In this document: positions 1 through 46,946 of the stretch, piece after piece
Layout: each line of letters opens with the position of its first letter
Numbering within the stretch: the stretch's first letter is position 1
From: an uncultured Saprospiraceae bacterium
GTDB lineage: Bacteria; Bacteroidota; Bacteroidia; Chitinophagales; Saprospiraceae
Reading direction: 5' to 3'
Length of the DNA stretch: 46,946 nt
NCBI GenBank assembly: GCA_938015925.1
Contig: CALLVY010000005.1
Span: 1 to 46,946, forward strand
Translations under genes and position numbers: made by a program
Notes under the pieces: generated by a model
Databases searched by the model: none
What the model saw: the letters and a program-made list of their open reading frames with translations, nothing else
What the model was told of the DNA's origin: nothing

Positions 1-3000
1 CAAGTTTTGATTTAAAGCCTCCCCACCGATAAACCAATGTTGAAGAGAAGATAAATCTCCTTTATTCGTTTGATTGTATAAATCCAATACGAGCTTGGAT
101 TGGGATGGGGTCATTTGAACATGGCTAAGCTTATACTCCCCAATTAAGTCTAATTCAGTCTTTTGATTTTCGGTATTCAAAAGGTCAATAAATTCAGTAT
201 AAGACTGATATAAGTTTCTGGTTTCAACTATCTTTTCAAGTCCTTTCAGCACCTTTTCATTTTCAACACCGAAATCCACTAAACAAGCGACTTCTGTTAC
301 ACCTATATTCTGAACACTGAATAACATTTTTTGACAAGATTCAGGAGAACCAATTAAGGTGTTTTCTTTACTGAATTTCTTAGCGGCAATTTCTATTATT
401 TCTTGGCTTTGTGTTTTTAAGTCAATTCCTAATTCCTTAGCCAAAGGAGCCATTAATTTGATGGAAGAGCCGAGGTAATCTTTAAAAGGTTGGTCACTTA
501 TTTCAAGTGCTGTTTGTTCTGATGAGTCAATATAGGTATGCAGCATCAGGGTCACTTTTTTGTCCGCTATTTTGTGGCCATTTTCCACTAATGCTTTATG
601 GTACACTGCAATGTTGTTGGCTAATTTTTCCAGTGTTTGACCAAGCATATGCGTAAGTAGGTTGGCACCGATTTTTCCTGCATACCTAAATGTTTCTGGA
701 CTGCCTGCGGCAGTGATCCACATTGGTAACTCTTCCTGTATTGGTCGAGGTCGAGTTATTATTTCATAATCTACACCTATTCCATTTTTACGGGTAACCG
801 GCTTTCCCTTCCAAAGATCTTTTAGTTCACTAATTTTTTCTCTCATCTTTTGATGACGATCCTTGAAATCCTTATTGGCCAATGCAAAATCATCTGGTTG
901 CCATCCAGAGGCAATACTAATTCCTACCCTACCATTACTTAAATTATCAATCAAGGACCACTCTTCTGCTACTCTAACCGGATCATGCAATGGCAACACG
1001 ACACTTCCAGATCGAATACTTATGTTTTTTGTCAAAACCGCCAATGCAGAACTCAATACCGCAGGGCTTGGAAATGCTCCTCCAAATTCTCCGAAGTGGC
1101 GTTCAGGTGTCCATATTGCGGTAAAGTTATTTTTATCGGCAAACTTTGTTGTTTCCAACAATAAGTCATACTTCTGCTCTTTGCTCTTATCTGCCCCAAA
1201 AAACATAACACTAAAGTCAAGTTTTTTGGCAGGAGCCAATCGATCGGCAGCCAGCAATTTAAAGGGGTTGGTTTGTTGTAATACAACTGTTTGTCCTCTA
1301 GAAATTGGCCATACTAATTCAAGTACTGAAATGTCAAAATTCATACTGGTTTGTGCCAGCCATTTTTGTTGATCCTTACTGCCATAAGAGCGATCGAATC
1401 CTTTTAGCAGATTATCTAAATTGCCGTGCGTAATTTCAATTCCTTTTGGTCTGCCTGTTGTTCCTGAAGTAAAAATGATATATGCAAGATCTTCATCGCT
1501 GCATGCTACGGCAATTGATTTCTTGTCTTTTGGCATTTTAAGATTGTCCAGACCAACAAATTGCTCCGTTGACAAAGTATCCAGATATAGTTTCTTCAAA
1601 GAATTTAAACTCACTATAAATGCAGGTTGTGCATCTTCTATAACTTGGTTTATTCTTTCCGCAGGATAAATAGGGTCCAATGGAATATAGGCAGCTCCAA
1701 GTTTGAAGCAAGCAAAAATGGTAGCTACTAAGTCAATATTTCTCACCAAACAGATCCCGATCTTATCTCCCTTTTTGGCACCTTGATTGATCAATAATTG
1801 AGCAATGGCATCTACCCTTTCTCCCAGCTGTTTATACGTAAAAGAAACATCATTATTGATAATAGCGATCTCGTCAGTCTTGTTTTTTACCTGCGTATCA
1901 AACAATTGAACGGTGCGATCCGCTTTAGTTAATTTTAATTTTTCACCGGATAAGTGCTTGTTTATTTCTGCGGTCTCTGTTGCTTCAACCAGCTTAACTT
2001 TGAAGATATTTTCGTCCTGATTTTCCAGTAAGGAGCTTAGCAAAATATTGAAATGCTTGGCCATACCAGCTATAGTCGCTTCATCGAAAAGGTCGGTATT
2101 ATATTCCCATGACAACTGTAGTCCGTCAGCACTTTCTGTAAGCTCCAAACTCAGATCATATTTTGCACTTCTCTTTCCAAAGCTAAGATCAATAGGTTCC
2201 ATACTGACATCTGACAAGGACAGCGTTCCTTGTTGATTATTCTGTAGGGTTAATAGAATTTGGAATATTGGGTTGTGGCTAAGGTTTCTTTTTTCATTGA
2301 AAATTTCAATTAATTTTTCAAAAGGCATTTGTTGATACTCGTATGCATTCTCGAGCATTGCTTTACTTTGCCTTAACAATTCTCTGAAACTTGGATTTTG
2401 AGACAAGTCACTTCTGAGGACCAATAAGTTCATAAAGAAACCAACCAAATTTGCCGTTTCTGCTTTCTCTCGATTTGCAATTGGGCTTCCAATAACAATA
2501 TCTTTTTCATTGCTGTATCTTGCCAATAAACTACTGTAAGCAGCATGTAGGCCCATAAACAAAGAGGCACCTTCCGCACGGCACAATGCCTGTAAAGCAT
2601 CAAGCACTTTTTTATCGATCTTCGAAGTATGGACATTTCCATTAAAACTTTGTACAACTGGTCTTGGACGATCTAAGGGAAGGTTATGCAAAATCGGCAA
2701 GTCAGAAAGTTGCGACTTCCAATAGCTGCTATGTTCTTCTAGCACTTTGCCAGTAAGCCATTCTCTTTGCCAAGAGGAATAGTCCGCATATTGAATATTT
2801 AATGGAGGCAAGGGGTTTGCTTCTGCTTTAGCATAGGCAGAGTACAAGACGTTAAATTCATTGACCAATATGCCCATTGACCAACCGTCTGATGCAATAT
2901 GATGCATGGTAACAATCAGAATATGCTCCTCCGGTTCTAAAACCAGCAAACGAACACTTAGTAAAAGGTCCTTACTCAAATCAAACACTCGATGAACTTC

Positions 3001-3519
3001 TGCTTCAATGTTTTGTCTTATTGCATCGGTCTTGTCTCCTTTGCTTGCTTTGAGATCTTCAACAAGTATTTTGAAGTTTTCTGCTGTTTGAATCTTCTGT
3101 TGGGGCTGACCATCCTCGTTCACAAAAAAGTAACTGCGTAAACTTTCGTGTCTCTCTAGAATCGTTAAAAAAGTTTGATTAAGTGCCTTGGAGTCAATTT
3201 TCCCTTTTAACTTAAAAACAGAACTTAGATTGTAATGAGCACTTCCACTATTGATTTTGTCAAGGAGCCATAAGCTTTGCTGAGAAAATGAAAGTGGTTT
3301 GGCGGAAGATTCATCGACCTTCTCAATTACAGAAACCGTTCGAGTTTGTTTTTCAATTAATGAAATGATAGCTTCTTTGTTGCCTTTCAAAAATTGTTTG
3401 TCCTCATTACTTAGGACACTTAAGTCGCCCTTTACTCGAAGCTTATCATCAGAAAGTTCAAAGTTTAATCCTTTCTGAATTAAAGCGGTAAGCTTTTGCT
3501 TAATATTTATATCTCCCAT
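1..3519 (-). CDS. NRPS, partial (C-terminus beyond left window edge): TubC-like docking domain, C domain, A domain interrupted by a luciferase-like monooxygenase domain
   Basis: Own translation of the minus strand from ATG at 3519, open to position 1 (1173 codons): MGDINIKQKLTALIQKGLNFELSDDKLRVKGDL... (docking), MHHIASDGWS (C), YIIFTSGTTGRPKGI (A3), NFDISVLELVWP (A4), then LLM domain, then HVQMTPSQ...LQHWFIGGEAL. Not in the ORF track because it has no stop in the window. Confidence 0.93.
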   Translation of the reverse strand, partial: MGDINIKQKLTALIQKGLNFELSDDKLRVKGDLSVLSNEDKQFLKGNKEAIISLIEKQTRTVSVIEKVDESSAKPLSFSQQSLWLLDKINSGSAHYNLSSVFKLKGKIDSKALNQTFLTILERHESLRSYFFVNEDGQPQQKIQTAENFKILVEDLKASKGDKTDAIRQNIEAEVHRVFDLSKDLLLSVRLLVLEPEEHILIVTMHHIASDGWSMGILVNEFNVLYSAYAKAEANPLPPLNIQYADYSSWQREWLTGKVLEEHSSYWKSQLSDLPILHNLPLDRPRPVVQSFNGNVHTSKIDKKVLDALQALCRAEGASLFMGLHAAYSSLLARYSNEKDIVIGSPIANREKAETANLVGFFMNLLVLRSDLSQNPSFRELLRQSKAMLENAYEYQQMPFEKLIEIFNEKRNLSHNPIFQILLTLQNNQQGTLSLSDVSMEPIDLSFGKRSAKYDLSLELTESADGLQLSWEYNTDLFDEATIAGMAKHFNILLSSLLENQDENIFKVKLVEATETAEINKHLSGEKLKLTKADRTVQLFDTQVKNKTDEIAIINNDVSFTYKQLGERVDAIAQLLINQGAKKGDKIGICLVRNIDLVATIFACFKLGAAYIPLDPIYPAERINQVIEDAQPAFIVSLNSLKKLYLDTLSTEQFVGLDNLKMPKDKKSIAVACSDEDLAYIIFTSGTTGRPKGIEITHGNLDNLLKGFDRSYGSKDQQKWLAQTSMNFDISVLELVWPISRGQTVVLQQTNPFKLLAADRLAPAKKLDFSVMFFGADKSKEQKYDLLLETTKFADKNNFTAIWTPERHFGEFGGAFPSPAVLSSALAVLTKNISIRSGSVVLPLHDPVRVAEEWSLIDNLSNGRVGISIASGWQPDDFALANKDFKDRHQKMREKISELKDLWKGKPVTRKNGIGVDYEIITRPRPIQEELPMWITAAGSPETFRYAGKIGANLLTHMLGQTLEKLANNIAVYHKALVENGHKIADKKVTLMLHTYIDSSEQTALEISDQPFKDYLGSSIKLMAPLAKELGIDLKTQSQEIIEIAAKKFSKENTLIGSPESCQKMLFSVQNIGVTEVACLVDFGVENEKVLKGLEKIVETRNLYQSYTEFIDLLNTENQKTELDLIGEYKLSHVQMTPSQSKLVLDLYNQTNKGDLSSLQHWFIGGEALNQNL
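190..1230 (-). other. Luciferase-like (LLM) flavin monooxygenase domain inserted in an NRPS A domain (approximate boundaries)
   Basis: Translation KKLDFSVMFFGADKSKEQKYDLLLETTKFADKNNFTAIWTPERHFGEFGGAFPSPAVLSSALAVLTKNISIRSGSVVLPLHDPVRVAEEWSLIDNLSNGRVGISIASGW... is characteristic of the natural-product LLM family (MupA/Atu3671-like). It is flanked on both sides by A-domain sequence. Confidence 0.88.
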
Positions 3520-6500
3520 ACTTCTATGTTTTTAGTGTTTTCTTTTTGGTTATTTTTTATTCCTTTTTGAAATACTTGTTCTACTTCAATCAATTCTGCC
3601 AGTTCTTTTATGTTTTGCAATGAAAAGATGCTTTTCATTTTTAGCTTAACATCGAATACTTCATTTATTTCATAAAGCATGCGGGTAATATGAAGGGAGT
3701 GTCCTCCTAAGTCAAAGAAATTATCTAAAATTCCAATTGGAGTTATTCCCAATATTTCTTCCCAAATGGCAACCAATTGTTTTTCTACATCAGATGCTGC
3801 TGCAGTGTAGTTTTTAGTACTAGTGTTCACAACATCAAGGGTCAACAATTGCTTTTTATCTGTTTTGCCATTTGGCGTTCGTGGTATGTCTTCCAACAGT
3901 ATATAATGGGATGGCACCATATAACTAGGAAGTCTACCAGATAAATAATTTCGGATAGCTGTTAATGCGATGTCTTTTCCGGTGAGATATGCTACAATGT
4001 GCTTTTCGTCTGCAACTTCTTTTATTAATACTACCGCCTGATTAATGCTATCTTCTTCTTGTAATGCATGCTCAATTTCTCCCAGCTCTATTCGATAACC
4101 TCTAAGCTTAACCTGGTGATCTTTTCTTCCGATGAAACCAATGTTTCCATCTGGCATCCAGAATCCCAAATCGCCCGTACGGTAAAGGGGTGTTCCAGCT
4201 TCGAAAGGATTGTCAATGAATTTTTCTTTTGTCAATTCATCAAGGTGAAGGTATCCTCGGGATAAGCCTTTCCCGGATATGCATATTTCTCCAACAAGTC
4301 CTGCGCCTTGTAGGGCCAATTCTTCTGAAAGAATATAGAAACGGGTATCGTCTATTGGCTTTCCAATGGGCAATGCTTGGGTATGCTTTTTGGTAATATG
4401 GTAACAAGTACTATAGGTCGTGTCTTCCGATGGTCCATAAAGATTCCTCAAGACAATAGGCAATTCACATAAAGCATTACTCAGTGCAATTGGAATGGGC
4501 TCACCAGCCATATTGATGGCCACAACATTGGTTAATGAAACATCTCTTTTTACCAAATTCTCTACCACCGAAGGAACCGTATTGATGAGAATTTTTTCGT
4601 CCTGTGTTATATATTCTTCAATAGATAAACCACTTGGTAATATCCTAATTGGTTTACCTACACTTAGTGGGAAAAACATTTCGTATACTGATAAGTCAAA
4701 ACAATGCGATGTAGCTGCATAAAGAATTCCAAAGTCAAGTGAGGCAAATTCTTTTTTACACCAATGTAAAAAAGAGGCTACATTCGAATGAGCAAGCATA
4801 ACGCCTTTTGGTTTTCCAGTAGACCCAGAAGTGTAAATGATATATGCTAAATCTTCCGCTTGGATCGGTTTATTTGGTCGTGTTGATTGATAAGCTTTGC
4901 CCTCCTTAAATGCGGTGATCAAATCATCGGTAAGGCTAAGTTTGCAATTGCTGTTTTGTTCAATGTACTCGATTCTGTCTTCCGGATAATTAACATCTAT
5001 TGGCACATAGGCAGCGCCAGATTTCAATACGGCAAGGATAGCAATGACAAGCCATTCGCTACGTTCCATTTTGATCCCAACAAAATCTCCTTTGGTAATC
5101 GCATAATTTTGGTCTAAGTAATGGGCAAGCTGATTAGACTTTTCATCGAGCGTTTTGAAGGTAAGGCTTTGGTTTTCGAAAATCAATGCGCTTGCATCCG
5201 GTGTTTTTTTACATTGAGCTTCAATAAAATCCAGGATGGTTTGCGCTCCTCTATTTTCAACTTTGTCCTTAGTTATATTAGTCGCCAATAACAATGCTTC
5301 TTCCTCTGCTTTAGGAAGATAATTTATTTTTGCCACAGACTGTTCTGGATGCTTTATGCCTTCAAGAATAAATTTTTCCAGATAGGAAATGATATTTTTA
5401 ATGACCGCTTCTGAATAAATATCTGTGTTATAAGATACCGAAAGATTTAAATGATCTGCTTCTTCTGCGAAGGAGAAACTAATGTCGAATTGACTAGCCT
5501 TTTCTGTTGATAGCGGGTAATCACTTGCTTTTGTATTTATAAAGCTTTCTGTCTTTTTAAATAGGTCTTGTTGATTATGCAAGATCACCATGATATCAAA
5601 TAGTGCGGACCTTGAAGTATCTCGTTTGAGTTTCAGTTCATCTACAATTGCATCAAAAGGATAATCCTGATGTGCATGAGATTCCATCATTATCGCTTTC
5701 TGTTTTTCCAGAAGTTGATCAAAGCTATCGGAGCTTTCAAATCTTGTACGAATACAAAGGGTATTAAGGTAAAGTCCAATTTGATTTTCTAGTATAGAAT
5801 GATTTCTTCCAGCAACTGGCGTTCCAAGCAGGATGTCCGTTTGACCAGTATAGCGATACAATAAACCATTGATGCCCGCAAGCAATCCCATAAATAAAGT
5901 GGCTTCTTTCGCTTTTACTTTTTCCTTTAAGGCGCTTGTAAATTTCGGTGAAAATGCATGGTTAACGTTGGCGCCACTGTATGTTTTTATTTTTGGCCGA
6001 GCTTTTGAAACCGGCAATTCTATGATTGGCAGCTCTCCTGACAACTGTTCTTGCCAATAGATTTTAGAACTATGTAGTGCTTCTTGCCTAGAATTCTTAA
6101 ACCAGTATGCATAATCTTTGTATTGAACAGGAAGGGCCAAATTGTCGTTCTCTTCCCCTAAAAATAAACGGTTATAGCTATTTACAATTTCTCTGGAGAG
6201 CACTTCCATTGACCAGCCATCTCCTGCAATATGATGCAAATTGAAGAGTAAAATATGGCGATCTTCCCCAAGATTTATAATGGCGATTTTCAGCAATGGA
6301 GCCTTGGTCAGATCAAATTCATAATTCCGATGCTTATTAATAATTACACTGATTTCATTCTCCTCTGCGGCATCATAAACTTCTATGATAGATTCGGCTT
6401 CCTCTATTGGCAAAATGAATTGTGCTAAACCTTTAGCGCTTGTTTTGAAGTAAGTTCTAAGGCTTTCATGACGAGTAATAATTTGATTTAGTGCTTGCTG

Positions 6501-9500
6501 CAATATTGGCACTTCCAATGCACCATCAATCTGAATGGCATTTGTAATGTTGTATGCCGTACTCCCACCCTCAAATTGACTCAAAGTCCACAATCTTAAT
6601 TGAGAAGAAGTTACTGGATAGCTTTCCAGTTCTGGGGCCTTGCCGATCTTTAGTTCATCCGTTGATGTTTTTAAGAAAGGCATGATTCCTGAGATGCTTG
6701 GAAATTGAAATAAATCATTGAGTGTTAATACAAAACCCTTTTTCTCTAACTCATTCAGTAAGCGAATGGCCTTTAAACTATGTCCACCCAATTCAAAGAA
6801 ATTATCCGTAAGGCCAATCTCTTCCACCCCTAAAATAGTTGCCCAAACGGCAGCCATTTGAATTTCTGTTTCCGTTTTTGGTGCTACATATTTTTTACTA
6901 CTTGCCTTAACAAGTGTGATCGCTTCTAATTGCTTTTTATCTGTTTTACCATTTGGCGTAAGCGGAATACTCTCTAAAATCATATAGTGCGACGGAATCA
7001 TGTAAGCTGGCAGCTTCGTTGAAAGATTACTCCGGATATCCTCTAGCAAAATTTCTTTTCCAGTGATGTAGGCCACGATACTCTTTTCTTCCGCCAACTC
7101 CTTTATGAGCACTACAGCATGGTTTATGCTTTCTTCAGTTTGCAATGCATGTTCGATCTCTCCCAATTCTATTCGGTAGCCTCTTAGTTTTATTTGGCTG
7201 TCTTTTCTTCCAATGAAATCAATATTTCCATCCGGCATCCATCTGGCAAGGTCACCAGTTTTGTACATCAAACTGTTTGCTTGATTCGGGTTTGGAATAA
7301 ACTTTTCATTTGTTAAGTCCGCACGATTCATATAGCCGCGCGATAGACCTGCTCCGGATATGCATAGTTCTCCTACTACCCCTTCTGCTTGGATTCCAAG
7401 GTCTTCTGAAAGAATGTAAAATTGGGTATTGCTTAATGGCTTTCCAATAGGTATCGCCCGATCGAAGCTTTCTCTTATTCTGTAACAACTACTATAGGTC
7501 GTATCTTCAGAAGGACCGTATAAGTTTCTAACTTCGATTTCTGATAAACGCAAGCTGTGACTTAAGCTTACAGGAATAGGTTCTCCTGCCATATTTATGG
7601 CCGCGGCACCATTAAAAGTCAATCCTTTTTCTGTCAATGCTTTTATTACGGATGGTACTGTATTTATCAGTATTTTATCTTCTTTCTTTAGATATTGTTC
7701 TATCTCCAAACCATCCTTTAAGATCCTTAGTTTTTTCCCAACGCTTAAGGGGTAAAACATTTCATAAACGGATAAATCAAAACAGTAAGAAGTCGGGGCA
7801 TACAGGGTTTCGTATTCGGTATTGGCAAATTCCTCTTTTGCCCATGATAACATCGCGACAGCGTTTCGATGTTCTAACATAACGCCTTTTGGCTTGCCTG
7901 TAGATCCTGAGGTATAGATGATGTACGCAAGGTGTTGAGGAGCTATCGCTACACTTGGGTTCTTAGCGCTATATTTATTTCTATTGTTTTTAAATTCTTC
8001 AATAAAACTTCCATCAATGGTCAGCTTACAATTGCTGTCTTGTTCAATGTATTCAATTCGTTTCGCAGGATATTGAGGATCAATAGGAACGTAAGCTCCG
8101 CCCGTTTTTAGGATTGCTAAGAGTGAAATGATTAACCATTCCGTTCTTTCCAATTTTACGCCAACTAGTTCTTCAGATTTAATCTCATGCTTTTTCAGTA
8201 GAAGATGAGCCAACTGATTCGAACATTCATTAATCCATTCAAAACTCAATGCGCGTTCTTCACATAAAACCGCAATTGCTGCTGGACTACTTGCGACTTG
8301 TTCTTCTACAAGATCCACCATCGTTTTTCCTTTTGGATAAGTGGATGCTGTTTGATTGTTTTCTAATAATATTTTTTTGCGCTCGGCTTTGGTAAGATAA
8401 TCAATAGTGCCTGGAGTTTGATCAGGAGCTTCAATTAGTTGATTCATCAAGTTTTCAAAATGTGAAAATATTCTTGCAATGAAATCTTCCTCATAAATAT
8501 CTGTATTGTATTCAATATTTAGATGCAAGCCATCTGTCTCCCCAAAAGTAAACCTTAGATCAAATTGAGCGGTTTTTTGCTCCAGCTCAAACCTGCTTAT
8601 GGCTAAGCCTTCAAACTGTTCCTTTTTATTGATGTTCTTTAATTGTTCCTGATTTTGTAAGACGATCATTACATCAAATAGTGCGGATCGACTGGTATCT
8701 CTTTTTAAGTCCAATTGTCCAATCAATTCATCAAAAGGATAAGATTGATGTTGATAGGCCTGAAGTAAGATTGCCCGTTGTTTGGCCACCAATTCCTTGA
8801 AACTTTCTCCCTTTGCTATATTTGTTCGAATGGCCAAGGTATTTAAATACAAACCAATTTGATTTTCTAAATCCGGATGATCTCTTCCTGCAATTGGCGT
8901 TCCAATGATGATATCCTCTTGATTGGTATAGCGATGTAACAAAGCATTAAGTCCTGCAGTTAAAACCATAAATAGGGTTGCATCCTGTCCTTTAGAAAAG
9001 GCCTTTAGTTGCTTCAAGAAATTACCGGAATAAAGATGACTGATCGTTGCTCCGTTATACGTTTTGGTCCGAGGTCGAACCTTGAATGAAGGAAGCTCTA
9101 TCACCGGCAATTCTCCAGAAAATTGATCCAGCCAATATTGCTCAGCTGCTTTTTGCTTTTCAACTTGCAAGCCTTGACTTAACCAGTTGACATAATCTTT
9201 ATAATGAACATTTAAATCAGGTAGACCAATAGGTTTATTCAGACTCAAACTATTGTAAATGCTAACCAGTTCCCCAATCAATATTTCAAATGACCATCCA
9301 TCTCCGATGATGTGGTGCATCGAAGCCAAAAAGACGCACTCGTCTTTTTTCGTTTTCAACAAGGAGCCTCTCAATAAAGGAGCCTTTGCAAGATTAAATT
9401 GTTCCTTATTTTTTTCGTGGATATATTTACTTACTGTCGCGGCCTTGTTTCTCTTTTTTGTATAGTCTTCGACAGAAAGACTAAAATCAAATTCATGCTT

Positions 9501-12500
9501 TGCTAAAACATACTGTCTGACCTCTCCGCTTTGATCTGCCTTAAAGGAGGTCCTTAATATTTCATGGCGCTCAACTAATGTCTTAATGGCTCTTTCAAAT
9601 AAATCGGTATCTATGCTACCTTTTAATTTAATGGCCACTGGCATATTGTATGCCTGAGAACCACCTTCTAGTTGGCTCAAAATCCACAGTCTTTTTTGAG
9701 CAGCAGATAATGGGTAGGAAGGCGCAGTTGGAGCAGTTGGTATTGGAACATACGTACTTTCAATCAGGTGATTGCTGAGTCCATGAATTGTTGGATTGGA
9801 GAAAAAGTCCTGATAATTGATGGTCTTTCCCAGTTCTTTTTGTGCACTATTGATCACCTGACCGATGATCAAACTGTGTCCACCAAGCTCAAAGAAATTA
9901 TCCAGTACGCCCACTTTTTCAAGCCCTAATACTTCCTGCCAGATTTTACAAAGTTGCTTTTCTATTTTATTTGCAGGAGCAAGATATTCTTGTTTTTCAA
10001 AATCATTTTCACTAATTCCTGGAAGTGCTTTTCTATTGACCTTTCCATTTGGGGTCAAGGGAAATTCCTCTAATTTAATGAAGAAACCGGGAACCATATA
10101 TGCTGGCAATTTCTCCAATAAGAATGATTTGATCTTACTGTGATCAACTGATTCTTTTGCAGTGTAATAGGCTACTAAATTTTTCTCTTGATTATAGGTC
10201 TTTGCCATAACAACGACCTGCAATAAATTTTCAGAATATTGGGCCAGCGTGTTTTCAATATCTCCCAATTCAATCCGATAACCTCTGACTTTTACCTGAT
10301 TGTCATTTCGACCTAAATATCTTATTTCTCCGGCTTCATTCCAATATCCCAGGTCACCGACTTCGTATAAGATATTGCCAGGTTCAAACGGGTGATCTAT
10401 AAACTTGGACTTCGTTAAAGTTTTATTCAGGTAGTATCCTTTTGCCAAACCATCTCCACTAATATAGACCGCACCTTTTATCCCTTTGGGTACTAGCTTA
10501 TGGGATTCATCAAGTAGGTAAAATTTCGTATTATTTATGGGCTTCCCTATATTCGAAGCATCCTCAGGGCTTTCCATTTTTTTGCCACTTGAATAAATGG
10601 TTGTCTCCGTCGGGCCATACATGTTCCAAACTTCTGCTGCGCTATTGAGTAGGTTTTGCGCTAAGGCTTTACTCATCAATTCTCCACCACAAAGCAACTT
10701 TAGTCCTTTACCTCCTTTCCATTCAGCGTAAAAAAGAATCTGAAAGAAACTTGGTGTTGCTTGAATAATATCCGGCTTGATTTCCTTTATTTTCTTGATT
10801 AAAGCTTTTGGATCTGCTATTGTCTGCTGATCTGCAATGTATACCGCTCCACCAGAAATTAATGGTCCAAAAAATTCATGCACGGACATATCAAAGGAAT
10901 AGGTCGTTACAGAAAATAAAACATCATCGACATTTAATCCTGGCTTTTGCTGCATGCTCAGTAATAAATTCAATAAAGATTGGTGGCCAATCTCGACGCC
11001 TTTTGGAATTCCTGTTGATCCAGAAGTGTAAATAATATATGCGGTATCTTTAGCGGAAATGCTTTCTGTTTTCCCTTTCGGCTTGGAAACAGTATCTGAT
11101 AAAGTTTCTTTGAATTTGATAACGTTAAGATGAGATGCTTTTAATTCCAGATTAATTTCATCTCCACTGATCACCAATTCAGCTTGGCTACTTTCAATAA
11201 TATAATTTAACCTTTCCACCGGGAAATGTGGATCAAGTGGAATATAAGGTCTTCCAGATTTTAAGATGCCTAACAATACCAACAACATATCTGCCGAACG
11301 CTCCATCAAAACAGCTATTGGTGCTTTTTCTGCAATGGTCGTTTTTTCATTGATGTAAGCCGCGATTTTCCCAGATAGATAACTAGCCTCTTGGTAAGAA
11401 TAGCTGTTGAGGTCATCAAATATTGCTCGTTTCTCAGGTCGTATCTTTGCTTGCTCTTCAAATAAATCCAGTATTGTTTTTTCCTTTGGATAAGCTTGTT
11501 TTGTATTATTAAACTGCGTTAGTAGCTCTTTTGCTTCCATTTCAGTGAGGCAATTTAATTCTGCTATTTTTAATCCAGGATTATCAATAAATTGCGATAG
11601 AATTTGTTCGAAATGTAAGAACATTCTCTCTACCAAAGCACGATCATAAATATCGGTATTGAACGCTATGATCAACTCCAATCCTTCCGTCTCTTTAAAT
11701 GTAAAGTTCAGATCAAATTGAGCTTGATTATTTTCAAATTCATAGCTATCAATTTTCAATCCTTTTAATGCTTGCGCTGAGGTCAATCTATTGACTTGAC
11801 TTTGAGTTGGCATGTTGACCATTACATCAAAAAGTGGAGAACGGCTGGTATCTCGTTTTACATTTAAGCGGGCAACTAACTCACTAAAAGGAAATTGTTG
11901 ATGGTCATATGCTGCAGCTAAGACTTCTTTTTGATTGCTTATCAAGTCGCTTACACTATCGTTCTTTGCTATTTTAGTTCGTATTGCCAAAGTATTTAAA
12001 AACAAGCCGATCAGCTTATCTAAGTCTTCATGCTCCCGTCCAGCAATAGGCATCCCTACGATGATGTCATGCTCGTTGGTATATTTGTGTAGCAATGTGT
12101 TTATACCTGCCATCAAGGTCATAAATAGGGTCGCATCCTGTGCTTTACAAAAATCGTTTAAAGACTGGTATAAGGATTTTGAAAATTTCTTTGTTAAACG
12201 ATCTCCATTGAATGTTTTTATGGCTGGTCGTGACTTATAGGATGGTAAATCCAAAACAGGCAATTCCCCTTTGAAGGTTTCCAGCCAATAGGCCTCCGAT
12301 TTTTGGTATGCTTTATTTTGAATGGAATTTACCAGCCACTCTGCATAATCTTTGTATTGAATATTAAGTGGAGCGTAACTAAGCGTTTTCTTTTCTAGCA
12401 AATGATCATAAGCTTGAATAATTTCAGTAATGAAAATTTCAAGCGACCATGCGTCTCCAATAATGTGGTGCATTCCAAAGAATAGAATATGTTCGTCTTT

Positions 12501-15500
12501 GTCAAGCTTTATTACTGTTCCTTTTAGAAGTGGCGCGTCATTAAAGTCAAAAGCCTCTTTATTTTTACGGATCAAGAATTGATCTACGGCTTCTTTTTTG
12601 TTCGTTTTATGGGAAAAGTCTTTATATCCAAGCTTAAAATCTATTGCTTTATTTGGAGTAATAAATTGCTTAACAAGACCTTCTTCGTTCCTCTTAAAAG
12701 AAGTGCGCAAAATCTCATGGCGTTCTATGAGTTGCTTGAAACTTGCTTCCAACAACACTTTATCTATTTTACCTTTTAAGCTCAATGCTGAAGAAACATT
12801 GTATGCCAATTCTCCCCCTTCCAATTGACTTAATACCCAGAGTCTATGTTGCGAAGGTGTCACCGCATAACTTTCTGATGGCGCAGCTTTTGGGATGACA
12901 TCAAAACTATCTGTTTTTAAGTAACTGCTTAGTCCTGAGATACTAGGCTCACTAAAGAAGTTGTTATAGGAAATTTTCTTTTGAAGTGTTTTTTGAATTT
13001 TATTGATCACCTTACTGACCAATAAACTATTTCCTCCTAGTTCAAAGAAGTTGTCGGTAATTCCAATTTTTTCTATTCCCAATACTTCTTCCCATATTGA
13101 AACAAGGATTTTTTCTTCACTTGTTTGAGGAGCAATATATGCTTGTTTGATCAGGTCTTTGTCTTCAATATCTGGCAAAGCTTTTCGATCTAACTTTCCG
13201 TTAGGGGTTAAAGGTAGAGAGTCCAACTCCACAAAGTAGGCAGGAATCATATACGCTGGTAAGCTCGCTTTTAAACGCTTTCTTAGCTTTGCTTTATCTA
13301 AGGTTTTACCAGCAACTAGATAAGTCACGATTACTTTGTTATCGTTTAAGGTTTTTACAATGGACACCGCTTGTTTGATGCCAAGTTGGATTAAAGCATA
13401 ATCAATTTCACCGAGTTCAATACGATATCCTCTAATTTTTATCTGGCTATCTTTTCTTCCAATAAATTCAATATTGCCATCAGGTAACCATTTGGCCAAA
13501 TCCCCTGTTGCATAGATACACGATCCTTCCTTGTATGGATTTGGAATGAATTTTTCTTTTGTTAATTCCGGATTATTTAAATATCCTTTTGCGACGCCAT
13601 CTCCAGCTATATATAATTTTCCAGCTACCCCTTCAGGAACCAATTTCAATTTATCGTTTAAAATATAAACCGATGTATTAGGCAGTGGCTTGCCGATTGG
13701 AATTATTTTGTTGTAATCCAGGACCTCCTTTACCTTATAAAAGCTTGCACAAATCGTACATTCCGTTGGCCCGTATCCGTTGATTACTTTTACATTTTTG
13801 TCGAGGAACCATTTTATGGTGTTAAATTTAATGGGCTCCACCCCGATCAAAATTTGCTTTAAATGCTGCTCCTTATAGCTATCCAGATGATGGGCGATTT
13901 CCTCCAAATGCATTGGATGCAAATAACAATGATTGATATTTTGATCGGCAATAAATTTTGCATATTCAACTGGAGCATACACCACTTCCAAAGTTGGAAT
14001 AATCAAACTGCTTCCTGATAATAAGGCAGTAAATATTTCCATGACGGAAACATCAAAGACGTAATTACAAGTTAAACTACACCTGCCTTCCTGCAAGTCA
14101 TAGGCATGTACAAAATTGTTCAGGTTGGAATGCTTTATCATTACCCCTTTAGGGTTTCCTGTTGTTCCAGAAGTATAGATAACATACAGTAAATCTTCTG
14201 CACTGATTGCTATACCAAGATTGCTTTTCGCAAACTTTGATTTATTTAGTTCAAACTTTGAGAGTACTTTTTCATCAATAATTACTTTACATCCACTATC
14301 CTTTTCAATGTACTCAATTCTCTTTTCAGGATATTTAATATCAATTGGCAAATAAGCTCCACCTGATTTAATTGCTGCTAGAATGGCGACAATGATCTGT
14401 TCGCTTCGATCTAATTTTATTCCGACTAAATCATTGGTTTTTATATCGTAATTTTCTAGCAGATAGGCTGCAAGTTGATTCGCTTTTTCATTAAGTTCCG
14501 CATAAGTTAATTCTTGCCCTTCATAGGCAACCGCTAGGTTCTTCGGTGTCTTTAAAACTTGCTCCTCGAATAAATTGACAATAGATTTCGCTCTTGGATA
14601 GTTTGTTGTTGTTCCATTATAATCTACCAGGAATTTTTCTTTTTCTTCTTTTCTAAGTAAATCGATTTCCTGAATTTCTATTTCAGGTTGATCCATGACA
14701 GCGAGCAATAATTGTTCGAATTGTTTAAAAATATTTTTGATGGAACCCGCATCATAAATATCAGTATTGTACATTAGACTTAACGATAGCTGATCGGTTT
14801 CATTAAAAATTAAGGTAAGATCCAATTGGGCAGTATCGTATTCAATTTCAAATTCATTAAACGTAAGTCCAGCAAATTTTTGGTTTTTATCGCGTAGATG
14901 CTCCTGATTTTGAAGCACCATCATTACGTCGAATAATGCAGAACGGCTTTGGTCTCTTTTTAGGTTTAGTTTGCCAACCAATTCATCAAATGGATAATTT
15001 TGATGTTCGTAAGCTTCCAGTAAGATTTCCTTTTCTGTTGTTAGCAAATCTTTAAAACCCTGATTGTTCTTAATTGGAGTCCGAATGGCTAATGTATTTA
15101 CAAAAAGGCCAAGTTGGTTTTCTAGGTCCGGATGACTTCTGCCAGCAATTGGAGTACCAATAATGATATCATCCTGATCTGTAAGTCTGTTGATCAATAC
15201 ATTTACACCAGCCATTAAGGTCATAAACAAAGTGACATCGTGTTCCTTTGAGAATGCTTTTAGTCGAGTCAGAAATTGATTAGAATAACGGTGGCTGATG
15301 ATAGCACCATTGTAAGTTTTAACTCTTGGACGTGCTTTATAAGCGGGCAAATCTAGTACTGGCAAATCGCCATAGAATTGTTTCATCCAATATTCTTCGG
15401 AAACTTTTTGCTTTTCGAGTTGCAGACTATCATTGAGCCAAACCGCATAATCCTTATATTGGATATTTAGTTTTGGTAAATTTATTTGTTCGCCATGCAT

Positions 15501-18500
15501 CAAGTTATTATAGATCGTTAATAACTCTGAGGTTAATATTCCCATTGACCAACCATCACTAATGATGTGATGCATGGAAGCAAGAAAGACATATTTTTCT
15601 TTCCCCATTTTAAGCAATGCGCCTCTCAACAATGGTGCTTTGCTAAGGTCAAAAGCTTCGTTATTTTTTTCGGTGATATATTTTTTGAGCAACCCAGCTT
15701 TATCCTTCTTCTTTGAATAATCTTCTTGGGCCAATTCAAATTCCAATGTTTCAATGGGTAAAATAAATTGATAAATTTCCCCCTCTTCCTCTTGATGAAA
15801 AGAAGTCCTCAATATTTCATGTCGTTCTATTAACATTCTAATAGATGCCTCAAAGATAGCTGCATCCAGTGCACCAATTAAGTTTATGGCTGCTGGCATA
15901 TTATATGCCTTGGAACCACCTTCCATTTGGCTCAAAACCCATAACCTTTCTTGAGCTGCAGTTAATGGATAGGAAGCTGCCTTTGGAGTTGAAAGAATGG
16001 CATGATAACTATCTTCTTGAAGCGATTCACTAAGGCCTTTTATGGTAGGATTTGAGAAAAAGGCCTGATAGCTGATTCGCATTCCCAATTCTTTTTGGGT
16101 GCGATTAATCACTTGTCCAATGATCAAACTATGCCCCCCCAACTCAAAGAAATTGTCGTGCAGTCCAATGTTTTTAACCCCCAAAACCTTTTCCCAAATT
16201 TCTACCAATTTAATTTCAACTGCAGTTTCAGGAGCAATATATTCCCGTTTGTTATAGGCATTTTCATCTGGTGCAGGCAAAGCCTTTCTATTCAGTTTTC
16301 CATTTGGAGTTTTTGGAATTTCATCAAGGAATACATAAATTCTAGGAACCATATAATAGGGCAACTTTTCCTCCAATTCCTTTTGAATAACTAATCGATC
16401 TACTGGCTGACTACAGACCAGATAAGCGACCAACTCTTTAGAACTAGATTTATCATCCCGAACAATTACTACAGATTGTTCGACATCAAGCATTTTATTC
16501 ATGGCGGATTCAATTTCCCCCAATTCAAGTCTATAGCCTCTAATTTTTACTTGATGATCTTTTCTACCTAAAAATTCTATCGTACCATCTGGGAGCCATC
16601 TTCCTAAATCTCCAGATTTATAAATGCGATCTCCTTCTTGATAAGGATTGGCGATAAATTTTTCCGCAGTAAGTTCAGGACGGTTTAGATAAGCCCGAGC
16701 AACACCAATTCCACCAATACATATCTCCCCTTTCAATCCAAATGGTTGCAATCTCTCCTTTTCATTTAGAATATAGATTTTGGTATTGTGGATTGGATAA
16801 CCAATAGTAATTACATTGGCACTATAGTTTTGATCAATCCTCAAATGGGTACTATCGTTGGTACATTCAGTTGGGCCATAAGCATTATGTAATAAGGTAT
16901 TTGGTAATAATTGGATACACTCCTCTGCAGTTGCCAACGCTAATTTATCTCCTCCAGAAACAATATTCCGTAAGGATATTGTATCAATTTTTTTCTTGTT
17001 TTCTTTAAAATAACTAAGCAATTCACTTAGTAGAACGGGAGGCATATTTAATTTAGTTATTCCATTTTCTTCTATTTGATATAAAATATTACCTAGTATG
17101 TCCTCTTTAAAATTACTAGCCGCAATAATGCATTTTGCGCCAACTGTAAATGGTAATAAATATTCTTCTATAGCGCCATCAAAACTAAATGAACGATAAA
17201 AGAATACGCTATCCTTTTCATCTAAACCGTATTCCGTGATCAAATACTGAATGCGCGCAATTAAACTGATGTGATTAATCATTACGCCTTTAGGGGCTCC
17301 GGTAGAACCTGAAGTATAAATCACATAAGCTAAATCAGATGGACTTGGTTTTATATTTAATTGCTCCTTTTTGTATTTGTGCTGATTATTTTGAAAACTA
17401 GCTAGGACCTGCTCATCAATTAATGCTTTACATTGGCTATCTGCAACCATATAATCTATACGCTCTTCTGGATAAATCATATCAATGGGCAAATATGCTG
17501 CACCACTTTTCATAATTCCAAAAATACTTACAACCATCCATTGGCTTCGTGGAAGCTTGATTCCCAATAAATCATCTGCTTGTACTTTAATTTCTTCCTT
17601 TATAAAGTGTGCAAACTGATTGGCATGTTCATTCAGTTCCTTATAAGTCATTGATATCCCTTCAAAAATCAAGGCTATACTATCTGGGGTCTTTTTTACT
17701 TGATCTTCGAATAAATCAAGAACCGTTGAATTGGCTGGGAATGGATAATCAGTGTCATTAAAATTACTAAATATATCTTCTTCTGAGCTGGTAAAGAAAT
17801 CTAGTGTTTTTAGGTCAGCCTTAGGAAAACGCATTAATTGAGTCATGAGTTTTTCAAAGTGCGCCAACATATGACTCATCATTTCCCGTTCATAGATATC
17901 TGTATTGTATTCTATGTTCAAATGGAGTTGTTCGTCTTCTTTAAAAGTAAAGCTTATATCAAATTGAGCCGTATTATTTTCTAAACGATAACTACTGACT
18001 TCCAGGTCCCCCCACTCGCTCTCTGTATCTATGTTTTTTAATTGTTGTTGGTTGTTCAAAACCACCATTGCATCAAAAACAACAGAACGACTAGGATCTC
18101 TTTTCAAATTCAACTTACTCACCAATTCATCAAATGGGTAATCCTGATGTTCATAAGCCGCAAGCAATATCTCTTTCTCCGTTTTTAATAAATCTATAAA
18201 ATGCTGCTCGCTATTGATCGGTGTTCGAATGGCTAAAGTATTTAAATACAAGCCAATTTGATTTTCTAAATCAGGATGTTGTCTCCCTGCAATTGGTGTA
18301 CCAAGAATAATATCTTCTTGATTAGTATATCTACTGAACAATGCATTTATTCCTGACATTAAAGTCATAAACAAAGTCGCATTATGAGTTGCAGAAAAGG
18401 AATTCAACTCCCCCAAAAAATCTTTCGAATAGCTGTGACTAATATTGGCACCATTATACGTTTTTACCCGTGGTCTAGTCTTGAAGCTTGGTAAATCCAA

Positions 18501-21500
18501 AACAGGCAAATCTCCAGCAAATTGATTCAACCAATATTTTTCGGAGACTTTTTGTTTCTCAAGTTGTAATGTTTCATTCAACCAAACGGCGTAGTCTTTA
18601 TATTGAATATTTAGTTGTGGTAAATCTATTGCTTTTCCGTTTCTTAAGCTGTAATAAATACTCATCAACTCTGACGTCAATATTTCGATAGACCAACCAT
18701 CACTGATCAGATGATGCATCGATGCCAGAAAGACATATTCCTCTTTCTTTATCTTTAGCAATGCCCCTCTAAGCAATGGCGCATTTTCAAGCTTAAAGGC
18801 CTCCCTATTCTTTTCTTCAATATACTTATCAACTAATTCCAGTTTATTTCGCTTCTTTGAATAATCCTCTTTGAGTAAAGAGAAATTAGACCGATTGTTT
18901 GGCAAAATATATTGGCGAATTTCTCCACTTGCATCTTCCTTAAATGCGGTATTTAAAATCTCATGGCGTTCAATTAATTTCACTATAGATTTTTCAAAAA
19001 TATCAGCATCTATAGCACCTTTTATATTTACAGCCAATGGCATGTTGTAGGCAGAGGAACCACCATCTAGCTGACTCAAAACCCACAACCTTTTTTGTGC
19101 GGTGGTCAATGGATAACTTGTAGAAATGGGAGCCGGTGGAATGGCTTTATAATTCCCTTTTTTAAGATATTCGCTTAAATTTTTAATGGTAGGATTGGAG
19201 AAAAAGTCTTGAAAACTGATGTCCTTTCCTAATTCTTTTTGTACTCTATTAATGACTTGACCAATGATCAAACTATGCCCACCTAATTCAAAGAAATTAT
19301 CTGTGATGCCAATTTTTTTAATCCCTAATACATCTTTCCAGATTCCTACTAAGCTTTTTTCTTCTTTTGTTTTTGGTGCGACGTACTTGCTTTGAAGAAT
19401 ATCTTTTTCTTCAATTGCTGGTAAGGATTTCAGATCGGCCTTTCCATTTGCGGTCATTGGAATACTTTGCATTTCTACAAAGTAAGTGGGGATCATATAT
19501 TCAGGTAATATTTCAGCTAGTTTGCCTCTAAGGTGGTCTTTGTTTAATTTTTCTTCAGCAACCAAATAAGAAATAATTACTTTTTCGTCTCGGACTTCTT
19601 TAGCTACAGATACCACTTGCTGAATCCCCAAACTCAAAATGGCTTGATCTATTTCTCCTAACTCAATACGATAACCTCTTATTTTAACTTGCTGATCTCT
19701 TCGACCAAGAAACTCAATATTGCCATCAGGTAGCCATCTTGCTAAGTCCCCAGTTTTATAAATTCGCTCTCCTTCCGCAAAAGGATTTGGAACAAATTTG
19801 GCTTGGGTTATTTCAGGAGCATTTAAATATCCTCGCGCCAAACCTTCTCCTGCAATACATAGTTCACCGACCGCTCCATCTGGTTTTAATTCAAGATCAT
19901 TTCCAAGAATATAGATGGTCGTATTTAAGATTGGTTTTCCAATAGGAATTGACATCCAAGGATGCTTCTCAACTTTGTAGACCGTGGCGATGACGGTACT
20001 TTCTGTTGGTCCATAATTATTGTAAAGATTTATATTGGAATCTTTTGATAGACTTAAAGCTTCGCCTGCGGTTAACACTGTAATACCAGGTAATTCTATT
20101 CCTTGCTCAACTAAGTGCTGGCATAATAGCGTTGGTATATAGGTATGAGAAATATTTTGATCTTTTAGAAATCTTGCTAATTTTTCAACATCATACCTCA
20201 ATTCAGCATTTGAAATTGGATATAGGGCAGCCCCACAAATCAAGGGAGGGAAAGTTTCCAATACCGAGACATCGAAACCAACTCCAGCAAATAAAGTAGC
20301 TCTACTTTCTTCATTAATATGGTATAGATCGATCGACCAAAAACATAAATTCACCAAGCTACTATGTTCAACCATTACTCCTTTTGGATTCCCTGTCGAA
20401 CCGGAAGTGTAGATAACGTAAGCAAGTTTGTTGGTTTCAATTTTTCGTGGTTCAAATTTCCCCTTAACCTTAAATTCAAGTAGTGCTGAATATTTTTTCA
20501 GATCAATTGTAATATTACTATTGCAATCCTTTTCTATATATTTAATCCTAGCATCTGGATAAGAAGGATCTACTGGCACATAAGCGGCTCCCGTCTTTAA
20601 TATGGCAATCTGAGATATCACTAATTCTGCACTTCTATCTATTTTAGTGATAATTAAATCTTCTGACTTAACCTTATACTGCTCTACCAGGCATTGCGCG
20701 ATCTGGTTTGATTGTTCATCGATTTCTTTATAGGTATAAATTTTATCATCAACGACTATGGCCGTATGATCAGGTGTTTTAAGAACCTGTTCCCCAAACA
20801 ACTCAACAAAGTTCTTTTCAATTTTGAAATTTATTTTTGGTCGATGACGATCAATTAATAGTTGCTGTTCTCTTTTTGACAAATAATTGATCTCAGACAA
20901 TAAAGTTTCTGGTGCTTTAAAAACGGATATAAATAATTGTTCAAGGTGAAGCAAGAAATTTTCAATCAACTCTGCATGATAAATGTCTGTATTGTAAATT
21001 ATGCTAATTAGCAATTCGTCACTCTCTCTTACGACAAGACTAAGATCATATTGGGCGGTATTATTTAGTATTTCATACTCGCTTATTTCCAATCCTGAAA
21101 ATGCTGTTCTCGATTTATTTATGTTTAACTGTTCCTGATTTTGCAAAGCGATCATTACATCAAATAACGGAGATCTACTAGTGTCTCTTTTTAGATTTAA
21201 TTGTTTAACCAACTTATCTAAGGGATAATTTTGATGTTCGTATGATTTTAATAAAGTCGATTTTACGGTTTTCAGAAAAGCATCAAAACTTAACTTGGCT
21301 TCAGGTTTCGCTCTAATTGCCAAGGTATTTAAATACAAACCAATTTGCTGTTCTAGGTCAGGATGCGCTCTGCCAGCAATGGGTGTTCCAATGATGATAT
21401 CTTCTTGATCGGTATAGCGAAATAATAGGGTATTGATTCCCGCCAATAAGGTCATGAATAGTGTCGCATCTTGACTTTTGGAAAATGCTTTTATATCTTT

Positions 21501-24500
21501 TAAAAACTCCTTTGAGAACCGGTGATTTATTCGTGCCCCATTATATGTTTTTACTAATGGTCGAGAATTAAAGGCTGGAAATTCCAAAACAGGGATTTCA
21601 TCAGAAAACTGATCTATCCAATATTGTTCAGAAGCTTTTTGTTTGGCTTGCTGGGCATCTTCATTTAGCCATGCAGCATAATCTTTATATTGAATATTTA
21701 GTGCTGGTAAATCTATTGTTTCCTTCTTAGATAATTTATTGTAACACAGCATTAATTCTGAAGCCAATAATTCAATCGACCAACCATCACCAATGATGTG
21801 ATGCATGGAAACGAACAAAATGTATTCTTCCTTATTTAACTCTAGTAAGGCTCCCTTTATTAAAGGCGCATTTTCAAGATCAAAAGCTTCCTTATTCTTT
21901 TCGCTTATATACTGATTAACTGCTTTGTATTTATTTTGATTGGTCGAGAAGCTTTCAATGTCTAATTTGAAATTGATTTTATCAGCAGGAAGAATGGATT
22001 GCCTGGTTTCTCCTTCATTATCCACTATAAAAGAAGTTCTTAAAATTTCGTGTCGATTGATTAATTTCCTAAAAGCTTCTTCAAATAAATTTACATTGAT
22101 GTGTCCATTCATTTTCAATGCAATTGGAATATTATAAGCTTGAGAGCCACCTTCCAATTGACTAAGTACCCACATTCTATTTTGAGAATCTGTTAAAGGG
22201 TAAGTAGGAGAAATAGGAGTATTAGGAATTGACAAATAGGCTTGATCCTTTAAGACTTTGCTCAGTTCTGCGATGGTAGGATTAGCATAAAATGCTTTGT
22301 AAGAAACTTCCTTTTTAAGCGTTTTGTATATAGCGTTAATAATTTGCGAAATCATTAAACTATGTCCGCCGAGATCAAAAAAGCGATTATCAATTCCGAT
22401 TGGAGCGACACCTAATACATTTTCCCATATTTCAACAAGTGCTTTTTCTGTGGAATTACTTGGTGGAGTATATTCATTTTTTGCAATGGAATCCGATTCG
22501 ATATCAGGCAGTGCAGATTTGTCAATTTTGCCGTTTGGTGTTAATGGAATTTTATCTAGATTGATGAAGAAATTAGGAATCATATAGGAAGGCAGCTTAG
22601 CTTCCAAGAAAGTCCTAAAATCATTTGGATTAATTTTTTCTTTGTCTTTAACCACATAATAGGCTGCCAAAACATCTTTACCTAGATGCTGTTTAAGCTG
22701 AACCACCACTTGCCCAATATTCTCAGAAAATGAACTTAGCACGTTTTCAATTTCCAGAATTTCAATTCGGTATCCTCTCAGTTTAATTTGCTTATCCTTT
22801 CTTCCTAGGTAGATAAGGTTTCCATCCTGTCCCCATTTAACGAGATCACCAGTATCGTATAATTTTTCTCCAGGGACCAAATAATGTTCAATATATTTCT
22901 CTTCGCTAAGTGATTGTTTATTTAAATAACCTTTTGTAATTCCTGCACCTGACAAGTAAAGTTTCCCAACAACTCCAATTGGAACCAATTCCCTCGTCTC
23001 GTCAAGCACAAATGCTTTTGTATTGGTGATTGGTTTGCCAATTGGAATGGTCTTATAAGATTTGTCTACAGCTAATTTATAACAAGTACTATAAGTCGTA
23101 TCCTCTGATGGTCCATATAAATTTCTTACTTCAGGAACGATTTTCAATAAACTATTGGCGATGTCAACCGGGAATGGTTCTCCAGCCAAATTGACCATAT
23201 TTACATTTTCAAGGCTAGCCTCACTTTGGAGAATATTTCGCATACTGGAAGGCACTAAATTGAGGAGGATATTACGATCCTTTGTAAGTGCTGAATTAAT
23301 ACCTAGTGCAGATTCAAATATTCTAATCTTCTTCCCTATTGATAGGGTGTAAAACATCTCATAAATGGAAAGGTCGAAACAATGAGATGTTGCGGCATAC
23401 ACTACCTCAATTTTAGAGCTATCAAATTCATTCGATGCCCAATGCAACATGGCCACTGCATTTTGATGAGTGATCATCACGCCTTTAGGATTGCCTGTTG
23501 TTCCAGAGGTATAGATGATATAAGCCAGGTCATCCGAACTTATCTTAAGCTGAATGTTTTTCTTATCATATTCTTGACTAGTAGCATTAAACTGATCCAT
23601 TAAATGCTGATCAATTATAGTTTTACAATCGCTATCTTGCTCTAGATACTTCAACCTTTCCTCTGGGTAATTGGTATCCAATGGAACATAACTGGCTCCT
23701 GTTTTTAAAACGGCTAAAATAGCAATTAGTAAATTTTCGCTTCTTTCTATTTTGATACCAACAAAGTCCTTCTGCTTGGTTTTTTTAGTTTCAATAAGAA
23801 AATTGGCAAGTTGATTTGCTTTTTCATTTAAAGTCTGATAGGAAAGACTAATTCCCTCGAAGGCAACAGCAATATTCGCTGGCGTTTTTACTACTTGTTC
23901 TTCGAATGAATCTACTAAAGTTTTTTCATGTGGATAGTTTGCTTGAGTATTATTAAATTTTTCCAGGAGCAATTCTTTTTCAGACTCCGCAAGAATTGAA
24001 ATCGTGTTTATTTTTTCATTTAGATTTGTTTTAAGATCGCTAATCCACCTTTTTAGGTTTTCTAAAAAATGGATTGCAATGTCTTTTTTGACAAAATTTT
24101 CATCATATCTTAATTGTAGTGTTAATTCTGATTGCCTTGTGCTAACGGCAAGTGAAAATGGCAGATCACTACTTATCTCAGAAGGATCAACATTAAAATA
24201 AAATCCATATTGTGCATATCCTGCAAAAGGATATTTTTCACCAAATTCTTCTGTATAATTACGGTGTTTATAAATTTCCTGAATTTCCTTTTTTACATCA
24301 TTAAGGCATTCCTTTACTGTTTTTTGTTCATTGACAATGATCGTATTCAACAAGGGCTGTCTTGATTTATTCAAGCCTACAGAATAAATAAAGGGAGACG
24401 GTTCAAAGTACCGCTGCAGCAGCATATTGTAAAGAGCAATTAAAACCGTAAACTCTGCTATCTCATTATTAGAAGTCAACTGAGAATAGTAGTTGACTTC

Positions 24501-24710
24501 TTCTTTGCGAAGAGTCAAACTATTCATTTCCGTTAGAAGAACAGATCTATCCTTCAGTACTGCGCAGTCTTTGGTCTTATTAATCCAAAAATTGGATATA
24601 ATTTTTTCTTTAATGGAGTTCATTTTAAGTTCGCTTATTATATTATTTTGTTGGAATTGGAAACAGTTAAATTTATCGTTGGCAAGACAATTGAAGGCAT
24701 AGGAAAACAA
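3507..24710 (-). CDS. Heptamodular NRPS: C(half)-A-T, then six C-A-T modules, no TE and no E domain. A start at 24623 (MNSIKEKIISNF) is more likely than 24710.
   Basis: Seven A3 motifs (e.g. YIIYTSGTTGNPKGVMI, YVIYTSGSTGNPKGVMV), seven T motifs (FFDLGGHSL / FFELGGHSL / FFELGGNSL), six HHxxxDxW C motifs. Ends in T domain + IEVWEI*. Modules are spaced about 3.1 kb. Confidence 0.97.
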   Translation of the reverse strand: MFSYAFNCLANDKFNCFQFQQNNIISELKMNSIKEKIISNFWINKTKDCAVLKDRSVLLTEMNSLTLRKEEVNYYSQLTSNNEIAEFTVLIALYNMLLQRYFEPSPFIYSVGLNKSRQPLLNTIIVNEQKTVKECLNDVKKEIQEIYKHRNYTEEFGEKYPFAGYAQYGFYFNVDPSEISSDLPFSLAVSTRQSELTLQLRYDENFVKKDIAIHFLENLKRWISDLKTNLNEKINTISILAESEKELLLEKFNNTQANYPHEKTLVDSFEEQVVKTPANIAVAFEGISLSYQTLNEKANQLANFLIETKKTKQKDFVGIKIERSENLLIAILAVLKTGASYVPLDTNYPEERLKYLEQDSDCKTIIDQHLMDQFNATSQEYDKKNIQLKISSDDLAYIIYTSGTTGNPKGVMITHQNAVAMLHWASNEFDSSKIEVVYAATSHCFDLSIYEMFYTLSIGKKIRIFESALGINSALTKDRNILLNLVPSSMRNILQSEASLENVNMVNLAGEPFPVDIANSLLKIVPEVRNLYGPSEDTTYSTCYKLAVDKSYKTIPIGKPITNTKAFVLDETRELVPIGVVGKLYLSGAGITKGYLNKQSLSEEKYIEHYLVPGEKLYDTGDLVKWGQDGNLIYLGRKDKQIKLRGYRIEILEIENVLSSFSENIGQVVVQLKQHLGKDVLAAYYVVKDKEKINPNDFRTFLEAKLPSYMIPNFFINLDKIPLTPNGKIDKSALPDIESDSIAKNEYTPPSNSTEKALVEIWENVLGVAPIGIDNRFFDLGGHSLMISQIINAIYKTLKKEVSYKAFYANPTIAELSKVLKDQAYLSIPNTPISPTYPLTDSQNRMWVLSQLEGGSQAYNIPIALKMNGHINVNLFEEAFRKLINRHEILRTSFIVDNEGETRQSILPADKINFKLDIESFSTNQNKYKAVNQYISEKNKEAFDLENAPLIKGALLELNKEEYILFVSMHHIIGDGWSIELLASELMLCYNKLSKKETIDLPALNIQYKDYAAWLNEDAQQAKQKASEQYWIDQFSDEIPVLEFPAFNSRPLVKTYNGARINHRFSKEFLKDIKAFSKSQDATLFMTLLAGINTLLFRYTDQEDIIIGTPIAGRAHPDLEQQIGLYLNTLAIRAKPEAKLSFDAFLKTVKSTLLKSYEHQNYPLDKLVKQLNLKRDTSRSPLFDVMIALQNQEQLNINKSRTAFSGLEISEYEILNNTAQYDLSLVVRESDELLISIIYNTDIYHAELIENFLLHLEQLFISVFKAPETLLSEINYLSKREQQLLIDRHRPKINFKIEKNFVELFGEQVLKTPDHTAIVVDDKIYTYKEIDEQSNQIAQCLVEQYKVKSEDLIITKIDRSAELVISQIAILKTGAAYVPVDPSYPDARIKYIEKDCNSNITIDLKKYSALLEFKVKGKFEPRKIETNKLAYVIYTSGSTGNPKGVMVEHSSLVNLCFWSIDLYHINEESRATLFAGVGFDVSVLETFPPLICGAALYPISNAELRYDVEKLARFLKDQNISHTYIPTLLCQHLVEQGIELPGITVLTAGEALSLSKDSNINLYNNYGPTESTVIATVYKVEKHPWMSIPIGKPILNTTIYILGNDLELKPDGAVGELCIAGEGLARGYLNAPEITQAKFVPNPFAEGERIYKTGDLARWLPDGNIEFLGRRDQQVKIRGYRIELGEIDQAILSLGIQQVVSVAKEVRDEKVIISYLVAEEKLNKDHLRGKLAEILPEYMIPTYFVEMQSIPMTANGKADLKSLPAIEEKDILQSKYVAPKTKEEKSLVGIWKDVLGIKKIGITDNFFELGGHSLIIGQVINRVQKELGKDISFQDFFSNPTIKNLSEYLKKGNYKAIPPAPISTSYPLTTAQKRLWVLSQLDGGSSAYNMPLAVNIKGAIDADIFEKSIVKLIERHEILNTAFKEDASGEIRQYILPNNRSNFSLLKEDYSKKRNKLELVDKYIEEKNREAFKLENAPLLRGALLKIKKEEYVFLASMHHLISDGWSIEILTSELMSIYYSLRNGKAIDLPQLNIQYKDYAVWLNETLQLEKQKVSEKYWLNQFAGDLPVLDLPSFKTRPRVKTYNGANISHSYSKDFLGELNSFSATHNATLFMTLMSGINALFSRYTNQEDIILGTPIAGRQHPDLENQIGLYLNTLAIRTPINSEQHFIDLLKTEKEILLAAYEHQDYPFDELVSKLNLKRDPSRSVVFDAMVVLNNQQQLKNIDTESEWGDLEVSSYRLENNTAQFDISFTFKEDEQLHLNIEYNTDIYEREMMSHMLAHFEKLMTQLMRFPKADLKTLDFFTSSEEDIFSNFNDTDYPFPANSTVLDLFEDQVKKTPDSIALIFEGISMTYKELNEHANQFAHFIKEEIKVQADDLLGIKLPRSQWMVVSIFGIMKSGAAYLPIDMIYPEERIDYMVADSQCKALIDEQVLASFQNNQHKYKKEQLNIKPSPSDLAYVIYTSGSTGAPKGVMINHISLIARIQYLITEYGLDEKDSVFFYRSFSFDGAIEEYLLPFTVGAKCIIAASNFKEDILGNILYQIEENGITKLNMPPVLLSELLSYFKENKKKIDTISLRNIVSGGDKLALATAEECIQLLPNTLLHNAYGPTECTNDSTHLRIDQNYSANVITIGYPIHNTKIYILNEKERLQPFGLKGEICIGGIGVARAYLNRPELTAEKFIANPYQEGDRIYKSGDLGRWLPDGTIEFLGRKDHQVKIRGYRLELGEIESAMNKMLDVEQSVVIVRDDKSSSKELVAYLVCSQPVDRLVIQKELEEKLPYYMVPRIYVFLDEIPKTPNGKLNRKALPAPDENAYNKREYIAPETAVEIKLVEIWEKVLGVKNIGLHDNFFELGGHSLIIGQVINRTQKELGMRISYQAFFSNPTIKGLSESLQEDSYHAILSTPKAASYPLTAAQERLWVLSQMEGGSKAYNMPAAINLIGALDAAIFEASIRMLIERHEILRTSFHQEEEGEIYQFILPIETLEFELAQEDYSKKKDKAGLLKKYITEKNNEAFDLSKAPLLRGALLKMGKEKYVFLASMHHIISDGWSMGILTSELLTIYNNLMHGEQINLPKLNIQYKDYAVWLNDSLQLEKQKVSEEYWMKQFYGDLPVLDLPAYKARPRVKTYNGAIISHRYSNQFLTRLKAFSKEHDVTLFMTLMAGVNVLINRLTDQDDIIIGTPIAGRSHPDLENQLGLFVNTLAIRTPIKNNQGFKDLLTTEKEILLEAYEHQNYPFDELVGKLNLKRDQSRSALFDVMMVLQNQEHLRDKNQKFAGLTFNEFEIEYDTAQLDLTLIFNETDQLSLSLMYNTDIYDAGSIKNIFKQFEQLLLAVMDQPEIEIQEIDLLRKEEKEKFLVDYNGTTTNYPRAKSIVNLFEEQVLKTPKNLAVAYEGQELTYAELNEKANQLAAYLLENYDIKTNDLVGIKLDRSEQIIVAILAAIKSGGAYLPIDIKYPEKRIEYIEKDSGCKVIIDEKVLSKFELNKSKFAKSNLGIAISAEDLLYVIYTSGTTGNPKGVMIKHSNLNNFVHAYDLQEGRCSLTCNYVFDVSVMEIFTALLSGSSLIIPTLEVVYAPVEYAKFIADQNINHCYLHPMHLEEIAHHLDSYKEQHLKQILIGVEPIKFNTIKWFLDKNVKVINGYGPTECTICASFYKVKEVLDYNKIIPIGKPLPNTSVYILNDKLKLVPEGVAGKLYIAGDGVAKGYLNNPELTKEKFIPNPYKEGSCIYATGDLAKWLPDGNIEFIGRKDSQIKIRGYRIELGEIDYALIQLGIKQAVSIVKTLNDNKVIVTYLVAGKTLDKAKLRKRLKASLPAYMIPAYFVELDSLPLTPNGKLDRKALPDIEDKDLIKQAYIAPQTSEEKILVSIWEEVLGIEKIGITDNFFELGGNSLLVSKVINKIQKTLQKKISYNNFFSEPSISGLSSYLKTDSFDVIPKAAPSESYAVTPSQHRLWVLSQLEGGELAYNVSSALSLKGKIDKVLLEASFKQLIERHEILRTSFKRNEEGLVKQFITPNKAIDFKLGYKDFSHKTNKKEAVDQFLIRKNKEAFDFNDAPLLKGTVIKLDKDEHILFFGMHHIIGDAWSLEIFITEIIQAYDHLLEKKTLSYAPLNIQYKDYAEWLVNSIQNKAYQKSEAYWLETFKGELPVLDLPSYKSRPAIKTFNGDRLTKKFSKSLYQSLNDFCKAQDATLFMTLMAGINTLLHKYTNEHDIIVGMPIAGREHEDLDKLIGLFLNTLAIRTKIAKNDSVSDLISNQKEVLAAAYDHQQFPFSELVARLNVKRDTSRSPLFDVMVNMPTQSQVNRLTSAQALKGLKIDSYEFENNQAQFDLNFTFKETEGLELIIAFNTDIYDRALVERMFLHFEQILSQFIDNPGLKIAELNCLTEMEAKELLTQFNNTKQAYPKEKTILDLFEEQAKIRPEKRAIFDDLNSYSYQEASYLSGKIAAYINEKTTIAEKAPIAVLMERSADMLLVLLGILKSGRPYIPLDPHFPVERLNYIIESSQAELVISGDEINLELKASHLNVIKFKETLSDTVSKPKGKTESISAKDTAYIIYTSGSTGIPKGVEIGHQSLLNLLLSMQQKPGLNVDDVLFSVTTYSFDMSVHEFFGPLISGGAVYIADQQTIADPKALIKKIKEIKPDIIQATPSFFQILFYAEWKGGKGLKLLCGGELMSKALAQNLLNSAAEVWNMYGPTETTIYSSGKKMESPEDASNIGKPINNTKFYLLDESHKLVPKGIKGAVYISGDGLAKGYYLNKTLTKSKFIDHPFEPGNILYEVGDLGYWNEAGEIRYLGRNDNQVKVRGYRIELGDIENTLAQYSENLLQVVVMAKTYNQEKNLVAYYTAKESVDHSKIKSFLLEKLPAYMVPGFFIKLEEFPLTPNGKVNRKALPGISENDFEKQEYLAPANKIEKQLCKIWQEVLGLEKVGVLDNFFELGGHSLIIGQVINSAQKELGKTINYQDFFSNPTIHGLSNHLIESTYVPIPTAPTAPSYPLSAAQKRLWILSQLEGGSQAYNMPVAIKLKGSIDTDLFERAIKTLVERHEILRTSFKADQSGEVRQYVLAKHEFDFSLSVEDYTKKRNKAATVSKYIHEKNKEQFNLAKAPLLRGSLLKTKKDECVFLASMHHIIGDGWSFEILIGELVSIYNSLSLNKPIGLPDLNVHYKDYVNWLSQGLQVEKQKAAEQYWLDQFSGELPVIELPSFKVRPRTKTYNGATISHLYSGNFLKQLKAFSKGQDATLFMVLTAGLNALLHRYTNQEDIIIGTPIAGRDHPDLENQIGLYLNTLAIRTNIAKGESFKELVAKQRAILLQAYQHQSYPFDELIGQLDLKRDTSRSALFDVMIVLQNQEQLKNINKKEQFEGLAISRFELEQKTAQFDLRFTFGETDGLHLNIEYNTDIYEEDFIARIFSHFENLMNQLIEAPDQTPGTIDYLTKAERKKILLENNQTASTYPKGKTMVDLVEEQVASSPAAIAVLCEERALSFEWINECSNQLAHLLLKKHEIKSEELVGVKLERTEWLIISLLAILKTGGAYVPIDPQYPAKRIEYIEQDSNCKLTIDGSFIEEFKNNRNKYSAKNPSVAIAPQHLAYIIYTSGSTGKPKGVMLEHRNAVAMLSWAKEEFANTEYETLYAPTSYCFDLSVYEMFYPLSVGKKLRILKDGLEIEQYLKKEDKILINTVPSVIKALTEKGLTFNGAAAINMAGEPIPVSLSHSLRLSEIEVRNLYGPSEDTTYSSCYRIRESFDRAIPIGKPLSNTQFYILSEDLGIQAEGVVGELCISGAGLSRGYMNRADLTNEKFIPNPNQANSLMYKTGDLARWMPDGNIDFIGRKDSQIKLRGYRIELGEIEHALQTEESINHAVVLIKELAEEKSIVAYITGKEILLEDIRSNLSTKLPAYMIPSHYMILESIPLTPNGKTDKKQLEAITLVKASSKKYVAPKTETEIQMAAVWATILGVEEIGLTDNFFELGGHSLKAIRLLNELEKKGFVLTLNDLFQFPSISGIMPFLKTSTDELKIGKAPELESYPVTSSQLRLWTLSQFEGGSTAYNITNAIQIDGALEVPILQQALNQIITRHESLRTYFKTSAKGLAQFILPIEEAESIIEVYDAAEENEISVIINKHRNYEFDLTKAPLLKIAIINLGEDRHILLFNLHHIAGDGWSMEVLSREIVNSYNRLFLGEENDNLALPVQYKDYAYWFKNSRQEALHSSKIYWQEQLSGELPIIELPVSKARPKIKTYSGANVNHAFSPKFTSALKEKVKAKEATLFMGLLAGINGLLYRYTGQTDILLGTPVAGRNHSILENQIGLYLNTLCIRTRFESSDSFDQLLEKQKAIMMESHAHQDYPFDAIVDELKLKRDTSRSALFDIMVILHNQQDLFKKTESFINTKASDYPLSTEKASQFDISFSFAEEADHLNLSVSYNTDIYSEAVIKNIISYLEKFILEGIKHPEQSVAKINYLPKAEEEALLLATNITKDKVENRGAQTILDFIEAQCKKTPDASALIFENQSLTFKTLDEKSNQLAHYLDQNYAITKGDFVGIKMERSEWLVIAILAVLKSGAAYVPIDVNYPEDRIEYIEQNSNCKLSLTDDLITAFKEGKAYQSTRPNKPIQAEDLAYIIYTSGSTGKPKGVMLAHSNVASFLHWCKKEFASLDFGILYAATSHCFDLSVYEMFFPLSVGKPIRILPSGLSIEEYITQDEKILINTVPSVVENLVKRDVSLTNVVAINMAGEPIPIALSNALCELPIVLRNLYGPSEDTTYSTCYHITKKHTQALPIGKPIDDTRFYILSEELALQGAGLVGEICISGKGLSRGYLHLDELTKEKFIDNPFEAGTPLYRTGDLGFWMPDGNIGFIGRKDHQVKLRGYRIELGEIEHALQEEDSINQAVVLIKEVADEKHIVAYLTGKDIALTAIRNYLSGRLPSYMVPSHYILLEDIPRTPNGKTDKKQLLTLDVVNTSTKNYTAAASDVEKQLVAIWEEILGITPIGILDNFFDLGGHSLHITRMLYEINEVFDVKLKMKSIFSLQNIKELAELIEVEQVFQKGIKNNQKENTKNIEVWEI

Positions 24711-24761
24711 ATGCTTTTATTTGAATTGAGGATCAAATATTTCAGCTTTGTTTCCCTATGC

Positions 24762-24780
24762 AAATTCAATTGTTGAATTT
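24762..24780. promoter_or_regulatory. Perfect inverted repeat AAATTCAA-ttg-TTGAATTT upstream of the NRPS genes (possible operator)
   Basis: 8-bp perfect arms in the 154-bp gap between the peptidase gene and the NRPS gene. Confidence 0.35.
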
Positions 24781-24864
24781 TACTTAACTGTGATGTATGC
24801 TTAAATAAGAATCAATTTAGGATCATGTAAAAATGGTAGTAATTTTTAGCTTTATTTTTAAAAA

Positions 24865-27087
24865 TTACTTTTTTGCGCCTACCACTTCATCCTGATAGTC
24901 AGGATGTCCTGCTTGATTTAAAACAAATGATATTGTATTTGCGCGAGCTTCGTACATTTTAAGAAGCAACTCTCCTGGTCCATGCCCGGCATCATGATCA
25001 ACTAGAAATAAAATGGGTTTATCAGAGCCTTGGTAGGCTTGTAGCTTCGCAGCAAATTTAGCGGGTTGCCAAATAATTACCCGAGGATCATTGAAACCTG
25101 CTGTTATTAATGTTGCAGGATAGTCAACACCTTTTTCGATATGAAGGTAAGCATCCATGTCATAAAGCGCTTTACATTCTTCAGGGTTTTCCAATGTTCC
25201 AAATTCTCTAATATTATTTAAACCATTTGGTGTTTTTTCAAATCGCATAGCATTCATTACACCTGCTTCTGGAACAGCAATTCCAAATAAATCTGGCCTT
25301 TCTGTCATGGCTCTACCAACAGAAACACATCCAGCACTTATACTCCAGATTGCAATTTTTTTCTTTGAAGTATATTTTTCTTCGACCATATATTCCGCAC
25401 AAGCAATTAAATCTTTCCATGAATTATGTTTATTTGTTTTGATTCCTGTCTGATGCCACTCCACACCTTTTTCTCCACCACCTCTAATATGAGCAACAGC
25501 TAAAATCCCACCTTCCATAGTAAAAAGAAGATTAGGTATATTAAAAGAAGGGGTAAGAGAAATACCATAGGTCCCACCACTATAAAACATCACTGGTGCT
25601 TTTCCATCTCTCTTTATGCCTTTTTTGTAGAAAATTGAAAGTGGTACTTCGACACCGTCATGGGATTTCACAAGTACTTCTTCTACTACAATATCATCAA
25701 ATTCAGGGTATTCAGTAGGTGGTGTAAGTTCGGCTTCTTCAAATACATCGTTTTTAAAATCGTATAAATATCTTATAGGCGAGTTTGCCCAACCGCCAAT
25801 AATTGCCCAAAGTTCTGGATAGTTTCTACCTTTTGACACAAGAGTGATCGTTCCTGCTTTTACTGGGAGGTCTATCTCTTTTTCAATACCATCTTTGATA
25901 TGATATAATCTAGAAACAACACCGTTTTCAGTAGATACATAATATACACCATCAGAAGTTACACTTATTGTTTGAATGACCTCTGATTCCTTTTCTTCCA
26001 CCAGAACGGTAGGGTTGTTAAAATCGGGATTATCAAGTGGTGTTTTACAAATTTTAAACTTAGAAGCATTCTTACCTGTCAGATAAATTATATCGTTTTC
26101 AAAAATATAGAAGTAAATAATTTTTTCAGCTTCTGTGAATAGTAATTTCCACTCATATTTATTGGATGAATAATTGTCTATTTTGGCATAATAGGTATCA
26201 GCATTCCTGGAAGCCCCCAACAATTCACCAAATAAGTAATCATCATCCTTATCGAATAAAGTTACAACTGGAAAGTCTTGGAGAACTATATCTAGTTTAG
26301 GATTATTTGTGCGAGAAAATACTTCATTCAATACCTTAGAATCTTGACCTAAAGTATGGCAAACTGCTTTTGTGTCTTTAAACAATAAATCAGAGGAAAA
26401 GTCAGAAACTGGATAATGTAAATAATAAAATCCTGAATTATCAGGAAGCCAAGTAATACCAGGACCGTCAGCAGGTCGACAGTTCGTTATTCTATCAGGA
26501 AGCAGTTCTTTAGTTTTTACATCCATGATAATTATCTCAGAAAACTCTCGACCTCCTTCCGTCAAGCTAATTATCAGCTTTTCTCCATTCCTTGATGGTT
26601 GAACGTAATTGACTGAATAGGTCTTATCGGCTTCGGGTTTAAAGTCTTTAGGGTCATATAATAATTGCTCCGGAGCAGAGAAGTTTTTTCGATAAAATAC
26701 TTTCGAAGCATTTTCATTACCCACTCTTTTTACATAAAAATGTTGATTGTCATCAGAAAGCCTTAATTGTGTTATCAAACTAGTTGACCTTTTATTGAAT
26801 TCCAGTTGCTTGTCTATCAAGTATTGTCTTCTTGGAATTTTATTCAGGTAGTCCTTTGCATATTCTTCCTGTTGTTTCAGCCATTTTTTTACCACTTCAT
26901 CTTCTATATTTTCCAAATTACGATAATGATCTTCTACTGTAATTCCACAAACTTCTTCTGTTACCAAACCTTGAGGAGCTAATGGTGGAGATTTCTGAAG
27001 TGTATCAGGTGTATAGAAATTCGAAAAAATTACAAAGCTAAAAATTGCTAAAAGCAGAGCAGAGCCGGAATAATAGATTTTTTTCAT
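24865..27087 (-). CDS. Prolyl oligopeptidase family (S9) serine peptidase with N-terminal signal/anchor
   Basis: 740 aa. N-terminal POP signature DHYRNLENIEDEVVKKWLKQQEEYAKDYL. Nucleophile region IAIWSISAGCVSVGRAMTERPDLFGIAVPEAGVMNAMRF, Asp region GFNDPRV, His region DHDAGHG. Hydrophobic N-terminus MKKIYYSGSALLLAIFSFVIF. Confidence 0.9.
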   Translation of the reverse strand: MKKIYYSGSALLLAIFSFVIFSNFYTPDTLQKSPPLAPQGLVTEEVCGITVEDHYRNLENIEDEVVKKWLKQQEEYAKDYLNKIPRRQYLIDKQLEFNKRSTSLITQLRLSDDNQHFYVKRVGNENASKVFYRKNFSAPEQLLYDPKDFKPEADKTYSVNYVQPSRNGEKLIISLTEGGREFSEIIIMDVKTKELLPDRITNCRPADGPGITWLPDNSGFYYLHYPVSDFSSDLLFKDTKAVCHTLGQDSKVLNEVFSRTNNPKLDIVLQDFPVVTLFDKDDDYLFGELLGASRNADTYYAKIDNYSSNKYEWKLLFTEAEKIIYFYIFENDIIYLTGKNASKFKICKTPLDNPDFNNPTVLVEEKESEVIQTISVTSDGVYYVSTENGVVSRLYHIKDGIEKEIDLPVKAGTITLVSKGRNYPELWAIIGGWANSPIRYLYDFKNDVFEEAELTPPTEYPEFDDIVVEEVLVKSHDGVEVPLSIFYKKGIKRDGKAPVMFYSGGTYGISLTPSFNIPNLLFTMEGGILAVAHIRGGGEKGVEWHQTGIKTNKHNSWKDLIACAEYMVEEKYTSKKKIAIWSISAGCVSVGRAMTERPDLFGIAVPEAGVMNAMRFEKTPNGLNNIREFGTLENPEECKALYDMDAYLHIEKGVDYPATLITAGFNDPRVIIWQPAKFAAKLQAYQGSDKPILFLVDHDAGHGPGELLLKMYEARANTISFVLNQAGHPDYQDEVVGAKK

Positions 27088-27150
27088 TTTAAAAAATTTT
27101 TTAAAAAAATAATGGATTTGATAATTTTAAAACATGCGTTTTTGAAGTTA

Positions 27151-27297
27151 TTTAAAGATGGTGTATCCTTAAATAGGAGATGGATTTTTTGTCTAGGGGA
27201 GACTCGTTTTCTAAAGGAATAGCCAAAGCTATTGTAAAGAAAAGAGGGGAAGCATTAGGTAAAAAAAGTGCTCGTATTATATTACTCCATCTTTAAA
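27151..27297. repeat. 147-bp intergenic segment bounded by 11-bp inverted repeats TTTAAAGATGG / CCATCTTTAAA
   Basis: Arms at 27151-27161 and 27287-27297. Internal hairpins GTCTaggggAGAC and AATAGCcaaaGCTATT. Confidence 0.5.
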
Positions 27298-27306
27298 CAA
27301 CTTTCT

Positions 27307-29253
27307 TTATAAAATACCCCAATACATAAAATAAACCACACAAAGTAGCTGAGAGAATAGGACAGAAATGATAACACTTCTGTTGGTAATCTTTTTTAAG
27401 TAAGCGATAAAGTAAAGTGATGTTATTATTAATAAAATGACGAATATCAATAATCCCAAGAAGAGGTAGCTATATCGATCAGGTAATCCAAATGCTAAGA
27501 CATAATAATTTAATCTTGAAACTTCACCTAATGCCAAAATAAATCCAACTAAAGAGGCAATACCTATAATTGAGGTCAACAATGTTCCTCCTCTAATGAT
27601 CTTGTCAGGAAGGAAACTATACTTGCCTCTGAAAAGGTTGACAATGAATACGATGATAAAGCTTAGCATTAAAAGCAAGGCTATAACTAATGGGGCAAGA
27701 AACATTAAATTCAATTGACTCAAACTATTGCCCATACTTGAAACGCCTGCATTTATTTTAATGTCTTTAGCATAATTAATGTCGGGTATTTTTCCAAATG
27801 CACTTAAATCTGGACTTTCAGATGGTGAACTGACAAACCTTTCTGTAAGCCCATTCCCCATCCATGTAAAACTAGGAGTATGTCCAAATGTTCTTACCTT
27901 AACGAAATAGGCATTCGAAAAAATTTCAGCCAATTCCTCCCCATTGGAAAGTGGTGTTATCGGATCAAGTTCACCACCAAAAATAAGGACTGGTACATTC
28001 AAATCTTTAAGGTTAGATAGGTTATGGTGAATTAGCTTTGTAGAATCTAAAGACTTTTCATTCCATTTATTGCAAACCGCAAAGTCAGTTTCATAAAATG
28101 AAATTCCCCCATTTACTCCTTTAGTAATCGCAGCATTTTTTTGAAAATTCGAAAAATCATTATTGTGGAGTACCTCATTGCAACTGACGCAATAGTATAC
28201 GCCATAGTCCATGGAAAGTAAACTTGAAAAAGCGGCCACTAAATTTCCAAGTGCTGCTTCATTTCTGTCATGAAACTGATATATTAAAAGGGGCAATACC
28301 TCAACCAAATTCCGATGGTATAATGCTTGCTGGATTGCTACTTTAAAATCTTCGGCATTATAGGTGAATTCTTCTGATTCAATTATTTTTTTATCTACGG
28401 CGACTGTTATTGGATTGGTTTCCAGATTAGCAATTGTTTGGTAGAAAACATCCTCTAAGTTTGGGTAAGCGTCGTTACATTCTTTATTATTCTTACATTC
28501 TTTAAATACAATGGAAAGACTATTTAGAAAGTTTGTTGTATTCTTTGTATAGTAAGTTGATATTTCGGGAATGGAAGAATCAAGGAGCAAGCTTTTGATG
28601 TCATCCGGAAAAGAACTGGCATAAACTTGTGCCATATAAGTTCCATACGAAACGCCATAGGTATTCCATTTTTGATAACCCAATTGTGTTTTTAAAGCAT
28701 TCAAATCTTTTGCAACAGATAAACTGTTATAAGCATGAATATCAATATTTTTGTTTAGAAGATTTTGTTTGCATGTTAATGAGGCCGCTACCTTCTCCTT
28801 TTCATCTTCTTCAGGACTTTGATTTTTAGCCAATATCTTCATTAACTCTTTACCCAACTCTGGACAAAGTCTTGGTTCACAAAAGCCAGTTCCTCTAACG
28901 TCGAACAATACAATATCATTCTTTTTCCGTAGTGGATGTGCGAGCCAAGACCAAACTGATGAAGTGCCACTTGCTCCGGGACCACCTTGTATGAAAATAA
29001 CTGCATCAGAATTTTTATTCCCTGAGGTATTTTTTAAAATAGCTACCGCAATTTTAATTTGATTGCTTGTAGGATCATCCCAGTTTTCTGGCACATTAAG
29101 ATATGCCCACCTAACTGAATCATTTTTTAACATTTCTGAATCTGGATAAAATGATTCGGTGTTTTCTAAGCTTACATCTTGTCCATCAAGATGGAAAGAA
29201 CATAAGCAAAGCAAGCAAAAAATAAATTGAGATGCTAAGACTTTATTAAACAT
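27307..29253 (-). CDS. Alpha/beta hydrolase (TAP-like / S33 proline-iminopeptidase type) with C-terminal transmembrane segments
   Basis: 648 aa. IFIQGGPGASGTS oxyanion region, YGVSYGT nucleophile elbow, GELDPITP, FGHTPS. C-terminal hydrophobic runs such as LAPLVIALLLMLSFIIVFIVNLF and YLFLGLLIFVILLIITSLYFIAYL. Confidence 0.88.
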   Translation of the reverse strand: MFNKVLASQFIFCLLCLCSFHLDGQDVSLENTESFYPDSEMLKNDSVRWAYLNVPENWDDPTSNQIKIAVAILKNTSGNKNSDAVIFIQGGPGASGTSSVWSWLAHPLRKKNDIVLFDVRGTGFCEPRLCPELGKELMKILAKNQSPEEDEKEKVAASLTCKQNLLNKNIDIHAYNSLSVAKDLNALKTQLGYQKWNTYGVSYGTYMAQVYASSFPDDIKSLLLDSSIPEISTYYTKNTTNFLNSLSIVFKECKNNKECNDAYPNLEDVFYQTIANLETNPITVAVDKKIIESEEFTYNAEDFKVAIQQALYHRNLVEVLPLLIYQFHDRNEAALGNLVAAFSSLLSMDYGVYYCVSCNEVLHNNDFSNFQKNAAITKGVNGGISFYETDFAVCNKWNEKSLDSTKLIHHNLSNLKDLNVPVLIFGGELDPITPLSNGEELAEIFSNAYFVKVRTFGHTPSFTWMGNGLTERFVSSPSESPDLSAFGKIPDINYAKDIKINAGVSSMGNSLSQLNLMFLAPLVIALLLMLSFIIVFIVNLFRGKYSFLPDKIIRGGTLLTSIIGIASLVGFILALGEVSRLNYYVLAFGLPDRYSYLFLGLLIFVILLIITSLYFIAYLKKITNRSVIISVLFSQLLCVVYFMYWGIL

Positions 29254-29554
29254 AGTAAATTGATTTAATCGAACTGATTTGCTGGCATCAAGTTAATTGT
29301 GCGCCGCATTATGGTAGGTGGTATAGGTTAAAACTGAACGTTTATTTGTTTACGCTTTATTGATATAGAAGAAAAAAGTAAACTACTTAAGCAGGTGGTC
29401 AAAAATATCTATATGTTATATCTGAGTTTATTTTTTTTATTAATCGAGGCGAATGGTTCCCGATCCTAGCCGTAGCTAGGTGAGGAGGTTCTTCAACGAA
29501 GAGTAATAGAAAAAGAAGCCAGAGAGAATACTATAGTTTATTTTGAACACCTGC

Positions 29555-30577
29555 TTAGGATTTATTCAAGTCCGCACCGATTTTCCAACGCGGCACCGCC
29601 GCTACTTCCTGACCTACAAAATCCTTGGCCAGATATTTAAAGTGCCCGGTGACCCCAATCATCCCCGCATTATCCGTACAAAATTGAAAGGCAGGAATGT
29701 AAACTTCCCAGCCCTGCTGCTCTCCCAACTCTTGCAAGCCCTTTCGCAGCGCAGAATTAGCCGATACACCACCTGCAATAGCAACTTCTTTTACACCCGT
29801 TTGTTCCACCGCCTTCTTCAGTTTATTCAAAAGGATCGACACAATTCTACTTTGCACAGAAGCACAAATATCATTTAGGTTTTCCTGAATAAAATTCGGG
29901 TTGGTTTTAAGTTCTCGTTTTAGAAAATAAAGAATGGAAGTTTTTAATCCGCTAAAGCTGAAATTTAGATCAGCGATTTTAGGCTCTGGAAAAGGAAAGA
30001 CCGCTTTTCCTTCTTTCGCATATTTATCAATCAAAGGACCCGCAGGGTAGTCCAAGCCCAATAGTTTTCCGGTTTTATCAAAAGCTTCTCCAGCTGCATC
30101 ATCTATGGTGCTGCCCAAAACTTCTAGGTCCATAGCGGTCCTCACCAATACAATTTGCGTATGACCACCAGAAACAGTTAGGCACAAGAATGGAAAAGCA
30201 GGTTTAGGCGCTTCCGCAAAATGAGCCAATACATGCGCTTGCATATGATTGACTTCAATCATCGGAATTCCCAGACTCAAGGCAAATGATTTGGCAAAAG
30301 TTACTCCCACAATCAAGGAACCCATCAAGCCTGGCCCTCTCGTAAAAGCTACCGCAGATAGTTCTTCCTTGCGAATCCCTGCTTTTTTCAAAGCCAAATC
30401 TACCACTGGAATAATATTGACCTGATGTGCTCGGGAAGCCACCTCCGGTACGACTCCACCATATAAACGGTGGGCATCCTGATTGGCAACACAATTACTC
30501 AAAACCTCTCCGTCGCGCAAAACTGCCGCAGAAGTATCGTCACAAGAAGACTCAATAGCTAAAATATAAACACTCAT
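29555..30577 (-). CDS. tsaD: tRNA N6-adenosine threonylcarbamoyltransferase
   Basis: 340 aa. ILAIESSCDDTSAAV, NHMQAHVLAHF, VSGGHTQIVLV, AIAGGVSANSALR, CTDNAGMIG: Kae1/TsaD signatures. Confidence 0.98.
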   Translation of the reverse strand: MSVYILAIESSCDDTSAAVLRDGEVLSNCVANQDAHRLYGGVVPEVASRAHQVNIIPVVDLALKKAGIRKEELSAVAFTRGPGLMGSLIVGVTFAKSFALSLGIPMIEVNHMQAHVLAHFAEAPKPAFPFLCLTVSGGHTQIVLVRTAMDLEVLGSTIDDAAGEAFDKTGKLLGLDYPAGPLIDKYAKEGKAVFPFPEPKIADLNFSFSGLKTSILYFLKRELKTNPNFIQENLNDICASVQSRIVSILLNKLKKAVEQTGVKEVAIAGGVSANSALRKGLQELGEQQGWEVYIPAFQFCTDNAGMIGVTGHFKYLAKDFVGQEVAAVPRWKIGADLNKS

Positions 30578-30690
30578 TTTTAATTTGTCTTAGGAGAAGA
30601 ATTAAAATAATCCGTCCAACTATTGATAGGACGGAAGCAAGTTATTACAAAAGGTCGAAAGGAAAAATTAAAATAATTCCTTCAAACTAC

Positions 30691-30730
30691 ATAGCATTAT
30701 ATTGTCTTATGTATTTTAATGCTATATTTG
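30691..30730 (+). promoter_or_regulatory. Bacteroidota-type promoter TTG-N18-TATATTTG (30702-30730) overlapped by a 9-bp inverted repeat ATAGCATTA/TAATGCTAT
   Basis: TTG at 30702-30704, TATATTTG at 30723-30730 (consensus TTG-N~19-TAnnTTTG). Arms at 30691-30699 and 30717-30725. 38 nt upstream of the bactofilin ATG. Confidence 0.6.
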
Positions 30731-30767
30731 ATCATTAATTGATACTACTTTCTACAATCTACTAATT

Positions 30768-31181
30768 ATGTTTGGAACTAAATCAAAAACAAAAGCCAGT
30801 ACCAATGGTACACAAAATGGCTCAAATTCTGGCGGAGCCTTGCCAACTGTAGGACAAACCTGCTTTATCGCCAAAGGTACTGTAATTGAAGGAAAATTTA
30901 CAAGTGTGGAGGACCTAAGAGTAGATGGCACTATCGTCGGAGATGTAATTTGCCAAAAACGCTTCGTTATGGGCCCTACGGGAATCGTCAAAGGCACCAT
31001 TCAATGCGGAGAATCCAATGTTGAAGGCAAAATTGAAGGAGAAATCAAAGTGAATGGTCGACTTCATTTGCATGTAACCGGAATTGTTCAAGGTAAAATT
31101 ACCGCTAAAAAATTGGTTGTCGATGAAGGCGCTTCCTATAATGGTGAATGTCTGATTGGGGATCAACATTTTGGGAAATAG
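30768..31181 (+). CDS. Bactofilin (polymer-forming cytoskeletal protein)
   Basis: 137 aa beta-helical repeats: GTVIEGKFTSVEDLRVDGTIVGDV...GIVKGTIQCGESNVEGKIEGEIKVNGRLHLHVTGIVQGKITAKKLVVDEGA. Confidence 0.93.
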   Translation: MFGTKSKTKASTNGTQNGSNSGGALPTVGQTCFIAKGTVIEGKFTSVEDLRVDGTIVGDVICQKRFVMGPTGIVKGTIQCGESNVEGKIEGEIKVNGRLHLHVTGIVQGKITAKKLVVDEGASYNGECLIGDQHFGK

Positions 31182-31529
31182 CCGATCCAAAAGGAAACCT
31201 ATCGCTGATAGATATGTGGTCTTACAAAAAGGAAAAGGCCTTTAAATGGCTTTTATCGAGCTTATCCAAGTAAGCCTTAAATACGATAGAAAACCTGCCT
31301 TGCAATTTTTATTTTTTGGCTTGACCGGATAAAAATCAAAAAAATAAATAAATTCGTGGCTAAACCCACCAAAAACGCTAGGAATTGCATCTATTGCTGT
31401 AGGACTTCCCTGTATAGTAAGGTCTGCCCATCTTTTTTTGCTTTTTCTTGTATTTAGAAATGAGGATTTCCCTTTTTTTTAAATTAAAAGTATTATTATT
31501 GCGTTGAATCAAACGAAAAATTTACCCTT

Positions 31530-32114
31530 ATGAGATTAGGTATCAATATCGCTTTAGTTGCCTTAATTGGTCTTTTGGTTTGGGTACTCATAGACAGTAT
31601 CCGAGAGCCGATTAAATTTAAGGCAGAAAAAGAAAAACGAAAAACTGCTGTAGTTGATCGATTAGTGCAAATTCGTATGGCACAAGAACTCTATCGAGAG
31701 GTGACCGGAGAATTTGCTCCAAGCTTCGACACCCTCAACCAGGTTTTAGAAACTGGACAAATTCGAACCATTTCTGTATTTGGTGATCCAGATGCAAATG
31801 GTGGAGAAGAAATCATTCGCTACGACACTACTTATATGGCTGCTTTGACTGCTGCCAAAGAAAAAGGAATCAAAATGGATTCTCTTTCTTATGTGCCTTA
31901 TAGTGATGGTGCTAAATTTACAATTTGGGCAGATACCCTCACTTACCAAAGTACTTTGGTAAACGTGGTAGAAGTCGCTACGACTTGGCAAGAATTTATG
32001 GGGCCATTTGGTGACGCACGGTATAGAAAATATGACGATAGCTACGAGCCGTCTGCTGCCCTCAAATTCGGTGACCGCTACGCTCCAAATATCGCTGGAA
32101 ATTGGGAAAGATAA
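31530..32114 (+). CDS. Conserved hypothetical protein with one N-terminal TM segment
   Basis: 194 aa. MRLGINIALVALIGLLVWVLIDSI, then a soluble domain. Lies next to DUF3822 and rsmD. Confidence 0.85.
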   Translation: MRLGINIALVALIGLLVWVLIDSIREPIKFKAEKEKRKTAVVDRLVQIRMAQELYREVTGEFAPSFDTLNQVLETGQIRTISVFGDPDANGGEEIIRYDTTYMAALTAAKEKGIKMDSLSYVPYSDGAKFTIWADTLTYQSTLVNVVEVATTWQEFMGPFGDARYRKYDDSYEPSAALKFGDRYAPNIAGNWER

Positions 32115-32959
32115 TATTTGACTACGAAATAGATCAGAGTTTATCTAAGAAATCCAATGCCAATGACCTGTCCATCCTTATTGGGGTGGACAGGTTTTCT
32201 TTTTTGATTTCTGATGGGCAGCAACACGTTAATGCCCTGAAGAGCTATGTGTATAATAAGCCTCTTTCTCCAAATTATTCGCTGGCCGCAGCCATTCGCG
32301 ATGTTTGCCGAACAGATTCTTTATTGAATCTTCCTTACCAAAGCACCCGAATTGGGTTTAGCAATACCAAGAATACGATCATCCCGGAACCTTTGTTTTC
32401 AGGGGATCAATTGGCGATTTATCTCAAGAATATCATTGATTTTCCCGCAACGGATCGTTTGCAAGCAGATTTTATTAAGGGTTTGCAAATAAGAAATGTC
32501 TTTGGACTGAATGACGCTAATGCGAAAGTATTAGAAAATTTCTTTCCTTCTGCCAAGCTTTTTCATCACCAAACAGCAGTCTTAGAAGGCTATTCCAAGC
32601 TTGCGGCAGTTTTGAGTGGACACCAGGTTTTTATCAATGTCCATGATCGGGAAGTTCAGGTAATGGCTTTTGTAGGAAAGGAATTATTATTCAATAATGT
32701 CTTTCCTTTTCAAACTCCGGAAGATTTTATTTACTACGTACTTTTGGTTTATCACCAGTTTCAATTAAAACCAGAAATTGTGCCGCTCACTATTTCTGGT
32801 CTGTTGATCAAAGATTCTAAAATTTATCACTTGCTTTACCGCTACATTCGTTTGCTCAATTTGGTACAAAGTCCAGATTATTATCGTTTTGACGATGATC
32901 TAAAGCAAGAAGATTTACATTTTTATTTTGACTTATACAGCTTAAAGCTATGCGAATAA
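32102..32959 (+). CDS. DUF3822 family protein (TTG start in this ORF call)
   Basis: 285 aa. DYEIDQSLSKKSNANDLSILIGVDRFSFLISD and LFNNVFPFQTPEDFIYYVLLVYHQF. Resembles the Bacteroidota DUF3822 family found upstream of rsmD. Confidence 0.8.
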   Translation: MGKIIFDYEIDQSLSKKSNANDLSILIGVDRFSFLISDGQQHVNALKSYVYNKPLSPNYSLAAAIRDVCRTDSLLNLPYQSTRIGFSNTKNTIIPEPLFSGDQLAIYLKNIIDFPATDRLQADFIKGLQIRNVFGLNDANAKVLENFFPSAKLFHHQTAVLEGYSKLAAVLSGHQVFINVHDREVQVMAFVGKELLFNNVFPFQTPEDFIYYVLLVYHQFQLKPEIVPLTISGLLIKDSKIYHLLYRYIRLLNLVQSPDYYRFDDDLKQEDLHFYFDLYSLKLCE

Positions 32960-33492
32960 TCGGAGGAGAATTTAAAGGGAGAAGGTTTAATCCGCCTGCA
33001 AATAATTGGCCTACCCGGCCAACTACGGATTTTGCCAAGGAAGGACTTTTTAATATCCTGCAAAACCGAATCGACTTTTCGGAAACCAAATTTTTAGACC
33101 TCTTTGGGGGAACAGGAAATCATAGCTACGAATTTATTTCGAGAGGTTGCGAAAACGTAACCTATGTCGACAAATTTGGTGGCTGTATAGCTTTCGTAAA
33201 AAAAACAGCACAAACGCTGGGCATTGAAGACCGTTTGCGGATTGTAAAAAACGATGTTTTCAAATTCATGAAATTTACCGGAGAGCAATACGACTACATC
33301 TTTGCAGGACCACCCTATCCTTTGCCCACCCTCGACACCATCCCTGATAAAGTCTTCGAACATGATATTTTGGCCCCCGAAGGACTTTTTGTCATGGAAC
33401 ACAATCCCAATCACGATTTTCAAAAACACCCCAATTTCATCGAATCTCGAAATTACGGAACCACCATTTTTAGTTTTTTTGAAAACAAATAA
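32950..33492 (+). CDS. rsmD: 16S rRNA (guanine(966)-N(2))-methyltransferase RsmD
   Basis: 180 aa. MRIIGGEFKGRRFNPPANNWPTRPTTDFAKEGLFNIL, LDLFGGTGNHSYEFISRGC (motif I). Motif IV reads AGPPYPL. Confidence 0.9.
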   Translation: MRIIGGEFKGRRFNPPANNWPTRPTTDFAKEGLFNILQNRIDFSETKFLDLFGGTGNHSYEFISRGCENVTYVDKFGGCIAFVKKTAQTLGIEDRLRIVKNDVFKFMKFTGEQYDYIFAGPPYPLPTLDTIPDKVFEHDILAPEGLFVMEHNPNHDFQKHPNFIESRNYGTTIFSFFENK

Positions 33493-33706
33493 GGCTCTTA
33501 CTTTTTCCTGCTCAGATATGGAATAAGCCCGGATAATACTTGTAGGTATTGATTCCGCGTTCTAGATAAAGCGTTTCTACCTAAAGAAAGGGAAGACCAT
33601 AGAATCCCACAGAAAACAGGAACTTTCCCCGCAAATCAAAGGTTTGTCTATAAAACAAAGCAGCATTTAGCAAAAACTGTTTAACTTGGTGAAAATTTAT
33701 AAATCG

Positions 33707-34162
33707 ATGAATTGGCTAAACAAAAAGTATGTAATATTACTATTCACGGTACTATTCTCCATTGCCGCGAATGCTCAAAAAGACAAAATCCCCTTTAGTG
33801 GCACCTGGAAAGGAGTCATTACTCAGGCAGATGGCTATCGAGCGGAATTTGGTATAGAGCTAAACCTTACTCAAGAGGGAAAAAAATTGAAGGGGAGATC
33901 CTATGTTTTTGTTGACACCATTTATGCAGAAATGAATATCGAAGGCATTGTTCACAGCAGTTCCATTATTTTGATAAAAGACCTTGAGATCTTAGATAGT
34001 AAACTGACCGAAGGACTCGAATGGTGTATGAAAAACTACCAATTGGTACTCAAAAAAGAAGGACCCATTTGGAGCTTAGAAGGCCATTGGCAGGGTAAAA
34101 CCACGGGTAAGGATTGTGACCCGGGAAAGGTCAAACTCAAACGTCTTGTGCCTAGGGCTTAA
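33707..34162 (+). CDS. Secreted hypothetical protein
   Basis: Start at the internal ATG 33707 of ORF 33686-34162: MNWLNKKYVILLFTVLFSIAANAQ signal peptide, then IPFSGTWKGVITQADGYRAEFGIELNLTQEGKKLKGRSYV (beta-rich, possibly lipocalin-like). Confidence 0.75.
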   Translation: MNWLNKKYVILLFTVLFSIAANAQKDKIPFSGTWKGVITQADGYRAEFGIELNLTQEGKKLKGRSYVFVDTIYAEMNIEGIVHSSSIILIKDLEILDSKLTEGLEWCMKNYQLVLKKEGPIWSLEGHWQGKTTGKDCDPGKVKLKRLVPRA

Positions 34163-34174
34163 ATGTTCCTAGGC
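34150..34174 (+). terminator. Stem-loop GCCTAGG-N11-CCTAGGC at the 3' end of the secreted hypothetical gene
   Basis: 7-bp perfect stem. No immediate U tract; T-rich run only from about 34194. Confidence 0.35.
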
Positions 34175-34337
34175 GTCTCACCAAATTTCTAATCTTTTTT
34201 TTCTTATTTTCGTCTGATTCGCGCTTTGTAAATAAAGCGGGTCATTATCCTGCAATTTGAGTCCATTTACTTAAATTTGCGCCTGCTTTCCACCAAGCTA
34301 GCCATTCAGCAAGAGGTCGAAGCCAAAAATCGCAATA

Positions 34338-36110
34338 ATGAACGTAGTAGAAATAATTCAAAAAGGTGTTGCCAAAGCGGTAGAAGCACTTTACGATCAC
34401 ACGGTAGCTCCTGAAAAGGTTAATATCTCCGTCACCAGAAAAGAATTTACTGGGGACTATACCGTCGTTGTTTTTCCTTACACCAAAGCTGCCAAAAAGA
34501 AACCAGAAGATATTGGTGCTGATTTGGGGGCTTTTATGGTCAAAGATATTCCGGAGATCCAGAATTTTAATGTCATCAAAGGTTTCTTAAATGTTGAAAT
34601 CTCTGATGCTTATTGGCTCAATTTCTTTAATGAAGCTTACGAAATCCCCAACTATGGATTTGGAGCTGCTAAAAATAAAAAGGTATTGGTTGAATTTTCT
34701 TCTCCCAACACCAATAAGCCTCTCCACCTGGGACATGTCCGAAATATCCTGCTTGGTTGGTCTTGCAGCCAGATTTTGGAGGCCGCTGGCTATGAAGTCG
34801 ACAAGGTACAGATCATCAATGATCGTGGAATCCACATTTGCAAAAGCATGTTGGCTTGGCAGAAATATGGTAATGGAGCAACACCAGAATCAACTGGACA
34901 AAAAGGAGATCGCCTAGTCGGAGAATACTATGTAAAATTCAGTTCAGAGGAAAAAGCACAAATCGCAGAACTCACTGCCAAAGGCATCGAAAAACCCGAA
35001 GCACCCATCCTCAATGAAGCCAGAGAAATGCTCCTCAAATGGGAAGCCAATGACCCAGATACCAGAGCCCTTTGGTCTAAATTAAACGATTGGGTTTATC
35101 AGGGATTTGGAGAAACCTATAAAAAATTAGGAGTTAGTTTTGATAAAAATTATTACGAATCCGAAACCTATCTGATCGGTAAAGAACGAGTTTTGGAGGC
35201 TTTGGAAAAAGGCGTCTTTTACAAAAAAGAAGATGGTTCGGTTTGGATAGATTTGGAAGATGTAAAACTAGATCACAAACTGGTTTTGCGAGCTGATGGT
35301 ACCTCCGTTTATATGACCCAGGATATTGGTACAGCGATGTTGCGGTATGATGATTTCCAAATGAATAAATTGGTTTATGTCGTTGGAGATGAGCAAATTT
35401 ATCATTTCAAAGTTCTTTTTGAAATCATGAAACGACTGGGAGCTTCTTATGCAGATGGTTTAAAACATCTTTCCTATGGGATGGTAGATTTACCTACCGG
35501 AAAAATGAAATCCAGAGAAGGAACGGTAGTGGATGCAGATGAATTGATCGCAGAGGTGATCGAAGAGGCTAGAAAAAATTCATTGAACAGTGGAGTGATT
35601 GTAGAACTAACAGAAGAAGAACAATTGTCTGTAAACACGGATATTGGTTTGGCTGCTTTAAAGTATTTTATCCTCAAGGTGAATCCACAAAAACGCATGT
35701 TATTCGATCCAAAAGAATCGGTCGATTTGCAAGGACATACCGGGCCATATATTCAAAATGCTTGTGTTAGAGCAAAATCAATATTGCGAAAAGCAAAAGA
35801 AGAAAACCTGGATTTTTCAGACATTTCTGGCTATCCTAATCCTGAAAAAGCAGGGACGGATCTCATTGCTATAATCGCAAGATACCCTGCGATCATTCAG
35901 GCGGCCGCAGAAGATTATGATCCTTCTGCTGTTGCTGCTTTTTGCTACGATCTAGCCAAAAATTATCATAGATATTATCACGAGTTTCCAATTCTAAAAG
36001 CAGAAAGCGAAGCTGCCAGAAGCTTTAGATTGAAATTGAGCGATATGGTCGCCAAGGTTTTGACCAGCGGGATGGAATTACTCGGTATTCAAATGCCAGA
36101 GAAAATGTAA
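34338..36110 (+). CDS. argS: Arginine--tRNA ligase
   Basis: 590 aa. VEFSSPNTNKPLHLGHVRN (HIGH-type), YVVGDEQIYHFKVLFEIMKRLG, VDLPTGKMKSREGTVV. Confidence 0.98.
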   Translation: MNVVEIIQKGVAKAVEALYDHTVAPEKVNISVTRKEFTGDYTVVVFPYTKAAKKKPEDIGADLGAFMVKDIPEIQNFNVIKGFLNVEISDAYWLNFFNEAYEIPNYGFGAAKNKKVLVEFSSPNTNKPLHLGHVRNILLGWSCSQILEAAGYEVDKVQIINDRGIHICKSMLAWQKYGNGATPESTGQKGDRLVGEYYVKFSSEEKAQIAELTAKGIEKPEAPILNEAREMLLKWEANDPDTRALWSKLNDWVYQGFGETYKKLGVSFDKNYYESETYLIGKERVLEALEKGVFYKKEDGSVWIDLEDVKLDHKLVLRADGTSVYMTQDIGTAMLRYDDFQMNKLVYVVGDEQIYHFKVLFEIMKRLGASYADGLKHLSYGMVDLPTGKMKSREGTVVDADELIAEVIEEARKNSLNSGVIVELTEEEQLSVNTDIGLAALKYFILKVNPQKRMLFDPKESVDLQGHTGPYIQNACVRAKSILRKAKEENLDFSDISGYPNPEKAGTDLIAIIARYPAIIQAAAEDYDPSAVAAFCYDLAKNYHRYYHEFPILKAESEAARSFRLKLSDMVAKVLTSGMELLGIQMPEKM

Positions 36111-36247
36111 TTTCCTGTCGCTTAGCATACGAGTTGGAATCTTTTAGTAAGAAACGGAGTTAAATAAAAGAGGGCTTTTAAAGCCTTGTAAGTACGAGTA
36201 TTAAATTTATTACCGTACGCCAAACACTTTCTTAAATCAAGCTTATT

Positions 36248-37927
36248 ATGGATACAGAAAAAGTAGAATCCAAAAATTTTTTAGAAGTAAAAATTGAAAA
36301 TGACCTGGCCAATGGAGTCAACGATGGGAGAGTGCTCACTCGTTTTCCCCCGGAACCCAATGGATATTTGCACATTGGTCACGCCAAGTCCATTTGTGTC
36401 AATTTTGGTTTAGCTCAAAAATTTGGAGGAAAAACCAACCTACGCTTTGATGATACCAATCCGGTCAAAGAGGATACGGAATATGTAGAATCCATAAAAA
36501 AAGACATCAAATGGTTGGGCTTCGAATGGGAAGGAGAGGAGCTTTATGCTTCCGATTATTTTGACCAACTTTATGCCATGGCCGTCCAATTAATTGAAAA
36601 AGGATTGGCCTATGTGGATGATTCCACTTCTGAGGAAATTGCTGCTCACAAAGGCAGTCCGACTGTGCCAGGAAAACCAACTCCCAACCGTAGCCGAAGC
36701 ATCGAGGAAAACCTTGATTTATTTGCACGGATGAAAGCTGGAGAATTTCCAGATGGTGCCAAAGTTTTGCGAGCTAAGATTGATTTGTCTTCTCCAAATA
36801 TGCACTTGCGCGATCCATTAATGTATCGTATCCTAAGAGCGCATCATCACCGTACTGGTGACGATTGGGTGATCTATCCAATGTATGATTTTGCCCATGG
36901 ACAATCCGATTCTATCGAGGGGATTACTCACTCGATTTGTACTTTAGAATTTGAAAATCACAGACCTCTATACGATTGGTTTATTGAAAAATTAGAGATT
37001 TTTCCGAGTAAGCAAACGGAGTTTGCCAGACTGAATCTCAATTATACCGTGATGAGTAAACGTCGTCTTCGCCAATTGGTAGAAGAAGGGCATGTCAATG
37101 GTTGGGATGATCCGAGAATGCCTACGATTTCTGCTTTCCGTCGTCGAGGGTACTCGCCAGCGTCGATCCGAAATTTCGCTCAAAAAGTAGGGGTAGCCAG
37201 AAGAGATAATGTCATTGATATGGCTTTATTGGAGTTTAGTGTGCGGGAAGATTTGAATAAAGTATCTTCTCGGGTGATGGGCGTTTTGGATCCGGTAAAA
37301 CTAGTCATAACGAACTTTCCGGAAGGGAAAGAAGAATTATTGAGCATCGAAAACAACCCAGAAGATCCAGAAAGTGGAAGTAGAGAAGTTCCTTTTTCAA
37401 GAGAACTTTATATTGAGCGTGGAGATTTTATGGAAGATCCGCCGAAGAAATTTTTCCGTTTAGGTCCTGGAAAAAATGTTCGCTTAAAGGGAGCCTATAT
37501 TCTGCATTGCGAAGATTTTTCTAAAGATGAAAATGGAGAAATCTCAGAAATCAGATGTACCTATTACGAGGATTCCAAATCAGGTTCTGATACTTCTGGT
37601 GTAAAAGCCAAAGGAACTTTGCATTGGGTGTCGATCCCGCATGCGGTGAAAGTGGAGGTGCGGAATTACGACCGACTTTTTTCTGCTGAATTTCCAATGG
37701 CCGATCCGGAGAAAGATTTTAAAGAATTTATCAATCCTAATTCCTTGGAAGTTTTGACGGAAGTTTATGTTGAACCTGCTTTGCAATCTGCAAAAGTTGG
37801 AGAACATTACCAGTTTATGCGCAAAGGCTATTATTGCTTGGATCCAGATGCGACGGAAAATCATTTGGTCTTCAATAGAACTGTTGGTCTTCGTGATTCC
37901 TGGGCAAAAAAGCATGGGAAAAAATAA
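36248..37927 (+). CDS. glnS: Glutamine--tRNA ligase
   Basis: 559 aa. TRFPPEPNGYLHIGHAKSICVNFGLA, TNLRFDDTNP, LNLNYTVMSKRRLRQLVEEGHVNGWDDPRMPTISAFRRRGY. Confidence 0.98.
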   Translation: MDTEKVESKNFLEVKIENDLANGVNDGRVLTRFPPEPNGYLHIGHAKSICVNFGLAQKFGGKTNLRFDDTNPVKEDTEYVESIKKDIKWLGFEWEGEELYASDYFDQLYAMAVQLIEKGLAYVDDSTSEEIAAHKGSPTVPGKPTPNRSRSIEENLDLFARMKAGEFPDGAKVLRAKIDLSSPNMHLRDPLMYRILRAHHHRTGDDWVIYPMYDFAHGQSDSIEGITHSICTLEFENHRPLYDWFIEKLEIFPSKQTEFARLNLNYTVMSKRRLRQLVEEGHVNGWDDPRMPTISAFRRRGYSPASIRNFAQKVGVARRDNVIDMALLEFSVREDLNKVSSRVMGVLDPVKLVITNFPEGKEELLSIENNPEDPESGSREVPFSRELYIERGDFMEDPPKKFFRLGPGKNVRLKGAYILHCEDFSKDENGEISEIRCTYYEDSKSGSDTSGVKAKGTLHWVSIPHAVKVEVRNYDRLFSAEFPMADPEKDFKEFINPNSLEVLTEVYVEPALQSAKVGEHYQFMRKGYYCLDPDATENHLVFNRTVGLRDSWAKKHGKK

Positions 37928-38018
37928 GGAGAATTAGTTTGCTTCGTTCTTGAGTCTCCTTCGTCGAGTTATCGTAGCATCAAAAATAATTACTCAAAAC
38001 ACTTTAAAATTAAAGTCT

Positions 38019-38441
38019 ATGGCCAATAAAAAAGTAACAGGTATTGGCGGGGTCTTTTTTAAATGTGATGACCCTGTGAAGATGCGAAACTGGTACGCTC
38101 AAAATTTAGGCATGATCACCACGGAGTATGGCGCTCCTTTTGAATGGCGTCAAGCGGATAATCCTGAAAAAAGCGGTTATACTTCCTGGAGTACTTTTTC
38201 CAAAGAATCGACTTATTTCGAGCCTTCGAAAAAGGAATTTATGATCAATTATCGAGTGGTGGATTTAGAGGCTCTGCTCGAAGAATTGAAAGCGGATGGC
38301 GTAGAAATTATTGGAGAAATACAGACTTTTGATTACGGTAAATTTGCTCATATTTTAGATCCTGAAGGAAATAAAATTGAACTCTGGGAACCGGTGGATA
38401 AGGTTTTTGATGATTATTATAAAGGAGAAACGAATAAATAA
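38019..38441 (+). CDS. VOC family (glyoxalase-like) protein
   Basis: From internal ATG 38019 of ORF 37950-38441: MANKKVTGIGGVFFKCDDPVKMRNWYAQNLG...DYGKFAHILDPEGNKIELWEPVD. Confidence 0.85.
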   Translation: MANKKVTGIGGVFFKCDDPVKMRNWYAQNLGMITTEYGAPFEWRQADNPEKSGYTSWSTFSKESTYFEPSKKEFMINYRVVDLEALLEELKADGVEIIGEIQTFDYGKFAHILDPEGNKIELWEPVDKVFDDYYKGETNK

Positions 38442-38521
38442 GGAGCGCAGTTGTGTTTATGATGTTTGTTGTGCTACCTACTTATTGGGATAAATAAAAA
38501 TACCGGCTTAGGTAAATAAAT

Positions 38522-38557
38522 AGCCTTTTCAAATTCGTTTGGAAAGGCTGTTTTTTT
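38522..38557 (+). terminator. Rho-independent terminator
   Basis: AGCCTTTTCAAA-TTCG-TTTGGAAAGGCT (12-bp stem, one G:U pair, TTCG tetraloop) followed by G and TTTTTTT. Confidence 0.88.
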
Positions 38558-38777
38558 GGAGTGATGAATGGATTTTAAACTTGATGCCGAGCTTAAGAAA
38601 AGGAAGTGATTTGTCAGCGTTCAGTGGTTTTGAAGTGGGATTTGGAGGATTGGAAGAATTTGGTAAAATGGGCTTAAATTGTTATTTTTAGTTGTTGTTA
38701 AATGTGGGGAGCAGTGTTTTTTTGCTCTCAATGAAACTATTTTCCCCGAATTGAATGCTTTACCAAAAGAAAACGCC

Positions 38778-39200
38778 ATGGCAAAATCGTTTACTGCTAA
38801 ACAAAACAAAACACAAGGTAGCTTATTTAGATTTCCTAGGAGTGTTGAAAAACAAGCTATTATCCGCCAAGGTTCTTGTTGCGCAATTTGTAACACAGGC
38901 GGTAATATCAAATCCCTAACGGGGCATCACGTGATTCCAGTTCGACATGGTTGTCCAAGTAAAAATGATCCTAATTATGCTTTTTTAAATACCGTAGAGA
39001 ATTGTGTGATGATCTGTAAGTCCTGCCATATAAGCAAAGCACATGGTGGCCATTGGGCTTATGGAGTTTTAGCTGGCCCAGAAGGATTTCCAAATTCTCA
39101 TGGTAGTAATACTGCTGCGCATAAAAAGTGGGTTAGTGTTTTGAAATCAAAAGAGAAGAAGGTCTGTTTGTTTTGGAAAATGTCGAGGAAGAAAAAGTGA
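38778..39200 (+). CDS. HNH-type endonuclease-like small protein (zinc-binding CxxC pairs)
   Basis: From internal ATG 38778 of ORF 38679-39200: CCAICNTGGNIKSLTGHHVIPVRHGCPSKNDPNYAFLNTVENCVMICKSCHISKAHGGHW; HHVIP...N..C..CH layout. Confidence 0.6.
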   Translation: MAKSFTAKQNKTQGSLFRFPRSVEKQAIIRQGSCCAICNTGGNIKSLTGHHVIPVRHGCPSKNDPNYAFLNTVENCVMICKSCHISKAHGGHWAYGVLAGPEGFPNSHGSNTAAHKKWVSVLKSKEKKVCLFWKMSRKKK

Positions 39201-39522
39201 AGACCTTATCTAGCCGACTGAACCTTTTACTGGAGAAAATAGTAGAGGTTAAATTAAGAGTGTTCAGCAAAATAGAATCCTGAATTTAAGGACTTATAGG
39301 AGTATCCAGAAAAGGATTAAACTAAATCATAGCTTTGATCCGAATCAATATTCGATATATTGGAGATTTAGGATTGGATAATCCCTTTTTTATTTTTTCT
39401 CGAAACTTCTAGTAGTAAATTCCCTAATCCAATTCTTCTCCGTAATTCAGAACACTAAAAAATCTTCCTTCCTTTTTTCCCTATTCTTTCCTTACCTTTA
39501 AAAAAAAAGGTCCCCTAAAAGT

Positions 39523-40827
39523 ATGACTAAAGAACCAAAGAAAAACATCATCATTTGCCTCGATGGTACCAACAATCAATTCGGCCAAGACAAATCCAAC
39601 ATCATTAAACTGTTTCAAATGCTGGAGCGGGAGCCGGGTCAACAAATTGCCTATTATGATCCCGGTGTAGGGACGATGGGAGACCCTAGTTACAAAACAG
39701 CAATCGCTAGAAAAATAAACCAGGGATTGGGATTGGCTTTCGGACGAGGACTGATGAAAAATCTGATAGAGGCTTACACCTTTCTCATGGACCACTACAA
39801 TGACGGAGATCAAGTCTTTATTTTTGGATTCAGTAGAGGGGCCTATACCGCCAGGGCTTTGGCTGCTTTTATTAGGGATTGCGGGCTGTTTGAAAAATGG
39901 GCAAAGAATCTTTTGCCTTATGCCGTAAGGCTTTTCCTACAAGAAGCTTCGCAGGATGAAGATGGTTTCTATAAGGTGCTCTCTGGTTTTAGAAGTACCT
40001 ATGGAAGACTGTTGAATAGAGAAAGAGATCCACGCTATCCAAAGAAAAAAAGTAAGACTGCCAATTATCAACTCCGCATTCATTTCCTTGGACTCTTTGA
40101 TACCGTCAAAAGCTATGGTTGGATCACTAATCCAATCGTTCTGCGCAATGAAGCGAAAAATGACAGTGTGATGAACGTTAGGCATGCCCTTTCTATCGAT
40201 GAAAAAAGAATTTTTTTTAAGCAGATGCATTGGAAATCTTCTAAGCTCGAACATCAAAGCTGTAAGGAAGTATGGTTTGCGGGAACACATTCTGATGTGG
40301 GCGGTGGTTATCCAGAGAAAGATTCCGGACTAGCCAAAATTTCCTTAGAGTGGATGGTTCACGAAGCGATTGCTTTTGGGTTGAAAGTTGATCTTAAGGG
40401 ATACGGCAAAATTTTTTTAAGAGAACAAGACGAGCAAAAAAAATGGATACCTCGTAAGCTGAAGGATGAAGACAAAGGGAAATACGCAGCCCCTGATGCT
40501 AGCGCGGTGGCGCATGAATCACTTACTACCATATGGAGGTTTGCTCAACTAGTGCCAAAGAAATCTAAATCATGGGAGACGGCTTGGTGGAGCCGAACGA
40601 TTAAGAGTCAGAAAGAACGGTTAGGTTTGGAGAAAGATGATAATCGCTTGCTGATCCATGAAAGTGTCATCGAACGTATCAATAATGATAAAATCCAATA
40701 TCGACCTAAAAACCTTCTTTCCAGATTAGAATTAAAAGGGGATATCAATAAGCTTCCGAAAGCTAACATCGAGTATAGAAAATCACCGGAAGAAGTTTTT
40801 AAGCCTAAGCGTGTGGAAGAGGATTGA
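39523..40827 (+). CDS. DUF2235 domain alpha/beta hydrolase (Tle1-phospholipase-like)
   Basis: 434 aa. KNIIICLDGTNNQFGQDKSNIIKLFQML, YYDPGVGT, FIFGFSRGAYTARALAAFIRDCGLF, WFAGTHSDVGGGYPEKDSGLAKISLEWM. Confidence 0.9.
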   Translation: MTKEPKKNIIICLDGTNNQFGQDKSNIIKLFQMLEREPGQQIAYYDPGVGTMGDPSYKTAIARKINQGLGLAFGRGLMKNLIEAYTFLMDHYNDGDQVFIFGFSRGAYTARALAAFIRDCGLFEKWAKNLLPYAVRLFLQEASQDEDGFYKVLSGFRSTYGRLLNRERDPRYPKKKSKTANYQLRIHFLGLFDTVKSYGWITNPIVLRNEAKNDSVMNVRHALSIDEKRIFFKQMHWKSSKLEHQSCKEVWFAGTHSDVGGGYPEKDSGLAKISLEWMVHEAIAFGLKVDLKGYGKIFLREQDEQKKWIPRKLKDEDKGKYAAPDASAVAHESLTTIWRFAQLVPKKSKSWETAWWSRTIKSQKERLGLEKDDNRLLIHESVIERINNDKIQYRPKNLLSRLELKGDINKLPKANIEYRKSPEEVFKPKRVEED

Positions 40828-40895
40828 ATAGCTTATTGAGAAGTGATTTCTTTCTAAAGATTTTGGGCTTAATAAATTTTGATAAAGAAAACATT

Positions 40896-41543
40896 ATGTA
40901 TAAGTATATAGAAAAAAATAGAGGAGCGCTTTTAGCGAGACTTAAAGAAGATAATATGGATAACTATCTCTATTTGCTTAATCCTAAAAGAGATGTTAAT
41001 AAAATAGACTATCAAAAAAAGTATAAAAATTTTTGGCGCTTATATGCTGCAAGATTATCTAATGAGTTTTGTGAAAATCATTTCCAAGTACTTAAAAAAG
41101 AGATTCAAAATCCTTCTGGTGATCTTAAAAAAATTGTGACCTCTTTAGCTAAAGTTCCTTCAAATAAAGCTAGAGAAGTAGGAAGTTTGCATTTTTCATT
41201 CAGTACAAAGTTGTTGCATGTCGCAAATCCTGAGACTCCTATTTATGACAAAATGGTTAAGGAATTTTACTTTTTTTCTGAGCCTAAACCGAAGACCAAG
41301 CCTAAGAGCAAGACAGAATTTGAAGATAGATTAGAAAAGGTCAATGACTTTTACGATTTTCTGATCGATGAATATGAGCGAATACGAACTAGAGGTTTAT
41401 TGGCTAAATCAATGAAAACTTTTAGAAAAGAATTTAAATCAAATAGGATTACTGATGTAAAGATTATTGATACAATGATTTGGTTGTTTGTTGATTATCT
41501 GAGAAAGGAGGCTGCTCTTAGAAAAGATTTTTTTTACGATTAA
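40896..41543 (+). CDS. Hypothetical protein, possibly HhH/OGG-like
   Basis: ORF 40824-41543, likely start at ATG 40896 (MYKYIEKNRGALLARLKEDN). Segment LHFSFSTKLLHVANPETPIYDKMV resembles the SF.SK.LH...P...PIYD motif of HhH-glycosylase-like hypotheticals. Confidence 0.6.
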   Translation: MYKYIEKNRGALLARLKEDNMDNYLYLLNPKRDVNKIDYQKKYKNFWRLYAARLSNEFCENHFQVLKKEIQNPSGDLKKIVTSLAKVPSNKAREVGSLHFSFSTKLLHVANPETPIYDKMVKEFYFFSEPKPKTKPKSKTEFEDRLEKVNDFYDFLIDEYERIRTRGLLAKSMKTFRKEFKSNRITDVKIIDTMIWLFVDYLRKEAALRKDFFYD

Positions 41544-41555
41544 TGAAAAATAACT

Positions 41556-42242
41556 GTGAAACTAAAATACTCCAAATGCTATCCAGATCAAAGCGACATA
41601 TACTTCGCTCCAGATAGTATCAATGCAAACGAAGCTCTCCAATTATTCCAATCCTTCAACTGGGACGAAGAAGTTCAGAAAGAAGTAGAACATTATAGTC
41701 CAAGCATCGATTACATTAGGATTGAGGATAAGCAAAGAATAATCTTTTCGGGAATAGGCAAGGGGGCTTTAAAGTCTTTTATGGTGATGTTTATCTATCC
41801 CAATAATCCTGGCCTGGAAAAGTGTTTTGAGGAGGAAAATTATTTTCAAGCCAAGGATGTCTCTGCCATTGTGTCGATTAAGGAAGCCAAGGCGCTTTTG
41901 GAAAAATTTCTGGAAGGAGAAGACGAAGGAGTGCTGAAAATATTGCAGGAAAGTGAGGAAGAGGCGATTGAGGAACCTGTGGAACAGGCGAAGAACCTTG
42001 TGAGCACTTCTTCTCCGGAAATTGAGAAAAACTATTCTGAAGAAGTAGGTACTTACTATAGTATTTTTGAACATGAAATAGTTGTTCGAATTTTAAGTCT
42101 CTTAGTAGCTTCTTTGTTTTCCTTTTTGACTTTTTCTTTCTGGAGGATAAGCGGTATAAATGTATTTTCGCTATGCTTTGGAATTTTAGCACTTGGGTTT
42201 ATCTTTGGGGCGATTTATTATGAGCGCAAGCGTGGGAAGTGA
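41556..42242 (+). CDS. Hypothetical protein with two C-terminal TM segments (GTG start)
   Basis: 228 aa. Acidic soluble region, then ILSLLVASLFSFLTFSFWRI and VFSLCFGILALGFIFGAIYYERKR. Confidence 0.7.
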   Translation: MKLKYSKCYPDQSDIYFAPDSINANEALQLFQSFNWDEEVQKEVEHYSPSIDYIRIEDKQRIIFSGIGKGALKSFMVMFIYPNNPGLEKCFEEENYFQAKDVSAIVSIKEAKALLEKFLEGEDEGVLKILQESEEEAIEEPVEQAKNLVSTSSPEIEKNYSEEVGTYYSIFEHEIVVRILSLLVASLFSFLTFSFWRISGINVFSLCFGILALGFIFGAIYYERKRGK

Positions 42243-42281
42243 AGAGTATTACAAGTAGAATTGATTTTAAATACGTAAACA

Positions 42282-42755
42282 TTGATAAGTAATAAAAAAG
42301 TAATCTACATTGACATGGATGATGTATTGTGTGCTTATTCACAAGCCCATGCCCATGCCATAGAAAAAAATCCTGGGATAAAATATCCTCAAAGTCAGTA
42401 TGGGTTTTTTAGGAATTTGCCTCCAATCCCTAATGCAATAGAGACTGTCAATTATTTAGCTTCGCAAAACCTATTTGAAGTTTATATTTTAACGGCCCCT
42501 TCTGTAAAAAATCCTTTGTGTTACACCGAAAAAAGACTTTGGATTGAAGATCATTTTGGTATCCATATGGTAGACCGTTTAATCATCTCCCCAAACAAAG
42601 GATTAAATAAAGGAGATTATCTCATAGATGACCATGACTTTGGGAGAGGTCAGGAAAATTTTGAAGGTATACTTTTAAAATTTGGTTCCAAGGAATACTC
42701 GAATTGGCAGTTGGTATTAAAGTATTTTCAAGATCAATACCAATTAGTTACTTAG
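42282..42755 (+). CDS. 5'(3')-deoxyribonucleotidase-like HAD protein
   Basis: 157 aa. VIYIDMDDVLCAYSQAHA, VYILTAPSVKNPLCYTEKRLWIEDHFG, KGDYLIDDHDFGRGQENFEG. Confidence 0.85.
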   Translation: MISNKKVIYIDMDDVLCAYSQAHAHAIEKNPGIKYPQSQYGFFRNLPPIPNAIETVNYLASQNLFEVYILTAPSVKNPLCYTEKRLWIEDHFGIHMVDRLIISPNKGLNKGDYLIDDHDFGRGQENFEGILLKFGSKEYSNWQLVLKYFQDQYQLVT

Positions 42756-42867
42756 TAGAAGCCTTCCTTTGCCAAGAAAAGAAAATAAGAATAGGATTAA
42801 ACTACGAACTAATACTTGATGTTTGTAGAAGGTGAAAAAAAACACACTTTACCTAAATCATCTTCCT

Positions 42868-43521
42868 CTACCCACAAGCCCAAAAAAAGCGAAAATCAAA
42901 CTCATCCTTCGCCGGAGCACCAAAATAAACTTCCTCCAACCAATCCTGCTCCGCAATAAACAGATTCCCAGTAGAAACCGTAACCAAAAGAAAAGGATTT
43001 TTCTTGGCATGTTTCTTCAGTCGTTTCAGCGCTTTGGGAAGGACATAAGGGAAAAAAGAATTCATGATGCAAATACAATCTACGACAGGCAAGGCATCTT
43101 TCTTTTTGGTAGCATCTCCTTGAAAACATTGTACCGAATCTAAACCCAGTTTTTTTATCCATTTATTAGTGGCCTTCACTCTCTGTGGAATCATTTCCAC
43201 CCCATAAAAATCGACCTCTTCCCAAAGTAGGGCACCATAAAAAAGAACCCGACCACAACCGCTACCCAAGTCCAAAATTTTTTCGGGCCGGTAGGGTTCC
43301 AGTTTTTCAAACAATCTATGGATGTAAAAATAAGGATTGTCGCCCTGATAGATTCGGTGCTTTACTCCGTATTGACGTACGAGTTCAGGTAGTGGGATTT
43401 TGTCCTCCACTTTTTCGATTTGTATACCCAGAAGTGCATCCATCACATCATCTTCCGGCAACTTTCCTTTTCGATGAATTTTCCTTAGGGTCTTAGCAAT
43501 CTTTTTCGCTTTTTTATTCAT
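42868..43521 (-). CDS. Class I SAM-dependent methyltransferase, overlapping the maturase stop
   Basis: Likely start ATG 43521 (MNKKAKKIAKTLRKIHRKG) within ORF 42868-43554. Motif I KILDLGSGCGRVLFYGALL, acidic loop DFYGVEM, VVDCICIMNSFFPYVLPKALKRLKKHA. Confidence 0.85.
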   Translation of the reverse strand: MNKKAKKIAKTLRKIHRKGKLPEDDVMDALLGIQIEKVEDKIPLPELVRQYGVKHRIYQGDNPYFYIHRLFEKLEPYRPEKILDLGSGCGRVLFYGALLWEEVDFYGVEMIPQRVKATNKWIKKLGLDSVQCFQGDATKKKDALPVVDCICIMNSFFPYVLPKALKRLKKHAKKNPFLLVTVSTGNLFIAEQDWLEEVYFGAPAKDEFDFRFFWACG

Positions 43522-45016
43522 CGTCCATTCCCATTTCTTCGATTGGGAATTCACTGAATACTTTTTCTAAAAGATTGATGGCCTCCTTGCGTTTTTCCAA
43601 ACTGATTTCATAATCTGTTTTGGCTATTTCCGTATCCGCACCACAATGGGGGCAATCTTTTTCATTGTGCAATAGAAATTGATTGCAGGATCGACATTGT
43701 TCCATTAAGTCAGGGACCTTTCCAAATTCAGGTGATTTTTCGCCTTCCATCCCGCTGATTGGCTTGACGAGTAAGTCGTGAATCTGGTCTTCAGAAGTGG
43801 ATATTTGCCGGCCTTTGGCTTGGCTTGGATCGGCTGGAATTTCTTCGAGAATCAATTCAAATCTGCCGATGTCAAAAGAACCACATCCTGCTTCTTCGAC
43901 CTTCTGAATTCTTTCGCGGAGTCCATCCTTTTTGAGTTCGGATACCCGGTAGTGGCAATAGGGATTATTGCCAGGTCTGCCAAGGAGAGAATGAGAAGTC
44001 CAGGTACAACCCGCTTTGCACACATCGGCATAATAGCAGGTTTTGCAAAATCCCCAGAGACTGTCTCTGGATCGCAATCTACCAAAATGGATTTCAGGAC
44101 TCTTGGTCCAAATTTCTTCTATACTAAGGTCTTTTACATTACCTCCGGTATAGCCATTGGTCGGCAAAGAAGGGCAGCCCTTAACGGCTCCATCTGCTTC
44201 GATGCCTATGACTGTTTGGCCAGCACTACAACCCGTCCAGTGAATGTTGACGCCAGTGATATTTCGAAGCTTATATTCATAAGGTCCAAAATAGCCGATA
44301 TTGTTGCCGATGACCATGGTTAGGCCCATTTCATTGCCTTCGTCAAAAAGTTCAGCCAGTAGAGGGAATAGCGTGTCGAGCTGGTGAGGCTGGAGCAATA
44401 ATTCGTCATTGTCAACGGCATTGCCCATGGCGACGGTCAATTGTAATTGCCATTGTTCGGCTCCGGCTGCTACGATGGTATACATGAGTTCGCGGAGTTG
44501 TGGAATGGTTGCAGGGCCAATCTGGGTATTGACAGAGCCATTGAGTCCGGCTGCTCTGGCGCGTTTGAGTACATCCAGCGCCATGTCGAAAGAACCTTTG
44601 ACGCCTCGGACATTGTCATGCAATTCGGCGAGGCCATCGATAGAAACACCAAGTCCCTGGAGGCCGGCATCAAGGGCTGCTTCGAGCCTTTTGGCATTGA
44701 AAGCCCATCCACCAGTTTGCAAGCCACAATAAATGTCGTGGTCGCGCAAAGCCCGGATGATGCGAGTCCAATCGCTTTTTAAAAAAGCTTCACCACCGAT
44801 TAGGGTAACTTCGCGAGTGCCCAAACGAGCCAGTCCTTCAACGATTTCTAAACAATCTTCCGTGCTTAATTCGTCGGGTCTTATCTTTCCTGCTCTGGAG
44901 CCACAATGTTTGCATTTGAGGTTACAGGCGAGTGTCAATTCCCAGACCACATGCACAGGAATATGGTTAAGATGGTCGTCTTGACTTCTCGATCGGACAG
45001 GTGTATTTTCTGTCAT
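43514..45016 (-). CDS. Radical SAM/SPASM peptide maturase-like protein with C-terminal zinc-ribbon-like tail
   Basis: 500 aa. WELTLACNLKCKHCGS (CxxxCxxC), TLIGGEAFL, SPASM cysteines GCSAGQ...KGCPS...GFCKTCYYADVCKAGCTW...PYCHYR, tail CRSCNQFLLHNEKDCPHCG. Confidence 0.93.
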   Translation of the reverse strand: MTENTPVRSRSQDDHLNHIPVHVVWELTLACNLKCKHCGSRAGKIRPDELSTEDCLEIVEGLARLGTREVTLIGGEAFLKSDWTRIIRALRDHDIYCGLQTGGWAFNAKRLEAALDAGLQGLGVSIDGLAELHDNVRGVKGSFDMALDVLKRARAAGLNGSVNTQIGPATIPQLRELMYTIVAAGAEQWQLQLTVAMGNAVDNDELLLQPHQLDTLFPLLAELFDEGNEMGLTMVIGNNIGYFGPYEYKLRNITGVNIHWTGCSAGQTVIGIEADGAVKGCPSLPTNGYTGGNVKDLSIEEIWTKSPEIHFGRLRSRDSLWGFCKTCYYADVCKAGCTWTSHSLLGRPGNNPYCHYRVSELKKDGLRERIQKVEEAGCGSFDIGRFELILEEIPADPSQAKGRQISTSEDQIHDLLVKPISGMEGEKSPEFGKVPDLMEQCRSCNQFLLHNEKDCPHCGADTEIAKTDYEISLEKRKEAINLLEKVFSEFPIEEMGMDDE

Positions 45017-45036
45017 AATAAATGGTTAGTTGTCAG

Positions 45037-45051
45037 AACGTCGCAGACGTT
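45037..45051 (-). promoter_or_regulatory. Intercistronic stem-loop AACGTC-tgc-GACGTT between last small-peptide gene and maturase gene
   Basis: Perfect 6-bp stem in the 80-nt gap; no U tract after it. Confidence 0.5.
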
Positions 45052-45096
45052 ACTGTGTTTGGAATTTCTATTAAGGAGGCTTGACTTGTCTGGTGT

Positions 45097-45312
45097 TTAT
45101 TTTTTGCGTTTGCTTTTGCTCTTTCTTTTGATTTTCTTTGGTTTTGCGGCTTCTACTTTTGCGATTTCCAAATTGAGGACTTCCAAAGCAGCTGAAACAT
45201 TACCGTGTTGAGCCAACCATTTTTCAGATACTTTGAGCATGGCTTTCATTTCTTTAAGATTGCCGGTGGCTGCAGCATTGTGAATGGCAACTCCGTAGGG
45301 TACTACTGGCAT
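45097..45312 (-). CDS. Small DUF1843-like peptide P1 (candidate maturase substrate) with Lys/Arg-rich tail
   Basis: MPVVPYGVAIHNAAATGNLKEMKAMLKVSEKWLAQHGNVSAALEVLNLEIAKVEAAKPKKIKRKSKSKRKK. Start at 45312 (or 45318). Confidence 0.85.
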   Translation of the reverse strand: MPVVPYGVAIHNAAATGNLKEMKAMLKVSEKWLAQHGNVSAALEVLNLEIAKVEAAKPKKIKRKSKSKRKK

Positions 45313-45457
45313 GAGCATTTGTTTTTAGGCTCTGCTTTTTGGGCAGATGGGGTTAAAAAAAAGAAGAAACCTGATTGACGTTTTTCTAAACGGAGACAGA
45401 AGGGAAAAGTGATTCAGGAAAATTCGCAAACAGGTTTCGACTATTAGGAGCAATTTA

Positions 45458-45673
45458 TCATTTTTTGCTTTTACGTTTAGTTTTAGTTTTTCTTCTAGGT
45501 TTAGAGAGGGCTTCTGCTTTTGCAATTTCGAGGTTGAGTAACTCTAAGGCAGCAGAAACATTGCCATGTTGCTCCAGCCATTTCTCCGCTTTTTTAAGCG
45601 TGGATTTCATCTGTTTTAGATTACCAGTTGCGGCGGCGTTATGAATCGCAACACCATATAATACGATTGCCAT
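45458..45673 (-). CDS. Small DUF1843-like peptide P2 (candidate maturase substrate) with Lys/Arg-rich tail
   Basis: MAIVLYGVAIHNAAATGNLKQMKSTLKKAEKWLEQHGNVSAALELLNLEIAKAEALSKPRRKTKTKRKSKK. Start at 45673, agreeing with P1 and P3. Confidence 0.87.
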   Translation of the reverse strand: MAIVLYGVAIHNAAATGNLKQMKSTLKKAEKWLEQHGNVSAALELLNLEIAKAEALSKPRRKTKTKRKSKK

Positions 45674-45794
45674 AATTTTGTTTTTTAGGTTTAAAAAATA
45701 GAGCATTAAAAGTCTGGTTCAAAAATGAATTTGAACGAGTTGTTACGCAAGAAAAAGAAGCGTAAACTTAAAGCATAAGAAAAGAAGTGAAAGT

Positions 45795-45971
45795 TAGGTA
45801 CGAGCTTCTAACTTAGCAATTTCTTGCTTGAGAATTTCTACTGCTCCGGAAACGTTGCCGTGTTCTTTTAGCCATTTTTCAGCTTGCTTTTTTAGGGCTT
45901 TCATTTTGCGGATATCGCCAGAAGCGACGGTTTTGTGAATGGAGGTTGCGTAAAGAGGAACTACTGCCATG
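45795..45971 (-). CDS. Small DUF1843-like peptide P3 (candidate maturase substrate), 58 aa, no basic tail; absent from supplied ORF track
   Basis: Own translation: MAVVPLYATSIHKTVASGDIRKMKALKKQAEKWLKEHGNVSGAVEILKQEIAKLEART*. ATG 45971, stop 45795-45797. Clear paralogue of P1/P2. Confidence 0.88.
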
Positions 45972-46384
45972 ATTGAGGTGTTTTAGGGTTTAAAAAATAA
46001 TTTTCTCCGAGGGATCGGTGAAAAAATTTATCTAATTTAGTAAAATAAAAAGAATAAAAGAATAAATGACAAATAAAATAACAGCTTAATTGTAAAAATA
46101 AATATCAGCAGTAGGTTTATTGTTTTGCTTTTGATTATCTAAACTTGTTTGGAAAAAATAAAAATTGATTATATGGTATGGGGTCTCGAATTTTTTTTCG
46201 AATAAAAAATGGAAATAAGAAAAGGCGAGTGGAGGAGGAGACATTGCTTCGTGAACGAAGGGGGCTAAGTCCGAAGTTGAACGAAAATGAGCACTAGAAT
46301 ACTATGGAAACTTTGAGTACTTTTGTCGCGGGAAAAAGATTTGAAAATAGCCAACTCGATTCGAGCTAAATCTAAAAAAAGAAT

Positions 46385-46885
46385 ATGGATAACTATAAAT
46401 GTAAAACCTGCGGAAAAGAACACGCTGTATTCAAAGCAGTCGAAGTTTCCAAGCCGGAAAGAATCCTGGAAATTGCAGAAGCAGAAAGAGCACAAAGAGT
46501 AAAGGAAATCCAAGGCAGTTATCTCATTGATGATACGCTCTTTCTTTTGCAAGGCGATATTTTTATTTATAAAGAGGAGGAGGAAAAACCTTTCTTCACC
46601 TGGTCGGTATGGGTGTCGATTTCTTTGGCGGACTTCCAGTCGAAGGCCAAAGAATTAGAAGAAAGAAAGAATGTGGTATTTGATGGACAATTAGAAACCG
46701 CACTGCCTTTTTATGAAAAAACAAAAGGCCTGAAGGTGAAAGTCTTTATCAATTTAGACTATGATTATTCTGTCGTGAAAATAGCGGAAGCGAGTCCAAT
46801 AAAAGAAGACCAATCTGAAAAGATTACGGATGTTAGAGTGATGACCTTGTTGGATAGGTTTTACCATCCACTTGTTAAGTCTTAG
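46385..46885 (+). CDS. DUF2199-like protein
   Basis: 166 aa. MDNYKCKTCGKEH...SYLIDDTLFLLQGDIFIYK...FTWSVWVSISLADF; matches the remembered DUF2199 layout (N-terminal CxxC, IDDxxFFVRG-like, WVSLS-like). Confidence 0.7.
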   Translation: MDNYKCKTCGKEHAVFKAVEVSKPERILEIAEAERAQRVKEIQGSYLIDDTLFLLQGDIFIYKEEEEKPFFTWSVWVSISLADFQSKAKELEERKNVVFDGQLETALPFYEKTKGLKVKVFINLDYDYSVVKIAEASPIKEDQSEKITDVRVMTLLDRFYHPLVKS

Positions 46886-46946
46886 GTTTAATCTGCAAAA
46901 GGCAATAAAGAAATAGAGATCGCTATAAAGTTGGTAAACATGTGAA

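Follow-up and report, generated by a model that had tools for sequence, protein, structure and literature searches.

Tyramine excision at an XYG site is known from the splicease PlpX, which acts on tags such as IRPLYGLPI with a mass change of −135.0757 Da (PMC10533398; PMC11002830), and beta-residues of the ketoamide kind make other products inhibitors of proteases (PMC10373908). The spliceotide systems (PlpX/PlpY) have precursors of the Nif11 or NHLP type. Another named family, TIGR03913/DUF1843, is represented in Pseudomonas, Burkholderia and Chromobacterium, where a maturase above the TIGR03913 cut-off has DUF1843 domains directly upstream, usually three. In Burkholderia thailandensis, strong induction at stationary phase is seen for DUF1842/DUF1843 genes among others (PMC12322963), and in Chromobacterium these genes are induced under quorum sensing with the maturase gene co-expressed (PMC12114271). 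No published reaction for TIGR03913 was found, and the accessible portions of the DUF1843 literature make no mention of splicing; Scott et al. 2022 (Chem), which lay outside the search, may already cover DUF1843 proteins.

Judged by its sequence, an operon of an uncultured Saprospiraceae bacterium (contig CALLVY010000005.1, analyzed over 46,946 nucleotides, the window) is a member of this already named TIGR03913/DUF1843 (PF08898) family and has the same arrangement, but its peptides are all short and stand-alone, without DUF1842 fusions, and a methyltransferase gene is added. With the spliceotide systems it shares an enzyme that is next of kin to the Nif11-linked family TIGR04103, and [L/M/P]-Tyr-Gly is common to the substrates on both sides. 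In contrast to those systems, the window maturase falls below the TIGR04103 cut-off and bears a C-terminal zinc ribbon, the operon has no PlpY-like RRE gene, and the putative substrates lack Nif11 or NHLP leaders and use X-Y-A as well.

Operon organization

All five open reading frames of the preliminary description are present in the window, co-directional on the minus strand: P3 (45794..45970, 58 aa, beginning MAVVPLYATSIH), P2 (45458..45673, 71 aa), P1 (45097..45312, 71 aa), a radical SAM/SPASM maturase (43514..45016, 500 aa) and a class I SAM methyltransferase (42868..43521, Pfam Methyltransf_31/25). The coordinates first given for P2 and P1 were exact, while those for P3 (45971-45795) were off by one base; an in-frame ATG at 45318 is a possible alternative start for P1. 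A single operon is likely, since the maturase stop and the methyltransferase ATG overlap by 8 nt and the other intergenic gaps, of 120, 145 and 80 nt, are short enough to fit. Scans for a promoter and a terminator of this operon gave nothing above the shuffled-sequence level.

The three peptides had been called DUF1843-like, and the PF08898 profile places them in that family far beyond chance, with 68.8 (P1), 73.8 (P2) and 75.7 bits (P3) against a cut-off of 23.3. DUF1843 is the sole family above its cut-off in P1-P3, and a Nif11 match is absent. None of the three contains Cys, so thioether chemistry of the sactipeptide or ranthipeptide type is ruled out for them. P2 is modeled, at moderate confidence, as a bundle-forming length of three helices preceded by residues 1-5, which belong to no helix; Tyr6 begins the first helix. 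Lys/Arg-rich tails end P1 (45097-45150), P2 (45458-45505) and the peptide of a related locus (L064 3065-3274); P3 is without one.

Conservation of the DUF1843 peptides

A homologue search with the window maturase yielded 80 relatives, and DUF1843 loci numbered 66 when the window, L148 and L149 are included. In these 66 loci the DUF1843 domains lie nearly always directly upstream of the maturase, often as three. The preliminary description had paired DUF1843 peptides with a dedicated radical SAM/SPASM maturase and had let this reading depend on their co-occurrence beside close maturase homologues; that co-occurrence was found, so the pairing is supported and not refuted. In the Pseudomonas and Burkholderia-type loci most DUF1843 copies terminate proteins of ~200 aa (the one that was checked with Pfam, in L010, is a DUF1842 fusion), and in Undibacterium and Lysobacter loci there are several X-Y-(G/A) repeats per protein.

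Among 52 non-redundant DUF1843 domains drawn from the 66 loci (dereplicated at 70% identity), a Tyr at the domain start occupies the only column that is always filled and never varies (52/52). It is preceded by L, P or M and followed by G in 34 domains, A in 17 and M in 1; X-Y-A is therefore found at about a third of the sites, P3 included. A 28-row alignment has only M1 and Y6 invariant. Aligned with this column are P-Y-G in P1 (45292..45300), L-Y-G in P2 (45653..45661) and L-Y-A in P3 (45947..45955), all on the minus strand, and this conservation suggests that the likely place of modification is the conserved Tyr in X-Tyr-(Gly/Ala) near the N-terminus, not the GDL motif. The GDL positions vary (D/N/S, L/V/A) whereas the Tyr is fixed, and the motif was rejected as the reaction site. 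Its D position is D in 37 and N in 9 of the 52 domains, so that P1-P3, which had been regarded as divergent members for their GNL and GDI, are ordinary ones. Six loci gave no YG match above threshold, one being truncated and two having a weak PYG match.

Pro precedes the Tyr at 18 YG sites and at no YA site; where another residue stands before the Tyr, 17 sites are YG and 18 are YA (Fisher p 0.0001). This count spans the DUF1843 sites in L008-L072, L079, L148 and L149 and uses a 53-domain set whose filter differs slightly from that of the 52-domain set. The Pro-Tyr-Gly pairing suggests coupled constraints on the site.

Relationships of the maturase

The preliminary description had pointed to maturases annotated as associated with GDL-motif peptides, and the window maturase scores 691.9 bits on TIGR03913, above the cut-off of 591.75. 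Its second-best NCBIfam family is TIGR04103 (420.3 bits, below the cut-off of 725), and a TIGR04103 member (L082) in turn scores 425 bits on TIGR03913, each family being next best for the other. Intermediate maturases score roughly 390-580 bits on one of the two profiles and 435-655 on the other. The maturases of L082 and L086 exceed the TIGR04103 cut-off and adjoin precursors such as DIRPLYGVVIW, that of L082 with a Nif11 domain. In a quick IQ-TREE analysis the Nif11-adjacent TIGR04103 maturases nest in the DUF1843/XYG assemblage (21-row branch, support 97), in a tree whose root is unsure because the outgroup branches are long. Across TIGR03913, TIGR04103 and the intermediates 81 columns are near-invariant, among them those of three cysteines of the radical-SAM motif and seven of the SPASM domain, and many of the 81 are missing from the outgroups. 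The CxxxCxxC cluster motif (C31, C35, C38; 44903..44926, minus strand) is invariant in A1 and in all groups compared; the SPASM cysteines (C263, C281, C324, C327, C333, C337, C354; 43955..44230, minus strand) are invariant across both types and the intermediates. The best structural matches of the AlphaFold model (mean pLDDT 82) are SkfB, PqqE and SuiB.

TIGR04103 is a family that we take to be that of the splicease PlpX. We infer this from Nif11 precursors with IRPLYG-type cores and from the subclass IPR026482 quoted in a review (PMC11002830). When 386 genomes from the phylum of G120 were searched with a degenerate DNA pattern representing a PlpA-like core, there was no match, and the search gave no direct confirmation that PlpX belongs to TIGR04103.

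Relatives without DUF1843 (n = 17) have a small YG-bearing neighbor in 13 cases, mostly near the maturase and in one case ~5 kb away, the motifs (ALYGVF, RPMYGVF, RPLYGVV, IMYGPA) lying in unrelated small proteins. In these selected proteins there is one [LMP]YG for every 95 aa, in background genes one for every 3576 aa, a ratio that is inflated because most of the proteins were chosen for carrying YG, the Nif11 precursors being the less biased part.

The four cysteines of the C-terminal zinc ribbon (CxxC...CxxC, C441-C458; 43643..43696, minus strand), which is followed by a long helix, occur in 14/14 TIGR03913-type maturases compared and are absent in the TIGR04103-type and intermediate enzymes. 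The myxobacterial relatives (L077, L078, L083, L085) resemble the window in having a related maturase and YG in small neighbors, but their zinc ribbon is on the substrate and not on the enzyme: in several of them CxxC...CxxC is found on the neighboring small YG protein (L077 9132-9596; L078 7378-9606). We read the ribbon as a putative recognition module able to sit on either enzyme or substrate. Beside the maturase relative there are more than ten tandem small proteins in L085 (7753-12996) and three in L083 (9173-10303). All of them combine CxxC...CxxC at the N-terminus with a hydrophobic stretch and a YG site, and they usually finish in a metal-binding part resembling MopE, for which the one tested matches PF11617.

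The methyltransferase

Homologues of the methyltransferase lie near TIGR03913-type maturases of several phyla (L008, L064, L066, L071, L148 and L149), directly downstream of the maturase in L008, L148 and L149, and with the window the gene is present in 7/66 DUF1843 loci. At E 1e-12 there is a partial match in one of 60 other genomes of the same family and one further partial match elsewhere in its own genome, and together with the homologues near other maturases this makes the enzyme look dedicated but optional. The methyltransferase thus counts as a recurrent accessory; as a core part of the system it was rejected on the count of loci. Its best PDB match, a protein-isoaspartate methyltransferase, is too weak for a substrate assignment. 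The enzyme may be linked to short peptide N-termini, since all seven loci have these only (Fisher p 0.04, for loci that are related and with a nearest-ATG measure that overcalls). In these loci the DUF1843 Tyr is always within seven residues of Met.

Proposed reaction and alternatives

We consider it somewhat probable that the five genes form a protein-modification operon in which the maturase performs a splicing-type excision (tyramine, −135.08 Da) at the invariant Tyr of the DUF1843 peptides. The maturase would bind the peptide through its helical part, perhaps helped by the C-terminal zinc ribbon, and its 5'-deoxyadenosyl radical would act on that Tyr within the N-terminal X-Tyr-(Gly/Ala). 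Tyramine would then be excised from the backbone, leaving a ketoamide and a mass loss of 135.08 Da. Since the operon has no export or leader-protease gene, the products would probably be small intracellular ketoamide proteins, for which protease inhibition is a possible role; the methyltransferase would be accessory and may modify the same peptides. A splicing-type loss is predicted on account of the intermediate maturases, the 81 near-invariant columns and the YG in small neighbors of the DUF1843-less relatives. Given the enzyme's kinship to TIGR04103 and the site that both have in common, TIGR03913 is best guessed to catalyze this reaction too, though such kinship is not proof of an identical reaction. 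Counting against it are the X-Y-A sites, the six loci with no YG match above threshold, the operon's want of a PlpY-like gene, the leaderless substrates and the TIGR04103 score below cut-off. Excision of a Tyr core from the backbone, most likely the reaction here, is a known but unusual chemistry that would be new for this family. A broader view, which we hold only tentatively, makes TIGR03913 a second, widespread splicease branch that would place ketoamides in folded, leaderless intracellular proteins, accept X-Tyr-Ala too, use a movable zinc-ribbon recognition module and include a methyltransferase step in a subset; splicing at XYA is undocumented in the portions of the literature examined.

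That the maturase uses X-Tyr-(Gly/Ala) for another Tyr radical chemistry, such as C-C or ether crosslinking, decarboxylation or epimerization, is unlikely, although the Tyr is fixed while X-Y-A is common, and SPASM enzymes of similar fold, the solved structures closest to this one among them, vary in chemistry. It has to be set against the fact that the closest family is linked to the splicease PlpX and that the substrates share the XYG context and no other residue. An unspecified −2 Da modification at or near GDL, with methylation as a core step, appears quite improbable: the variable GDL positions and the 59/66 DUF1843 loci without a methyltransferase outweigh what the TIGR03913 family name and the close linkage of the two enzyme genes would suggest. 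The −2 Da shift foreseen in the preliminary description is superseded by the predicted −135.08 Da, the nearest family being the one linked to PlpX. Paralogue-rich operons made others propose self-assembly, and DUF1843 was found fused to DUF1842 (PMC10994174); on this view the DUF1843 proteins would be structural or assembly proteins and the substrate of the maturase something else. In the same report, the crystallized DUF1842-DUF1843 protein is described as likely monomeric with no assembly observed (PMC10994174). A substrate role also agrees better with how closely DUF1843 is linked to TIGR03913 and with conservation of one residue only, and we regard this explanation as very improbable.

For a family with no published reaction found, tyramine excision predicts one mass shift at one defined residue and is open to a one-experiment test. 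If true, there could be spliceases for folded proteins at new sites, which could help to place reactive ketoamides.

Distribution and origin

Compared with the described TIGR03913/DUF1843 systems, the window operon is found in one of 120 genomes of its own GTDB family: both TIGR03913 above cut-off and DUF1843 occur there in its own genome only, and a sampled congeneric genome has neither. DUF1843 is above cut-off in 8/395 genomes of the phylum, namely its own, two with the small-peptide loci L148 and L149, which are from another family of the same class, and five others with single weak matches inside long frames. The operon was probably acquired horizontally, as is suggested by its rarity in the family, by the G+C content of the maturase gene (47% versus 37% in the rest of the window) and by the nearest sampled maturase relatives by tree path, which are cyanobacterial (Calothrix, Oscillatoria).
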